DNA of 64,000 nucleotides from an uncultured SAR86 cluster bacterium. GTDB taxonomy: Bacteria > Pseudomonadota > Gammaproteobacteria > Magnimaribacterales > D2472. The translations under genes and the position numbers were made by a program. Shown one piece after another: positions 1-64,000 of the stretch (its first letter is position 1; each line of letters begins with the position of its first letter). The notes under the pieces were generated by a model that was not told the origin of the DNA, searched no databases, and saw only the letters and a list, made by a program, of their open reading frames with translations. The stretch is from assembly GCA_902518715.1 (NCBI GenBank), contig CABYHU010000001.1, forward strand, positions 178,156 to 242,155, read 5' to 3'.

Positions 1-25
1 TAGGCGTTTTTTTTATAATCACAAA

Positions 26-802
26 GTGTCATTTATACCAAAAGTCCTTATTATTGCTGGATCAGATTCGGGTGGTGGTGCTGGAATTCAAGCAGATATT
101 AAGGCAACTACATTTTTTAAAGGATATGCAATGACTGTGGTTACAGCTATTACTGCACAAAACACAATCGGCGTTCAATCAATATATCCATTACCAAAGC
201 AAATAGTCATAGATCAAATTAATTCTATAAATAGTGACCTCTCGCCTGATGTTATAAAAATAGGAATGCTAGCTGATGAAGAAATTATTGAATATATAAG
301 TATGAACATCTCTAACCACAAAATTATTTTAGATCCAGTTATGGTAGCTACATCAGGAGATGTTCTTGTAAGTGATGAAGTAATAACGTCAATTAAAAAT
401 AATCTTGTAAGTAAATCTTTTTTAATAACTCCCAACATACATGAAGCTGAAATACTTAATGAAAAGAAAATTAATAATCTTGAGGATCAGATAGATGCAG
501 GAAAGAAATTATTAAAACTTGGATGTAAAAATGTATTAGTTAAAGGCGGTCATGGAAATTCAGACAATATAAGTGATGTCTTGATTACTTCTAATGGTGA
601 TGAACATATATTTGAATCTAAAAAAATTAATAGTACAAATACTCATGGAACAGGCTGTTCTTTAGCATCAGCAATTGCCACAAACATAGGTTTAGGTATT
701 AATTTAAAAGATTCAATAAGAATTTCTATTGAATATGTTCAAAATGGTATTAAAAAAGCCCCTAATTTTGGTTCGGGTAATGGACCTATTCGTCATTTTT
801 AA
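26..802 (+). CDS. thiD: Hydroxymethylpyrimidine/phosphomethylpyrimidine kinase
   Basis: N-terminal VLIIAGSDSGGGAGIQADIK and C-terminal NTHGTGCSLASAIA are ThiD signatures. Confidence 0.95.
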   Translation: MSFIPKVLIIAGSDSGGGAGIQADIKATTFFKGYAMTVVTAITAQNTIGVQSIYPLPKQIVIDQINSINSDLSPDVIKIGMLADEEIIEYISMNISNHKIILDPVMVATSGDVLVSDEVITSIKNNLVSKSFLITPNIHEAEILNEKKINNLEDQIDAGKKLLKLGCKNVLVKGGHGNSDNISDVLITSNGDEHIFESKKINSTNTHGTGCSLASAIATNIGLGINLKDSIRISIEYVQNGIKKAPNFGSGNGPIRHF

Positions 803-1520
803 CTAACGGATTTATATTCCTAACGCCATAAATAAATATTGTATCTATCAACGCAATAAATATTTTAAAAATATATTTAGATAAAGCTATGTAAAAAGCC
901 TCATATATACTCAAGTCTGTTGCTATCACCCAGGTAAAAGTATAAATAAAGGTATCAAGTAATTGTGAAGTAATGGTTGAAAGATTATTCCTCAACCAAA
1001 GATATTTACCTTGTGTAATAGTTTTAAGATAATTGAAAAACCAAACATCAAATTTTTGACTTATAAAGTAAGCAGTCAGAGAGCCTATTATAAAAGCTGG
1101 TGAATATGAGGCGATGACTGATAGAGCATTATGAACTTCTAATGCTGAACCAGTTAAATCAGAGGGTTTGAATAGTAAACTTAAAAGAAGTGTTAGTAGG
1201 ACAGCAATGTTTGCAAAAAATCCAAGATTAACTGCCCTGTTGGCTTCAGTTTTACCATATTTTTCATTTAGAAGGTCTGTTGAAAAATAAATTCCTGAAT
1301 AAAGAATTGCGCCCATACTTACAGTAAACGTAGCATCAAAAATAACAAATTCAGAAACCTTACCACCTTGCAGATTGCCCAGAATAATGCCTAAAATTAC
1401 AGCCGTATATAAACCATATTTTCCAAAAAATTTATAAAGAACTACAACTAGTAACAAGTCATAAAAGACTACGACTAACCATAAGCTTTCTTGAGATAAC
1501 CCCTGAAAGAGGAATTCCAT
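786..1520 (-). CDS. Queuosine precursor transporter (YhhQ/VUT family)
   Basis: Multi-TM protein with VUT-like motifs (DLLNEKYGK, SQLLDTFIYT). Confidence 0.8.
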   Translation of the reverse strand: MEFLFQGLSQESLWLVVVFYDLLLVVVLYKFFGKYGLYTAVILGIILGNLQGGKVSEFVIFDATFTVSMGAILYSGIYFSTDLLNEKYGKTEANRAVNLGFFANIAVLLTLLLSLLFKPSDLTGSALEVHNALSVIASYSPAFIIGSLTAYFISQKFDVWFFNYLKTITQGKYLWLRNNLSTITSQLLDTFIYTFTWVIATDLSIYEAFYIALSKYIFKIFIALIDTIFIYGVRNINPLVKNDE

Positions 1521-1524
1521 CTAA

Positions 1525-2454
1525 TTATACAGAGTCAGTTAATTCAGGTACTGCTTCAAATAAATCACCGACAAGACCATAGTCTGCAACTTGAAAAATT
1601 GGTGCATCTTCATCTTTATTAATCGCAACTATTACCTTCGAGTCCTTCATTCCAGCTAAATGTTGAATAGCACCAGAAATACCAATAGCTATATATAAAG
1701 AAGGTGCAACTATTTTACCTGTTTGTCCAACTTGATAATCATTTGGAACATAGCCAGCATCAACAGCGGCCCTAGAGGCTCCAACTGCGGCGCCCAATTT
1801 ATCAGCAAGTGCTTCGATGATTTTAAAATTTTCAGATGAGCCTAATGCTCTTCCACCAGAAACAATTACATCAGCAGCTGTAAGTTCTGGTCTATCACTC
1901 TCGGCAATTTCGTCGCTAACAAACTTTGAATTATTTAAAGAATCAACAACAGCACCAACATCAACATTTACTGATGAATCTACCATGGGTGATGCATCAA
2001 ATGCTGTTGTTCTTACAGTTATTACCTTGACGGAATCAGTTGATTTAACAGTTGCAATGCAACTTCCTGCGTAAATTGGTCTTTTAAATGTGTCAGCATC
2101 TTCAACTGAAATAATATCTGATATCTGTTGAACGTCTAATTTAGCTGCTACTCTGGGAAGAAAATTCTTACCGAAAGTTGTTGCAGGTGCGAGTATGTAA
2201 TTAAATCCGTCTGCAACAGAAACAACTAAGTTACCTAAATCTTCAGCTAAGAAGTTTTTATATATTGGATCGTCAACATGAATAACAGAACTAATACCAG
2301 AAATCTTCGCAGCTTGTTCTGCAACTGATGATGATTCTGATCCAGCAACTAATATTGATACATCTCCACCAATTTCTGATGCAGCTGTTACTGTGTTAAG
2401 GGTTGAACCTTTAATTTCACTATTATCGTGTTCTGCTACTACTAATATACTCAT
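1525..2454 (-). CDS. etfA: Electron transfer flavoprotein alpha subunit
   Basis: [35 protein letters not shown] and [22 protein letters not shown]-binding motifs. Confidence 0.97.
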
Positions 2455-3203
2455 GTTATTACCTTTGCTTCATTTTTTAATTTTTCAACTAATTCATCAA
2501 CCGTATCAACCATTACACCGGCTTCACGTACTGGTGGCAATTCAACTGAAAGAATTGACGTTCTATTGGATACATCTAGGCCAAGATCAGAAACATTTTG
2601 AATGGAAAGTTCTTTTTTCTTTGCTTGCATAATATTTGGCAATGATGCATATCTTGGCTCATTAAGCCTTAAATCCGTTGTAACAACTGCTGGAAGACTT
2701 ACATTTATTGTTTGTAAACCACCATCAATTTCTCTAGTAACTAATGCATTGTCCTCTTCAACTTTAAGTTCGGATGCAAAAGTAGCTTGGGGCATATCAA
2801 GCAATGAAGCTAGCATTTGACCAGTTTGGTTATTATCTCCGTCAATTGCTTGCTTGCCTAAAATTATAAGATTAGGATTTTCAGATTCAACTATTTTGGT
2901 TAAAACTTTTGCAATAGCTAGTGGCTCTAGTAAACCCTCGGATTGAGCTAAAATTGCTCTATCTGCACCAAGTGCAAGACATGCTCTTAGCTGTTCTTGA
3001 GATTCATCACCCCCAACAGTTACAACAACTACTTCCGAAGCTTGACCAGATTCCTTTAATCTAACTGCTTCTTCGACAGCAATTTCACAAAAGGGGTTAA
3101 CTGACATCTTTACATTATTGAGATCAACATTTGAATTATCAGATAATGGCCTTACCTTTACGTTATAGTCGACTACTCTTTTTATAGGTACTAGTATTTT
3201 CAT
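2451..3203 (-). CDS. etfB: Electron transfer flavoprotein beta subunit
   Basis: [18 protein letters not shown] start, ALGADRAIL and [17 protein letters not shown]; adjacent to etfA. Confidence 0.97.
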
Positions 3204-3209
3204 AATATG

Positions 3210-3238
3210 TTAAGTTTAAAGGGTTTTGCGGCTATAAT
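3210..3238 (+). promoter_or_regulatory. Candidate sigma70 promoter for ETF-QO (TTAAGT-17 nt-TATAAT)
   Basis: Perfect TATAAT at 3233-3238, weak -35 at 3210-3215 with 17-nt spacer, in the divergent etfB/ETF-QO intergenic region. Confidence 0.5.
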
Positions 3239-3282
3239 TGTAATGCTTTTTACACAATTTCTAAAGAGCTTAGGAAGTATTT

Positions 3283-4926
3283 ATGGAACGTGATGTAATG
3301 GAATATGATGTCCTTGTTGTGGGTGCTGGACCTGCAGGACTATCTACAGCTATAAAATTTGCTCAATTAAATAAAAAAAATAATACAAATCATTCGATAT
3401 GCGTTATTGAAAAGGGATCTGAGGTTGGCGCTCATATTTTATCTGGGAATGTATTTGAGCCTACAGCTCTCAATGAGCTTATACCAGATTGGAAGGATAA
3501 GGAGGCACCACTTGATACACCCGTAAAGAAAGATGTTGTTAAGTACCTTGTAAATGAAAATATATCCATACCCGTTCCTCTGCCAGGATTTTTTATGCCA
3601 AATTTCAACAATCATGGTAATTACATTATGAGTCTTGCTAATTTTTGTAGATGGCTCGCAAAAGAAGCAGAGTCACTTGGAGTTGAAATATTTGCTGGCT
3701 TTACTGCTTCTGAAATAATTATTGAAAATGATCAGCTGAAGGGAATTGTTACTGGTGAAATGGGTGTTAGTAAGGATGGTGAAAAAAAATCATCATACCA
3801 GCCTAGTATGGAGCTAAGAGCAAAATACACTGTCCTTTCTGAAGGTTGTAGAGGTCATCTTGGTAAGCAGATAATTAAAAAATTTAATTTAGATCAAGGT
3901 AAAGATCCACAACATTATGGGATAGGTTTTAAAGAAATATGGGATATCAAACCTGAATTACATAAAGAAGGGACCGTAATGCATACAGCAGGTTGGCCAG
4001 CTAAAGGTACAGCATCTGGATCTTATTGTTACCATGGTAAAAATAATCAACTCTATATGGGTTACGTAGTTCCATTAGATTATAAGAATCCTTATCTAAG
4101 TCCTTATGATGAATTTCAACAATGGAAGCATAATTCTGGTATATCTAAGCTTCTAAAAGATGGAACCAGAGTGGCTTATGGTGCAAGAGCGCTCATAAAA
4201 GGTGGTTTCCAGTCACGGCCAAAAATGTCATTTAATGGTGGACTTATTATTGGTGATAATGCGGGGACACTCAATTTCCCTAAAATTAAAGGTACTCATA
4301 CAGCAATGAAATCCGGGATGATTGCTGCTGAAGTAATACATGATGCAATAGAAAACAATAATATTGGTTCAGATCTTGTTCTTTATGAAGATAGAATTCA
4401 AAAGTCCTGGCTTCAGAAAGAACTATACAAAGCAAGGAACTTTGGTCCGTTATTACATAAATTTGGTAATTTATTTGGCCCTATCTTAGCGGCTATAGAT
4501 CAATTTATTTTTAGAGGCAATCTACCATTTACTTTAAATCACCCTACTCCAGATTATGCTTGCTTAGAAGACGCATCTAAGATGCCTAAAATTAATTATC
4601 CCAAACCAGATGGGGTTATATCTTTTGATAAACTTAGTTCTGTCTATCTATCGAATACTACACATGAGGAAGATCAGCCATGTCATTTAAAATTAAGAGA
4701 TGAAAATATCCCAATAAGTGTAAATTTACCCAAATATGCTGAGCCGGCTCAGAGATATTGTCCTGCAGGAGTTTACGAGGTTGTTAATGAGAATAACCAA
4801 AATAAATTTGTTATTAATGCTCAAAATTGTGTTCATTGTAAAACATGCGATATTAAGGACCCATCGCAGAATATTACTTGGGTAACACCTGAAGGTATGG
4901 GTGGTCCAAATTATCTTAATATGTAA
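3283..4926 (+). CDS. Electron transfer flavoprotein-ubiquinone oxidoreductase
   Basis: N-terminal FAD motif VVGAGPAGLS, C-terminal 4Fe-4S motif INAQNCVHCKTCDIKDPSQNITWVTPEGMGGPNY. Confidence 0.97.
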   Translation: MERDVMEYDVLVVGAGPAGLSTAIKFAQLNKKNNTNHSICVIEKGSEVGAHILSGNVFEPTALNELIPDWKDKEAPLDTPVKKDVVKYLVNENISIPVPLPGFFMPNFNNHGNYIMSLANFCRWLAKEAESLGVEIFAGFTASEIIIENDQLKGIVTGEMGVSKDGEKKSSYQPSMELRAKYTVLSEGCRGHLGKQIIKKFNLDQGKDPQHYGIGFKEIWDIKPELHKEGTVMHTAGWPAKGTASGSYCYHGKNNQLYMGYVVPLDYKNPYLSPYDEFQQWKHNSGISKLLKDGTRVAYGARALIKGGFQSRPKMSFNGGLIIGDNAGTLNFPKIKGTHTAMKSGMIAAEVIHDAIENNNIGSDLVLYEDRIQKSWLQKELYKARNFGPLLHKFGNLFGPILAAIDQFIFRGNLPFTLNHPTPDYACLEDASKMPKINYPKPDGVISFDKLSSVYLSNTTHEEDQPCHLKLRDENIPISVNLPKYAEPAQRYCPAGVYEVVNENNQNKFVINAQNCVHCKTCDIKDPSQNITWVTPEGMGGPNYLNM

Positions 4927-6707
4927 TGTTTAAACTTAGATACATTCTTTATACAGGATTGCTATCACTAGGTTTAATTGTTGCTTTTAATTTATCTCTG
5001 ATACCAAATTTCTTTTCTAAAAATAATGATGAGCAAAAATTTTTAGAACTTCTAGATAAAGAATTTGCTAAATCAATAGAAGATAACCCTATCTATGCAT
5101 CCTATATGGGAGATTTACGCTTTAACACACTATGGCCTGATTACTCAATTGAGAAAATAAATAAAGATCATGAACATACATTAAAAGTTATACAAGAGCT
5201 TGAGATGATGAGTGTTGATGATTTTTCAGATGAAAATAAATTAAACTATCGATTATTTTTAGATGGTTACAAAAACTCTGCAGATAAACATCAATATCAA
5301 ATACATTTATTACCATTCAGTCATAGAGGCGGTATTCAACTGCAACACGAAACAGCAGAAACATTACCTCTTCGTAATTTTCAACAATATATGGATTGGA
5401 TTACTCGTCTTGAAAAACTTGATGATGTAATAGATCAATATATTGCACTAGCAAACCGGGGTATTGAAAATCAAGTCATGCCGCCTAAAGTTTTAATGAG
5501 TAGAGTCTTAAATCAAATAAAATTACAAAATGTTGATTCTTATATAAATAGTCCCTTCTATGATGCATTTGAGGTTTTACCAGATGAAATATCAAATCAA
5601 GAACAAGAACAAATAAGAGAACAAGCGCAAATTACTATAACCAATGTCGTAATACCCTCTTATGTAAAGTTATTAAATTTCTTTGAAAATTCTTATTATC
5701 CCAATTGTAGAGACACAATAGGGATTAGTGATATTAAAAATGGTTCACAATACTATGAACTCATCGCTAGGCAATTTACAACTACCGATCTCACCCCAGA
5801 TGAAATACATAATATTGGACTAAGTGAAGTAAAAAGGATAAAGAATGAGATGTTTAAGATTATGGATCAAGTTCAATGGAATGGAAGTTTTGATGAATTC
5901 TTAAACTTTTTAAGGACAGATAGCCAGTTTTACTTTGAAACAGGTGAAGAGCTATTTACTGAATATCTTGCTACTTCTAAAAGAATAGATCCTTTGTTGG
6001 TTAAATTATTTAAAGACTTGCCTTCTATGCCATATGGATTAAAACCTATACCAATGGAGAGTGCTCCTGATACTACAACAGCCTACTATCAAAGACCTGC
6101 TGCTGATGGTTCAAGAGCTGGATATTACTATGTAAACCTATATATGCCTGAGGTTAGACCTAAATATGAAATAGAAGCGCTATCACTCCATGAGGCAATG
6201 CCAGGTCATCATTTACAAATTGCTTATACGATGGAATTAGATTTACCGAACTTTAGAAAATATGGGGGCTATACTGCATTCGTTGAAGGATGGGGTTTAT
6301 ATGCTGAAAGTTTAGGTGAAGATTTAGGGATGTATAAAGATCCATATTCAAAATTTGGTCAGCTAACATATGAAATGTGGCGAGCAGTAAGACTTGTTGT
6401 TGATACAGGTATGCATTACAAAGGATGGTCAAGACAACAAGCAATAGAATATTTCTTAGACAATGCAGCAAAAACAAAACAGGATGTCATAAATGAAATT
6501 GATAGGTATATTAATTGGCCTGGTCAAGCATTGGCATACAAAATTGGTGAACTTAAAATAAAGGAACTTAGAGCTATTTCTGAGAATAAGTTAGGTAATG
6601 AGTTTGATATTAAAGAATTCCATCATGAGGTTTTGAAACATGGAGGCATACCTCTTTATGTTCTTGAGGAAAATATAAATTCTTGGATCAATCAGCAAAT
6701 AAATTAG
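4926..6707 (+). CDS. DUF885 family (putative metallopeptidase-like, exported or membrane-anchored)
   Basis: HEAMPGHHLQ and FVEGWGLYAESLG motifs; N-terminal hydrophobic segment; TAATG start/stop overlap with ETF-QO. Confidence 0.9.
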   Translation: MFKLRYILYTGLLSLGLIVAFNLSLIPNFFSKNNDEQKFLELLDKEFAKSIEDNPIYASYMGDLRFNTLWPDYSIEKINKDHEHTLKVIQELEMMSVDDFSDENKLNYRLFLDGYKNSADKHQYQIHLLPFSHRGGIQLQHETAETLPLRNFQQYMDWITRLEKLDDVIDQYIALANRGIENQVMPPKVLMSRVLNQIKLQNVDSYINSPFYDAFEVLPDEISNQEQEQIREQAQITITNVVIPSYVKLLNFFENSYYPNCRDTIGISDIKNGSQYYELIARQFTTTDLTPDEIHNIGLSEVKRIKNEMFKIMDQVQWNGSFDEFLNFLRTDSQFYFETGEELFTEYLATSKRIDPLLVKLFKDLPSMPYGLKPIPMESAPDTTTAYYQRPAADGSRAGYYYVNLYMPEVRPKYEIEALSLHEAMPGHHLQIAYTMELDLPNFRKYGGYTAFVEGWGLYAESLGEDLGMYKDPYSKFGQLTYEMWRAVRLVVDTGMHYKGWSRQQAIEYFLDNAAKTKQDVINEIDRYINWPGQALAYKIGELKIKELRAISENKLGNEFDIKEFHHEVLKHGGIPLYVLEENINSWINQQIN

Positions 6708-7552
6708 CTCTAGTTGAGCCATCAAATTTTAATTTTAATACAGAGACGTTTGATACAAATGTTTTTCAAAATGATGTTCAATTTAATAAGTTAAAGATTT
6801 TTGAAGAGTTTGATAACTTAATAAGCACATTAGAAAAAAATAGAATCTCATTTAATATTCTAAAGAGTCCAAAAAATTCACCTGATAGCATATATCCTAA
6901 TAATTGGGTTGTAACTTTTGATGATGGAACTTATGACTTATTTAGTATGCAATCTCCTTATAGACGTCTAGAAAGATCAAACTCAAACATAAATTTTTTA
7001 AATACAAACTATTCACTTAAAAATGATTTAACTGAATATGAAGCAGAAAATGTTTTTTTAGAGGGAACGGGTTCTTTGGTTTTAGATAGAGTTAACAAAA
7101 CCGCATATATGGCTGAATCAAAAAGATCAAACGTAAATTTAGCTTTAAAATGGTCTCAACTTAGAGGATATGATCTTGTTCATTTTAAAAGCTATATAGA
7201 TAAAATACCCACTTACCATACAAATGTTCTGATGTTTATTACAAATAAATTTGCTGGCATATGTTTTGATTCAATTTACGACTCTAAAAACTTACTATCT
7301 AATATTGAAAAAACTCATAAGATTCTCAATTTATCTATAGAGCAGGTCAAAAATTTTTCAGGGAATGCCATAGTAGTAAGAAATATTAATAACGAAGCTA
7401 AATTTTTAATATCTTCATCTGGTCTTAAAGCTTTCGATTTATTACAAAAAAGATTTATTGAAAAATATTACGATATCGTAGACATAAATATTCCCACAAT
7501 TGAAAAAATTGGTGGTGGTTCAGTTCGCTGCATGTTATTGGAGTTATTCTAG
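6683..7552 (+). CDS. Arginine deiminase/amidinotransferase-superfamily protein (CtlX-like)
   Basis: FLEGTGSLVLDR, YHTNV and terminal GGGSVRCMLLELF motifs. Confidence 0.85.
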   Translation: MDQSANKLALVEPSNFNFNTETFDTNVFQNDVQFNKLKIFEEFDNLISTLEKNRISFNILKSPKNSPDSIYPNNWVVTFDDGTYDLFSMQSPYRRLERSNSNINFLNTNYSLKNDLTEYEAENVFLEGTGSLVLDRVNKTAYMAESKRSNVNLALKWSQLRGYDLVHFKSYIDKIPTYHTNVLMFITNKFAGICFDSIYDSKNLLSNIEKTHKILNLSIEQVKNFSGNAIVVRNINNEAKFLISSSGLKAFDLLQKRFIEKYYDIVDINIPTIEKIGGGSVRCMLLELF

Positions 7553-8139
7553 AAAAATATATTTATCAGAATTAAACATCCAAGACCAATAAGGATAGAT
7601 CCTGCAATCTTATTGATAATTTCTTGAACTGGCTCCCATCTCTTTTGAATATTCTCATGTGTAAGAACTATGGTTAAGAATGAAAACCATAAAGAAGTAG
7701 CTACTGCAAAGTAGATAGGAACAAAAATTTTTCCAATAGATGAAATATCATCATTAAGAATGATTGAAAATAATGAAATAAAGAAAATAAAAGCTTTTAT
7801 ATTAAAAATGTTTGTAATAAATCCATTTATGAAGCTGCTAGACATTAATTGGGATTTTTCAGATGTCTGCGATTCACTTTTAAATGATGAGATACCTATA
7901 AATATCAAGTAAAAAGACCCAAACATAGATATTAGATCACCAGCAATATTATTTGAAACTAATAGAGTTGATATGCCAAATATTGCCAAGTAACAATGAA
8001 TTAATATTCCAACTCCAATCCCAAAAGCACAGAATAATCCCCCCCTTCTTTTATTAAGTGAAACCTCTCTAATAATTATTGCTGTATCTGGTCCTGGACT
8101 CATAACAGCAAATAAATGAGCTAAAGCTGCATAAATCAT
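7549..8139 (-). CDS. LysE/RhtB family exporter
   Basis: N-terminal MSPGPDTAIIIRE motif and multi-TM profile. Confidence 0.85.
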   Translation of the reverse strand: MIYAALAHLFAVMSPGPDTAIIIREVSLNKRRGGLFCAFGIGVGILIHCYLAIFGISTLLVSNNIAGDLISMFGSFYLIFIGISSFKSESQTSEKSQLMSSSFINGFITNIFNIKAFIFFISLFSIILNDDISSIGKIFVPIYFAVATSLWFSFLTIVLTHENIQKRWEPVQEIINKIAGSILIGLGCLILINIFF

Positions 8140-8141
8140 TT

Positions 8142-9125
8142 CTATATAATCGTTGGTTCTATCTCTAAGAGAATATTAAACTCTTTATAGACTTTTGATT
8201 GAATGTCTTGAGAGATTTTTATTATGTCATCATAACTAATATTGTTTTTGTTGGTAATTATTAGTGCATGACTTGAATGTAAATTATCAATAGCTTCATG
8301 ATTTAAAGTGCTTTTAATAAGCTCAATAAGTCTTCCTGCTCCAACTTTTACATTTGGTTTATCATGATCCCATATTATTAAATCTTCTTTTTTAAAGTTA
8401 TTGTATGAAATATCCTTTTCATTAATTATAGGATTTTTAAAAAAGCTTCCAGCATTTGGTACTACTTTAGGGTTAGGCAGCTTTGAATCCCGTAACTCAC
8501 AGATAATCGCACCTAGTTCTTTTGAGGTTATAGATGTTATATCTTTTTCTTTACTATTAATAAGGTGTCTTATACCCTCATAATTCATATTCAGTTTTTC
8601 AATATGATTAAATTCAAAATCAATATCAATAATAAAATATGGTTTAGTTTGAAAAATTGAAGATCTGTAGCCAAAGTCACATTGATCTTTTAGAAGTTTT
8701 TTAAAAGTTTTATCTTCAAAGTCATAAACATTGATGCTTTTAATAAAATCAGAAACCTGAACTCCATATGCCCCTATGTTTTGGACTGGTGCTGCACCTA
8801 CAGATCCAGGAATACCTATTAAATTTTCAATACCAAATCTATTATCTTCAATAACACTTAATACAAAATCATTCCAATTTACTGCAGATCCAACTCTATA
8901 CAAGGTTGATGATATTTTATTAACTTTTGTATTGTTTGATTTAATTACCTTTTTATTTAGTTTTGTAGGAAGAACTAAATTTGTACATTCGCCTATAATC
9001 AATAATTCATCATATTTGTTGTAATCAACTTTAAGAAGATCTTCAGTTGATTCAATTTCATATAGCGTATTTGTGTGACAAGGAAGATTTAAAGAGTTTT
9101 TAATCTTTATTTCGTATTTAGTCAT
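8142..9125 (-). CDS. murB: UDP-N-acetylmuramate dehydrogenase
   Basis: GIPGSVGAAPVQNIGAYG and KVVPNAGSFFKNP motifs. Confidence 0.96.
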   Translation of the reverse strand: MTKYEIKIKNSLNLPCHTNTLYEIESTEDLLKVDYNKYDELLIIGECTNLVLPTKLNKKVIKSNNTKVNKISSTLYRVGSAVNWNDFVLSVIEDNRFGIENLIGIPGSVGAAPVQNIGAYGVQVSDFIKSINVYDFEDKTFKKLLKDQCDFGYRSSIFQTKPYFIIDIDFEFNHIEKLNMNYEGIRHLINSKEKDITSITSKELGAIICELRDSKLPNPKVVPNAGSFFKNPIINEKDISYNNFKKEDLIIWDHDKPNVKVGAGRLIELIKSTLNHEAIDNLHSSHALIITNKNNISYDDIIKISQDIQSKVYKEFNILLEIEPTII

Positions 9126-9852
9126 TATTATTAAGAATCTTTAAAGCTTTTTTGTAATCAGTCTCGGTATCAATTCCTATACTTAATTCTTCAATTTCAA
9201 CTAAATAGATCTCATGTCCATTGTCTAAAAATCTCAATTGCTCAAGGCTTTCAGAAATCTCATTTTTAGATCTGGGTAATGAAACAAAAGTAGTTAAAGT
9301 TTCATAATTGTATGAATATATACCTACATGTTGAAAATACTTTGCTTTAATCTTCGAGAGATCGATTGAATCAACATTTCGTAAAAAATTTATAGCTCTA
9401 TTTGAGTCTGATAAATAAACTTTTACATTATTAGGATCATTAAAATCATTATCCTTGAACAACGTACATGCTGAACCAACAGATGCATTTTTATTTTTAA
9501 AAATTATATCTGCTGTTTTGTTTATTGTTTCTGGATCTATAAATGGTTCATCACCTTGAACATTAACAATGACCATGTCATCACTAATATCTAATTTTGC
9601 AGCACATTCATGAACTCTATCAGTTCCAGACTCATGATCTTTTGAGGTTAAAATGACATTAGGTGTAAATTTTTTTACGTGATCCTCAATCTTTTTTGAA
9701 TCAGTTGCTATGAAAACTTTTTTAGCATTGCTCTGAATGGCTCTAAGATAAACTCTTTCAATCAAACTCTTTCCATTTAAGTCTAGAAGAGCTTTTTCTT
9801 TAAGTCTTGTGCTAGAAAGTCTTGAAGGAATTATTACGATAAAATCATTCAT
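9118..9852 (-). CDS. kdsB: 3-deoxy-manno-octulosonate cytidylyltransferase
   Basis: IPSRLSSTRLKEKAL, VNVQGDEPFI and YFQHVGIYSY motifs. Confidence 0.96.
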   Translation of the reverse strand: MNDFIVIIPSRLSSTRLKEKALLDLNGKSLIERVYLRAIQSNAKKVFIATDSKKIEDHVKKFTPNVILTSKDHESGTDRVHECAAKLDISDDMVIVNVQGDEPFIDPETINKTADIIFKNKNASVGSACTLFKDNDFNDPNNVKVYLSDSNRAINFLRNVDSIDLSKIKAKYFQHVGIYSYNYETLTTFVSLPRSKNEISESLEQLRFLDNGHEIYLVEIEELSIGIDTETDYKKALKILNNND

Positions 9853-12613
9853 CGCTTGGTAAAGATCGTATTCTTGATTCTAGATCATTAATAAATGATT
9901 CTTCTATTTTTGGCTCGACAGTTAAATACCAGATTCTTGGATTTTCAAAATTTTTACAACGAGCTGCATCTTTTTCAGTCATTATTATTGGATGATGATC
10001 AAGAAATTCAAGATCGCTTTCTTCAAATTGATGATGATCAGGAAATGGATGTCTTTCGATATCAAAATTTAGTTGAGATAAGGTATCAAAAAATCTACCA
10101 GGATTACCTAAACCAGCAACCGCATGTAGTTGATTATGCATAGGCCATTTATCAATATCATATGATTTACCTGTATTTAAATGCACAAATTTACTTGGCT
10201 GTAGGGTCATTAGAATTTCACCATCCTCAGTTGGTCCACCATTATTGATAATATAGTTTCCTGTTTTTAATCTTTTTGATGATTCTCTTAGAGGTCCTGC
10301 TGGGAATGTTAAACCATTGCCAAGTCTTCTAGATCCATCTATAACGATAATTTCAATATCTCGATACATTTTATAATGTTGAAGACCATCATCAGATAAA
10401 ATTACATCACAATCATTTTCATTTATAAGATTTTGAATTGCTCTTGGTCTATTTTTATCTAAATATAAAGGAACATTTAAATTAGCAAGCATTTGCGCTT
10501 CATCACCTGATTTCTTATATTCAGTATTATCATCAACTCTAAGTGTTCCTGAAAAGTTACCGCCATAGCCTCTTGAGACAATTCCAACCTTAAAACCCCT
10601 CTCTTTTAGTTTTGAAGCAATATACTTAACTAGAGGTGTTTTACCTGTTCCACCTATATTTATATTTCCAACAACAACTACTGGAATATCTGTTTTAAAT
10701 GAAGAAATTTGGTTTTTAAGATATTTTCTTCTTCGTCTATTAGTTAGAAAAGTAAAAATCCATGAGAATGGTAAGAGAAGATACAGCCATAAATGTTTTT
10801 GATACCAAGCATTTATTACAAAACTGGAATTATTTTCAACATCGTCAATTGGCTGTAAATATGAAACTTTTTGTAAGGATGTTGAAGATGATTTCTTACT
10901 TTCAATTGGAACATTTTTATATAGTGAAGCGTATATGCCCTCTTCTTCAATTAAATCTGAATGTTTTCCTTGTTGCGATATAAGACCATTATCCAATACT
11001 ACTATTTGATCAGCACTTTCAATGGTTGATAATCTGTGAGCTATAACTATCGTGGTTCTATCAGATATTAATTTTTCAAGTGACTCTTGCACTAATTCTT
11101 CCGATTCAGTATCAAGAGCAGACGTTGCCTCATCGAGAATAATAATTGGAGAATTTTTATAAAAAGCTCTTGCTATAGCAAGCCTTTGTCTTTGACCGCC
11201 TGACAGTAGTACACCATCATCACCTATTTCTGAATTTATGCCCTCTGGTAGTTTTTCTATAAAATCTAAACATCCAGCTAATCTAGCAGACTCCATTACT
11301 CTCTCAGTATCAAATTCGTCATCACCATAGGCTATATTTCTTTCTATAGTGTCGTTAAATAAAGTTGGTGACTGAGTAACAATTGATATAGATTTTCTAA
11401 GAAAACTTAAATCATATTCATTGGTTGGAATCCCATCTATTAATATCTGTCCAGTATAATCCGAATAAAATCTAGAAATAAGATTAGCTAATGTAGATTT
11501 TCCCGATCCCGATTTACCAACAAATGCTATTGTTTCATGCTTATTAACAGTTAAATTTATGTTATTTAATATATTTTTATCTCCTGTATATCCAAAAGAA
11601 ACATCCTTAAACTCTATAACACCATCAATAGGTTTCGTTGTATCTCCAGTATTAACTTCATCATCAAAATCTAATTGATCAAATATCTCATTTGCAGCAG
11701 CTAATCCCTTTTGTATAACCCCATTAATACTAGATAACTGTCTTATAGGTTTTGCCATCAAACCTGCAGCAGTAAAAAATGCTACAAAGGTTTCTGCATC
11801 AAGTGTTATTCCTAAAGATGAACCTAATGCAAAATATGCAACTAAGGAAAGGGATATAGAAACTAAAAATTGTATTATTGGTGTTGCTAAATTATTAGTA
11901 GCTTCAAGTTTTAGATTCTGGACTCTATTTGAAGAGTTAGCATCTGCAAATCTGCTGTTCTCATACTCTTCAGCACCAAATGATTTAATTTCAACATGGC
12001 CATTTACGGCTTCTGAAGCAATATGAGTAACATCACCCATTGCTGTTTGTATTTTTTTTGCAAGTCTTCTTAGCCTTTTACCAGCAAAATAAACAATTAT
12101 TGCAATTAAAGGTGCTGTAACAATAAGAAGTAACGTTAACTTCCAGTTAAGATAGATCATATAAAAGAATAACCCTATTAATAAAAATCCTTCCCTGACT
12201 AGGGTTTTAATAGCATTAGATGCTGCACCAGATACTTGGGTTGTTGTGAATGTAATTCTATTAATTAGTTGACCAGACTGATTTTGATCAAAATATTTTT
12301 TTGGTAGCTGATGTAACTTTTTAAATAGTTCATCACGAAGATGATAAACAACTCCAAATCCTACTCTAGCCATAAAGTAATTACCAATAAAGAAACCCAA
12401 TCCTCGTGCAAGAGCAATTCCAATTAAAGATAAGGCAAGAAGTTGCTGTTTATCCTCTGAGTTATCATTAATGAAACCAATAATTTGCCTAATCCATTCA
12501 ACTGCTGCTATATCAGCTGATGCAAATAAAATAAAACCAAAAATACTTATTAGGAAAGACCATTTATATCTCCAAGAGTAAGAAAATAATCTTCTTAATG
12601 AATTTTGTTTCAT
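9845..12613 (-). CDS. Fused lipid A flippase MsbA and tetraacyldisaccharide 4'-kinase LpxK (922 aa)
   Basis: N-terminal ABC exporter with Walker A GKSGSGKST and LSGGQRQRLAIARA; C-terminal LpxK with WYQKHLWLYLLLPFSWIF, GNINIGGTGKTP, SRGYGG, DDGLQHY, FPDHHQF and TEKDAARC, in one frame. Confidence 0.95.
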   Translation of the reverse strand: MKQNSLRRLFSYSWRYKWSFLISIFGFILFASADIAAVEWIRQIIGFINDNSEDKQQLLALSLIGIALARGLGFFIGNYFMARVGFGVVYHLRDELFKKLHQLPKKYFDQNQSGQLINRITFTTTQVSGAASNAIKTLVREGFLLIGLFFYMIYLNWKLTLLLIVTAPLIAIIVYFAGKRLRRLAKKIQTAMGDVTHIASEAVNGHVEIKSFGAEEYENSRFADANSSNRVQNLKLEATNNLATPIIQFLVSISLSLVAYFALGSSLGITLDAETFVAFFTAAGLMAKPIRQLSSINGVIQKGLAAANEIFDQLDFDDEVNTGDTTKPIDGVIEFKDVSFGYTGDKNILNNINLTVNKHETIAFVGKSGSGKSTLANLISRFYSDYTGQILIDGIPTNEYDLSFLRKSISIVTQSPTLFNDTIERNIAYGDDEFDTERVMESARLAGCLDFIEKLPEGINSEIGDDGVLLSGGQRQRLAIARAFYKNSPIIILDEATSALDTESEELVQESLEKLISDRTTIVIAHRLSTIESADQIVVLDNGLISQQGKHSDLIEEEGIYASLYKNVPIESKKSSSTSLQKVSYLQPIDDVENNSSFVINAWYQKHLWLYLLLPFSWIFTFLTNRRRRKYLKNQISSFKTDIPVVVVGNINIGGTGKTPLVKYIASKLKERGFKVGIVSRGYGGNFSGTLRVDDNTEYKKSGDEAQMLANLNVPLYLDKNRPRAIQNLINENDCDVILSDDGLQHYKMYRDIEIIVIDGSRRLGNGLTFPAGPLRESSKRLKTGNYIINNGGPTEDGEILMTLQPSKFVHLNTGKSYDIDKWPMHNQLHAVAGLGNPGRFFDTLSQLNFDIERHPFPDHHQFEESDLEFLDHHPIIMTEKDAARCKNFENPRIWYLTVEPKIEESFINDLESRIRSLPSDE

Positions 12614-13011
12614 TTTGATAAAGTCCTAATTTGAACGTCAGAAAAAGAATTTTTTTGTAAAAAGTCCATAAGTTCTATAGTTATTTTATGAGTAACATCC
12701 CCTTCTATACTTAGAATAATTGTATCTTCGACAATTAATTCATTTAAAAGTGCATTTTTTAAAGCATCGTTACTAACAAGGTATGATTTATTATTGAAGA
12801 TTACAGTATTGTCATTAAAAACATATATTTGGTTAGATAGCGAAGATGTCTCTACATTAAATGATTCTGTGGTTGGCAGGTCTAAATCAAGAAATTGTGA
12901 ATCTGTTATCTTTGAGGTAGCAACAAAGAAGATAACTAAAATAAATACAATATCGATTAGTGGAGTAATTTCTATACTTGGATTCTTATTTGATGTTAGT
13001 GCAAATTTCAT
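12610..13011 (-). CDS. exbD: ExbD/TolR family biopolymer transport protein
   Basis: Single N-terminal TM, ITPLIDIVFILVIFF motif; next to ExbB. Confidence 0.92.
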   Translation of the reverse strand: MKFALTSNKNPSIEITPLIDIVFILVIFFVATSKITDSQFLDLDLPTTESFNVETSSLSNQIYVFNDNTVIFNNKSYLVSNDALKNALLNELIVEDTIILSIEGDVTHKITIELMDFLQKNSFSDVQIRTLSK

Positions 13012-13605
13012 TTAAAAATTATCAATAAATGATGAGGTTTTACTTTGTAACAAAATCATTAATTTGTTAACTTTTTGCTCAAAGTGTCTATGTAAAATAA
13101 GTCCTGGAACTGCAATCATTAAGCCAAATGCAGTTGTGATGAGAGCTTGCGAAATACCGCTTGCTAATAAGTCTGGTGATGCTGCACCTGAGGATTGAAA
13201 AGTTGAAAAAACAGTTATCATTCCGACAACAGTCCCTAAGAGACCTAGAAGAGGAGAGATAGTTGAAACCACTCCAAGCATTGAAAGATTTCTCTCAAGT
13301 TTATATTTAATTTCAATTGATTTTTCCTCTAATTTAGATTCAAGTAAATCTCGAGACAATTCTTTATATTTATGAACAGTTATTAAAAGGTCTCCTAATG
13401 ACGAAATATCTGCTATTGCCCTTTCCTGATAATCGTCTAAAAGGTCTCTATCAATTAAATTCAGAACCTGCTTATTAAGGCCTGATGGAGAAACAAGTCT
13501 TTCTTGCAACATCCAAAATCTTTCAATTGATATTGAGATTATAGTTATAGAGCAAGCCAAGAGAGGCCACATAAACCATCCACCTGCTATGAAAATATCA
13601 CTCAT
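13012..13605 (-). CDS. exbB: ExbB/TolQ/MotA family proton channel protein
   Basis: LGVVSTISPLLGLLGTVVGMITVF and GISQALITTAFGLMIAVPGLILH. Confidence 0.93.
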   Translation of the reverse strand: MSDIFIAGGWFMWPLLACSITIISISIERFWMLQERLVSPSGLNKQVLNLIDRDLLDDYQERAIADISSLGDLLITVHKYKELSRDLLESKLEEKSIEIKYKLERNLSMLGVVSTISPLLGLLGTVVGMITVFSTFQSSGAASPDLLASGISQALITTAFGLMIAVPGLILHRHFEQKVNKLMILLQSKTSSFIDNF

Positions 13606-14284
13606 TAACTTTTCTTAAGCTCCCATCATAAATTTCATAAACTGTATCCATCATATTAGCAAAATTTAAATCATGAGTTGCCAGAATAATTCCAATCTCA
13701 TTATTTCTTGAAATATTCATTATTAAATCCTGAATAAGTTGAGATGTTTTATTATCAAGATTACCAGTTGGCTCATCCATAATTAAGAAATTTGGATTAT
13801 TTGACAAAGCTCTTGCGATTGCTAATCTTTGTTTCTCACCACCAGAAAGTTGGTATGGATAAGATTTAGATTTGTCTTTTAAGCCAACACTGAATAAGAG
13901 TTCATCAATATTTGGATTATTTTTATTACTATTTAGATCTTGAACAATTTTGCAATTATCAAAGGCATTAAAATCTTCAAGAAGGTGATGAAATTGATAT
14001 ACAAAACCAAAATTATCAAGCCTTAAGCTTGCTGATGAATCTGAATTTAAATTATTATAATTTATTTCATTAAAGAAAATTTTTCCTGACGAATAATCAT
14101 CTAATTTAGCTAAAAGGTGCAGAAAAGTAGATTTACCACATCCTGAAGCACCTATTATTGAGCATGTTTCTCCTTGAGATATAGAGAAATTAATATCACG
14201 CAATACAGAATTCTTAATTCCATCTGTAATAAAAGTTTTCGATAAATCTTCTGTAAAAATCTTATTCATGTCTGAGCACCTCAT
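13598..14284 (-). CDS. lolD: Lipoprotein-releasing ABC transporter ATP-binding protein
   Basis: GASGCGKSTFLHLLAKLD, QLSGGEKQRLAIARAL; next to LolC/E-type permease. Confidence 0.92.
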   Translation of the reverse strand: MRCSDMNKIFTEDLSKTFITDGIKNSVLRDINFSISQGETCSIIGASGCGKSTFLHLLAKLDDYSSGKIFFNEINYNNLNSDSSASLRLDNFGFVYQFHHLLEDFNAFDNCKIVQDLNSNKNNPNIDELLFSVGLKDKSKSYPYQLSGGEKQRLAIARALSNNPNFLIMDEPTGNLDNKTSQLIQDLIMNISRNNEIGIILATHDLNFANMMDTVYEIYDGSLRKVNE

Positions 14285-15494
14285 TAGGATTCAATTTGGC
14301 TGCTCGTGTTGATGGCCAAACAGAAGAAACAAAACATAAAAGAAATGATGAAAGTAGAACTAAAGTTATTTGATTAAAATTAAAAGAATATGGAAAATAA
14401 TTTATGAAGTAGTTATCCAATAATGACCTATTAATTAATGTTTCAATAAAGTTAATTAATGGATCAAGATTTAATGTTATTAAGATTCCCAAAAGAAGGC
14501 CTGAAATGATTCCCAATATTGATATATATAAACCTTGAAAGATAAAAATACTTACAATTGTGAGGTCGGATGCACCAATTGTTTTGAGAATAGCTATCTC
14601 TCTTTCTTTTGATCTAACACTCATAATTGTAGTACAAAGAACATTAAAAGCAGCTACACCAATAATTAAGAATACTAAAATGCCTATTATCAATTTTTCT
14701 AATTGGACAGCTTGAAATAAGGTTCCGTGAGTTTTTTCCCAGGTTGACGATGCATATATGGTATCTTGAGTAGATATTTCTAAAACAATATCTGAACCAA
14801 TAACTCTTGAATTCATAATATCTGTAACCTTTATTCTTATATTTTCTGTTGTATCCTTAAATCCTTTAATTTTTTGAGCTGAATTATGAGTAATCAAAGC
14901 TAAATTCTGATCTGGTTCAGCCTTTAGTTCAAAAATACCGGAAACAATAAATTTAAAACTTCTAGGGAAGGATCCAATAATAGATGATCTCATTTCTGAA
15001 GTTGTTATATTCACTTCATCACCAATAGAAGTTCCCAAATGAGCTGCTAACCAATATCCAAGAATGATTTCATTATCATTCAATGATTCTAAGGAGCCCA
15101 TTAACATATTATCGGGAAGTATTGAAACTTCAGACTCTTTCTTCACATCTATTCCAGTTAGAGCAATTCCCTTTGATCTATTACCAATAGAAATTAATGC
15201 CTGAGATTGAATAAATGGTGCTGCTGCCACAACATCTGGTTTTTTTTCTATTTGATCAATTAGTAACTGATAATCAGAAATAGGTTCTTTTGAATGAATT
15301 AATACGTGAGGTATTACACCTAATATTCTATCTCTAAGCTCTTTTTCAAAGCCATTCATGACTGATGTAACAATAATGAGGGCCGCTACACCGATAGTTA
15401 AACCTATTACAGCCATAATTGAAGTAAAGGATACGAAGGCTCCTTTGCTTGATCTAAAATACTTTAGGCCAAGAGAGGCTGCAAGCTTTAACAT
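14262..15494 (-). CDS. Lipoprotein-releasing ABC transporter permease (LolC/E family)
   Basis: GLKYFRSSKGAFVSFTSIMAVIGLTIGVAALI, MNGFEKELRDRIL, VFLIIGVAAFNVLCTTIMSVRSKEREIAILKTIGA. Confidence 0.93.
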   Translation of the reverse strand: MLKLAASLGLKYFRSSKGAFVSFTSIMAVIGLTIGVAALIIVTSVMNGFEKELRDRILGVIPHVLIHSKEPISDYQLLIDQIEKKPDVVAAAPFIQSQALISIGNRSKGIALTGIDVKKESEVSILPDNMLMGSLESLNDNEIILGYWLAAHLGTSIGDEVNITTSEMRSSIIGSFPRSFKFIVSGIFELKAEPDQNLALITHNSAQKIKGFKDTTENIRIKVTDIMNSRVIGSDIVLEISTQDTIYASSTWEKTHGTLFQAVQLEKLIIGILVFLIIGVAAFNVLCTTIMSVRSKEREIAILKTIGASDLTIVSIFIFQGLYISILGIISGLLLGILITLNLDPLINFIETLINRSLLDNYFINYFPYSFNFNQITLVLLSSFLLCFVSSVWPSTRAAKLNPNEVLRHE

Positions 15495-16933
15495 TACTTT
15501 AATAGTTTTTTTAGGACGTCTTCAATACTACTCTTGTAAGGAGGTCTTATAGCATCAAGTAATTTATCTAAACCGAATCCTATTTGCTTATAAATTGGTT
15601 TATTATTTGAAAAGTTCGTAAATCCATCAAAGCCGTCATATTTACCCATTCCCGATGGACCCACTCCTCCAAAACCTAATTCATTTTGTTGAATATGTCC
15701 CATAATGTCATTTACTGTAACTCCACCAGAGGTTGTTGAATTAATAACCATCGCTTCTTCATATTTATTGTTTCCAAAATAATATAATCCCAATGGTTTA
15801 TCATTTTTATTTATATAGTTAATTGGTTCATTTATGTCCTTGTAAGTCTTAATTGGAAGTAATGGACCAAAAATCTCTTCTTTCATTATTTGCATTTCGT
15901 CAGTTGGATTTAAAACAAGTGTTGGAGGGATTTTATGTGACTCTTGTTGAGAAAAATCTTCATTTGCTGGATTAATTTCTACAAGCTTTGCACCATGATC
16001 TTCAGCATCTGAGAGAAGACCATTTAATCTGTCATAATGTTTTTCATTTATTACTGATGTGTAATCAGGGTTATATTTAAGATCGCTATAAAATTCATTA
16101 ACTTGATTTTTGCATGCTTCAACAAAATTATCCTTCTCTGTTTCGTGTACATAAACATAATCAGGTGCTAGACATATTTGTCCTGCATTAAGAGTCTTAT
16201 TAAACATTACTCTTCTTGCTGTTATATCTATATCTGAAGAATCACTAACTATAACTGGAGATTTTCCTCCAAGCTCCAACGTTAATGGAACTAGATTTTC
16301 AGAGGCAGCACGCATTACATGCTTACCGATATTTCCGCTTCCTGTAAATAGCAAATGATCAAACTTAAGCTGAGTAAAAGCGGCACCAACTTCTGGGCCA
16401 CCTAGAAATGTAGCAAATTCAGTTTCATCAAAAGCACTATCACAAATTTCTTTTAGAAGTTCAGAAGTAATAGGAGTAAATTCACTTGGCTTATGCATTA
16501 CCTGATTACCTGCACTAAAGATTCCAGCTAAAGGAGCAAGAGATAAATACATTGGAAAGTTCCATGGAGATATCATTCCAACAACTCCAAGCGGCTCTCT
16601 GTGGATATATGACTTAGCTCCCATTAATCCAAATGGGAAGTTAGATTTTCTCTTCTCATCCCTCATCCAGGACTTTAAATGTTTTTTTGCATGGGTAAAT
16701 GCAGGAAGAACACCATAAACATCAGATATTAGGGATTGATTAGGTGACCTTGCTCCAAAGTCAGTGTTTAATGCTTCAGTTATTCTTTCTTTATTTTGAA
16801 TAACTATATCTTGAACTCTGTCTAATCGATCTATTCTTAATTCATATGAAGGCGGACCTTCATTTAAGAAATGCTCTCTTTGAAGTTTAAGAACTTCTTC
16901 CATTGACCTTTGATTTTCCATAATATCCTCCAA
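15494..16933 (-). CDS. Aldehyde dehydrogenase (coniferyl-aldehyde-dehydrogenase-like)
   Basis: SPWNFPMYLSLAPL, LELGGKSPVIV, NAGQICLAPDYV motifs. Confidence 0.92.
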   Translation of the reverse strand: MEDIMENQRSMEEVLKLQREHFLNEGPPSYELRIDRLDRVQDIVIQNKERITEALNTDFGARSPNQSLISDVYGVLPAFTHAKKHLKSWMRDEKRKSNFPFGLMGAKSYIHREPLGVVGMISPWNFPMYLSLAPLAGIFSAGNQVMHKPSEFTPITSELLKEICDSAFDETEFATFLGGPEVGAAFTQLKFDHLLFTGSGNIGKHVMRAASENLVPLTLELGGKSPVIVSDSSDIDITARRVMFNKTLNAGQICLAPDYVYVHETEKDNFVEACKNQVNEFYSDLKYNPDYTSVINEKHYDRLNGLLSDAEDHGAKLVEINPANEDFSQQESHKIPPTLVLNPTDEMQIMKEEIFGPLLPIKTYKDINEPINYINKNDKPLGLYYFGNNKYEEAMVINSTTSGGVTVNDIMGHIQQNELGFGGVGPSGMGKYDGFDGFTNFSNNKPIYKQIGFGLDKLLDAIRPPYKSSIEDVLKKLLK

Positions 16934-16939
16934 GCTAAA

Positions 16940-17812
16940 TTAAGATCTATTCTTTTTATCTTTATTGTTAGCTTTTCTTATTATATCTCTTATTTCAGTC
17001 CAATCATTGTCTGAAAGTTCTGATAAATTAGAGAAAGTTCCTCCACCACTCAAATACTGAGCACCATCAAGGGCTATAGTTTGTCCAGTAAGATATTCAC
17101 AACCATCAGCCATTAAAAAGGTTGCTAGATTTTGTAATTCTTCCATTTTTCCTGCTCTTCCCAATGGAATAGCTTTATAGGTATCTTCACTTATATCTCC
17201 CTTAGGACTTAGCCTAGCCCAAGCACCTTCTGTTGGGAAAGGCCCAGGAGCAATAGAGTTTAGTCTAATTCCATATGGACCCCATTCAACAGCCAATGAT
17301 TTTGTCATTGCATCTAGTCCAGTTTTTGACATTGCTGAAGGTACAACGTAAGCAGATCCTGTCCATACCCATGTAGCAAGTATAGAAATTATTGAACCTT
17401 TACATTTTTGCTCTATCCATCGCTTACCAACTGAATGAGTTACATAAAAAGTTCCATGAAAAACTATGTTTGCAATTGCATCAAACCCTCTTGAAGATAA
17501 ATCTTTTGTTGGAGATATAAAATTACCTGCAGCATTATTTACAAGGCCATCAAGAGGACCTTCATCAAAAATTCTACCAATATAGTCATCAACATCTTGT
17601 GGCGATCTAATATCCAAAGGTTCATGTTTTACATCAACACCATATTTTTCATTGAGTTCATTAGCTGTATCTTCTAGTACATTTCCTCTTCTTCCACAAA
17701 TATAAACTTGAGCACCATGTTTTGCGAAGTGAGTTGCCATTTCTTTCCCAAGACCAGTGCCACCTCCAGTAACTAAAATCCTTTTATCTTTCAGTAAATC
17801 ATCTTTGAACAT
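16940..17812 (-). CDS. SDR oxidoreductase (2,4-dienoyl-CoA-reductase-like)
   Basis: VTGGGTGLGKEMA, NNAAGNFISPT, SAMSKTGLDAMTKSLAVEWGPYGIRLNSIAPGPFPTEG. Confidence 0.87.
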   Translation of the reverse strand: MFKDDLLKDKRILVTGGGTGLGKEMATHFAKHGAQVYICGRRGNVLEDTANELNEKYGVDVKHEPLDIRSPQDVDDYIGRIFDEGPLDGLVNNAAGNFISPTKDLSSRGFDAIANIVFHGTFYVTHSVGKRWIEQKCKGSIISILATWVWTGSAYVVPSAMSKTGLDAMTKSLAVEWGPYGIRLNSIAPGPFPTEGAWARLSPKGDISEDTYKAIPLGRAGKMEELQNLATFLMADGCEYLTGQTIALDGAQYLSGGGTFSNLSELSDNDWTEIRDIIRKANNKDKKNRS

Positions 17813-17821
17813 ATTTCCTCC

Positions 17822-18826
17822 CTATGCATCTATAATTTCTACTATTGAATCTGCCCATTTAGACGAATCATTTAGTGAAGGTACCATAGTTAAAGACTTA
17901 CCTCCATTTTCTAAAAATAACTCCTTATATTCATCATCTATTTCATATAATGTTTCTAAATTATCAGCTGTAAAAGCGGGAGAGAGAACAAGTATTTTTT
18001 CTATGCCTCTACCTGGGAAACTTTCGAGAACTTCATCTGTAAAAGGCTCCAGCCAGTTTTTTGTTAATCTCGACTGAAATGAAACTGTGTATTTATCTGG
18101 AGAAAGATTAAATCTATTTGCGATAAGCCGAGTTGTTTCATAACACGTTGCTTTATAGCAAAACTTGTTTTCATTAGTTATTTCATTTTCGCAATTATTA
18201 TCCGCACATAACGAATCTTCGTAAATATCATCTACAGCTTTAGTAGGTAATCCGTGGTAACTAAATAATATATGATCATATTCTTCAACATTAAAAGACT
18301 GTAATCTTTCTTCCCAAGAATCTATAAATGATTTTTGTTCATAAAATTGATTTATAAACTTTATAGACGGTGTAACACTTTGTTTTTTTAGAACTCTAGA
18401 GATTTCATCAAAAACTGATCCGGTTGTTGCAGTGCTATATTGAGGAAATAGAGGAAGTATTATAATTTCATCAAGATTCTGAGAGATTAACTTTTTTAAC
18501 TTATCTTCGATAGATGGAGATTGATATCTCATGGCAAATTCAACCTCTATGTTGGGTACTTTTTTACTCACTTTATCAGCTAAAGCAGATGTATTAACTA
18601 TGAGAGGAGAACCATATTCAGTCCATATTTTTTTGTAAATCCTTCCAGAACTAAAAGCTCTGAAAGGAACGATGATAAGTGAAACTAGAATAAATCTAAG
18701 AATGTATGGAACAGTAATTACTTTTGGATCCATTAAGAACTGTCTTAAGTATTTAAAGACAGCTAAATATCCAGGATCATCAGGAGTCCCAAGGTTTATA
18801 AGTAAGAGTCCTTTTTTAGTCTTCAT
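17822..18826 (-). CDS. hemH: Ferrochelatase
   Basis: GLLLINLGTPD, FSYHGLP, SFQSRLTKNWLEPFTDEVL motifs. Confidence 0.95.
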   Translation of the reverse strand: MKTKKGLLLINLGTPDDPGYLAVFKYLRQFLMDPKVITVPYILRFILVSLIIVPFRAFSSGRIYKKIWTEYGSPLIVNTSALADKVSKKVPNIEVEFAMRYQSPSIEDKLKKLISQNLDEIIILPLFPQYSTATTGSVFDEISRVLKKQSVTPSIKFINQFYEQKSFIDSWEERLQSFNVEEYDHILFSYHGLPTKAVDDIYEDSLCADNNCENEITNENKFCYKATCYETTRLIANRFNLSPDKYTVSFQSRLTKNWLEPFTDEVLESFPGRGIEKILVLSPAFTADNLETLYEIDDEYKELFLENGGKSLTMVPSLNDSSKWADSIVEIIDA

Positions 18827-20000
18827 ATCTATATTTAAATATTGGGTGCAATACTATAAAAACAAACAAAATAAAGCATAAAATTCCGCTTGCAAAGTAC
18901 AACAATGAACTATTATAAATGTACAAAGGCATAGCTACTATAGGTGTGAGTATATGACCTATAGGAAGAACTGATCCCAAATGTCCAGCAGCTTCGCCTT
19001 GGTATTCAGGTTGTTGAGCAATAGAAAGTCCAGATGAATTGGCTGGTCTAACCATACCTAAACCAACTCCATGAAGAATAATTGATGAGAAATATATAGC
19101 AATTGAGTCTGATAAAGCCATTACACAGTATGAAATAGTAAGTATTAAACAACCGTATATCAATAATTTGTAATTATTTAAATTAAACATGCTAGTAAAC
19201 ATATTTTGACTAACGATTGTTGATATTGATAAAAGAACAAATGTAAAACTGATTAATAGTGTTATATCTTGAAGATTATTGAAATTATCAGTCAAATAAA
19301 AACCAATAGATTGCAATAACGATGCTGAGCAGAGACTTAAAACTGATGCAAATACCAAATATGGCCATACGGTAGGAGCAAGTCTTGATAATTTAGATGT
19401 TGGAATTTCTGAGACCTCCATTGGCTTGTTTTCAAGTGTGAAGAATACGCCCATAGCAACTACGATTCCCAGGATAGAGAAGAAAATAAAAGGCGCTAGT
19501 GCTGATATTAAATACAAATATCCACCTAAGAGTGGACCAACCAATGTGCCTAAGAGAAAATTTGATTCAAACCTTGCAAATTTCTTGGTTCTCTTACTTT
19601 TAGGTGTAATATCAGCGATGTAAGCAAATGAGGCAGGTCTTGTAGCTGATCCCAATAATCCGTAAATTGTTCTACCTAAAATTAAAAGCGGAAATACAAA
19701 TGCAGCACTAAGAATATTTTTATCCGCTAAATATATAGGCAATATAAGAATGATCATAGATATTGAATATCCAATATATCCGAGTATTGCTATATTTCTT
19801 CTTCCATATTTATCTGATGCTCTTCCCCATGGTGCTGACGTCATTGCCCAAGCAACAGCAGATAAAGAGAAAATAAAAGAAGCTTGTATTTCTGAAAGTC
19901 CTAAGTCTCTTGCTAATGGTGGAATGATTGCATAAACAAAAGACATACCAAGACCAACAGCAAAAAGACCTGATTTTAGCCAGAACATTGGTTTCTTCAC
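18816..20000 (-). CDS. MFS transporter
   Basis: 12-TM profile, GRASDKYGRRNIAILGYIGYS motif A. Confidence 0.85.
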   Translation of the reverse strand: MKKPMFWLKSGLFAVGLGMSFVYAIIPPLARDLGLSEIQASFIFSLSAVAWAMTSAPWGRASDKYGRRNIAILGYIGYSISMIILILPIYLADKNILSAAFVFPLLILGRTIYGLLGSATRPASFAYIADITPKSKRTKKFARFESNFLLGTLVGPLLGGYLYLISALAPFIFFSILGIVVAMGVFFTLENKPMEVSEIPTSKLSRLAPTVWPYLVFASVLSLCSASLLQSIGFYLTDNFNNLQDITLLISFTFVLLSISTIVSQNMFTSMFNLNNYKLLIYGCLILTISYCVMALSDSIAIYFSSIILHGVGLGMVRPANSSGLSIAQQPEYQGEAAGHLGSVLPIGHILTPIVAMPLYIYNSSLLYFASGILCFILFVFIVLHPIFKYRYED

Positions 20001-20004
20001 TTTA

Positions 20005-20979
20005 TTAAGAGATACCTATTTTTGAACGAATTTCTTCAATGAATTCTTGCGCTAATGGACGAACCTTTTTTGCTCCATTTGAAAGATGATCATTTACTAA
20101 ATCTTTTTGCTCTTTTAATTCAAAATATCTTTCACGAATAGGTAAAAGAGAATCATTAGCTTTCTTAAAAAGCTTATTTTTAGCATCGCCCCAAGATATG
20201 CCATTTTCATATTCTTCTTTAAACTCAGCTATCTCTTCATCTGATGCGAAATTTTGATAAAGATTAAAGACATTACAGGTTTCATGATCCTTAGGCTCAC
20301 CTGGCTCAAGTGAGTTAGTAATAATTTTCATAATTGATTTTTTTAATGTTTTTTCGTCACAAAGCAAAGGAATCACATTGTTATATGATTTACTCATTTT
20401 TCTTCCATCTATTCCAGGAATTGATTCATCGTCATTAATAATTGCTTCTGGTACAACAAAAGTATCACCAAATATGTGATTAAATCTATTTGCAATATCC
20501 CTTGTCATCTCTAGATGTTGTAGTTGGTCAGGACCAACAGGAACATGTGTTGAATTAAACATTAATATGTCAGCAGCCATAAGAATTGGATAAGAGAATA
20601 AACCCATGTTAATTCCTTTGTCATCATCATTATTTTCTTTTAATGATTTGTAAGCGTGCGCCCTATTCATTAATCCCTTTGCAGTTACACAATGAAGTAT
20701 CCAACTTAATTCTAGGATTTCTCTAATATCAGATTGCTTGTAAAAATAAGAGTTTTTAGTATCTAATCCACTCGAGAGCCATGCAAGAGCAATATTCTCA
20801 ATAGATGAAGTAACTTCTTGGGGATTATTAACTTTAATAATCGAATGGTAGTCTGCTAAAAAAAAGAAAGAGTCTTTTGATTCTTTAGCTAATTCAAGAC
20901 TTGGCCTTATAGCTCCAAAATAGTTTCCTAAGTGTGGGGTGCCTGAAGTAGTAATACCTGTTAAAATTCTATTTTTCAT
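20005..20979 (-). CDS. trpS: Tryptophanyl-tRNA synthetase
   Basis: GTPHLGNYFGAIRP (HIGH-like), GPDQLQHLEMTRDIA, GRKMSKSYNN (KMSKS). Confidence 0.97.
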   Translation of the reverse strand: MKNRILTGITTSGTPHLGNYFGAIRPSLELAKESKDSFFFLADYHSIIKVNNPQEVTSSIENIALAWLSSGLDTKNSYFYKQSDIREILELSWILHCVTAKGLMNRAHAYKSLKENNDDDKGINMGLFSYPILMAADILMFNSTHVPVGPDQLQHLEMTRDIANRFNHIFGDTFVVPEAIINDDESIPGIDGRKMSKSYNNVIPLLCDEKTLKKSIMKIITNSLEPGEPKDHETCNVFNLYQNFASDEEIAEFKEEYENGISWGDAKNKLFKKANDSLLPIRERYFELKEQKDLVNDHLSNGAKKVRPLAQEFIEEIRSKIGIS

Positions 20980-20982
20980 TAC

Positions 20983-20992
20983 TATAATTATA
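20983..20992. promoter_or_regulatory. Palindromic bidirectional -10 candidate TATAATTATA
   Basis: Palindrome gives TATAAT on both strands inside the 32-bp gap between divergent trpS and the DUF349 gene. Confidence 0.45.
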
Positions 20993-21011
20993 AACGCGAT
21001 ATATAAAAAAA

Positions 21012-22430
21012 ATGGAAAGAACTGATCAAATTATTGAATTAATATCAAAAGCAAATCAATTATTTGATAGCGGTGTTATTAGAGATGGACAAAAACTTAC
21101 AAGAGAAGCTCTTAAACTTGTAAAGATTCAAGGAAAAATTCCAAATAAACTTAAACATAAACTTAATGCAACAGTAGCACTTTCTAGATATTTTGATGAT
21201 ATTTCCTCTTTTGCTACTAACCCAAAAAGAGATGAGCTAGTAAGCAAAATAAAAAAAATAGCAGATAATCCCATTAAAAATCCACGTAAACAGGCAGATG
21301 AGATCCATAAAGTTCAAGCCCAATGGCAAGCATTAGATCAAACATCTAAAACAGCATCGCAAAAACAGTGGAATGTATTTAGATCTTATGTTGATAAAGC
21401 ATGGATACCATGTGGAGAATTCTTCGACGAACTCAATAAACAAAAGTTGGTTAATGCAACAAAAAAACAACAGGTAACTCAAGATCTAACTGATTTTGTT
21501 CAAAGAAATAACAAAAAGTTTCCAACTATTAGGATACTAAGAAATAAATTAAGAAAATTTGAAGATTTATGGAATGGTTATGCGCCTGTCAGGGATGATG
21601 TGTTTAGAAAACTAAAGTCAGATTTCATTGATGCAAAAAAACCGATTCTTGATGAGATAAAAAAGCAAAACGAGCAAATCAAAATAAAAAAAGAACAAAT
21701 CATTGAATCAGTATCAAAAATAAACTCAGAAGATATGGATGAAAATATTTCTAAATATATGAATCTTAAAAAAGACTGGAACATTTTAGATAAATTGCCG
21801 CATAAAGTAGAAAAACTATTATGGAAAGAATTTATATCATCGGGAGATAGGTTTTTTGAGGAGCAAAATAAAAATAAACAAATTCAACTTGATGAATTGG
21901 GTCTTGTTTTAAAAGATCTAAAAAAATATGAGATTGAGGATCTGCAAGAAATGCTTCCAAAGTTTGATCTCATCAACAAAACAAAAGAATATAAATCTCT
22001 TCAGAATCAAATTGTTAAATTACGTAATGATCAAAAAGATAAGAAAAATAAAGATTCTATTAATGATCTAGAGAAACTATTCGAATATATTATTGAAAAA
22101 AAAGATTTATCTGATTTAACCAACTTAGATAATTCATATAAGGAAATATTTGATTATAAGTTTGATTCCCACTCTAAAGATGAAATGCTTGAATCATGCA
22201 TAAGAATAGAAATGATATGCAATGTTGAATCATTAAAAAAAGATGAAAAAATTAGAAATCAAATACAGCTTAAAATTCTTACTGAAAAATTTAATAAAGC
22301 TAAACTAACAAAAAAAGAAGAAATCTTTCTTCATATAAAGAATTTTTTCCTAAATTTATCTGTATCTAAAGTTAGTAATGCTGAAAAAAATATGTGGAAA
22401 AGAATTATTAAAGCAATTAAGACTTCTTAA
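21012..22430 (+). CDS. DUF349 domain-containing protein
   Basis: Charged coiled-coil protein with repeated units such as QWQALDQTSKTASQKQWNVFRSYVDKAWIPCGEFF. Confidence 0.8.
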   Translation: MERTDQIIELISKANQLFDSGVIRDGQKLTREALKLVKIQGKIPNKLKHKLNATVALSRYFDDISSFATNPKRDELVSKIKKIADNPIKNPRKQADEIHKVQAQWQALDQTSKTASQKQWNVFRSYVDKAWIPCGEFFDELNKQKLVNATKKQQVTQDLTDFVQRNNKKFPTIRILRNKLRKFEDLWNGYAPVRDDVFRKLKSDFIDAKKPILDEIKKQNEQIKIKKEQIIESVSKINSEDMDENISKYMNLKKDWNILDKLPHKVEKLLWKEFISSGDRFFEEQNKNKQIQLDELGLVLKDLKKYEIEDLQEMLPKFDLINKTKEYKSLQNQIVKLRNDQKDKKNKDSINDLEKLFEYIIEKKDLSDLTNLDNSYKEIFDYKFDSHSKDEMLESCIRIEMICNVESLKKDEKIRNQIQLKILTEKFNKAKLTKKEEIFLHIKNFFLNLSVSKVSNAEKNMWKRIIKAIKTS

Positions 22431-23814
22431 GGTTAAGTTCCTTTTGTATTAATCTATGCTTTTCTCGATCAAGATTATAAAAATAAAAAATAGCTATAGG
22501 TATTAGTAACATAATAGGTACTAAGCCACCCTGTGTTGATATTAAAAAGAAAATTTGATCATCTGAAGGATTTGTAGAAGTAAAACCAATAATACTCAAA
22601 ACAAAACCAGCTATTGCAGTTCCAAATCCTGTATTAACCTTTTGTAAAAAGCCAAGTGCTGCAAATAAAACACCCTCTTGTCTTTTATTAGTAATTAACT
22701 CTACTTCATCTGCTATATCAGCAACCATAGAGTCGCGAATCATATTGCCAATGATGTTATTCGTAATACCAATAAGAATAAATATCCATAAAAACATTAC
22801 TAATTGATAAGTCCCTTTTGGTGGAGTTAAATCAAAATATCCGAGTATTAATGGTGCTGGATAAATTATTCCAGTTAAAAACATAGATATTAATATTATG
22901 CTCCTTTTTTCAAATAGCTTTACCAATCTTGGAGCTAATGCAAATGCTAAAAAGGCACATACGACATACATTGGTAAAAATAATGTAATCTGTGTTCCAG
23001 ATAACTCCCAAAAATAAGTATTAATGTAGAGAGTTAAGGTATTTCCAAGACCCCAAGCTACAGATAAACCAAATGATCCAAAAAAGAATATTACAAAAGT
23101 TTTGTTAGTTAATGCCATTCGAATTTCTTGAAAAATATCTTTTATAGTTATCCTTCCCTCCCAAGTTGATAAAGTAGTCCCATATCGCAAGGTTGATATA
23201 GAAGAAATGATAATAAATAGACCCATAATAGCCGCGCCTGTATAACCAAAAGGAGCCCAAGCATCAGGATTAAGCTGACCTTTTGAATATTCTGGAGTTG
23301 AAGCAAAGAAAACATAGTAACCTAAGAAAGCGTTTGAAAGTCCTGCTAACCAGCCAAATAGTTCACGAATAGAAAATAATGCTGTTCTCTCGTCATAATC
23401 TTTTGTAATCTCTCCTCCAAGCGCTCTATGAGGCACATCAAATAATGTCATTCCGAATCTTGTAATAATGCAAAATGAGAGCATCCAGATAAACAAAGAT
23501 GCTTGAGTTAATTCCCAATCTGATCTTGGCATAAATAAAAATATATACCCAAATACAATCGGAACTACTGATGCAAATAAATATGGATGTCTTCTTCCGA
23601 TAGAAGAGTTTGTTCTATCAGAAATTGATCCAATAATTGGATCTGTAAATGCATCAAAAAATAGAGCTATAGCTATGGCCAAACCAGCTAGCCCAGGCTC
23701 AAGACCTACTACATTTCCATAATAAAAAAGTAAAAAAAATGTAAACATATCAACCTTGATGCCATTTGGAACAGCACCAGTTGCATATGCGATCTTCTCT
23801 TTACTTGTTAACAA
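22417..23814 (-). CDS. GPH-family (MelB-like) sugar:cation symporter
   Basis: FDAFTDPIIGSISDRTNSSIGRRHPYLFAS and DVPHRALGGEITKDYDERT motifs. Confidence 0.88.
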   Translation of the reverse strand: MLTSKEKIAYATGAVPNGIKVDMFTFFLLFYYGNVVGLEPGLAGLAIAIALFFDAFTDPIIGSISDRTNSSIGRRHPYLFASVVPIVFGYIFLFMPRSDWELTQASLFIWMLSFCIITRFGMTLFDVPHRALGGEITKDYDERTALFSIRELFGWLAGLSNAFLGYYVFFASTPEYSKGQLNPDAWAPFGYTGAAIMGLFIIISSISTLRYGTTLSTWEGRITIKDIFQEIRMALTNKTFVIFFFGSFGLSVAWGLGNTLTLYINTYFWELSGTQITLFLPMYVVCAFLAFALAPRLVKLFEKRSIILISMFLTGIIYPAPLILGYFDLTPPKGTYQLVMFLWIFILIGITNNIIGNMIRDSMVADIADEVELITNKRQEGVLFAALGFLQKVNTGFGTAIAGFVLSIIGFTSTNPSDDQIFFLISTQGGLVPIMLLIPIAIFYFYNLDREKHRLIQKELNLKKS

Positions 23815-24725
23815 TTTGTATTCAGATGTTGTATAAGTTCGTCTTTAAATTTATTAAAAACAGGTTCTTCAATTAAATGTCCCATATTTTCAACCATCAA
23901 AAGGTCACTATTAGAAATTAGTTTATGGGAATGGAATGCATTTTTAGGCTTAACTAATGGATCAATGTCACCGTGAATTATTAGTGTTGGTATTTTGATA
24001 TTACTAACTTTCTTAACCCTATCTCTAGTTCCTAAAATTGCAGCCATTTGCCTTATAAAACCTGTATCGTCTTTGCTTCTATCAATTGACTGACCCACCT
24101 CATTTCTAAATTCTTTTGTATTGTGGTTATATCCTTTCATACCGATAGTTGAAACTAACCTTACAGCCCTATCTATTCTTTCTTCTTTTGTAGCATTTTT
24201 GAAAGCTCTTTCTTGCAATAATCTTATAACTCTAAAACTTGGTCCATTTGTGGGATTTGGTGTAGATACCATTGAAGCAATTTGAGTATATGAATGAAAT
24301 CTGTCAGGATGATTAGCAACCAATATTTGTGAAATCATCCCACCCATAGACATACCAATTACATGACATTTATCAATATTTAGGTAATCTAAAAGCATAA
24401 CAGCATCATTGGCCATATCATCTAGCTTATATTCAGATTTAATTGGTATATTTAAATAATATTTTAAATAATTGCTCAAAAATGTAGGGTTTGATTCAAA
24501 TCTTGTTGATAATCCCATGTCCCTATTGTCATAGGCAATTGGTCTGTAACCAGAATCCTGAAGTCTTTTAATCATATATGGAGGCCAAAATGTGAGCTGA
24601 CCACCAAGGCCCATAACCAAGAGAACAGGTATGCCGCCAACGGGTCCATAATCTCTATAATAAATTTCTAGATTATCTTTCTTTGCATAGCCCTCTTCGA
24701 AACCAGATGCATTATTAAAGAACAT
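23808..24725 (-). CDS. Alpha/beta hydrolase
   Basis: VIGMSMGGMISQILVA nucleophile elbow, LIIHGDIDPLV and MGHLIEEP. Confidence 0.88.
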   Translation of the reverse strand: MFFNNASGFEEGYAKKDNLEIYYRDYGPVGGIPVLLVMGLGGQLTFWPPYMIKRLQDSGYRPIAYDNRDMGLSTRFESNPTFLSNYLKYYLNIPIKSEYKLDDMANDAVMLLDYLNIDKCHVIGMSMGGMISQILVANHPDRFHSYTQIASMVSTPNPTNGPSFRVIRLLQERAFKNATKEERIDRAVRLVSTIGMKGYNHNTKEFRNEVGQSIDRSKDDTGFIRQMAAILGTRDRVKKVSNIKIPTLIIHGDIDPLVKPKNAFHSHKLISNSDLLMVENMGHLIEEPVFNKFKDELIQHLNTNC

Positions 24726-24727
24726 AA

Positions 24728-25126
24728 TTAGACTAACTTGCTAGTAGCGGTTGCACTGGCGACAATCTTATTATTTTGAAAAAGTTCTGCACTCGTATAT
24801 GCAATTGTTCTTCCCTCTTTAATATACTTAGCCCTAACGAGAATTTCCCCCACAGTACATGGTCTAAGAAATTGAACATTGATATCTAAAGTTAATGGGT
24901 TAACTTGACCATTTGTTAATGCTAAGACGAGCTGAGCCATACACGAATCAAGCATTGCAGTCACAAAACCACCTTGAACAATAGTATCGTTTGAATGTGT
25001 TAAGTCTACTGAGGCATTAAATTTAAGGTCAAGAGTTTTGTTATCTTTATCAAGATTAAAATCTGAAAAACCAAGAATATCTAAGAATTTAGGTTTATTA
25101 ATACTAAAAGGATTAAATTCGTGCAT
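24728..25126 (-). CDS. PaaI-like hotdog thioesterase
   Basis: VQGGFVTAMLDSCMAQ and LTLDINVQFLRP hotdog motifs. Confidence 0.82.
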   Translation of the reverse strand: MHEFNPFSINKPKFLDILGFSDFNLDKDNKTLDLKFNASVDLTHSNDTIVQGGFVTAMLDSCMAQLVLALTNGQVNPLTLDINVQFLRPCTVGEILVRAKYIKEGRTIAYTSAELFQNNKIVASATATSKLV

Positions 25127-25139
25127 ATTTATTGTTAAG

Positions 25140-25229
25140 TGGCGGAGAGACAGGGATTCGAACCCTGGAAGGAGTTGCCCCCTTGCTGGTTTTCAAGACC
25201 AGTGCATTCAACCGCTCTGCCATCTCTCC
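25140..25229 (-). tRNA. tRNA-Ser(UGA)
   Basis: Minus strand GGAGAGATGGCAGAGCGGTTGAATGCACTGGTCTTGAAAACCAGCAAGGGGGCAACTCCTTCCAGGGTTCGAATCCCTGTCTCTCCGCCA: class II with long variable arm, anticodon TGA, encoded CCA. Confidence 0.97.
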
Positions 25230-25261
25230 TAAAGGCAAATATTATAAGCTATTTTTTGTTT

Positions 25262-26683
25262 TTAATTAGTCTTAAAATTTCTTTTTCTTCTGCTTCCATG
25301 CCTCAAATAAACTAATTTAGCCTCATCTTTGAAAGTTTTACTTTTTCTAATACTCCAAATTCTGTCGCGAGCATATTTTGATGAGTCATTTAAATTTACG
25401 ATTTGTGGTAAGTAAGATTCTCCTAATTGAGCAGTATGAATTGATTCTGAATCAAAATCGCATAGCTCTGGAATTAAGCTTTTAATCCAATCAGCATTTG
25501 GATCTTGATCCATGCTTTGTTTTGCTACTGAGTAAATTCTAGGAAGATTTATACCAGTTACACCACTTTGCATCTGGACCTGATTAATGTGAATTCCAGG
25601 TTCATAGTCTGTAAAGAATTTTGCTAAAAGTGGAGAAGTCTTTTGCCATGGTTGCCACATGTTATAAGATGCAAATGACATTATCATTGCCCTCATTCTA
25701 AAATTAATCCATCCATAAGTTTGTAAAAACTTCATACAAGCATCCAGAAAAGGAAATCCTGTCTTACCTGTAATCCATTTTTCGATCATCTCATCATCAT
25801 GTTCGGCCCTGAGATCATCGCACATACGATGCATAGATTTAAATTCTAATTCTGGTTCGGTATGTAATTTTTGAACAAAATGACAATGCCAATATAGTCT
25901 TTTTTTAAAAGAATAAAGATCTTTTTTATTTTTTAGTTGTGGGAATAATTTATTTAATTGTTGGTATACCTGCCTGATAGATACTGAACCATAAGTGAAA
26001 TGAGGAGATAATCTTGAACAAGTATCTTCAGACAATTTAGGACTAGACATTTTTGTTCTGTATCCTTCACATCTGTGTTCTAAAAAACTTTCTAATAAAT
26101 CATTTGCAACTGAAGTTCCTCCAGCTTGAATATTATTCAAGTTTTTCAGATTGCAGCTTACTTTTGATTCATAACATTCGAAATTTATTAAATCTACCTT
26201 ATCTTTATAATGAGAAACTTTAGGAGATCCAAGAATCTCTTTAGTCATAATATGATTCCAATTTCTAGACCAAGTATCTCTATCGAAGTTATCTAATTGC
26301 AATCCAAAATCATCATAAATTTTAATTTTATCTTGGAAATGCTTTTTAAATCTCTCAAATCCATCCCGAAAATATCCAACATCAGTACAATGGTTCATGT
26401 GAATAAAAAAATCTTTATAGTTAGAATGAATCCAGATCTTTAAATCATCAAAACTGCCTTCGAATATATTTATTTTAGAATTAACTTCACTAAGATCTTG
26501 ATTTAACTCTTTCAGGCAATCATTTGAAAATTTTAATTGTCTAGATGATTTTCCATTTGCATTCCAATAATTTTCATCATAAAGATAGATAACAATATAG
26601 TTAGATCTCAATGAACCATAAAATAAGGCTTCATTATCTTGAATTCTTAAATTTCTATTTATAATTATGATATCTGTTGTCAT
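25262..26683 (-). CDS. Cryptochrome/photolyase family FAD-binding protein
   Basis: Antenna-domain start IIIINRNLRIQDNEAL; TGFPFLDACMKFLQTYGWINFRMRAMIMSFASYNMWQPW photolyase core. Confidence 0.9.
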   Translation of the reverse strand: MTTDIIIINRNLRIQDNEALFYGSLRSNYIVIYLYDENYWNANGKSSRQLKFSNDCLKELNQDLSEVNSKINIFEGSFDDLKIWIHSNYKDFFIHMNHCTDVGYFRDGFERFKKHFQDKIKIYDDFGLQLDNFDRDTWSRNWNHIMTKEILGSPKVSHYKDKVDLINFECYESKVSCNLKNLNNIQAGGTSVANDLLESFLEHRCEGYRTKMSSPKLSEDTCSRLSPHFTYGSVSIRQVYQQLNKLFPQLKNKKDLYSFKKRLYWHCHFVQKLHTEPELEFKSMHRMCDDLRAEHDDEMIEKWITGKTGFPFLDACMKFLQTYGWINFRMRAMIMSFASYNMWQPWQKTSPLLAKFFTDYEPGIHINQVQMQSGVTGINLPRIYSVAKQSMDQDPNADWIKSLIPELCDFDSESIHTAQLGESYLPQIVNLNDSSKYARDRIWSIRKSKTFKDEAKLVYLRHGSRRKRNFKTN

Positions 26684-26723
26684 AAACTAAATAATTGAGT
26701 TTTTTTTAATTTGAAATTAATCT

Positions 26724-27050
26724 TTAAATGTTTCTAAACAATTTAAAGCGCCAATACAACATAAAAGCAAGAATTGAATACGCAAATACAGCTAGCTGCT
26801 TAACAATTGGTAGAGATATAAGTTTGCCTAACCAATGATAACCATTTGTTCTAGTCCATACATAAATAAATGCATCAATACCATCTAATTCTTCTCCATC
26901 AGGAAAGATAACATGTAATTTTTTAAGATATTTATCATCCATTTGACTACAGTCAGAAAATTCTAATGATGATCTCTTTTTGTAATGTTGAATTTCAAAA
27001 TTACAAATCCCACATTTTTCATTAAATAAAACTTTACCATCCATCTTCAT
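26724..27050 (-). CDS. Thiol-disulfide oxidoreductase DCC family (DUF393)
   Basis: KVLFNEKCGICNFEIQHYKKRS with CxxC; likely starts at internal MKMDG rather than the track start at 27089. Confidence 0.78.
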   Translation of the reverse strand: MKMDGKVLFNEKCGICNFEIQHYKKRSSLEFSDCSQMDDKYLKKLHVIFPDGEELDGIDAFIYVWTRTNGYHWLGKLISLPIVKQLAVFAYSILAFMLYWRFKLFRNI

Positions 27051-27052
27051 TT

Positions 27053-27160
27053 TTAAGTAACAATTCCGAAATATACAAACACAGACCAAAGAGCAAAATA
27101 AATTAAAGCACCGACTCCGAGACCTATGACTATGGTAAGTAATTTTTTAATAATCTTCAT
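27053..27160 (-). CDS. Predicted 35-aa single-TM protein
   Basis: Hand translation MKIIKKLLTIVIGLGVGALIYFALWSVFVYFGIVT*, fitting just upstream of the DCC start; below the track size cutoff. Confidence 0.5.
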   Translation of the reverse strand: MKIIKKLLTIVIGLGVGALIYFALWSVFVYFGIVT

Positions 27161-27227
27161 TTTTAAATCTTAATATTTTCTTGCGAATACATTCTATTAA
27201 AAAAATATTCTTATATATAATATTATT

Positions 27228-27389
27228 ATGACTAAATTGCTACTATCAATACCGTTTATTTATGCAATTTTGATGTTTGTATCCATAAGTAAACAAGATA
27301 GCTGGAATACTAATCTTTTTTCTAAGATTCTTATATATCTTATGATACTTATTTGCTGTTTAGCTATTTTTGGTATTTGGTACCTTTGA
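27228..27389 (+). CDS. Predicted 53-aa membrane protein
   Basis: Hand translation MTKLLLSIPFIYAILMFVSISKQDSWNTNLFSKILIYLMILICCLAIFGIWYL*; stop overlaps a TTG start of the next ORF. Confidence 0.5.
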   Translation: MTKLLLSIPFIYAILMFVSISKQDSWNTNLFSKILIYLMILICCLAIFGIWYL

Positions 27390-27700
27390 ATAAACTAATT
27401 TTCTTATTTTTTTTATCATTATCTATTCAGGCAAAGGATTTTAGTCTACATTGTGAAAATGTAAAAAAAACAGAAGATACGCATAGACTAATAATTAAAT
27501 ATCAAAATAAACAACTTTTATTCAAAGGAAATATCTATCTATTTAATAGTTATAGAGAAAATGAAATTTTTGCCCAGCATCGAACTATTTTTTTAAATTC
27601 ATTTTTAGAGTTTAATGAAGAAACATATATGCTAACTGAAGTAAATTCATGGGTTCATAAAATCACGAAAAATGAATTTATTTGTAGGGTTGTTAATTAA
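27386..27700 (+). CDS. Hypothetical exported protein
   Basis: TTG start gives signal-peptide-like (M)NKLIFLFFLSLSIQAKDFS; track starts upstream at 27353. Confidence 0.55.
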   Translation: MNKLIFLFFLSLSIQAKDFSLHCENVKKTEDTHRLIIKYQNKQLLFKGNIYLFNSYRENEIFAQHRTIFLNSFLEFNEETYMLTEVNSWVHKITKNEFICRVVN

Positions 27701-28613
27701 TAACTAAGTATTCAAGAACACTGTCAAATCTGGATCCGAACTCTGGTGCGTAATGATCATAACCATCAAAGACTAAATATTTATAATCTTTTGATTTTGA
27801 ATCTAGTATCTTATTAACTCTTCTTTGAGGTGTGCTATAGAGAGAATCTAAACCAATCGTTCCATGGTCGAAATATATTTTTTGATTATCGATATTGGCA
27901 ATATTATCTTCAATATAAGAAATAATTGCATTTGCAGTGTCATCATCACCATCTATTTTTCCGACAAGGGGTAATAAAACATATTCTAGTGGTTTTATTC
28001 CTACCCAATGAGTAGAAATGCAACCAGCAAACCCAAATAGATCAGGGTATTCTATTAAGGCATTTAATGCAGCAAGACCGCCCATACTTGCTCCAATGAT
28101 TCCTAAATTCTTGTTATTTAGTGAGATATCGAACTTTTCTTCTACAAATGGAATAACATCTTCAGTTAGGAATTCTAAATAGTATAGATTGTTGTTATTT
28201 ACCCATTCTTGATAACGTCTTTTCTTAAAACCACTATCAAAGTAGGGAATTGATTCTTTTGGAAAATACTCAGCATATCTTTTAGTTTCATCAACAAAAA
28301 ATCGATTGCCTTTTTTTGCACTGTGTATACCAATAATGACAAAATTTAATTCATTTTCATTTAAATTCATTTGTTCAATCTTTTCATCTATGCCCCACTC
28401 CATGTTATGCCAGCTTTCAGCAGCATTAAAAAGCTCCTCTCCATCATTCATAAAAATAAATAATGTATCTGAATCAATAGTTTTATTATTTGGATAATAT
28501 ATTTGAATCTTCCTTGTATCGTAATCTGACTCAATTACAAAATTCTCTAACTCACCAAATGAAACGTCTGAGAAGCTATTTAAAGATATAAATAATAAAA
28601 GAAATATCCTCAA
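27693..28613 (-). CDS. Esterase family alpha/beta hydrolase (Fes/esterase-D-like), exported
   Basis: Signal peptide, IGASMGGLAALNALIEYPDLFGFAGCIS; TTG start. Confidence 0.82.
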   Translation of the reverse strand: MRIFLLLFISLNSFSDVSFGELENFVIESDYDTRKIQIYYPNNKTIDSDTLFIFMNDGEELFNAAESWHNMEWGIDEKIEQMNLNENELNFVIIGIHSAKKGNRFFVDETKRYAEYFPKESIPYFDSGFKKRRYQEWVNNNNLYYLEFLTEDVIPFVEEKFDISLNNKNLGIIGASMGGLAALNALIEYPDLFGFAGCISTHWVGIKPLEYVLLPLVGKIDGDDDTANAIISYIEDNIANIDNQKIYFDHGTIGLDSLYSTPQRRVNKILDSKSKDYKYLVFDGYDHYAPEFGSRFDSVLEYLVIN

Positions 28614-28783
28614 AATATTCTCTCAATAAGGGGATATAAATAATATGCCGTTACGCCAGAAATAATTAAAAGACTGTACCAAAAAATTCTTGGTCTAGCA
28701 TTTGGCAAGAAATTACCTGTCTGATGCAATAATCCGAAAAAAATTACAAAAATCCAAAATAATATTACTTCACCGTAACCCAT
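28610..28783 (-). CDS. Predicted 57-aa two-TM protein
   Basis: Hand translation MGYGEVILFWIFVIFFGLLHQTGNFLPNARPRIFWYSLLIISGVTAYYLYPLIERIF*; TTGA overlap with esterase TTG start. Confidence 0.6.
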   Translation of the reverse strand: MGYGEVILFWIFVIFFGLLHQTGNFLPNARPRIFWYSLLIISGVTAYYLYPLIERIF

Positions 28784-28786
28784 ATT

Positions 28787-28999
28787 TTAGAAAATCTTGT
28801 TATACAGGAAGAATACTGCTCCGCCAAGTGCCCACTGAAATACAGTAACCAAGAAAACCGATAACAAATAATAAATTACATCTTTAATTTGAGGAGTTAA
28901 AAAAATATTTTTAAAACTCTCAACCGTTCTAAGAATTATCATCGATATTCCTACTGTAATGATCATACTTACATAAACTAAAGTATCTTGAATTTCCAT
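28787..28999 (-). CDS. Small membrane protein (70 aa)
   Basis: Two hydrophobic segments; packed between small ORF and ggt. Confidence 0.6.
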   Translation of the reverse strand: MEIQDTLVYVSMIITVGISMIILRTVESFKNIFLTPQIKDVIYYLLSVFLVTVFQWALGGAVFFLYNKIF

Positions 29000-29015
29000 T
29001 ATAAATCCTCCTTAA

Positions 29016-30695
29016 CTAATAACCGCTTGCATGTCCGTCTTTTCTACTCTCAGATGCACCATAATACACCCCATTTACTTTCATAATTGCTTGATAACCA
29101 CCATAACCACCCTTTTCGTCTTTAAGGTTATGTCCTAACTTCATTAGCTCACTTCGCACTTGATTATCGATGCCAGATTCAAGACTAAGAAATCCACCAT
29201 TAATCATCGTTTCTCCAGTGGGTTCTGATGATCCAAAATGTCTTATACGTGGAGCATCTCCTGCTTCTTGAAGATTCATTTGAAAATCTACAATATTTAC
29301 AACGATTTGGGCATGCCCTTGAGGTTGCATACCTCCACCCATTAATCCAAAACTTATAAATGGCTTATCATCTTTGGTAATAAATGCAGGAATAATTGTA
29401 TGAAATGGTCTTTTGCCACCTTCTAAGCTGTTGCGATGTTTTGGATCTAAATTAAACATTTCTCCTCTATCTTGAAGCATAAAACCAAGATTTGGAGGAA
29501 CCATACCTGAACCCATGCCTCGATAATTACTTTGTATGAGTGAAACCATGTTTCCTTCTTTATCAGCAACTGTCATATAGATGGTATCGCCATTTTCAAA
29601 AATACCAGTGTCATAGGTGGATGCAGCTTTTTTAGGGTCAATTAATTTATTTCTCTCTAATGCATATTCTTTAGAAATTAGTTCTACAACAGGCACATCA
29701 GCAAAATTCATATCAGCATAGTATTTTGCTCTATCTTCATAGGCTAATTTCTTTGCTTCTGTAAAGATATGAATATATTCAGCAGAGTTATGTCCCATAT
29801 TAGAAATATCATATTGCTCAAGAATATTTAGTATTTGCAGAGCAGCAATACCTTGGCCATTTGGTGGTAATTCCCAAACATCAAAACCTCTATAATTAGA
29901 TGAAACTGGAGTAATCCATTCAGGTTGGTAATTTTTGAGATCATCTTCAGAGAGAAAACCGCCTTGCTCAATTATGAATTTTGAAATTATCTTAGCTATG
30001 TCGCCTTTATAAAAACTTTCTCCATAAGATTTAGCAATTTTTTTGTAGGTATTGGCTAAACCTTTATTGACGAAAATATCGCCTTTTTTGAGAGCATCGC
30101 CATTTGGCATCCATACATCTCTAAAATTTGGATAATCTTTATATCTCTCGGATGACAATTGAAGATAATACCCAACTACCTCAGTTATTGGAAACCCATT
30201 ATCTGCATAGTAAATAGCGTTAGTAAATAACTCATCAAAGGATTTTTTACCAAAACGTTTATGAAGTGCTGTCCATCCAGCAACAGCTCCTGGAACAGTA
30301 ACTGGTAAGGGACCAAATGGAGGAATTTTATCTATATCCATAGCTTTAAGCTTTTTAATTGTCATATCTTGTGCAGCTGGACCAGATGAATTCAAACCAT
30401 AGAGCTTCTTATCATCTTCAATCCAAACTATGGCAAATAAGTCACCACCAATACCACACCCAGTTGGCTCGACGAGACCTAAAACAGCATTTGCAGCAAT
30501 AGCTGCATCGATGGCATTGCCACCATCCTTCAGAACATCTATAGCTGTTTGTGTAGCCAGTGGATGGCTAGTTGCTGCCATTCCATTTGTTGCAATTACT
30601 TCTGAGCGAGTTGCAAAATCTTTTCCTAAAATTCTGTCATAAGAAACAATATAATTTGAAAGGAATAAAAAAATTGTTAATGTAAGAAGTTTCAT
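29016..30695 (-). CDS. Gamma-glutamyltransferase family protein
   Basis: GGNAIDAAIAANAVLGLVEPTGCGIGGDLFAI, signal peptide, GDTIYMTVADKEGNMVSLIQSNY and GGGMQPQGHAQ. Confidence 0.92.
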   Translation of the reverse strand: MKLLTLTIFLFLSNYIVSYDRILGKDFATRSEVIATNGMAATSHPLATQTAIDVLKDGGNAIDAAIAANAVLGLVEPTGCGIGGDLFAIVWIEDDKKLYGLNSSGPAAQDMTIKKLKAMDIDKIPPFGPLPVTVPGAVAGWTALHKRFGKKSFDELFTNAIYYADNGFPITEVVGYYLQLSSERYKDYPNFRDVWMPNGDALKKGDIFVNKGLANTYKKIAKSYGESFYKGDIAKIISKFIIEQGGFLSEDDLKNYQPEWITPVSSNYRGFDVWELPPNGQGIAALQILNILEQYDISNMGHNSAEYIHIFTEAKKLAYEDRAKYYADMNFADVPVVELISKEYALERNKLIDPKKAASTYDTGIFENGDTIYMTVADKEGNMVSLIQSNYRGMGSGMVPPNLGFMLQDRGEMFNLDPKHRNSLEGGKRPFHTIIPAFITKDDKPFISFGLMGGGMQPQGHAQIVVNIVDFQMNLQEAGDAPRIRHFGSSEPTGETMINGGFLSLESGIDNQVRSELMKLGHNLKDEKGGYGGYQAIMKVNGVYYGASESRKDGHASGY

Positions 30696-30706
30696 AATTC
30701 TTTAGA

Positions 30707-32197
30707 TCATAACTTAAGAAAAAACGTATCTTCAAGACTTTCTATAATATTTGATATATTTTCTAAATCGCATCCACCATAAACATACAAATCTGGTCTT
30801 ACTACAACAAAGTCATATTTATCAAAAATATTTTTTAATCGACTTTCTTTATCGTCGTTTGATGTAATTTTTTCAAAATGAATTGATAAATGCTTAAAAA
30901 TTAATTCAGCTTTAGGGGACAGCACTGGTAGAGCTTTGTTGGAAATTACTGAAAATTTAGAAGCTATAATTCTGTCTAGTTTTATGGGCTTACTTTCTCT
31001 ATTAAGTATTGGTTGAGGTATGGGGCAACCTGTGATCATGTCAGAAGTATCTCCAAATACTCCTTCTGGTATATGGGGGAATTTAGCTTCATAGCTTGGA
31101 CCTTCTGGTGTGTATTCCTTTCCCTCCTCTGCAGCACAAAATCCTTCAATCATTTCACCAATTGATTTTGTCTGTGCAACAGTCCATTTTGCATGCAGAT
31201 ATCTTTCATTTTGATAGGTTTTAAAAATATCTTTAGAGCATTTGTTGTTAAAGAAAAGATCGACCTTCCAAGCTAAATTAGATACATCTCTAATACCTGT
31301 TCCCATTCCAGCGCCCATGAATGGTGGCATTTGATGAGCTGCGTCTCCAGCAATAAAAATATTATCTTCATTCCATCTCTCTGCAATACATGCATGAAAT
31401 GTATATATAGCTGCTCTCTCTAGAAGTGCATTATCTTTATTGATCCATGGTGATAAGAGCTCCCAAATAAATGATTCACTTTTAATATTATCCTCATCGT
31501 CATCAGGCATTACTCTAAATTCAAAGCGAAGATGTCCTCTTCTTCCATGAAGAAAAGTTCCTGGTCTTGAAGGATTGCAAACTTGAACAAGCTCATTTTT
31601 TAAGCCTATATCCTTTGTAAGATGGGCATCACATACCAACCATTTCTGGTTATACCCTAAGTCTTCTAAATTAATGTCCAATTTTTTCCTTATAAAACTA
31701 CTTGCTCCATCACAACCAAACAATAATTTAGATTTCAATTTTGTGTTTTGATTTTTTTCGTTAATGACGACATCAACGCCATCGCTTGTATTTTTAAAAT
31801 CCACTAGCTCAGTAGATTCTTTAACTTCAATGTTTTCGGAGGATTGTATTTTTTCCCTTAAAAATGATTCTAGCTCTGGCTGATAAAAAAGAACCTGGTT
31901 AGGCCAACCCATCTCCGTATCCTCAATACTTGCGATAATTGTCTGAATTGGTTCTAAATCTTTGTTTGAAAAATGAACTTTTTCAATTTGGTTTGAATTA
32001 GCTATAACTTTCTCAGCTAGGTTAAATTGATCAAATATTCTAAGTTGCTCACCATCGGTATTGATTGCCCTAGCGGTTTTGCATGGACCTTGATTTTTCT
32101 CGATTATCAATACCTTGTAATTATATTTAGCTAGAAGTAAAGATAGTGTTGCTCCAACTGGGCCATAACCACATATAGCAACATCAAATTTTTCCAT
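30707..32197 (-). CDS. FAD-dependent monooxygenase (MhpA-like aromatic hydroxylase)
   Basis: ICGYGPVGATLSLLLAKY, CDGASSFIRKKL, IFIAGDAAHQMPPFMGAGMGTGIRDVSNLAWK. Confidence 0.88.
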   Translation of the reverse strand: MEKFDVAICGYGPVGATLSLLLAKYNYKVLIIEKNQGPCKTARAINTDGEQLRIFDQFNLAEKVIANSNQIEKVHFSNKDLEPIQTIIASIEDTEMGWPNQVLFYQPELESFLREKIQSSENIEVKESTELVDFKNTSDGVDVVINEKNQNTKLKSKLLFGCDGASSFIRKKLDINLEDLGYNQKWLVCDAHLTKDIGLKNELVQVCNPSRPGTFLHGRRGHLRFEFRVMPDDDEDNIKSESFIWELLSPWINKDNALLERAAIYTFHACIAERWNEDNIFIAGDAAHQMPPFMGAGMGTGIRDVSNLAWKVDLFFNNKCSKDIFKTYQNERYLHAKWTVAQTKSIGEMIEGFCAAEEGKEYTPEGPSYEAKFPHIPEGVFGDTSDMITGCPIPQPILNRESKPIKLDRIIASKFSVISNKALPVLSPKAELIFKHLSIHFEKITSNDDKESRLKNIFDKYDFVVVRPDLYVYGGCDLENISNIIESLEDTFFLKL

Positions 32198-32204
32198 ATT
32201 GGAA

Positions 32205-33110
32205 TTAGAGTAGTTTTGTTGTGTCTGGTTCCTGTACTATTTCGTTTTCAATGAAACCAATCTCATCAATTTCAACCCTTACTTTATCACCGGGAACTAA
32301 CCAGTTTTGTGTTGCTAATGCCGATCCTTCAGGTGTTCCAGTAGGAATCAAATCCCCAGGCTTTAAAGTAAAGGCGGTTGATAAATATTCTATTAAAGTA
32401 TAACAATCAAAAATCATTAGACTTGTATTAGTGTTTTGTCGCTCTTCATTATTGACATAAGTTCTTAAATTTAAATTATGAGGATCATCTATTTCATCTG
32501 AAGTAACAATATATGGTCCAAAAGGACAATGTGTATCCCAAGACTTACCCATCGTCATTGTGTGAGGCGGCCCTCTAAACTGCCAATCTCTCACAGTAAA
32601 ATCATTAACGACAGTGTAGCCGTATATAGCTTTATGAGCTTGATCATAAGGAACATGTCTACATGACTTGCCAACAACCATCCCAAGCTCACCCTCATAG
32701 TCGAGCCAATTGGAAGCATTAGGTCTATGTACTTCACCATACGGATCATTGACTGATGAGTTTTGTTTATTAAAGATATTTGGAAATTGTTCTTGAAGTT
32801 CAACCTCATTGCTATGATGATCTTTAAGATCTTTAGCTTCCTCAACATGTTTCTTGTAATTTAAACCAACGGCAAGAATCTTATTTGGAACCTGGATAGG
32901 TGCTTTAATTGCTATATCATCTGGCGATATACCAGTGATATTTGACTCAATATAATCTGTAGCTTTATCAATTCCAGTATCTCCTAAATCGATAAACTCA
33001 ACCATATCAGTTGGAAGCTCTGCTTCAGATAAATCTACAATATTTTCATTTTTAAAAGCTCCAACTCTCAAGTTTTGTTCTTTTTTTAATGTAAATGTTA
33101 AAAGTTTCAT
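32205..33110 (-). CDS. Fumarylacetoacetate hydrolase family protein
   Basis: ILAVGLNYKKHVEEAKD, DYEGELGMVVGK, GYTVVNDFTVRDWQ, GDLIPTGTPEGSA. Confidence 0.92.
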   Translation of the reverse strand: MKLLTFTLKKEQNLRVGAFKNENIVDLSEAELPTDMVEFIDLGDTGIDKATDYIESNITGISPDDIAIKAPIQVPNKILAVGLNYKKHVEEAKDLKDHHSNEVELQEQFPNIFNKQNSSVNDPYGEVHRPNASNWLDYEGELGMVVGKSCRHVPYDQAHKAIYGYTVVNDFTVRDWQFRGPPHTMTMGKSWDTHCPFGPYIVTSDEIDDPHNLNLRTYVNNEERQNTNTSLMIFDCYTLIEYLSTAFTLKPGDLIPTGTPEGSALATQNWLVPGDKVRVEIDEIGFIENEIVQEPDTTKLL

Positions 33111-33164
33111 ATAAATTAATATTTCAAAGTATAAATAGTTAAGTCAATAAGTATAATAAATTAT

Positions 33165-33851
33165 ATGGAAAAAATTTTTAATAAAGATCTATATTTAAAT
33201 TTTAAATCTGAATATTCGCCAGATGACTTTCATCATGTGGCATTCAAAACCACCAATTATGGAGAAATGGTAGAGTTTTATAAAAAACTTTTTGGTTGCG
33301 AACCTCTCTACCAAAGTAATCAAATTACATTCTTAGCATTTGATGATGAACATCATAGAGTAGCAATTGCTAATACGTCAGATGTTTTAAAGAACTTAGG
33401 TTTTATTCCAAAGCTAATTATGAATCTGAAACTGTTTCTTAATAAAAAAATACCAACTATTGTGGGCCTTGATCACATCTCTTACAGGATAAATCCAATA
33501 GATAGATGGTTTAACTTCTATTTTGAAGCAAAAGAACGAGGATTAGATCCACTTTGGACAATAAATCATGGATGGATTAGTGGAATATATTATAAAGATC
33601 CTGATGGTAACTTAGTTGAAATATTTTTTGAACATTTTTCATCAGCTGAAGAATTTAAAAGTAATATTTCACCAGATTTTGAGGATGAGCCAATAGGAAC
33701 AAATATGGATGTAGAGGTTTTATACGAAATGTATAAAGCCGGTAGTGATTTTTCAGAATTAATAACCAAAGGTAATACTGTTCCTGAGGGAAAGAAACCG
33801 GTCTCAGGATTTGATGCTGTAGTTAATATGAAAAAGAAATTTAAAGATTAA
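33165..33851 (+). CDS. VOC family protein (extradiol-dioxygenase-like)
   Basis: DFHHVAFKTTNYGEMVEFYKKLFG, GLDHISYRI, YYKDPDGNLVEIFFEHF. Confidence 0.82.
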   Translation: MEKIFNKDLYLNFKSEYSPDDFHHVAFKTTNYGEMVEFYKKLFGCEPLYQSNQITFLAFDDEHHRVAIANTSDVLKNLGFIPKLIMNLKLFLNKKIPTIVGLDHISYRINPIDRWFNFYFEAKERGLDPLWTINHGWISGIYYKDPDGNLVEIFFEHFSSAEEFKSNISPDFEDEPIGTNMDVEVLYEMYKAGSDFSELITKGNTVPEGKKPVSGFDAVVNMKKKFKD

Positions 33852-33856
33852 CTTAT

Positions 33857-34756
33857 TTGATGTCTCATCCAAACATAACTCTTTATCATGCAAATTGGTC
33901 CTTTTGCAGCCAAATGGTTAGAGTGGCTTTACTTGAAAAAGGTTTTTCATTTAATGAACATCATATAAAACTTTGTGATCAATATCCCGAAGGTGAAAAT
34001 ATTGATAAAGAGTATCTAGAAATAAATCCACTTGGAACAGTTCCTGCAATTAAGATAGATAAAAACATAATTTGTGGAAGTGAAGAAATAATCTATCAAT
34101 TAGATAAAATTGATTCTATTGATAACCATTCACTCTATCCAGACAATGTAGATGAAACTGAGATAAGAAAATGGGCAGCAGATACAACGATCACTGATGG
34201 AGTAAAGTTTGCTTCTACATTAGGAACAATAATGCCAGTTTTCTCATCACCACTCCTTCAATATATGATCAAACAACTACCCTTCAGCTCAATAGTGAAG
34301 ATTCTTTTGAGACATCCAAGAAAAGATAGAAAAATGATCTTCATTGCAATGTACTTTGGCAATCCTTCAAAAAGGATTCCATTTATGGGTGTTAAAAATT
34401 ATGTTGATGAAATTCTTAAATTAGAAAAGTTATTTTCTGATGGTAGAACTTTCTTTTACAACACATTTTCTCATGTTGATATAAATCTTATGTGTGTATT
34501 CAACAGATTAATTGATCTTGGTCTTGAAGAGACAGTGTCATACAAAACACCCTTTCTCTATAAATATTGGGAAAATCTTAAATCGAGAAAGAGTTATGAG
34601 GATGGAATTCTTAATTACTACACTGAAAAGGAAAAAGATTTGCTGAGTGAATTTAATAAAAATAATAATTTGTCCGTTCTTAAAACAATTATCGAGGAGA
34701 TTGATAAAAGAAAGTTTATACCAATGAAAAGATTTGGTTCTGCCAAATATGATTAA
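33857..34756 (+). CDS. Glutathione S-transferase family protein
   Basis: Thioredoxin-like N-terminus WSFCSQMVRVALLEKG, LEINPLGTVPAIKID. Confidence 0.82.
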   Translation: MMSHPNITLYHANWSFCSQMVRVALLEKGFSFNEHHIKLCDQYPEGENIDKEYLEINPLGTVPAIKIDKNIICGSEEIIYQLDKIDSIDNHSLYPDNVDETEIRKWAADTTITDGVKFASTLGTIMPVFSSPLLQYMIKQLPFSSIVKILLRHPRKDRKMIFIAMYFGNPSKRIPFMGVKNYVDEILKLEKLFSDGRTFFYNTFSHVDINLMCVFNRLIDLGLEETVSYKTPFLYKYWENLKSRKSYEDGILNYYTEKEKDLLSEFNKNNNLSVLKTIIEEIDKRKFIPMKRFGSAKYD

Positions 34757-36215
34757 GAATAAACTTTTATTACTTGTATCTATTTTTATTACTAATTATG
34801 GTTTTTCCTCTCCGAATATACTTATTATTCTTGCAGATGATTTGGGTTGGAATGATGTTAGTTATCATGGAAGTGAAATAGATACACCAAATATTGATAG
34901 GTTAATTTCCTCAGGAGTTGAGCTTGATAGATTTTATGTCCAGCCAACATGCAGCCCAACAAGAGCTGAGCTAATGACTGGGAAATCAGCTATAAGACTG
35001 GGTATTACAAGACCAATATCTAAAAATCAAAAATTAGGCTTAGGACTCAATGAAAAAATCCTTCCTCAATATTTAAAAGAAATGAATTATCAAACATATC
35101 TTTTAGGGAAATGGCATTTAGGTGCTTACACTCCTGAGTACTTCCCAACAAGAAGAGGATTTGATTATTTTTATGGATATCTTCAGGGTGGAAATGGTTA
35201 TTGGGATCATGTGCATGGTGGAGGTTATGATTGGCAAAAAAATGAAAAACTACATAGAAAAGAGGGTTATACAACTCATCTAATAAGAGATGATGCTATT
35301 AGAATTATTGAAAATCATAACGATCAATCAAGCATATTTTTAAATATAAATTTTGGAGCCCCTCATACTCCGAATGAAGCACCTCAAGAATCTATAGATA
35401 AATTTAAGAACATACAGTCAGAAAATAGAAGAATTCATGCAGCAATGGTTCATGAGATGGATGATGCTATTGGCCAAATCATAAATGCTCTTAAAGAAAA
35501 AAATATTCTAAATAACACAATCATTTTCTTTGCTAGTGATAATGGTGGCTTACCTCCAAATCTTGAATTAGATCCCGGGATTCTCAATCTTCCCTATAAA
35601 TTCGGTATTTGTGATTGGGAAAGGCCGTTGTCGTTTGAGGTATTTGAGTGGTTATGCAGTAATTTTGATGGAGCAAGTAGTAATATGCCTTTACCTAAAG
35701 GAAAAATGTCAGTATCTGAGGGAGGTATAAGAGTTCCTGCTGCAATATGGTGGCCTGATAAAATTGAGCAAGATAAAAGTACAAATTTCATTTCGATGAT
35801 TGATATTCTTCCAACAATTATTGATCTAGTAGATTATGAGAATGAAATAAATGTTGATGGTAACTCTCAAGCAAATATATTAATGAACATCGGCGATTCC
35901 AAGAAAACAAAATATGCTGTAATTGATATAACAAATAATGTTTTATCATTGGTGGATATGCCATACAAACTGATATCTAGTAATGGGGAATATGAACTCT
36001 TTAATATTATTAATGATCCAACAGAAACAATAAATATTGCTGAAATTTATCCAGAACTAGTAGAAAAATACTCTCAAGAATTATCCGATTTACCTAGGGG
36101 AGAAGATAGATCATTATCACTTCCAGAGATTTTAAGAGATCCAGATTTATTTGGTGGTAAGGAGGATAGAATCCCCTGGGTTGAAAAAGCTTTTGAGAAT
36201 GCTGAAGCAAAATAA
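34749..36215 (+). CDS. Exported sulfatase (arylsulfatase type, CxPxR)
   Basis: NILIILADDLGWNDVSYHG, formylglycine motif CSPTRAELMTGK, GKWHLG; signal-peptide-like start MIKNKLLLLVSIFITNYGFSS. Confidence 0.93.
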   Translation: MIKNKLLLLVSIFITNYGFSSPNILIILADDLGWNDVSYHGSEIDTPNIDRLISSGVELDRFYVQPTCSPTRAELMTGKSAIRLGITRPISKNQKLGLGLNEKILPQYLKEMNYQTYLLGKWHLGAYTPEYFPTRRGFDYFYGYLQGGNGYWDHVHGGGYDWQKNEKLHRKEGYTTHLIRDDAIRIIENHNDQSSIFLNINFGAPHTPNEAPQESIDKFKNIQSENRRIHAAMVHEMDDAIGQIINALKEKNILNNTIIFFASDNGGLPPNLELDPGILNLPYKFGICDWERPLSFEVFEWLCSNFDGASSNMPLPKGKMSVSEGGIRVPAAIWWPDKIEQDKSTNFISMIDILPTIIDLVDYENEINVDGNSQANILMNIGDSKKTKYAVIDITNNVLSLVDMPYKLISSNGEYELFNIINDPTETINIAEIYPELVEKYSQELSDLPRGEDRSLSLPEILRDPDLFGGKEDRIPWVEKAFENAEAK

Positions 36216-38019
36216 GTCATTAAAGTTTCTATGTATTTTAGTAATTATAAATTCATGTAGCTCTGGGTCTAGCTCACCAGAGGTTTTACCCACACCAGAA
36301 CTTGTAATTAGTTATTCAAATTTAAGTAATTTAAAGAGCTATGAATTAATAAATTTTAGTATTAGTTCAAATCTAAATTGTGAATTTAATATTTCCTCTG
36401 ATGATATCTATTGGGTGAAAACTGCTAACAACCAAGATTTTTCCTTTAGGGCGCCTGCGACAATGCAGTTAAGCGAGATTAAAAATCTAACTATAACTTC
36501 TATTTCTTCATCTGAGTGTCCTTATAAATCTGAAACTATAAGTTTTGATGTGAATAGAAATCCAGATCTTTTAAAGTTTCTGCCCTCCCCTCAACCGATT
36601 AATGAAAATGAGACAAAATCAGATTTTTTTGTGTCTCATGGACTTGGATTTGGCGGTATAGAAATTAGTGATACGTATTCAGCAACAATTTGCTACCCAA
36701 CACCAGATGATTGCACCACTTATGAAAATGAATTATTTGGTCAAGATGCTCATAATATGGCTATTGGTGACTTCAATGGTGATGGTTTTGAAGACATTGT
36801 CATAGCATGGGCAATTTTTCCTCATACGGTTGAGTTGAGTCAAAAAATTAATGCGCCTGTTGAAATTTATCTTAATGATGGTCAAGGAAATCTTTTTGAA
36901 GATAATGCTATCTACCAATTAGGTGAGGCTCCAACTCATCCAGCTCCATACAGGTTGGCAATTGAAGATTTTAATGGTGATGGAATTGATGATATTTTTG
37001 CAGGATCAATGGGTCTTCAGTATAGAGATCCGGACTACTCAAATAATTTTATTGAGCCTTACCCAGATCTATTGCTGCTAAGTGACAGTAATGGAAAATT
37101 TTATAATGCTTCTTCAAATATAGATGATCAAAATAATGGTAATGGGAAGTTATGTGGCTTCAGTCATGATGCTAGTGCTGGTGATTTCGATAATGATGGT
37201 GATATCGATATATATGCTTGCAATATTCTACTTGAAAATGATGGCTTAGGTTTTTTTACATTTGAAACTAATTTAGATAGAAATTTACAATTTCAATATG
37301 GTAATCCAATGTCTAGTTTGATGGTTGATATTAATAATGATCAATATGATGATTTAATCTTTTGGAATTTTGACAACAGATGGAACTTTGAAAATAATCC
37401 ACATGAAGGATTTGTAGTTCTCAGTAATGGCACATCAAATATTAATGAATGGCAATTAAAAGCTTTACCTGCAGGTCCCTATGGTGTAAATCATAATAAA
37501 TATAATCATGCCGACTGGGGCGACCTTAATAATGATGGGTACATGGATGTTGTTGTAGCAGTGACTAGGGATATTCCTTATTATGAAGGTGCATATTTAC
37601 AAATCCTTCTTAATGATACTAATGGGAATCTTATAGATGTGACAGAAAATAATTTTCCAGATCAAATACGTGAAGCATCACATCATGGGGAAGGTAACAT
37701 TTATCTAAGAGATTTTGATTTAGATGGTGATTTAGATATTTTTCATTCTACAAGAGATTACACTGAAATTAATGGTGCTCACATTGCAATCAACAATGGT
37801 AGCGGATTTTTCACTTCGCTTAATGACTCTTATTTTCCAAAAAGACCTGTTAAGGATTCATTTTCTAACAACAAATCTATCGCTAAAGGCTTGCCTATAA
37901 ATTTGGACAATGAAGGATGCCTTGATCTAATTAGTGCAGCTGATGTTTGGGGTGACTCCAATAAAACAGTTAACTACTTGTATTCTTTAATTAATATAGA
38001 TTGCAACTTCTCAAATTAG
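36199..38019 (+). CDS. FG-GAP/VCBS-repeat lipoprotein
   Basis: Lipobox-like LVIINSCSSGSS; repeated DxNxDGxxD calcium loops (GDFNGDGFEDI, EDFNGDGIDDI, GDFDNDGDIDI, GDLNNDGYMDV, RDFDLDGDLDI). Confidence 0.85.
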   Translation: MLKQNKSLKFLCILVIINSCSSGSSSPEVLPTPELVISYSNLSNLKSYELINFSISSNLNCEFNISSDDIYWVKTANNQDFSFRAPATMQLSEIKNLTITSISSSECPYKSETISFDVNRNPDLLKFLPSPQPINENETKSDFFVSHGLGFGGIEISDTYSATICYPTPDDCTTYENELFGQDAHNMAIGDFNGDGFEDIVIAWAIFPHTVELSQKINAPVEIYLNDGQGNLFEDNAIYQLGEAPTHPAPYRLAIEDFNGDGIDDIFAGSMGLQYRDPDYSNNFIEPYPDLLLLSDSNGKFYNASSNIDDQNNGNGKLCGFSHDASAGDFDNDGDIDIYACNILLENDGLGFFTFETNLDRNLQFQYGNPMSSLMVDINNDQYDDLIFWNFDNRWNFENNPHEGFVVLSNGTSNINEWQLKALPAGPYGVNHNKYNHADWGDLNNDGYMDVVVAVTRDIPYYEGAYLQILLNDTNGNLIDVTENNFPDQIREASHHGEGNIYLRDFDLDGDLDIFHSTRDYTEINGAHIAINNGSGFFTSLNDSYFPKRPVKDSFSNNKSIAKGLPINLDNEGCLDLISAADVWGDSNKTVNYLYSLINIDCNFSN

Positions 38020-38053
38020 AGTAAAATTACTAAAATAGCTAAAAATTTCTGAT

Positions 38054-39106
38054 ATGAAAAAAGTATTAATTTTAATAAGTTTTGTAGTCTCAATATTCCT
38101 AATTGGCTTAGTATCATTAAATTCTCATTCGGTACAAGACAGAATCTTAAACACTGGTTTAAAGAATATACTAGCTGGCGTAGAACCTTTTTTAGATAGA
38201 GAAGATTCTTTAAAAGTTGTTGTTTGTGGTTCAAGATCGCCCCTTCCATCTCCAGGTAGAGCTGAAGCGTGTATCCTTGTAGAGGCTGGTGATGATATCT
38301 ATATCTTCGATCTAGGTAACGGAAGTATGGATAACCTAACTCAATATGGCGTTCCATGGCCAAATGTAAAAGCAGTTTTAATAACGCATATGCATTCAGA
38401 TCATATTGCAGACTTACCAGATGCTCATCTTCAATCTTGGGTTCAAGGAAGAGATTCACCATTAATGGTTTATGGACCTGTAGGAATTGATCTTGTTACA
38501 CAAGGATTTGAGCAAGCATACTCAGCTGATTATAAGTATAGAAATGAACATCATGGTGATGAAATGTTACCAATGAGTATTGCGGGATTTAATGCAATTC
38601 AACTTATGGATAATCAATTCATTCCAAATGATACTCCAGGATTAGAAATATTACCGTTTGTAGTAGATCATCATCCAGTAAATTCAGCTTTTGGTTTTAA
38701 AATATCCTATAAAGATAGATCAGTAGTTATAAGTGGAGATACTATTCATGATGGAAGTGTTCAAAAGTATTCAAAAGATGTTGATCTATTGGTGCATTCG
38801 GCAATCTCAATAGATCTAGTTGAAAGGATGAGAGAAATTGCTCCATTGCCACAGCTGAACAAGATTTTATTTGACATTCAGGACTATCACACAACCATAA
38901 AGGAAGCAGGTGAAATTTCTAGAGATGCCAATGTAAAACATTTGCTCATTTACCACGCCATACCTACTCCTCGAAATAAAATCATGGAGGACGTTTTTTT
39001 TAGGCCTCTTATTGGCATATTTGATCACTACACTCTTTCAGATGATGGAACCAGAGTAATTATGCCAGTTGGAAGTGATGAAGTAATTATTGATCATATT
39101 GATTAA
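38054..39106 (+). CDS. MBL-fold metallohydrolase (ribonuclease Z/arylsulfatase-like), membrane-anchored or exported
   Basis: ITHMHSDHIADLPD, YKDRSVVISGDTIHD, N-terminal hydrophobic segment. Confidence 0.88.
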   Translation: MKKVLILISFVVSIFLIGLVSLNSHSVQDRILNTGLKNILAGVEPFLDREDSLKVVVCGSRSPLPSPGRAEACILVEAGDDIYIFDLGNGSMDNLTQYGVPWPNVKAVLITHMHSDHIADLPDAHLQSWVQGRDSPLMVYGPVGIDLVTQGFEQAYSADYKYRNEHHGDEMLPMSIAGFNAIQLMDNQFIPNDTPGLEILPFVVDHHPVNSAFGFKISYKDRSVVISGDTIHDGSVQKYSKDVDLLVHSAISIDLVERMREIAPLPQLNKILFDIQDYHTTIKEAGEISRDANVKHLLIYHAIPTPRNKIMEDVFFRPLIGIFDHYTLSDDGTRVIMPVGSDEVIIDHID

Positions 39107-39570
39107 TGAAATTATTTCCTTCTGATCTAAATAATCGATACAAAGGTTCAAAACTTGTTCAGTATGGATTGTATCCAATTTTTGCAATTTATATTTTTAG
39201 ATCTCTTGTACATTTTCTTGCAGAAAATTCAGGTCTTGTAGGTATTGCGACTATTAAAGAATTTCCAATTACCAATGGTTTAAATCCAAATAATATTATT
39301 TACTTATTTGCTTCATTATGGGGTGCTACGCAAGTATCGCTGACTATGATCTTATTAATCTTATTTATTAAGTATAAGAATCTTATTCCTCTTATATATT
39401 TGATATGTCTTCTAGATCAGTGTTTTAGGTTAACTTCAGGCTATCTTCATCCTTTGGGTGAGGATTATTATATCAATACACCACCAGGTGTTATTTCAAA
39501 TGTACCTGTATTGTTATACTTAATCTTTATGTTTTATTTATCATTAAGAGAGAGTACTGAACATGATTGA
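39106..39570 (+). CDS. Hypothetical membrane protein
   Basis: Multiple hydrophobic segments; TAATG overlap with upstream gene. Confidence 0.7.
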
Positions 39571-40243
39571 TTTATATACATCACCAACCCCAAATGGTCA
39601 TAAAATATCTTGTGCATTAGAAGCAATGGGTCTTGATTACAATGCAATTCTCGTTAATTTAATGGAAGGTGAGCAACATAAACCTGACTTCCTTGAGATA
39701 AGCCCAAATGGAAAGATACCTGCAATTATTGATCAAGAAAATGGTTTTAAACTTGCTGAATCAGGTGCAATCCTAATATATCTTGCTGATAAAACTGGAC
39801 TCCTACTTCCAACAGATAATGAAAAAAGAGCACGAACTATGGAATGGCTAATGTTCCAAATGGGTCATATTGGTCCAATGATGGGTCAAGCTAATGTCTT
39901 CTTTAGATATTTTCCTGAAAAACTCCAGCCTGCTATTGATAGATATCAAAATGAATGCAGAAGACTCTTTGAAGTACTCGATAATAATTTAAAGAACAAT
40001 GAGTGGGTTGCTGGTGAATACTCCATTGCTGATATTGCAAATTGGTGTTGGGTTAGAACACACAACTGGTCAGGGGTTTCTATAGATGGTTTAGAGCATC
40101 TAGATAGATGGAAAAATGCAATGTATGAACAACCAGGAATGAAGGCTGGCATTAAAGTACCAGTTCCCGTTGAGAACATCTTAAGAGATGCTGAAAAAGC
40201 TGAAGAGTTTTCAAAAAATACCGAAGGAATAGTTACCAAGTAA
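39563..40243 (+). CDS. Glutathione S-transferase family protein (YfcG/YghU-like)
   Basis: [52 protein letters not shown]. Confidence 0.88.
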
Positions 40244-40274
40244 TAAAATAAAATTATTTTTTTACAGCAGATAA

Positions 40275-41150
40275 TTACTTATTTCTTGTAAATAAATTCC
40301 TTAAAAATGGCCATACCCAAATGATCTTTATGAAATGTTTTGGGAACAATCTGCTCATAAGGTCATAAAAATGTGCATCAGCCCCAATTAGGATACGTTT
40401 ATTTTTCTTTTTTATATTTTTAATTATTACTTTAGCTGCATGTTCAGGCGAAGATGGAGCATTATTTTTAAATTGATCAGCTGCTTCTTCAATAGTAGAT
40501 GCATTAGCACCAAAAATTGCAGCACCTGCATCATCTGCTTCAAAGCTCTTAAATTTCGAAGCATGATATATATTCGTTCCAATATGCCCAGGAAATACGC
40601 AGTAAACCTCAACTGGTGATTCAGCTATTTCCATTTCTAGAGACAGGGACTCAGTAAATGCTTTAACACCAAACTTTCCAACATTATAAATAGATTGTTT
40701 AGGGACACTAAAGAGACCAAAAATTGATGAAGTATTAACAATTGCTGATACTGGTCTTTTTTGAAGATGGGGTAAAAAAACAGTACTCATCTGAATAACT
40801 GAATTAAGGAGGATATCCATACCAAAATTCCAGTCTTCCTCATCAACTTCATCAACAGTTCCAACTACCGATAAACCTGCATTATTAAAAACAATATCAA
40901 TATTGTTATGCAGCTCAACTATCTTATCTGGAAGTTCATTTATCCTATCTTTATCTCTCAGATCAAAGTTGTGTGTTGAAACAGAAATATTTTTTGAACT
41001 TAAAAGAGACTTTGTCTCTTCAAGTGTTTCACTGTTCCAATCAACTAGCGCTAAGTTACAACCCTCCTCAGCAAGTTGAAGGGCTAATGCACGACCTATT
41101 CCAGATCCAGCACCAGTTATTAAAGCAACTTTGTTATTAAAATCTCTCAT
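40275..41150 (-). CDS. SDR family oxidoreductase
   Basis: ALITGAGSGIGRALALQLAEEG, NNAGLS, YNVGKFGVKAFTESL. Confidence 0.88.
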   Translation of the reverse strand: MRDFNNKVALITGAGSGIGRALALQLAEEGCNLALVDWNSETLEETKSLLSSKNISVSTHNFDLRDKDRINELPDKIVELHNNIDIVFNNAGLSVVGTVDEVDEEDWNFGMDILLNSVIQMSTVFLPHLQKRPVSAIVNTSSIFGLFSVPKQSIYNVGKFGVKAFTESLSLEMEIAESPVEVYCVFPGHIGTNIYHASKFKSFEADDAGAAIFGANASTIEEAADQFKNNAPSSPEHAAKVIIKNIKKKNKRILIGADAHFYDLMSRLFPKHFIKIIWVWPFLRNLFTRNK

Positions 41151-41168
41151 ATAGGAATTCTTATTTAC

Positions 41169-41537
41169 TTATTCTAAATCTAAAGCGAATTCTTTTAAAA
41201 TCTCTAAGTCAACTAACTTAAGGACTTTTCTATTTGTTCTTCTTAAATATATCTTTGGAGCACATCCATTTTCGTATGCCTCTTTCCACCTAAGTGCACA
41301 AACACACCATGAATCGCCTTCTTTTAAACCAGGAAAATTGAATTCAGGTTTTGGCGTAATTAGGTCATTTCCTTGATCAAAAGAAAATTGTAAAAAATTA
41401 TCATCTATAAGACAGCAAACTATATGAAGCCCTTGATCATATTCATTAGTATTACAAAAACCATCTCTAAAAAAACCAGTTATTGGATTTGAGCAGCATT
41501 CATGAAGAACTTCATTAAAAATATTTAATTGATTCAC
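41169..41537 (-). CDS. DUF2237 family protein
   Basis: NPITGFFRDGFC, GLHIVCCLIDDNFLQFS, PGLKEGDSWCVCALRWKEAYENGCAPKIYLRRT. Confidence 0.85.
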   Translation of the reverse strand: MNQLNIFNEVLHECCSNPITGFFRDGFCNTNEYDQGLHIVCCLIDDNFLQFSFDQGNDLITPKPEFNFPGLKEGDSWCVCALRWKEAYENGCAPKIYLRRTNRKVLKLVDLEILKEFALDLE

Positions 41538-42547
41538 TTTTTGTCCATTGCAGACAATTGATTAGCGGTGTCAATTATCGAATCTTTAGCGGATATATAA
41601 TCCCAATCAAATAAAGATTTTGCTCTAGATTTATCGGTATCAACTCTTTTACCTAATGATTTAGTGACTCCCGAAAGCTCCTTAACAAATATAGCAAGTA
41701 TCTTTACTAACCAGTTTGGCATCTGTTTGGTAGGTGATTTTTTAAATCCTGCATCATTTAGAATTCTGCCAACATCGACAAAGAACATCTCTGACTCACT
41801 TACAATAATGCGTTTATTATTAGTAGACTCATTTAACATTGAAAAAATGTGAGCTTTTGCTACATCCCTGACATCCACATAACCCATATGAGTTGCTGGA
41901 CATGCAGGAAGTTCACCATTTATTAACTTAGAAACTAGCGAATTTGAAGTACCTATATCGCTTGTGAGCATTGGGCCAAAAACACCAACTGGATTAATAA
42001 CAGTAAAATCAAATCTTTTATCACTAGATAAAGTATCTAAAAAATCCCAGGCTGCCTTTTCTGCCAAAGTTTTACTTTTAGCATAGGGAGTAATGCCGGA
42101 ATCTTCTCCAGTATTTGACCAATCAGATTCGTCATATATCTTTGATTTTTCATGTCCATATGCAACAGCTGCAACTGAAGAAGTTAAAACAACTTTTTTA
42201 ACATTATTCCTAGAACATGCATCTAAAACTCTCAAGGTTCCATCTACAGCAGGTCTAATAAGAACATCTTCATCACTTGGAACTTCTAATATAAAAGGTG
42301 AGGCAACATGTAAAACATATTCACAACCATTTACCGCCTCATCCCAGCCACTGTCATCAAGTAAGTCGCAGATATGAAATTCAAGATTTTGATCTAAATT
42401 TGGGTATTGATTCATAGCTTTTTTAATTTCATCAATTCTTGATTCTGATCTAATTGTTGTTCTTACGACATACCCTTTTTCTAGAAGTTGATCGATACAA
42501 TGAAGAGCAATAAATCCGGAACCACCGGTTACTAATACTTTATCCAT
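41534..42547 (-). CDS. NAD-dependent epimerase/dihydroflavonol-4-reductase-like
   Basis: VLVTGGSGFIALHCIDQLL, YAKSKTLAEKAAWDF. Confidence 0.88.
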   Translation of the reverse strand: MDKVLVTGGSGFIALHCIDQLLEKGYVVRTTIRSESRIDEIKKAMNQYPNLDQNLEFHICDLLDDSGWDEAVNGCEYVLHVASPFILEVPSDEDVLIRPAVDGTLRVLDACSRNNVKKVVLTSSVAAVAYGHEKSKIYDESDWSNTGEDSGITPYAKSKTLAEKAAWDFLDTLSSDKRFDFTVINPVGVFGPMLTSDIGTSNSLVSKLINGELPACPATHMGYVDVRDVAKAHIFSMLNESTNNKRIIVSESEMFFVDVGRILNDAGFKKSPTKQMPNWLVKILAIFVKELSGVTKSLGKRVDTDKSRAKSLFDWDYISAKDSIIDTANQLSAMDKK

Positions 42548-42558
42548 AAAGGTCTCCT

Positions 42559-42756
42559 TTATTTTTTACTTAAGTTTTTCAGATCAAAATATAGATAGAC
42601 AGCTCCAAATAAGATGAACGCACCAAAGAAATATAGTGCAAATGACTGGGCTGTTTCCATATCAAGCCTCTCTGTTTGATATAAAAAAAGAATCACTGAT
42701 GTTGAAAAACCAAGAATAACTAAAACTATTGTTGATATTAATTTGTTCTTGTTCAT
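42559..42756 (-). CDS. Small membrane protein (65 aa)
   Basis: Two hydrophobic helices; co-directional with reductase. Confidence 0.6.
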   Translation of the reverse strand: MNKNKLISTIVLVILGFSTSVILFLYQTERLDMETAQSFALYFFGAFILFGAVYLYFDLKNLSKK

Positions 42757-42849
42757 ATGAAGATATTATAGTCAATTACTACAAATAAAACTCATATCTA
42801 TATATATTTAATGCTATCAAGATTAAAATAGACAAACTTTGGAGAACAA

Positions 42850-43602
42850 ATGAATAAATTAGTATTAATATCTGGCTCAAGTAGAGGTCTTGGTGCTGCT
42901 ATGGCAAAGTCTTTTTCCGAGACTGGTTATAAAGTCGCTATTAACTACTTTAAAAGTGAAAAAGAAGCAAAAAGCTTGTCTGAAAGTCTTCCGAGTCAAT
43001 CTCATATTTTTAAATGTGATGTTTCAAGTAAAGATAATGTTGACGCTATGTTAGAGAGTATCAAAGAAGAATTTGGGCATCATCCCTCCATATTAGTGAA
43101 TAATGCAATGACTTCCTATGTCTTCAATGGTGATGATAGAAAAAATGCAGAATCTATCTCTTGGGATGAAATACAGGATCACCTGAATGTGACTCTTAAA
43201 GGATCTTTAAATTTAATTCAAGGTCTTATTCCAGATATGAAAAATGAATCTTTTGGAAGAATTATTAACGTTGGAACAAACTTAGTTCAGAATCCTGTTG
43301 TTCCTTATCATGATTACACAATAGCAAAAGCAGCTCTTTTAGGTTTAACAAGAACATTTGCAAAGGATTTAGGTCCAGATGGAATAACTGTAAACATGCT
43401 TTCGGGTGGCTTGCTCAAAGTAACAGATGCAAGTTCTGCAACACCGGATTTTGTTTTCGATGCAATTGCTGAAATGACTCCGCTTCAAAAAGTTACGACA
43501 ATTAAAGATTTTTCAGATGCAGCCTTGTTTTTTGCTTCTGATCAATCTCGATCAATAACAGGTCAAAATCTTACTGTTGATGGTGGCTTAACATTTAACT
43601 AA
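42850..43602 (+). CDS. SDR family oxidoreductase (FabG-like)
   Basis: LISGSSRGLGAAMAKSF, YHDYTIAKAALLGLTRTFAKDLGPDGITVN. Confidence 0.88.
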   Translation: MNKLVLISGSSRGLGAAMAKSFSETGYKVAINYFKSEKEAKSLSESLPSQSHIFKCDVSSKDNVDAMLESIKEEFGHHPSILVNNAMTSYVFNGDDRKNAESISWDEIQDHLNVTLKGSLNLIQGLIPDMKNESFGRIINVGTNLVQNPVVPYHDYTIAKAALLGLTRTFAKDLGPDGITVNMLSGGLLKVTDASSATPDFVFDAIAEMTPLQKVTTIKDFSDAALFFASDQSRSITGQNLTVDGGLTFN

Positions 43603-43862
43603 TGCAAAATAACGAATCTTTATCAGAATCCGATATTAATAGAATCATAGAGATGGCGTGGGAGGATAGAACAACCTTTGATGCTATTGAATCTCAATAT
43701 GGCCTCAAAGAACAAAAGGTTAAAGAATTAATGAGAGAACATTTAAAAAGTTCCTCATATAAGTTGTGGAGAAAAAGAGTGTATGGAAGAAAAACTAAAC
43801 ATCTCTCTAAAAGAGATTTCACAGTTGGTAGACATAAATCTTATGATCAAAATAAGTTTTAA
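43602..43862 (+). CDS. TIGR03643/DUF2805 family protein
   Basis: INRIIEMAWEDRTTFDAIESQYGLKEQKVKELMREHLKSSSYKLWRKRVYGRKTKH. Confidence 0.85.
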   Translation: MQNNESLSESDINRIIEMAWEDRTTFDAIESQYGLKEQKVKELMREHLKSSSYKLWRKRVYGRKTKHLSKRDFTVGRHKSYDQNKF

Positions 43863-44292
43863 ATTCTTAATAGTTCTCTCTTTCATGTCTTCATTCATTA
43901 TTGCTGATGACTTTAAGGCCAAAGCTAAATTTAAACCACAATATCCAAAATCTGCATATGTAAAAAGAATAAGCGGTTATGTTGTTGTAGATTTTTTAAT
44001 CAATCAGAAAGGAAGAACTGAACAACAATCTATATCATCAGCAAAGTGTTTCAATTTGATCGATAAAAATGGAAATTATTTTTGGTATGACTTTGAAAAT
44101 AACGAGATCAAGGCTGCCTATGACTGCAAGTATTTTGACTTTAAAGCCTTGAAGGCCTCAAAACAACTTATCTATGAGAATTATGTAGGTAAGCCTATTG
44201 AGCATTCATATAGATATAACTTTAGGCATTGGAGCCTTATTAAAGTTGACAGCGTTATCGATCTTGAGAGCGGTGATTTTGTTTTAAAATAA
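43843..44292 (+). CDS. Exported protein with TonB C-terminal-like domain
   Basis: PQYPKSAYVKRISGYVVVDFLINQKGRTEQQSI resembles the TonB CTD; signal-peptide-like start MIKISFKFLIVLSFMSSFIIA. Confidence 0.7.
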   Translation: MIKISFKFLIVLSFMSSFIIADDFKAKAKFKPQYPKSAYVKRISGYVVVDFLINQKGRTEQQSISSAKCFNLIDKNGNYFWYDFENNEIKAAYDCKYFDFKALKASKQLIYENYVGKPIEHSYRYNFRHWSLIKVDSVIDLESGDFVLK

Positions 44293-44293
44293 T

Positions 44294-45130
44294 TTATTCC
44301 TTATCTTTTTTTAAATCGCCTAGTGAATCTAAATATTCTTTATTCATATAATTTACCGGATTAAAAGGATAGTCTCTGAAGCTTTTAAGAGGCTGACCCA
44401 GTCCCATAAATCCTTTTATCCTTGCTTCTTTTACTTTATCAAAATCTATTTCTGCTTCTAATATTTTATTCTCTTGGTTAGCTTTATCTATTACAGAGCC
44501 TTCAAAATCACATATAAGTGACTTGCCAACACCCTGCTCTCCACTACCATTCAAGTCAACGTAATAGCATTGTTGTTGAGCAGCAGTAGCTTGCACCATT
44601 ACTGTCTCTATATCTCTATCTTTAGTAGGCGTCATAGTTGGATTAATAATTAGTTCAGCACCTGCTATTGCAAGAGCTCTTGCTGTTTCTGGAAACCAAA
44701 GGTCGTAGCAAATATGAATTCCTATATTTCCCTTATTTTCAAAATTAAAAACACAAATTTCATCACTTGGATCTACATCAATTTCATAAGGAAGCCATGG
44801 ATAAATCTTCTTAGCCTTTGCAATCATTTCACCATCCCTATTAAAAACTGGTGATACGTTAAATATCTTATGTCCATCTTCTTCATAAAAGGTTCCGGGT
44901 ATTAAAAAAATAGAATTATTTTTTGCAAATTCAGAAAATATTTTTTCATACTTTCTTAAGGGATGATTGCAGTTCTTTGCTCCAGCCCCTCCAACTGCAA
45001 GCTCACTAAGAATAATTAGATCTAAATCATCTCTTCTTTTTATCAAGTCATCCAATTGATTTAAAAGAAAATCTAAATTATCAGTTTTATTTAATTGAAG
45101 TTGAAGTGCTGCTAATTTTATTTTATTCAT
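44294..45130 (-). CDS. Carbon-nitrogen hydrolase (nitrilase superfamily)
   Basis: IKLAALQLQLNKTDNLD, LSELAV (Glu), KKIYPWLPYE (Lys), IGIHICYDLWFPETARALAIAGAELIINP (Cys). Confidence 0.9.
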   Translation of the reverse strand: MNKIKLAALQLQLNKTDNLDFLLNQLDDLIKRRDDLDLIILSELAVGGAGAKNCNHPLRKYEKIFSEFAKNNSIFLIPGTFYEEDGHKIFNVSPVFNRDGEMIAKAKKIYPWLPYEIDVDPSDEICVFNFENKGNIGIHICYDLWFPETARALAIAGAELIINPTMTPTKDRDIETVMVQATAAQQQCYYVDLNGSGEQGVGKSLICDFEGSVIDKANQENKILEAEIDFDKVKEARIKGFMGLGQPLKSFRDYPFNPVNYMNKEYLDSLGDLKKDKE

Positions 45131-45137
45131 TAATGAT

Positions 45138-46280
45138 TTATGAAGATTGTTGGCTTGCATACACTGCGAGCACGCATCCAAGAAGTAATCCAAAGGTAGC
45201 AAGATTTATAATTGCGCTAAAGCCATAATCGATTATTAAAAATGAAGCTATTAGAGGACCACTTGCTAGCCCAATTTTTGAGACAAAGCCAGCCAATGCT
45301 GCCATTTGACCATATTTATCAAAAGTTGCTGCTAAACCTAATAAATATGGAATGACAAAACCCCAAGTGATTCCTGTAACGGAGTTAGCAACAAAGTAAA
45401 TTGTTATATTTTCTGAGAAATTTAATAAGTACGTAAATAAAGAGGCTATGGTGAAACCAAACAATAAAGGCAAAGTCCTGCCAAATCGAGTGGCTATAAG
45501 ATAAGCAAAGGCACCTCCGGAGATTGAAATAATATTTGCAATTGTTAAAAGATTGCTAATTTCATTGTTAGTAAGATCAATGTCTTTGCCTAGCTCAAAT
45601 GCAAAATCTGCAACGCCCATATTTGATGCTTGAAATAAAAATAAGCTCATTAAACATATGCCTAATAATGCCTTAGAGTGAAGTGATAATACTCCTGAAC
45701 TACTGACAGTTTCTTCTTTTTCTTTTGGGTCAGGAATAAGTGGAAGTATCAACAATGTCATAATACTAAATGTAATTAAAACGAAGAAAACGGCACTATA
45801 GCCAAAAGCATCAACAAGTCTTGGCACTGTGAATATCCCAATGCTCCCAAAAGAATATTGAACAACCATTAGCATACCAAATACTCTATCTGGAAATGAT
45901 GTCCTAGCTATAACAGATAAACCAATTCCAACTAAAAACCCGCCAATTGTTCCGTGAAGAAACCTTATTAAGATTAATAAATTAGCATTTGGTATTTGCG
46001 ATGAAATAATATCAATTGAAATTAAAATGAATAGAAGTATATATGCTGACTTTCTCCATATAAGTTTTTTAATGAATATAGCTGCCAGCAAACCTCCAAA
46101 AGCTGCACCATACTTATTCGCACTTACTATGAAACCGGCTGCGTCTCTTTCAATACTCAAACCATCTACAAATGCAGACAAGAATGAACCACCTAAATTT
46201 ACATAAAATAATCCAGCAGTTGCCAGAATTGATAGAAAAAAAGCATTTAAGAGACTATCTTGATGAATATTTCTTAACAT
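45138..46280 (-). CDS. MFS transporter
   Basis: 12-TM profile; likely start MLRNIHQDSLLNAFFLS at 46280. Confidence 0.85.
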   Translation of the reverse strand: MLRNIHQDSLLNAFFLSILATAGLFYVNLGGSFLSAFVDGLSIERDAAGFIVSANKYGAAFGGLLAAIFIKKLIWRKSAYILLFILISIDIISSQIPNANLLILIRFLHGTIGGFLVGIGLSVIARTSFPDRVFGMLMVVQYSFGSIGIFTVPRLVDAFGYSAVFFVLITFSIMTLLILPLIPDPKEKEETVSSSGVLSLHSKALLGICLMSLFLFQASNMGVADFAFELGKDIDLTNNEISNLLTIANIISISGGAFAYLIATRFGRTLPLLFGFTIASLFTYLLNFSENITIYFVANSVTGITWGFVIPYLLGLAATFDKYGQMAALAGFVSKIGLASGPLIASFLIIDYGFSAIINLATFGLLLGCVLAVYASQQSS

Positions 46281-47920
46281 AATGGTTTGATGTTGTGAGC
46301 CGCGTATACTGCAGAATACCATGAGAAAGTAAAATTATCGCTAAAGTAGTAATACATCATTGAGTTAGGTAAAAAAACTACAGTTATTCCTCCAAATCCT
46401 GACATAAAAGGAATCATTAAATCCTCCTTACATCCAAATATATTTTTATCGAATCTAGCAGCCCAAAATCCATTATTATAAAAAATATCAGATTGCTTAA
46501 TAGCTAGTAATCCTCTATCTTCGGTGCGTTGAAGCCCCTCATCTAAAAATTCTTTTGAAAAATATTTAACTCTTTCTGGAGATTGAAAAAGTGAGTTTAA
46601 TTTAATTAAATCATCTCGTTTAAGAAACATTCCCCATCCAGTGTATGGCTGATTTCTAATATCATTTGTTCTTCTAATATATTTGATTTTTTCACTGAAA
46701 TTATGATGATTAAATATAGGAACTAACAAATCATCGAAAAAATCATTTTCTTTTTTGTCAGATAATAAATTATTTAGAGATGTGCCAATTAGATAGGTAT
46801 CCGAAGTGTGATAAACAAACGTTGTCCCTGGTTTTTTCTTTTTTGGATAGTTGTTACATGAAAAATCTACTTTTTCTTCATGACTTAGCTTATTAAAAAT
46901 GAAATTTACGGATGCGAGACTATCTTCATCACCATAGTGAATTAATGATTTATATTGACCCGTTGCCATATCTGAAAGATTTTCAATTGTTACATCCTTC
47001 CATTTATTTTTTGAACAAGTAGATACAAGATCATTTATCTTGATATCTACAATTGATCCATATTTTTTTTGATAAGCTGCAATTCCTAAAGATCCACTTA
47101 TAGTCTTTGTAAGTGAATATGCCGGCAACAACAGGTTGTCGCAGAATGGATAATTACCTGATCTAGTTAAGCATGGCCCTATAAAATGCTCCTCGCCATC
47201 AAAAAATCCATATGCAGTAACTTCGTTTGCATTGAATGCATCTGAATCTGCAAAGGATCCTCTAAAAATAGATGGATATTTTTCATATAAATCATCTATA
47301 GATTTTTTATTTTGAGTATCGGTAATAAATTCATTGTCATTATCATTAGTTTCAAAAAAAGAATCGAAAATAGCTACATAATTAAATTGAAAATAAGCAC
47401 AGGTTTCGCTTGATATCTGAAATATACTTTGAGAAATTTCATTAGAAGAATTCAAGACAAATAATAAAACTCCATTATGAGAACAATTTGCATGTTTCTG
47501 GATTAAGGTAAATGGTGCGGAAACATAGACATGATCCTCTTTAGACCATGCCATTCCATCGGAAAAACTTAAATCCCAAAATTTATCATCCGTTTCAATA
47601 ATTTTTTTGTTGTGAACAACTACGTTCTGACCTTGAATTGATAAATCCAGTTTAAAATCAGGAAACTTTAAAAATAAATCTTCATTTTTCCTATTTTTAA
47701 ATGTTTTTTCATCTCTAATAACATCATAACCAATACCCTTTGGATACGAGTTAATATAAAAACTTCCAGAGAGATTTTTATAATTTATATTTTTTGATTC
47801 AGCGAGGATATAGTCAAAATTTATAGGTGATGTTAAAGGTATTTCACCCCATAAAATTTTGCCCAAATCTTGTGAATGAAGAAATGGGCAAAGAATTAGT
47901 AAGAAAAATAATCTATACAA
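46274..47920 (-). CDS. Exported serine hydrolase (beta-lactamase fold)
   Basis: Signal peptide; LLPAYSLTKTISGSLGIAAYQ SxxK motif; downstream GWGMFLKRDDLIKL. Confidence 0.75.
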   Translation of the reverse strand: MYRLFFLLILCPFLHSQDLGKILWGEIPLTSPINFDYILAESKNINYKNLSGSFYINSYPKGIGYDVIRDEKTFKNRKNEDLFLKFPDFKLDLSIQGQNVVVHNKKIIETDDKFWDLSFSDGMAWSKEDHVYVSAPFTLIQKHANCSHNGVLLFVLNSSNEISQSIFQISSETCAYFQFNYVAIFDSFFETNDNDNEFITDTQNKKSIDDLYEKYPSIFRGSFADSDAFNANEVTAYGFFDGEEHFIGPCLTRSGNYPFCDNLLLPAYSLTKTISGSLGIAAYQKKYGSIVDIKINDLVSTCSKNKWKDVTIENLSDMATGQYKSLIHYGDEDSLASVNFIFNKLSHEEKVDFSCNNYPKKKKPGTTFVYHTSDTYLIGTSLNNLLSDKKENDFFDDLLVPIFNHHNFSEKIKYIRRTNDIRNQPYTGWGMFLKRDDLIKLNSLFQSPERVKYFSKEFLDEGLQRTEDRGLLAIKQSDIFYNNGFWAARFDKNIFGCKEDLMIPFMSGFGGITVVFLPNSMMYYYFSDNFTFSWYSAVYAAHNIKPLC

Positions 47921-47926
47921 AGAGTA

Positions 47927-50419
47927 TTAGAAAGATTTCTCTATTGATATTCCAACTGTTCTTGGAAGAGCAATAAATTCTCTATCGTTACTTCCATAAA
48001 AACCTTCTGCTGGATTTGGTCCAAATGATTCGCTTTTAAACATTCCTGTTACACCACGCTCATTCATTAAGTTTTTAACAAATAAGCTTACATACATATC
48101 ATCATTGAAGAATGTTGCTGACACATCACCAATCGTGAATGAGTCTAGCTGCTGTGAATAACCAACATTAGTGCTTAAATGATTTTTCATATCACTTTGA
48201 TAATACATATTTGCTCTATGAACAACACCCCATCCGTTTGTGAAATAATGAGTATATGCTAACCCAGCATTAAACATGTCCTCTGGGGTTCCAGGTAAGC
48301 CGTCACCTTGTGGTGCATAAACTGTTGGAACAGAAGCAGGTGTTACAAGATCTGCTCTTAAATCAGATTTATTTCTAGCATAACCAAGATCCCAATCTAA
48401 ACTCCCAACTGTACCTTTCAATTCAATATCTAAACCAGTGGTCTGAGCTTCGTCACCATTTATTACGGCATAAAAGCTGTAATTTGGTGTATCGGTATTT
48501 AATTGAGGATTATTCCAATCAACTCTATAAACACTGATGTTGTAATAAACATCTTTTTTACTAACGCCCTTAGTTCCAAACTCAAGATTCAGAACTGAAT
48601 CAGAATCAAAAGGAACCCATCCGGCTTCCTCAGTAAAAGTTCCTTCAGTAGGAACAGCATTTACTCCACCTCTTCTAAATCCTTCTGAAAGCGTTGCATA
48701 CCAAGTCTGATTTGATTTAGGCATGTAAGCTAAATTTAACTTATACAAAGTATCTGATTCTTGATTGTCATGATCACCAGTAGATGGTCCAAGACCATAC
48801 AAGGCAAAACTCATATCTGAGGTACCACCAGCATTAAGTGAAAAGTGCCTAAAGCCAAAAGTCACATCAAATACATCAGACGCATGATAAGTAAGTTCTC
48901 CATATGCTGCTTTTTGTCTGATTGTTTCAGAAACACGGTAGTCAAAATCTGTTTCTAATGGATCGACCACGTAATCAACACCATAGTAATATCCGTTCCA
49001 AGCATTGGTTCCTTTTATCATAGTTTGTTGTTTTCTAGTAAGTTGCTCTTTTTGCATAAAGAATCCAAGAACATAGTCAACGACATCAGATTTTTCAGAA
49101 ATTAATCTAACTTCAAAAGTCTTACCACTATTATCATATTGTCTATTTGCTGCAACATATGGTCTAGGTGGCACTGCAAAAATACCCCCAACACCAAAGT
49201 CAGAGTAGTATCCAGCTATATCGCTAGTTAAGAATCCACCATTGGCAAAGAATCCAGTATTATCAGTGATACTCTCAGATTCTCTTTCATAATTTGAAAG
49301 AGATACCTCTAAATCAGCTGCCGATCCGTCAAAGTTAAGTTCAATTGTATTAAGAGTTACTTCTCTCATTGACGGTTCAAGCATTACAGCTCCGTTGTCA
49401 TAGCTTCCATATGTTGATGTTGAATAACAGTCTGTAGCTGTTAGATCAACACATGAATCATTAAGAACATATCTTGTTCCAGTAGAAGGCGCTCTTCTCC
49501 CTCCAACCATATCTTCTTGAGTTGTTGATGTAATTAAAAGCTCAAGATTGTCAGAAATATCCACAAGAACTTTGTGTCTAAAAAATTCAACATCAACAGT
49601 ATCAGCATCCTTAACTCCATTAATTACAGGAGGTGAAGTCATAAAGTCTAGCGCTGTTCCAAAGCCATTCCTAAGTGATGGCACTCCTGAAGATCCACTT
49701 ATCAGCCCTATTCCATAAGGATCAAATGCTGGTAAATCAGTTACCTCATGAACATTAACGTAATCTGTAATTCCAGGATAATCAGCTTTTGATGAAACGA
49801 ATCTATATGCAATATTGCTTAAAACAGGCACATTAATGACAACATCAACATTGTCTCCAATATCATCAGAGCCCTTAACCTGACTCGCTGTCAAATTAAC
49901 CTTTGAGGAAAAACCATCAAGAGAAGGTTTATTTGTTATATATCTTACAGTTCCTCCAAGAGCTCCAGAACCATAGAGCGTTGACTGTGGCCCTCTTAAA
50001 ACCTCAACTCTATTAAGGTCTTTTAAGAGAAAGTTTGCAAAAACCGGGGTTTTGTCTACGTAAGTTGAAACTGCTGCTGCAGCACTAACTGGATAATCTT
50101 GTAATGCATTGGAATCAACATTTAGACCTCTTATTCTTATATTGTTAACAGTTCCCGCATTCCTTGAACCTCTGTCTATTGTGCTAATACCCGCAAAACT
50201 TCTGAGAAGTTCTGCCGTATCTTGAATACCTTTGGAATCAATATCAGATCCTGATACTGCAGAAATATTGTATGGAACTTCAAAAATTGACGTCTCTCTT
50301 GAAGTGGCTGTAACAACAACCTCCTCTATATCGTTTGCAGTATCCTCATCGCTCTCTTGAGCAATTAAAGATATATTAAAAAAGAAAACTGGTAATAAAA
50401 AATACTTAAAAGATTTCAT
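47927..50419 (-). CDS. TonB-dependent receptor
   Basis: Signal peptide, TonB-box-like IEEVVVTATSRETSIF, plug motif VEVLRGPQSTLYGSGALGGTVRYITNKP, C-terminal Phe. Confidence 0.95.
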   Translation of the reverse strand: MKSFKYFLLPVFFFNISLIAQESDEDTANDIEEVVVTATSRETSIFEVPYNISAVSGSDIDSKGIQDTAELLRSFAGISTIDRGSRNAGTVNNIRIRGLNVDSNALQDYPVSAAAAVSTYVDKTPVFANFLLKDLNRVEVLRGPQSTLYGSGALGGTVRYITNKPSLDGFSSKVNLTASQVKGSDDIGDNVDVVINVPVLSNIAYRFVSSKADYPGITDYVNVHEVTDLPAFDPYGIGLISGSSGVPSLRNGFGTALDFMTSPPVINGVKDADTVDVEFFRHKVLVDISDNLELLITSTTQEDMVGGRRAPSTGTRYVLNDSCVDLTATDCYSTSTYGSYDNGAVMLEPSMREVTLNTIELNFDGSAADLEVSLSNYERESESITDNTGFFANGGFLTSDIAGYYSDFGVGGIFAVPPRPYVAANRQYDNSGKTFEVRLISEKSDVVDYVLGFFMQKEQLTRKQQTMIKGTNAWNGYYYGVDYVVDPLETDFDYRVSETIRQKAAYGELTYHASDVFDVTFGFRHFSLNAGGTSDMSFALYGLGPSTGDHDNQESDTLYKLNLAYMPKSNQTWYATLSEGFRRGGVNAVPTEGTFTEEAGWVPFDSDSVLNLEFGTKGVSKKDVYYNISVYRVDWNNPQLNTDTPNYSFYAVINGDEAQTTGLDIELKGTVGSLDWDLGYARNKSDLRADLVTPASVPTVYAPQGDGLPGTPEDMFNAGLAYTHYFTNGWGVVHRANMYYQSDMKNHLSTNVGYSQQLDSFTIGDVSATFFNDDMYVSLFVKNLMNERGVTGMFKSESFGPNPAEGFYGSNDREFIALPRTVGISIEKSF

Positions 50420-50494
50420 AACTTCCTCTATAGATGACTAAAAATTTACTGTGATTATAGTATTTTGGCTTAAATATGACAAAATAAAACACGT

Positions 50495-50722
50495 ATGTAC
50501 TCAAATTATTTCATAGCAGCGTGTCAAATTGTGCTTTTGGTAGGTCTTCTATTCTTTGGGATTGAGTATTTTCTTCTTGGCTTAGGTTGTTTTGTCATGG
50601 GCTTTAGCTTCTTTTCATTGGTAAACAATCAATCAGGCTCAAAGGGTATTACTGAACCTTATAAAGGAAAAAGCGGAAAGACCTATACTGCTAAGCAGGA
50701 TAGAGAAGAACACATAGTCTAA
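50495..50722 (+). CDS. Small membrane protein (75 aa)
   Basis: Two hydrophobic segments then polar tail. Confidence 0.6.
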   Translation: MYSNYFIAACQIVLLVGLLFFGIEYFLLGLGCFVMGFSFFSLVNNQSGSKGITEPYKGKSGKTYTAKQDREEHIV

Positions 50723-50723
50723 T

Positions 50724-51263
50724 TTAAATAGTTTTTGGGAAACTAAAGAATTTTTCAATAAGAGGAATAAAATACTCTAATGGTTCAGTGTCATATTCTG
50801 GATCAAAAGCTGCTTGATCCCACTCATCAGTAAATTGCTTAGCTTTTTCATACCATGACTCGTTTTCATAGTTTTTTCGAAGATCTCTTGGTTTTCCTAA
50901 GTAATGATAATAATGCTCGCCTTGAAAGTCTTGATGAGTACGAATTATGTTGTAAGCGTCATCACTTACATAGGGTTTGATAATCTCTGCACATATTTGC
51001 CCATGATTTGGAACATTTACTACTTTACCCATGTCATGGATTAAGCTAATTAAAATCATTTCATCTTCAGCTCCAGCTCTCTTCGCCATAGTTGCTGTTT
51101 GAAGGGCATGATGTAATTGATTAGTTCCAAAACCTAAAGAAAGTCCTTCTAGCTGTTTAAGCATTTCTACGACTCTTGTAGGCATATCCATGATATGCGG
51201 GGCATGTTCTTGGCTAATATGCTCCCACTCTTCTTTGGTACCTTCTGACATTTTCGTAAACAT
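50724..51263 (-). CDS. HD-domain protein, candidate PhnZ/MIOX-like mixed-valent di-iron oxygenase
   Basis: NQLHHALQTATMAKRAGAEDEMILISLIHDMGKV metal-binding core, C-terminal FTDEWDQAAFDPEYDTEPLEYF. Confidence 0.75.
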   Translation of the reverse strand: MFTKMSEGTKEEWEHISQEHAPHIMDMPTRVVEMLKQLEGLSLGFGTNQLHHALQTATMAKRAGAEDEMILISLIHDMGKVVNVPNHGQICAEIIKPYVSDDAYNIIRTHQDFQGEHYYHYLGKPRDLRKNYENESWYEKAKQFTDEWDQAAFDPEYDTEPLEYFIPLIEKFFSFPKTI

Positions 51264-51346
51264 AATATTATTAGATCACATATGAAAATAAGATTTCAAA
51301 TTTTTTTATGAAAAGGCATATTTTTTGAATATGCTAAAATAATTAA

Positions 51347-51718
51347 ATGTTATATGTAGTTCTAGGCACCATGCTAATGTATTTAATTCATTTAGCTCTT
51401 CCAAAAATACTTACTTATAAAAACCATAGAGACTTTTCTCCTATACAAGTTCGTCTAGCAAAGGACTCAAATATTCCTGATTATGTATCTAGAATGCATT
51501 CTGCAACAAGAAATCTTCAGGAAAGTTTGCCCATATTTTTTGCTTGTGCTGTGCTATCAATCGTTATGAATGTTGATTCATTTTCATATGCGTTGACATG
51601 GTTAATATTAAGGATTATCTATTTCCTTTGCTATGCATACAAACTAAATCCATATAGAACGATTGCTTGGCTTGGATCAATCATATGTTTGATCTTAATG
51701 GCTATAAATTTAATTTAG
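51347..51718 (+). CDS. MAPEG family membrane protein
   Basis: RMHSATRNLQESLPIFFACAVL and RIIYFLCYAYKLNPYRTIAWLGS. Confidence 0.85.
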   Translation: MLYVVLGTMLMYLIHLALPKILTYKNHRDFSPIQVRLAKDSNIPDYVSRMHSATRNLQESLPIFFACAVLSIVMNVDSFSYALTWLILRIIYFLCYAYKLNPYRTIAWLGSIICLILMAINLI

Positions 51719-52807
51719 CAGCGAATCTAAAGCTTCTCTTACAAGTACATTAGGAACATCTTTTTTATCAATATTCAAACCATCTTTTAGGTACTGATTC
51801 TCATTTAAAGCTTGATCAATACCTTTATTGGTTAGTTCATGAATATAGCTAATCGTGGCTCTATTTAATGCATTGCTAGCAGTTAATGGAACAGCACCAG
51901 GCATATTAGTTACACAATAGTGAACTATGCCCTTATGGATGAATGTTGGATCATCATGAGTAGTTGGTGAAGACGTTTCAAAGCATCCTCCTTGATCAAT
52001 AGAGATGTCCACCATGACCGCTCCAGGTTTAACAGAATCAAGCATACTATCAGTAACTACTTTTGGAGCATTTTTTCCAAGGGAATAAACTGAACCTAAT
52101 ATTAAGTCTGAATCTTTTATTGAGTCAGCAATAGAGTCTGGAGTGGAAACAATATAATTAATTTTTTCATCACCATATTTAGATTTTAATTGCGACAGTC
52201 TTTGTTCAGATAAATCGATTAAGTTCACTTCAACACCATTATTAACAGCTTTTTGAAGTGACTCTTCGCCAGCAACACCACAGCCTATGATGGTTACTAA
52301 ACCCAAATCTAATCCATCTAATGTGCCTATAAGAACCCCTCTACCTTTGTTTTGTTTTAACAAAAAGTAATTGCCAACATTAAAAGCTATCTGGCCCGCA
52401 ATTGCGCTCATTGGTGCCAAAAGTGGAAAAGTATCATCAGGGCTAGTTACTGTTTCGTACGCAATACCCCGAACTCCGGTATCAATTAGTTTTTTTGCTA
52501 ATGATGGATTACCAGCAAGATGCAAGTATGTAAAAAGAGTTATATCTGAATTTAGATATTGAACCTCTGATTCCATAGGTTCTTTTACTTTTACAATTAG
52601 CTCTGATTTTTCATAAACCTCACCAGCTGTATTAAGGATTTTTGCTCCAGCTGCTTCATATTTTTCATTTGTAAAACCGATTTCTTTTCCGCAATTAGTT
52701 TCCACAAACACTTCATGTCCGTTTGCAGAAATCTCTGAGACTGAATCTGGAGTTAATCCAACTCGATGCTCATTATTTTTAATCTCTTTTGGCAAACCTA
52801 CGATCAT
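51710..52807 (-). CDS. ald: Alanine dehydrogenase
   Basis: MIVGLPKEIKNNEHRVGLTPDSV, TYLHLAG, MVDISIDQGGCFETSSPTTHDDPTF, HYCVTNMPGAVPLTAS. Confidence 0.96.
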   Translation of the reverse strand: MIVGLPKEIKNNEHRVGLTPDSVSEISANGHEVFVETNCGKEIGFTNEKYEAAGAKILNTAGEVYEKSELIVKVKEPMESEVQYLNSDITLFTYLHLAGNPSLAKKLIDTGVRGIAYETVTSPDDTFPLLAPMSAIAGQIAFNVGNYFLLKQNKGRGVLIGTLDGLDLGLVTIIGCGVAGEESLQKAVNNGVEVNLIDLSEQRLSQLKSKYGDEKINYIVSTPDSIADSIKDSDLILGSVYSLGKNAPKVVTDSMLDSVKPGAVMVDISIDQGGCFETSSPTTHDDPTFIHKGIVHYCVTNMPGAVPLTASNALNRATISYIHELTNKGIDQALNENQYLKDGLNIDKKDVPNVLVREALDSLLN

Positions 52808-54234
52808 TTTAAAAGTCCTTGTTTTGCAAGTTCATCCATAGTTTTCTTAAGAGATTCTTCAACAATATCAAACATGTCGTTTATTTGAGATTCGGTAATT
52901 ATCAAGGGTGGACAAAAAGCAATTACATCTCCTATTGCTCTTACAATTAAACCATTATCTTTTGCGTGATCAGCAAAAATCTTCCCGGCAACACCTTTTT
53001 TTTCGAATCCTTTATTAGAGTTCCTCTCTGAAACAAACTCCATTGCTCCAATAAGACCAATACCTCTGGTATTACCAACAAGATCATATTGATCACATTT
53101 ATTTAATCTTTCAATGAAGGTTGGGCTAACTTTGTTGACATGTCCCAACATATCATCTCTCTCATAAATCTCTAAAGTCTTAACGGCAACTGCACAAGCA
53201 ACTGGGTGACCTGAGTATGTATATCCATGACCAAAAATACCCAGCTCATCACTTTTTTGAGCCACAATATCGTAACAATCATCTGAGATAATTACCGCGC
53301 TTATAGGAAGATAAGAAGAAGAAAGAGCTTTTGCAACAGTTATTGAAACTGGTTTCATATTAAACGTTTCCGCACCCCAAACATTTCCAGTTCTTCCAAA
53401 TCCACAAATAACTTCATCATCAATTAATGGAATTTCATACTTATTAAGAATTGGTTGAATAGTTTCAAAATAATTTTTAGGCGGGATAATCACGCCACCA
53501 GCTCCCATGAGGGGTTCAGCAAACATTGCGGCAATAGTCTCAGGATCTTGTTTCACAATATGATTTTCTAAATCTTCGCCAAGTCTCTCAACAAATGATT
53601 CCTCTGATTCACCCTCATGCTTATTCATAAAATAATGAGGTGACATTGCATGAGAAAAATGATTTTGTGGCAAATCAAAATTACCATGAATGGTTGGAAG
53701 GCCTGTTAAAGATGAGGTTGCTAAAGTGACGCCATGATAAGCTTGAACTCGAGAAAGAAATTTTTTCTTCTTGGTTTTTCCAAGAGCATTATTGATGTAC
53801 CAAAATAGTTTTATTTGGGTATCGTTTGCATCTGACCCAGAACTACCAAAAAATACCTTTGCATTGTCGTATGGTGATAAATCAACTAATTTCTCTGCAA
53901 GTTCAATTGCTGGTTCATGGCTTTTAGAAGCAAATAAATTTCCATAGGGAAACTTCTTAAATTGTTCCATTGCTGCATCAGCTAATTCCTCATTTCCATG
54001 ACCTAATGCATTGCACCAAAGACCTGCCATACCTTCAATATATTTATTTCCATCTGTGTCATATACATAGATGCCATCACCTCTCTCTAATATGAATGGG
54101 CCAGATTCTTTATGAGCAATAAGATTTGTATTTGGATGAAAGAGAAAATCTTTATCTTTTTTAGATAATTTTTCTGTGAGACTGTTTGGCCTAGACAATT
54201 TTTTCCTCTTAAATAGTGTAAGTGAATTATACAT
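52804..54234 (-). CDS. Class III (omega) aminotransferase
   Basis: YIEGMAGLWCNALGHGNEELADAA, FFGSSGSDANDTQIKL, IDDEVICGFGRTGNVWGAETF, TVAKALSSSYLPISAV. Confidence 0.92.
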   Translation of the reverse strand: MYNSLTLFKRKKLSRPNSLTEKLSKKDKDFLFHPNTNLIAHKESGPFILERGDGIYVYDTDGNKYIEGMAGLWCNALGHGNEELADAAMEQFKKFPYGNLFASKSHEPAIELAEKLVDLSPYDNAKVFFGSSGSDANDTQIKLFWYINNALGKTKKKKFLSRVQAYHGVTLATSSLTGLPTIHGNFDLPQNHFSHAMSPHYFMNKHEGESEESFVERLGEDLENHIVKQDPETIAAMFAEPLMGAGGVIIPPKNYFETIQPILNKYEIPLIDDEVICGFGRTGNVWGAETFNMKPVSITVAKALSSSYLPISAVIISDDCYDIVAQKSDELGIFGHGYTYSGHPVACAVAVKTLEIYERDDMLGHVNKVSPTFIERLNKCDQYDLVGNTRGIGLIGAMEFVSERNSNKGFEKKGVAGKIFADHAKDNGLIVRAIGDVIAFCPPLIITESQINDMFDIVEESLKKTMDELAKQGLLK

Positions 54235-54265
54235 AATTTATACTTATCAAGAACACAAAAAAACA

Positions 54266-55465
54266 ATGAAAATTCTTCTATACGCTATTCTTTTTCTAAC
54301 TTTAGTTGTCTCAATTTTTATCCTACCAAAGGCCATAAGAGTTCATAAAATAAAAACTTTATATGACAAAGATAAAATTGTTTATAACTTTACAAATATG
54401 GACAAAATATTTCCTTCAAGAAATATTAAAGCTTCTGAAGAACCTAAGCCTATCAAAAGAAATATTCAAACTTTGCCGGAAATATTTTCTTTTGAAGGTG
54501 AGACAAAAAATCTCCAAGAATATTTAGATTACTTTTGGTCAGATGGAATGATAATAATTCATAAAGATGAAATAGTTTATGAAAATTATTGGCTTGGCAA
54601 TAACGAGTCTAAAAAACATATTTCATGGTCAGTGGCAAAATCATTTATATCTGCCCTCGTGGGCATAGCGCTTGAGGAAGGATTAATTGATTCTTTAGAA
54701 GATCCCATAACAAAATACTTAGATGATTTTAAGGATACAGGTTATGACAATGTATCTATAAAAAATATTCTTCAAATGTCTACAGGCGTTCTTTTTAATG
54801 AAGACTATGCCGATAATAACTCTGATATTAATAGATTTGGTCGAGCTATAGCTACTGGTACATCAATGCGTGATTTTTCTAAAACATTAACTAGGGAGAA
54901 AGAGCCAGGAACATATATGCACTATGTTAGCATTAATACTCAAGTGCTTGGTTTCCTCCTTCAAGAAGTAACTAACAGATCAATTTCAGAATACTTATAT
55001 GAAAAAATCTGGAATCCTCTTGGAATGGAGGACTCTGCCTATTTTATTTTAGATAATGTAGAGGACGAACTTGCTCTTGGAGGCCTAAATGCCACCTTAA
55101 GAGATTATGCTAAGTTTGGTTTATTGTATTTACAAAAAGGTAAATGGAATGATTCACAAATTCTCTCTGAGCAGTGGATTGAAGATTCTCATAAAACTGA
55201 TGGAGAGCATCTAATCCCAGGAGAAAGAGATACATCATCTAATCCATGGGGCTATGGTTATCAATGGTGGGTACCAGGTTTTCCTGATACTGATTACACT
55301 GCATCGGGTGTATACAATCAATACATATATATAGATCCAAAATCTGAAATAGTGATTGCTAAGACTTCATCAAATTATAAATACACGTCTGAGCTACAGT
55401 GGTCTAAAGATATGCATGTAGCAATGTTTAGATCTATAGCTAAGCATTTTAACTCTGAAGATTAG
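54266..55465 (+). CDS. Serine hydrolase (beta-lactamase fold, NylB/EstB-like)
   Basis: HISWSVAKSFISALVGIALEEG SxxK motif, GYGYQWWVPGFPDTDYTASGVYNQYIYIDP; N-terminal TM; start at MKILLYAILF. Confidence 0.88.
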   Translation: MKILLYAILFLTLVVSIFILPKAIRVHKIKTLYDKDKIVYNFTNMDKIFPSRNIKASEEPKPIKRNIQTLPEIFSFEGETKNLQEYLDYFWSDGMIIIHKDEIVYENYWLGNNESKKHISWSVAKSFISALVGIALEEGLIDSLEDPITKYLDDFKDTGYDNVSIKNILQMSTGVLFNEDYADNNSDINRFGRAIATGTSMRDFSKTLTREKEPGTYMHYVSINTQVLGFLLQEVTNRSISEYLYEKIWNPLGMEDSAYFILDNVEDELALGGLNATLRDYAKFGLLYLQKGKWNDSQILSEQWIEDSHKTDGEHLIPGERDTSSNPWGYGYQWWVPGFPDTDYTASGVYNQYIYIDPKSEIVIAKTSSNYKYTSELQWSKDMHVAMFRSIAKHFNSED

Positions 55466-55466
55466 A

Positions 55467-57053
55467 ATGCAAAAAAAATACTATGATGCTGTTATCATTG
55501 GTGGTGGTCATAATGGATTAGTATGCTCATTCTATCTTGCAAAAGCAGGACTCAAAGTAAAAGTTCTTGAAAGAAGAGGTATTGTTGGAGGCGCAGCCGT
55601 GACAGAAGAGTTCTATCCAGGGTTTAGAAATTCAACTGCTAGCTACACAGTAAGCTTATTAAATCCAATTGTCATCAAAGATATGCACTTAAAAGAAAAT
55701 GGTCTTGAGATTATAAAAAGACCAATTTCTAACTTTCTTCCAATTAATGATTCAGAATATCTTAAAGTTGGAGGATCTCTTGAATCTACACAAAAAGAAT
55801 TTCAAAAGTTTTCAACTAAAGATGCAAATATTCTGCCTGAATATTACAGACGCATAGAAAATGTTGCAGATGTTCTCAGAGACTTAACTACAAAAACACC
55901 ACTTAATTTGAAAGGCGGATATTTAAATATAGCTAAAACAATTTTTGATCTTGTTCCAATAGCAAGAAAAACTAATGAACTTCAAGAAGATCTTTTTAAC
56001 TTGTTTACAAAAAGTGCAAAAGATTTTTTAGATTCTTGGTTTGAAAGTGACCATATAAAAGCTTGTTTCGGTTTTGATTCAATAGTTGGAAATTATGCAA
56101 GCCCAGAAACACCGGGGTCAGCTTATGTTCTTCTTCATCATGTATTTGGAGAAATTGATGGTGAAAAAGGAGCATGGGGACATGCTGTTGGTGGAATGGG
56201 ATCTATTACACAATTAATGAAAAATGTTTGTGAAGAAAAAGGAGTGGAAATTTCTACAAATGCTGCAGTAGAGAGAGTTCTTATCAAAAATAATAAAGCA
56301 ATAGGAGTTATGCTAGAGGATGGATCAGAAGTATTTGCTGATAAAGTAATTTCTAATCTAAATCCAAAACTACTGTTCAAAAAACTTGTTGATAGAGATG
56401 ATGTTAATCGAGAATATCGAAGAAAAATACTGAATTACAAATGCGGCTCTGGAACATTTAGAATGAATGTTGCACTTTCAGAGCTCCCAGATTTCAATTG
56501 CCTTCCTGGAAAAGAAATTAGTGAACACCATAAGTCTGGAATTGTAATTGCCCCCTCACTAACTTATATGGATCAAGCTTTTACTGATGCAAAACAATTT
56601 GGCTGGTCAAAAAACCCAATTGTTGAGATGCTAATACCTTCAACTGTCGACTCTACTCTTGCACCTGAAGGAAAACATGTTGCCTCTTTGTTTTGTCAGC
56701 AATTTGCTCCAACTCTTCCTGATAATAAATCTTGGCATGATGAGAAAGATAATGCAGCAAATACAATTATTGAAACTGTTAATCGTTTTGCTCCAAATTT
56801 TAAAAACTCAATTTTAGGAATGTCTATTCTATCTCCTCTAGATCTTGAGGAAAAACTAGGACTTATAGGTGGTGACATTATGCATGGAGTAATGTCACTA
56901 GATCAAATGTGGGCCGCTAGACCAGTTTTTAATTATGGAGATTATAAAACTCCTGTGAAAGATCTTTTTATCTGTGGTTCAGGAACTCATCCTGGCGGAG
57001 GTGTAACTGGTCTTCCAGGAAAAAATTCGTCTAGGGAAATACTTAAGGCATAA
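55467..57053 (+). CDS. FAD-dependent oxidoreductase (PYROXD2-like, CrtI-fold)
   Basis: DAVIIGGGHNGLVCSFYLAKAGLKVKVLERR, VGGAAVTEEFYPGFRNSTASY, ICGSGTHPGGGVTGLPGKNSSREIL. Confidence 0.9.
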   Translation: MQKKYYDAVIIGGGHNGLVCSFYLAKAGLKVKVLERRGIVGGAAVTEEFYPGFRNSTASYTVSLLNPIVIKDMHLKENGLEIIKRPISNFLPINDSEYLKVGGSLESTQKEFQKFSTKDANILPEYYRRIENVADVLRDLTTKTPLNLKGGYLNIAKTIFDLVPIARKTNELQEDLFNLFTKSAKDFLDSWFESDHIKACFGFDSIVGNYASPETPGSAYVLLHHVFGEIDGEKGAWGHAVGGMGSITQLMKNVCEEKGVEISTNAAVERVLIKNNKAIGVMLEDGSEVFADKVISNLNPKLLFKKLVDRDDVNREYRRKILNYKCGSGTFRMNVALSELPDFNCLPGKEISEHHKSGIVIAPSLTYMDQAFTDAKQFGWSKNPIVEMLIPSTVDSTLAPEGKHVASLFCQQFAPTLPDNKSWHDEKDNAANTIIETVNRFAPNFKNSILGMSILSPLDLEEKLGLIGGDIMHGVMSLDQMWAARPVFNYGDYKTPVKDLFICGSGTHPGGGVTGLPGKNSSREILKA

Positions 57054-57082
57054 AAAAACCCAGGACAAGCCTGGGTTTTTTT
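57052..57082. terminator. Bidirectional intrinsic terminator
   Basis: AAAAAAA-CCCAGG-ACAAG-CCTGGG-TTTTTTT between convergent PYROXD2-like and proteorhodopsin genes. Confidence 0.93.
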
Positions 57083-57095
57083 CAGAAATCTTAAA

Positions 57096-57764
57096 TTAAG
57101 AGTCTGATACTGCTGCTGCCCAAATTACAACACCAAATGCAGTCTTATTAACTAAGTCTGCTAAGTTGTAAATAATGTTCAGAGCTTCAGAACTACCCAT
57201 TAGATAACCGATAGGATAAATAGCCCAACCTACTAGAACAATCATTCTGATAGATTTGAAAGCCATTTGTGAGGCTGCATTTCCACTTGATGCATTAACG
57301 TTGGCAGCTTCGCCAGCGAAGATCAAGTAAATAATATAAGCCCAACCGACCATACCAATTACGAATGCAGGCATTTTTGCCATGTATCCAGCTTCACCCA
57401 TGTATCCACCGATTAACATAACCAATGAACCAACAAGCAGTTTCCAGAATAAGCTTGCGCTTACGCTAGTAACAGCTGCTAGGATGAGGTAGAACTCCAC
57501 AATTTGAAGTGGAACAGTAATCAACCAGTCAATATATCTGTATACAGTTGGAGAATCTCCAGTTGTAATCCAAACACCTCTCATATAGAGATAGTGCCAG
57601 AATGCAACACCTGTAACTAAAGCAGCAACAGTCAATGAAGTCTTCCACTTACCTCTAACATTGTCTCTTTCAGCTAGAAAGAAAACAGTTGAAGCAAGCA
57701 TGATTGCTGTAGCAAGCCAAAAAGAAATACCGACGAAGTCGTCTTGTGCTAGTGCGTATTCCAT
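57096..57764 (-). CDS. Proteorhodopsin (proton-pump type, blue-tuned)
   Basis: FWHYLYMRGVW, RYIDWLITVPLQIVEFYLIL, GWAIYPIGYL, YNLADLVNKTAFGVVIW (Schiff-base Lys); SD GAGGAGG at 57770-57776. Confidence 0.97.
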   Translation of the reverse strand: MEYALAQDDFVGISFWLATAIMLASTVFFLAERDNVRGKWKTSLTVAALVTGVAFWHYLYMRGVWITTGDSPTVYRYIDWLITVPLQIVEFYLILAAVTSVSASLFWKLLVGSLVMLIGGYMGEAGYMAKMPAFVIGMVGWAYIIYLIFAGEAANVNASSGNAASQMAFKSIRMIVLVGWAIYPIGYLMGSSEALNIIYNLADLVNKTAFGVVIWAAAVSDS

Positions 57765-57936
57765 TTAAACCTCCTCTAAGTTTAATATTGAAATTTCAAC
57801 ATTGTCCCCCTACCGAAATACTCAAAAAGCATTTCAATTTGAGAATAACGAAACAAATATATCCAATACTTTTAGCAAATTCAAATTTTGTGAAAAAAAT
57901 GATCCTTAATACTTGACAACTATTGTAGATTTATCT

Positions 57937-58599
57937 CTATAAGAATTTTGCAAAATCTTTCAGATTTTCTCGAGGAGTCCTGTAAGTGTTTATTGCATCT
58001 TCAAAATTTGGATATCCAAGAGCTATTCCACACCATAAAATCTCAGATTCACTGAAATTTACAATTTTTTGTGCAGTTTCCGGATACATTGACCAACTTT
58101 CTTGCAGACATGTACCTAATCCATATTCCATAGAGGATAAACATATGTTTTGAATAAAATGACCGACATGTCCCCACCCATTCAAATCTACTTCTTTCTC
58201 AACTGTAACTAACATTCCAACTGGAGCACCAAAAAATGAGAAATTCTGTTTAAGTTGGTTTAATCTTCCCTCAACATCCTCTTTACCTATTTCTAAGGCC
58301 CCGTACATAAGCCTACCGCACTCTTTAACCCTATTTTTAAGATGATCTGACATCGGTTGTGGGTAAATATTAAAGTTAGGAGTTTCACTCACTCCATTAT
58401 CAAGGTTGGATAAAACCGCAGTTTCAAGTTCTTTCATCAAACCTTGGCTTAAAACATAGATTTTCCAAGGTTGTGTGTTACCTCCTGAGGGTGCAAATCT
58501 AGAAATATTAAGGATATTTTCTATAATTTCTTTTGAAACTTCCTTGTTTTTGAAAGATCTTATTGATTGACGGGCTTGAATTGCATCTAAAATGTTCAT
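57937..58599 (-). CDS. Nitroreductase family protein
   Basis: IQARQSIRSFKNKEV, RFAPSGGNTQPWKIYVL, GLGTCLQESWSMYPE, CGIALGYP. Confidence 0.92.
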   Translation of the reverse strand: MNILDAIQARQSIRSFKNKEVSKEIIENILNISRFAPSGGNTQPWKIYVLSQGLMKELETAVLSNLDNGVSETPNFNIYPQPMSDHLKNRVKECGRLMYGALEIGKEDVEGRLNQLKQNFSFFGAPVGMLVTVEKEVDLNGWGHVGHFIQNICLSSMEYGLGTCLQESWSMYPETAQKIVNFSESEILWCGIALGYPNFEDAINTYRTPRENLKDFAKFL

Positions 58600-58612
58600 T
58601 TTTTCCTTTATT

Positions 58613-58659
58613 AATAATATTTTCAGTGTAAATAAAAGCCGTAATATTATTGGCTTTTA
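58613..58659. repeat. Two interlocked inverted repeats upstream of TonB receptor gene
   Basis: AATAATATT (58613-58621) with AATATTATT (58643-58651); TAAAAGCC (58633-58640) with GGCTTTTA (58652-58659). Confidence 0.7.
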
Positions 58660-58732
58660 CCAATTTATAGATATATTATATGCATATATCGCATAGTTAA
58701 TTACTTATATTAAACATTAAGGGGGATAAATT

Positions 58733-61624
58733 ATGGATAATTTTAAAAGAATAGCATTCGCTTTTCTAGCGACTGCTGTATTTACTAGCTTTAATGATGC
58801 TACTGCTCAAGAAGTTGAAATTGAGGAAGTCGTTGTTACAGCTACAAGAAGAGAGGAATCACTTCAGGATGTTGCTCTATCAGCTCAAGCTTTAACAAGC
58901 GAAGATCTGGAAGCTCAACAAGTTACTGAAATGTATGACCTTGGTGAATTGACACCTGGCATAACCTTCTCTCCAGCAATTGGTTCTGGATACTTCATCG
59001 GTATTAGAGGAAGTGCTACTGAAGCAATTGGTGCATCTAGTGTTGGATCAGTTCAAACAGCTGTTAATGGACACGTTATAAACGGTTCTGCATTTGCTGA
59101 TATGGGTTTCTTAGATGCTGAGAGGATGGAAATACTTTCTGGACCACAAGGTACTCTCTATGGAAGGAACGTAACTGGTGGATTAATTAATCTTATATCT
59201 GCTAGACCTACTGGTGATACATCTGGATATGCAAATATGCAATATGGTAATCTTGGTCAAACACGTATTTCTTCTGCATTCAATGTACCATTAACTGACA
59301 ATGTTGCGGCTCGTGTTGCATACAGTTCATATATTCAGGATGGTATGGTTAAAAACCTTAATCTAGGAACTGATATTGATGATAGAGATTCACAGGCTGT
59401 CAGACTTTCAGTCGACTGGGATATGTCTGATGGTAATACTCTTCAATTTACCCATGAAGAACATGATTTTGAAGATTCAAGGTTAAATTGGGCAAGTAGA
59501 TATTGTTCTAGAACTGCTTTCTTAGGTTGTGATCCAACTGTAAGAGGTGATTACAACAGAAGTGCTCATCCAGCAGGTACACTTGCTGCTGCGTTCTCTG
59601 TTTTAACATTATTGCAAACAGATAAACTATTTGACGCATATGCAGATGCTCCTTTTTCTGACAATTTAGATGAAATCTATTTAGATCTCGATCCTAATAG
59701 AAGACAAACACTAACTCATACAACTCTTGAATATATTAATCCTAGAGAGAATGGTGACTTAAAAGTTAAATTTACTTATGGAACTAGAGACTATAACCAT
59801 ATCGACGATAATGATAAGTCAGTTTCTACACAAACTCAGTTTAGTAATGCATTAAGTGGACTATTTGGTGGCTTTAGAGCTGATCTTGAATATGATTGTT
59901 GGGGTGTACAAGATAGAGGTGCTCCTACTAATTCAGAATGTTCTACTACTGAAGAAGAAAGAACTCAATTTGAGGTCAACTGGATTTCTGATAATGATGG
60001 GCCATTGAACTATACTTTGGGTGCTTATTATCATGAAAGAACTTATTCTAATGATTATCAAGTAATGACTGAAGGATATGTTATGAACGGTGACTTCAGA
60101 CAACATCCATATAGCGATCTTATCTTTAATGGAGCGCTTGATGGTTATGGTGGCTCAACATTCTGGGGTACATTGGGTGCATTAATTGGTGCTGGTTTAC
60201 CAGCTGTACAAGGTGGACTCATATCTCTAGATGAATTTGTTGCAGGAACAGTTCAGACTATTAACTTTCTTAATGATAATGGTTTATCTCTTACTGCTGA
60301 TGGCACTGTTGCAAACCCATTTGGTCCTGGTTATATGAAATCAGTTCTTCCACTTGAACTAAGAGGATTAATTAATTCAGAACATGGTAATCAAGACAGT
60401 ACCTCACTTTTTGGTGAAGTATATTACGAGTTAGATGACACAACTAAGTTAACAGTTGGACTTAGATATGATGATAACTACAACTATTTCCAACTAATGA
60501 ATACTTTAGGTGATGCTACTGCAGCCGGACAACTATCTGCAGCATGTTCAAGAGCAAATAATGGTGCTTTTGTTAAATCACTTGATTGCGGATATGCTGG
60601 TGGTACAGCAACTAATGATTCTGTTACAGGAAAAGTAGCAATCCAAAAAGCATTAAGTGACGATGTTATGGTTTATGCATTATATGCAACTGGTAATAAG
60701 CCAGGTGGTAACTCTCCAAACGAAAGTGGAGATGTTCTACCTTATGATGCTACTGATAGTTCTAATATTGAATTAGGTTTAAGAAGTACTTTAGCTGGTG
60801 GTAGAGTGTTAATGAATGCAACACTTTTCCAACATGATGCTAAGGATGCTCATAACTCAATGATTTATGGAGTCAGTGCTATAACAAATACAATTGATTA
60901 TGTTCATACCGGACTTGAAGTTCAATCCAAATATTTATTAGGAGAAAATACTTCACTTGATATCAATTTATTTGCACTTGATTCAGAAATCGGTAATGAA
61001 AGTCTGTATGACCCTGCAAACCCATTTGCTCTATCAACAGGAATTCCTAATGCATTATTTACAAGTGAAGATGAACTTGCATTGGCAGTCGGAGCTCCCA
61101 CTGCTGCAGCTTTATATGGTGGCTTAGCAGCTGCTGGTACGAATACAGGTTTCTGTAACTGGGGATTATTTGCAGAAGGTTTAGTTGCTAAATGTCAGGG
61201 GGTATTTGTTGTAAACCCTGCAATCATTGGTAACCCTGGTTTTGCTCCAGTAGTAAGACAAGATCTTTCTGGCAACAGAATGCCGTCTACTAGTGAGCTT
61301 GATTATAATATTGCTTTAAATCATACAATGATGACCGGTAAAGGTGCTCTTGATATGAGACTTACTTTTGCATCAAAAGGTCAGAAATACTTTGATCTAT
61401 TCAATTCTGAAAGAGCAAGTATTCCAGAGCAAAGATACTTTGATCTTTTAACAACTTACAGACCTAATAATGGTGACTGGTATACAGGTTTTTATATTAA
61501 AAATATAGAAAATAGCAGACACCTTATTGGAATTGATAGAGGTTCTGAAGTTGAAGGAAGTGTTTTGAATGCTACTATCGGAATGCCAAGAACATATGGT
61601 GTTAATTTCGGTATTAACTTTTAA
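58733..61624 (+). CDS. TonB-dependent receptor (963 aa)
   Basis: Signal peptide, VEIEEVVVTATRREESLQDV, MEILSGPQGTLYGRNVTGGLINLISARP, C-terminal VNFGINF; GGGGG SD. Confidence 0.96.
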   Translation: MDNFKRIAFAFLATAVFTSFNDATAQEVEIEEVVVTATRREESLQDVALSAQALTSEDLEAQQVTEMYDLGELTPGITFSPAIGSGYFIGIRGSATEAIGASSVGSVQTAVNGHVINGSAFADMGFLDAERMEILSGPQGTLYGRNVTGGLINLISARPTGDTSGYANMQYGNLGQTRISSAFNVPLTDNVAARVAYSSYIQDGMVKNLNLGTDIDDRDSQAVRLSVDWDMSDGNTLQFTHEEHDFEDSRLNWASRYCSRTAFLGCDPTVRGDYNRSAHPAGTLAAAFSVLTLLQTDKLFDAYADAPFSDNLDEIYLDLDPNRRQTLTHTTLEYINPRENGDLKVKFTYGTRDYNHIDDNDKSVSTQTQFSNALSGLFGGFRADLEYDCWGVQDRGAPTNSECSTTEEERTQFEVNWISDNDGPLNYTLGAYYHERTYSNDYQVMTEGYVMNGDFRQHPYSDLIFNGALDGYGGSTFWGTLGALIGAGLPAVQGGLISLDEFVAGTVQTINFLNDNGLSLTADGTVANPFGPGYMKSVLPLELRGLINSEHGNQDSTSLFGEVYYELDDTTKLTVGLRYDDNYNYFQLMNTLGDATAAGQLSAACSRANNGAFVKSLDCGYAGGTATNDSVTGKVAIQKALSDDVMVYALYATGNKPGGNSPNESGDVLPYDATDSSNIELGLRSTLAGGRVLMNATLFQHDAKDAHNSMIYGVSAITNTIDYVHTGLEVQSKYLLGENTSLDINLFALDSEIGNESLYDPANPFALSTGIPNALFTSEDELALAVGAPTAAALYGGLAAAGTNTGFCNWGLFAEGLVAKCQGVFVVNPAIIGNPGFAPVVRQDLSGNRMPSTSELDYNIALNHTMMTGKGALDMRLTFASKGQKYFDLFNSERASIPEQRYFDLLTTYRPNNGDWYTGFYIKNIENSRHLIGIDRGSEVEGSVLNATIGMPRTYGVNFGINF

Positions 61625-61642
61625 TTTATAACCCTAAATGTT

Positions 61643-61672
61643 AAAGCCCGGTTTTATACCGGGCTTTTTTTT
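61643..61672 (+). terminator. Intrinsic terminator of TonB receptor gene
   Basis: AAAGCCCGG-TTTTATA-CCGGGCTTT followed by T-run. Confidence 0.95.
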
Positions 61673-61687
61673 ATTTATAATAAATTC

Positions 61688-62059
61688 ATGAAATGTAGAC
61701 TCTTATTAGTTCTTGCCACACTTCCTCTTGTAGTTGATAGCTATAATTTTATAGAGATTCCGCATACAGCTGCCATACAAAACGTAGGTAAGTTGAGAAC
61801 AGTCTGCGGTAAAGTTCAGTCTACCTACATTAATTCAAATACTGCTTCTCAGAGAATTTATTTAAATATGGGTAGAGAATACCCTAATCATACATTTACA
61901 GGTCTAATATGGTATTCATCTAATAAAGATAACTTCGATGGTAGACCTGATAAAAAATATAAGAAAAAAAATATATGCATTTCAGGAGTAATATCTACCT
62001 TTAATGAAAAACCTCAAATTCAAATTGATTTTGAAAATCAAATTGAAATACGACAGTAA
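61688..62059 (+). CDS. Hypothetical exported protein, possible OB-fold
   Basis: Signal-peptide-like start; VCGKVQSTYI...ICISGVISTFNEKPQIQI resembles small OB-fold exported proteins. Confidence 0.6.
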   Translation: MKCRLLLVLATLPLVVDSYNFIEIPHTAAIQNVGKLRTVCGKVQSTYINSNTASQRIYLNMGREYPNHTFTGLIWYSSNKDNFDGRPDKKYKKKNICISGVISTFNEKPQIQIDFENQIEIRQ

Positions 62060-62758
62060 TTAAAGATCAATTCTTTCAAAAGCTTCCTCAAGAACTTTGC
62101 CATCTACTAAGGTCGCATTATAGGAGTTTTTGTTTTCACCAAAATTAATAGCTCTAAAAGATTTACCATTTTTTACATGAAGGGCACAATTGCCTTCAAT
62201 ACTTAAGCAATGATCGATTGTGTCGTCTTTCAGTACCTTTTCTACAAAAGGTCTCCTAGCAGGTTCTTCATCATAATGCGGGCAACATATGCCCTCAACA
62301 AAACCTAAACAATCCATAACTGCTAAATCATGAGCCCATGAGTCTGTTATACCTTTTTCAAACCAACATATAGCACCAGCACTAACTCCGCTCATAACTG
62401 TTCCATTTTCATAGGCATCTCTAAGTAATTCATCGAGTCCCCAATCTTTCCAAACAGCGAGCATGCTTTTTGTGTTACCGCCGCCAACAAAAATGATATC
62501 TTGTTCAGGAATATGAGATGACAAATCAATTGTTCTTTTAAAGAAGTCTATATGTGTTGGGTTACAATTAAATTTTGTAAAAACATCGTAATAATTGACC
62601 TTATAAGAATCATTATCACCGGTAGCAGTTGGTATGAAGCATATATTTGGTTTTTCTTTATTTGATAAACTTAAAATATATTCTTCAATTCTTAAGTCTT
62701 TAACAGTTCTTCCAAATCCACCACCGCCAATAGCGACTATATTTTTTTCAATACTCAT
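62060..62758 (-). CDS. Peptidase E / S51-family peptidase
   Basis: IIFVGGGNTKSMLAVWKDWGLDELL, GVSAGAICWFE nucleophile motif. Confidence 0.88.
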   Translation of the reverse strand: MSIEKNIVAIGGGGFGRTVKDLRIEEYILSLSNKEKPNICFIPTATGDNDSYKVNYYDVFTKFNCNPTHIDFFKRTIDLSSHIPEQDIIFVGGGNTKSMLAVWKDWGLDELLRDAYENGTVMSGVSAGAICWFEKGITDSWAHDLAVMDCLGFVEGICCPHYDEEPARRPFVEKVLKDDTIDHCLSIEGNCALHVKNGKSFRAINFGENKNSYNATLVDGKVLEEAFERIDL

Positions 62759-63648
62759 AAGCTATCCATTAATAATTTAATTTCTCTTGTATGCTCAACA
62801 GTAGTTCCACAACAACCACCAACTACAAAAGCACCTTCTTTAGCCCAACTTAAAGCAATCATTGCATACTCTTTAGCTGATATCTCCTCTGAATTTAGAT
62901 GATGTATTGCATCAACATCTTTTGTTGCTACTGATAAGTCAACTTCTTTAAATGTTGATGAATTAGCAAAAATACCAAATCTTGAAGCCCTTTTAAGTTC
63001 TTTGATCGAATTACTTGCCATATCAGCATGTGAACAGTTAATAAGTGTACATTCAACATCAGCTTCTATTGAAAAATCCACTGCCTTTGATAGAGCTTCT
63101 GTACTTGGAAGTTGGTCTGGCTGATGTCCTCTGTTAGTCCAACTCAACCATACTCTCTCTGAGAATTCTTTAGCAACTCTTGATGCATTTCTACCCTCAA
63201 AAATTGAAGACATGCTTTCACACATAATAATATCAACAGTATCTTTATAAATTTCACCCAAACTTCCATAGAAGTCTTCTAACTCACTCTTTGTCCCTGT
63301 TAAATCAGGTCTAAAACTAACATTGATAGGAGGAAATGATCCTGCAATTTGACAATTCTTACCTGATATTTTGATAGCCTCTTGAGCCAAATCTAAAGCT
63401 CTTTTCACGAGCTCTTTATAATCATGTTTAGTAGAATCTTTAGCTAGTATTATAGGAGTTGCATAGTAATTGCTCGTAGTAATGATATCTGCCCCTGCTT
63501 CTATATTATCAAGATGTATTTTTAATATTGCTTCAGGTTTATATATTAGAGCATGAGCTGACCACAAAGATTTCTTCCAATCTGGCAATTCTTCCCCGTT
63601 AACTGCTAATTGTGTTCCCAGAGCTGCGTCAAGAATAAGTGTTTTCAT
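62755..63648 (-). CDS. Homocysteine S-methyltransferase family protein
   Basis: LDAALGTQLAVNG, GADIITTSNYYA, LINCSHAD and C-terminal GGCCGTT zinc-site motifs. Confidence 0.9.
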   Translation of the reverse strand: MKTLILDAALGTQLAVNGEELPDWKKSLWSAHALIYKPEAILKIHLDNIEAGADIITTSNYYATPIILAKDSTKHDYKELVKRALDLAQEAIKISGKNCQIAGSFPPINVSFRPDLTGTKSELEDFYGSLGEIYKDTVDIIMCESMSSIFEGRNASRVAKEFSERVWLSWTNRGHQPDQLPSTEALSKAVDFSIEADVECTLINCSHADMASNSIKELKRASRFGIFANSSTFKEVDLSVATKDVDAIHHLNSEEISAKEYAMIALSWAKEGAFVVGGCCGTTVEHTREIKLLMDSL

Positions 63649-64000
63649 TTATCACCTTTATTATGAAATTTAATAAGCCTTTGTTTCCACTTATTTGTAT
63701 AATGATCAAATTCGCGATTATTTACAATAAACTTTTTATATTCTTGGTCCCGATCAACCATTAGTATTACTATTTGATTAATATTAGTACCATACATTAC
63801 ATTGTGCGCATTGGCATATGCAGAACATTGTAAGAAATAATCTTCAATCCATTCCTTGGGTTTTACTTTCTTAGCAGTTTTAAAATCAATCAGAGATTCT
63901 TCACCATTATAAACTCCTATACAATCAGCTGTTCCTGCATAGAGGCCATCTAGAATTAAACCTGCTTCAAGTCCCCAAACCTCATTGATATCATTTATGA
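63645..64000 (-). CDS. PD-(D/E)XK nuclease family protein, partial (N-terminus outside window)
   Basis: Hand translation ...LILDGLYAGTADCIGVYNGEESLIDFKTAKKVKPKEWIEDYFLQCSAYANAHN...KGDK*; D...DxK core; ATGA overlap with the next gene. Confidence 0.75.
   Translation of the reverse strand, partial: INDINEVWGLEAGLILDGLYAGTADCIGVYNGEESLIDFKTAKKVKPKEWIEDYFLQCSAYANAHNVMYGTNINQIVILMVDRDQEYKKFIVNNREFDHYTNKWKQRLIKFHNKGDK

Follow-up and report, generated by a model that had tools for sequence, protein, structure and literature searches.

A conserved four-gene cassette of SAR86 bacteria with a probable role in the uptake and hydrolysis of an amide-linked nitrogen compound

Four adjacent genes of an uncultured SAR86 bacterium, located in the 64,000-nucleotide stretch of DNA analysed here (the window), form one conserved unit, a block that is present or absent as a whole. 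The cassette probably covers uptake and hydrolysis, one half of a utilisation locus that would turn an amide-linked organic nitrogen compound into an omega-amino acid, with GABA (C4) as the simplest candidate. SAR86 ranks with the most abundant surface-ocean bacteria and has many TonB receptors, whose imports are mostly unknown. By linking a receptor with an exported hydrolase, an amidase and the catabolism of omega-amino acids, the cassette suggests, for one receptor family, a class of substrates that can be tested. The first-pass annotation had read the genes as an uptake and hydrolysis unit for a nitrogenous compound. The single functional unit is well supported, but neither the nitrile that it suggested nor the completeness of the route held up.

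Gene arrangement and conservation of the block

The four genes lie co-directionally on the minus strand in the order TonB-dependent receptor, exported SxxK hydrolase, MFS transporter and C-N hydrolase (Table 1), separated successively by a 6 bp gap, a 7-bp overlap and a 7 bp gap. This agrees with the first-pass annotation, which had placed the receptor first, with gaps of 7 bp or less and an overlap between the hydrolase and the MFS gene; only the gene ends were refined. The TTG start codon of the SxxK hydrolase is used in every SAR86 ortholog with a readable 5' end. Ortholog alignments place the start of the C-N hydrolase at the ATG giving the end at 45130 rather than at the longer open reading frame start at 45202.

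Table 1. Coordinates of the cassette and neighbouring features in the window
Feature	Position	Strand	Remarks
Presence/absence block	44293..50471		Exactly this stretch missing in sister genome G002 (L076)
Nitrilase-superfamily C-N hydrolase, amidase-like	44294..45130	(-)	278 aa; E43-K108-C141
MFS transporter	45138..46280	(-)	380 aa
Exported SxxK serine hydrolase (predicted)	46274..47920	(-)	548 aa; TTG start
TonB-dependent receptor	47927..50419	(-)	830 aa; first gene of the cassette
HD-domain protein	50724..51263	(-)	Weak HD/MIOX/Phn-HD matches; between alanine dehydrogenase and cassette
Alanine dehydrogenase	51710..52807	(-)	TIGR00518 above cut-off; 4-bp overlap with aminotransferase gene
Class-III omega-aminotransferase	52804..54234	(-)	NF004767 (PRK06105) above cut-off

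Comparison of the empty site of the sister genome with the window (blastn) showed flanks corresponding to 44091-44292 and 50472-50874. The four-gene order is the same in three SAR86 genera (10/107 genomes), at 37-63% identity. The hydrolase occurs in 10 and the C-N hydrolase in nine of the 107 family genomes, with all nine in common (hypergeometric p ~3e-12, a guide only, since related genomes are not independent). Receptor orthologs (98-56% identity) are confined to SAR86 cassettes, and MFS orthologs (62-99%) occur only in SAR86 genomes bearing the cassette. Between the four proteins, pairwise distances are correlated (r 0.82-0.93), and shared ancestry contributes to this. Broken frames in one genome (G043) resemble sequencing errors.

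Outside SAR86, profile searches found the four genes together in 34 stretches from five proteobacterial families, often in rearranged order. Within SAR86 the gene order is preserved, and the set is found again in other families and in another class; relatives with scattered genes, which would have spoken against the cassette, were looked for and the cassette stood. The inner-membrane transporter of the cassette is interchangeable, its type varying between loci (MFS, TRAP, Dpp-type ABC or APC), and the stretches of one family (f184) have neither receptor nor MFS gene. Plasmids of Streptomyces and Rhodococcus, which are without a Gram-negative outer membrane, keep the hydrolase and the C-N hydrolase and have no receptor; a permease adjoins in annotated records.

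The tight spacing by itself is not evidence for a unit, since 75% of all same-strand gaps in the window do not exceed 7 bp. Such packing would favour the view that the genes are mere neighbours in a small, dense genome. However, the joint presence and absence, the persistence of the association in larger genomes and the retention of the same set in rearranged loci already contradict this explanation, to which we give almost no credence.

The four predicted proteins

The receptor carries the plug (PF07715) and beta-barrel (PF00593) domains of a TonB-dependent receptor, both above the Pfam cut-offs. Other receptors of the same genus align with it chiefly over the plug, at ~40% identity. A siderophore locus, in which a ferric chelate would enter through the receptor, the hydrolases would cleave a siderophore with amide bonds and inward transport would fall to the MFS protein, is very unlikely. 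The name siderophore receptor is given to many TonB receptors, among them those annotated across SAR86 (PMC11582366), and the best NCBIfam match of the cassette receptor is the TonB-siderophore subfamily; however, this match is far under the cut-off (88.9 vs 223.5) and the recurrent partner genes encode GabT, succinate-semialdehyde dehydrogenase (SSADH) and MocR-type proteins. Iron uptake was rejected because no Fur-box-like site upstream exceeded the shuffle level and no ferric reductase or other iron gene was found among the identified cassette genes.

The second protein of the window gave zero Pfam matches, even at E=10, and zero NCBIfam matches. It is predicted to be an exported SxxK enzyme with a beta-lactamase-like fold, from an invariant motif, the Pfam match of a homolog and a low-confidence structural model. 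Its N terminus resembles a signal peptide by inspection, and the SxxK motif is invariant across all aligned homologs. S269-x-x-K272, Y370-x-T372 and M506-S/A-G508 are conserved in 16 proteobacterial homologs, and eight cysteines are invariant among the aligned proteobacterial homologs; disulfides probably stabilise the exported enzyme. A 36%-identical homolog matches the Pfam Beta-lactamase family, and the homolog in locus L034 scores 37 bits against a cut-off of 27 with the PF00144 profile, which the window protein itself does not match. Distant paralogs (L103-L106) have neighbour genes without a common theme.

The Foldseek search with the hydrolase model (low confidence, pLDDT 60.8) found class C beta-lactamases, as would be expected if the SxxK enzyme acted as a beta-lactamase or DD-peptidase, with muropeptides or the drug as substrate of the C-N hydrolase. 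Such a cell-wall or antibiotic role is nevertheless highly improbable: all 16 homologs carry M-S/A-G in place of the third PF00144 motif, KTG/HxG, and have Y-x-T as second motif. Neither the extended N-terminal half nor the conserved cysteines resemble those enzymes, and the recurrent partner genes are catabolic. The cassette reveals a family of predicted exported SxxK hydrolases that had escaped annotation. This family comes with a regulator and a further catalytic step, and it also occurs in larger-genome families, which may include culturable members.

The MFS transporter matches PF07690 (MFS_1) above the Pfam cut-off and has ~10 hydrophobic segments in a simple scan. The C-N hydrolase likewise matches PF00795 (CN_hydrolase) above the cut-off and has the Glu-Lys-Cys triad of the nitrilase superfamily, in which E43 and K108 are invariant and C141 is kept in all homologs save for one unreadable residue. 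The protein identities of the first-pass annotation were confirmed by Pfam for the receptor, MFS protein and C-N hydrolase; that of the predicted SxxK hydrolase is supported by motif, homolog and predicted fold.

The best Foldseek matches of the C-N hydrolase are Nit2 and N-carbamoylputrescine amidohydrolase, and its structural neighbours comprise several amidase types. Its nearest superfamily members are amidases (these two and aliphatic amidase), so nitrile hydrolysis was rejected and the proposed nitrile-containing substrate is without support. On placement within the superfamily, a check suggested earlier, no named branch could be assigned because every NCBIfam match is far under its cut-off (best, deaminated glutathione amidase, 71 vs 355 bits). 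Plasmids of Shinella and Roseateles also link nitrilase homologs to genes for 2-ketoarginine, whose breakdown ends at GABA by known chemistry; those stretches have no hydrolase of the cassette's SxxK family, and the link is a hint only.

Catabolic partner genes and the proposed route

Outside SAR86, 19 stretches from 14 genera and four families have a GabT gene close to that of the hydrolase, 17 have an SSADH gene there, and a MocR-type regulator is present in 40 of the 52 non-SAR86 stretches. All 17 full-length GabT proteins scanned match TIGR00700 and all 13 full-length SSADH proteins match TIGR01780, with E<=1e-140; the two SSADH proteins checked one by one are above the curated cut-off. 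GabT and SSADH genes are absent nearby in most stretches of family f20. The dehydrogenase of locus L117 adjoins an iron-type alcohol dehydrogenase and may belong to another pathway. Glycolytic and metK genes beside the locus in L122/L126 look like housekeeping genes from the beginnings of their sequences and were set aside.

In two other SAR86 genera (g5 and g8) the block continues into a class-III aminotransferase and usually an alanine dehydrogenase, accompanied by a divergent aldehyde dehydrogenase. The aminotransferase ortholog (~60% identity) directly follows the C-N hydrolase in L028-L032, and the alanine dehydrogenase ortholog adjoins the cassette in genus g5. The aminotransferase ortholog is present in 13 of the 107 genomes, among them all 10 with the cassette (p ~8e-12, again a guide only for related genomes). 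Within the genus of the window itself, the aminotransferase and alanine dehydrogenase genes lie outside the block and persist as a pair in two cassette-free genomes (G002 and G007), so the link to the transamination step is indirect there. The HD-domain protein is kept in the same two genomes, and its membership of the pathway is uncertain. For the window's genome no SSADH was identified; by NCBIfam, the aldehyde dehydrogenase encoded at 15494-16933 of the window is not of this type. A gab locus, taken as GabT (TIGR00700) plus SSADH (TIGR01780), occurs in loci of other families and not in the window.

The association in relatives of an aminotransferase with alanine dehydrogenase or SSADH, plus a regulator, points to an omega-amino acid product of the GABA type. 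It also shows that the four genes are not the complete route once supposed. In the window's aminotransferase, R432 aligns with Arg417, which anchors the carboxylate in the 6-aminohexanoate:pyruvate aminotransferase of Pseudomonas jessenii, in keeping with an omega-amino acid substrate. In the proposed route, the compound would cross the outer membrane through the TonB-dependent receptor and be cut in the periplasm by the SxxK hydrolase, a putative beta-lactamase-fold serine enzyme. The MFS protein would carry the resulting small molecule through the inner membrane, and the nitrilase-superfamily enzyme, acting as a cytoplasmic amidase, would hydrolyse a remaining amide and free the omega-amino acid. 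The class-III aminotransferase may then pass the amino group to pyruvate, with alanine dehydrogenase recycling the alanine and freeing ammonia, and an aldehyde dehydrogenase oxidising the semialdehyde. Outside SAR86, GabT and SSADH would perform this last step under a MocR/GabR-like regulator. We infer the substrate, the bonds cut, the direction of transport and the co-transcription of the four genes.

Alternatively, though we consider this unlikely, the same machinery might not yield GABA but 5-aminovalerate or 6-aminohexanoate, both longer omega-amino acids, or an acid derived from a diamine. The closest PDB relative of the SAR86 aminotransferase is the P. jessenii enzyme acting on 6-aminohexanoate. 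The small A102 of the SAR86 protein corresponds to Ser87 of that enzyme, whereas plant GABA transaminase has Trp91. GabT-type enzymes also accept 5-aminovalerate, so the product may be C4 or C5. However, the partner dehydrogenases outside SAR86 match the succinate-semialdehyde family, as described above. More speculatively, and with rather little confidence, the cassette could belong to a widespread system, not described before, that takes up a natural polyamide of omega-amino acids or a natural product capped with GABA; the SxxK enzyme would open the compound, and the pieces would be imported and burnt as GABA. If so, nylon-4-like chemistry would be natural in the sea and used by SAR86. The open-access literature searched contained no relevant description of the gene combination.

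Comparison with known systems

The window hydrolase has the SxxK motif and predicted fold in common with class C beta-lactamases and PF00144 serine hydrolases, but differs in its large extra N-terminal region, invariant cysteines and third motif. TonB-dependent polysaccharide utilisation loci, the analogy drawn in the first-pass annotation, likewise combine a receptor, a periplasmic hydrolase, an inner-membrane transporter, cytoplasmic catabolic enzymes and a local regulator. However, neither SusD nor carbohydrate-active enzymes were found among the cassette genes by Pfam and NCBIfam; hydrolysis here is assigned to an amidase and a serine enzyme of the SxxK type, and the partners are GABA-type catabolic genes.

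The genes of the gab operon (GabT, GabD and GabR/MocR-type regulators) have counterparts adjoining the cassette in several families, as GabT, SSADH and a MocR-type regulator, whereas SAR86 has a different aminotransferase plus alanine dehydrogenase. We know of no gab operon with an outer-membrane receptor, exported hydrolase or C-N hydrolase. The caprolactam/6-aminohexanoate pathway of P. jessenii, described without mention of TonB, uses an ATP-dependent caprolactamase to open the amide bond; as in the route proposed here, amide cleavage is followed by a pyruvate-accepting omega-aminotransferase and then a semialdehyde dehydrogenase (PMC6061476).

Cassette genes and their distribution in SAR86

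The first-pass annotation had placed a four-gene uptake-and-hydrolysis cassette at 44294-50419; the four genes were confirmed there, with corrected ends (table). Gaps of 7 bp or less separate 75% of same-strand neighbours across the window; thus, the spacing of the cassette genes is no evidence of a unit, and the case rests on comparison.

Positions of the cassette genes (minus strand) and neighbouring features in the window
Feature	Position	Remarks
Small protein with TonB C-terminal domain	43783-44292	Strand opposite to the cassette, adjoining its end; also occurs without the cassette
C-N hydrolase	44294-45130	Pfam cut-off passed
MFS transporter	45138-46280	Pfam cut-off passed
SxxK hydrolase	46274-47920	TTG start
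TonB-dependent receptor	47927-50419	Pfam cut-off passed
HD-domain protein	50724-51263	Between cassette and alanine dehydrogenase; weak matches to phosphonate/inositol-type HD oxygenases
Aminotransferase and alanine dehydrogenase orthologs	51710-54234	Two genes from the cassette
Second serine hydrolase (PF00144) and flavin amine oxidase	54176-57053	Separated by 1 bp; in divergent orientation to the aminotransferase pair
Bacteriorhodopsin-like gene (PF01036)	57096-57764	Probably a proteorhodopsin

The hydrolase occurs in 10 of the 107 family genomes, and the C-N hydrolase and the MFS transporter each occur in nine, with one weak match apiece. The genomes are the same: all three genes are found together in nine, and in the tenth hydrolase genome (G003) a contig edge falls inside the hydrolase. 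The grouping proposed in the annotation also holds in relatives, where the cassette order is maintained in three SAR86 genera. Genome G002 shows a clean empty site, aligning with the window to 44292 and resuming at 50472, so that the absent stretch (44293-50471) comprises the whole cassette plus 52 bp of upstream sequence. The cassette receptor has no full-length counterpart among the other receptors of the genus. The assembly containing the window is ~1.06 Mb, and the SAR86 single-cell genome AG-390-J09 encodes a hydrolase 97% identical to that of the window, identifying the window as SAR86 DNA.

Even at E=10, Pfam gave no match to the window hydrolase. The motifs S269-x-x-K272, Y370-x-T372 and M506-S/A-G508 are common to 16 homologs, and eight invariant cysteines (146, 174, 250, 260, 302, 355, 497 and 548) are consistent with periplasmic disulfides. 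Its AlphaFold model is poor (pLDDT 60.8), with class C beta-lactamases as the best PDB matches (E 2.4e-9). The TTG start is common to all SAR86 orthologs with a complete 5' end, in three genera, possibly reflecting translational coupling to the receptor gene. The C-N hydrolase (model pLDDT 84) has the Glu-Lys-Cys residues, and is nearest to Nit2, N-carbamoylputrescine amidohydrolase and aliphatic amidase at 20-26% identity.

The gene set outside SAR86

A profile search found hydrolase relatives in three families of the same class (f20, f141 and f184) and in two of another class of the phylum (f225 and f246). Among 60 stretches, eight from SAR86, 34 have all four genes and 42 at least three; the hydrolase served to select the stretches, and not all of them are independent. 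Gene order differs among the stretches, with inversions of the MFS gene included; variable order with a stable set argues for selection on the set. A MocR-type (GabR-like) regulator is present in 40 of the 52 non-SAR86 stretches, and a TPR-sulfotransferase is often part of the set. In most cassettes outside SAR86 (L034, L089-L101 and L112-L138) the latter comes after the receptor; it is absent from SAR86. At L098, a 36% homolog of the window HD-domain protein adjoins the MocR gene of a cassette.

The cassette transporters are interchangeable. At three f184 loci (L114, L140 and L141) a TRAP transporter is paired with the hydrolase, and at a fourth (L139) a dipeptide/nickel-type ABC transporter adjoins the C-N hydrolase. 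On Streptomyces and Rhodococcus plasmids, the C-N hydrolase is divergent from a LysR-hydrolase pair and the receptor is missing, with an APC permease annotated alongside in both annotated Streptomyces records. Loss of the receptor where the Gram-negative outer membrane is absent is expected from an import role. On plasmid pAMI4 of Paracoccus aminophilus (L154), a distant hydrolase homolog (25%) adjoins hydantoinase/oxoprolinase genes, a family to which caprolactamase is related.

GABA-catabolic and aminotransferase neighbours

GABA transaminase (GabT) genes occur in 19 stretches, from 14 genera and four families, and succinate-semialdehyde dehydrogenase (SSADH) genes in 17, mostly side by side. 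All 17 full-length GabT proteins scanned match TIGR00700 and all 13 full-length SSADH proteins scanned match TIGR01780 (E<=1e-140); at two loci individually checked for both enzymes, each is above the curated cut-offs. By our rough estimate, a 20-kb stretch would contain gabT by chance in <1% of cases. The dehydrogenase, GabT, MocR, C-N hydrolase, receptor, sulfotransferase, hydrolase and MFS genes run co-directionally in that order at L129, L132 and L133; in co-directional arrays of another class (L112, L136 and L138), the first two lie at the opposite end. C-N hydrolase homologs at L153 and L159 lie near genes for 2-ketoarginine decarboxylase, an agmatinase-like protein and aldehyde dehydrogenase, a route that, by established chemistry, likewise leads to GABA.

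In two other SAR86 genera (g5 and g8), a class-III aminotransferase gene comes after the C-N hydrolase; in g5 alanine dehydrogenase is next, in some cases after an intervening LysR regulator gene. Wherever the receptor end is covered, a divergently oriented aldehyde dehydrogenase gene lies ahead of the receptor in both genera. The aminotransferase ortholog is present in 13 of the 107 genomes, including all 10 with the cassette. In the remaining three (G002, G006, with a contig edge at that point, and G007) the ortholog occurs with no cassette, indicating that the two units are separable in the window's own genus. The PF00144 hydrolase and flavin amine oxidase genes are maintained in G002 and G006, in neither of which a cassette was found; a PF00144 gene also adjoins GabT at L112.

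The closest PDB chain to the aminotransferase is 6g4b, the P. jessenii omega-aminotransferase, which deaminates 6-aminohexanoate with pyruvate as partner (PMC6061476). Its carboxylate-binding Arg417 (PMC13224807) aligns with R432 of the SAR86 enzyme, and its Ser87 with A102. The pairing of alanine dehydrogenase with a pyruvate-using aminotransferase is coherent.

A candidate utilisation locus

The cassette is probably part of a locus through which an amide-linked compound is utilised, yielding an omega-amino acid, probably GABA. In SAR86, GabT and SSADH appear to give way to an aminotransferase of the pyruvate type together with alanine dehydrogenase and a different aldehyde dehydrogenase; the omega-amino acid reading gains strength from two distinct terminal routes that share one chemical logic. 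The need for a TonB receptor suggests a bulky or scarce intact substrate. The genes, their association and the presence or absence of the block are observed, whereas the kind of substrate, the first bond cut, the transport direction and co-transcription are inferred. No description of the four-gene combination was found among the open-access papers searched; the kinds of protein that make it up are individually known.
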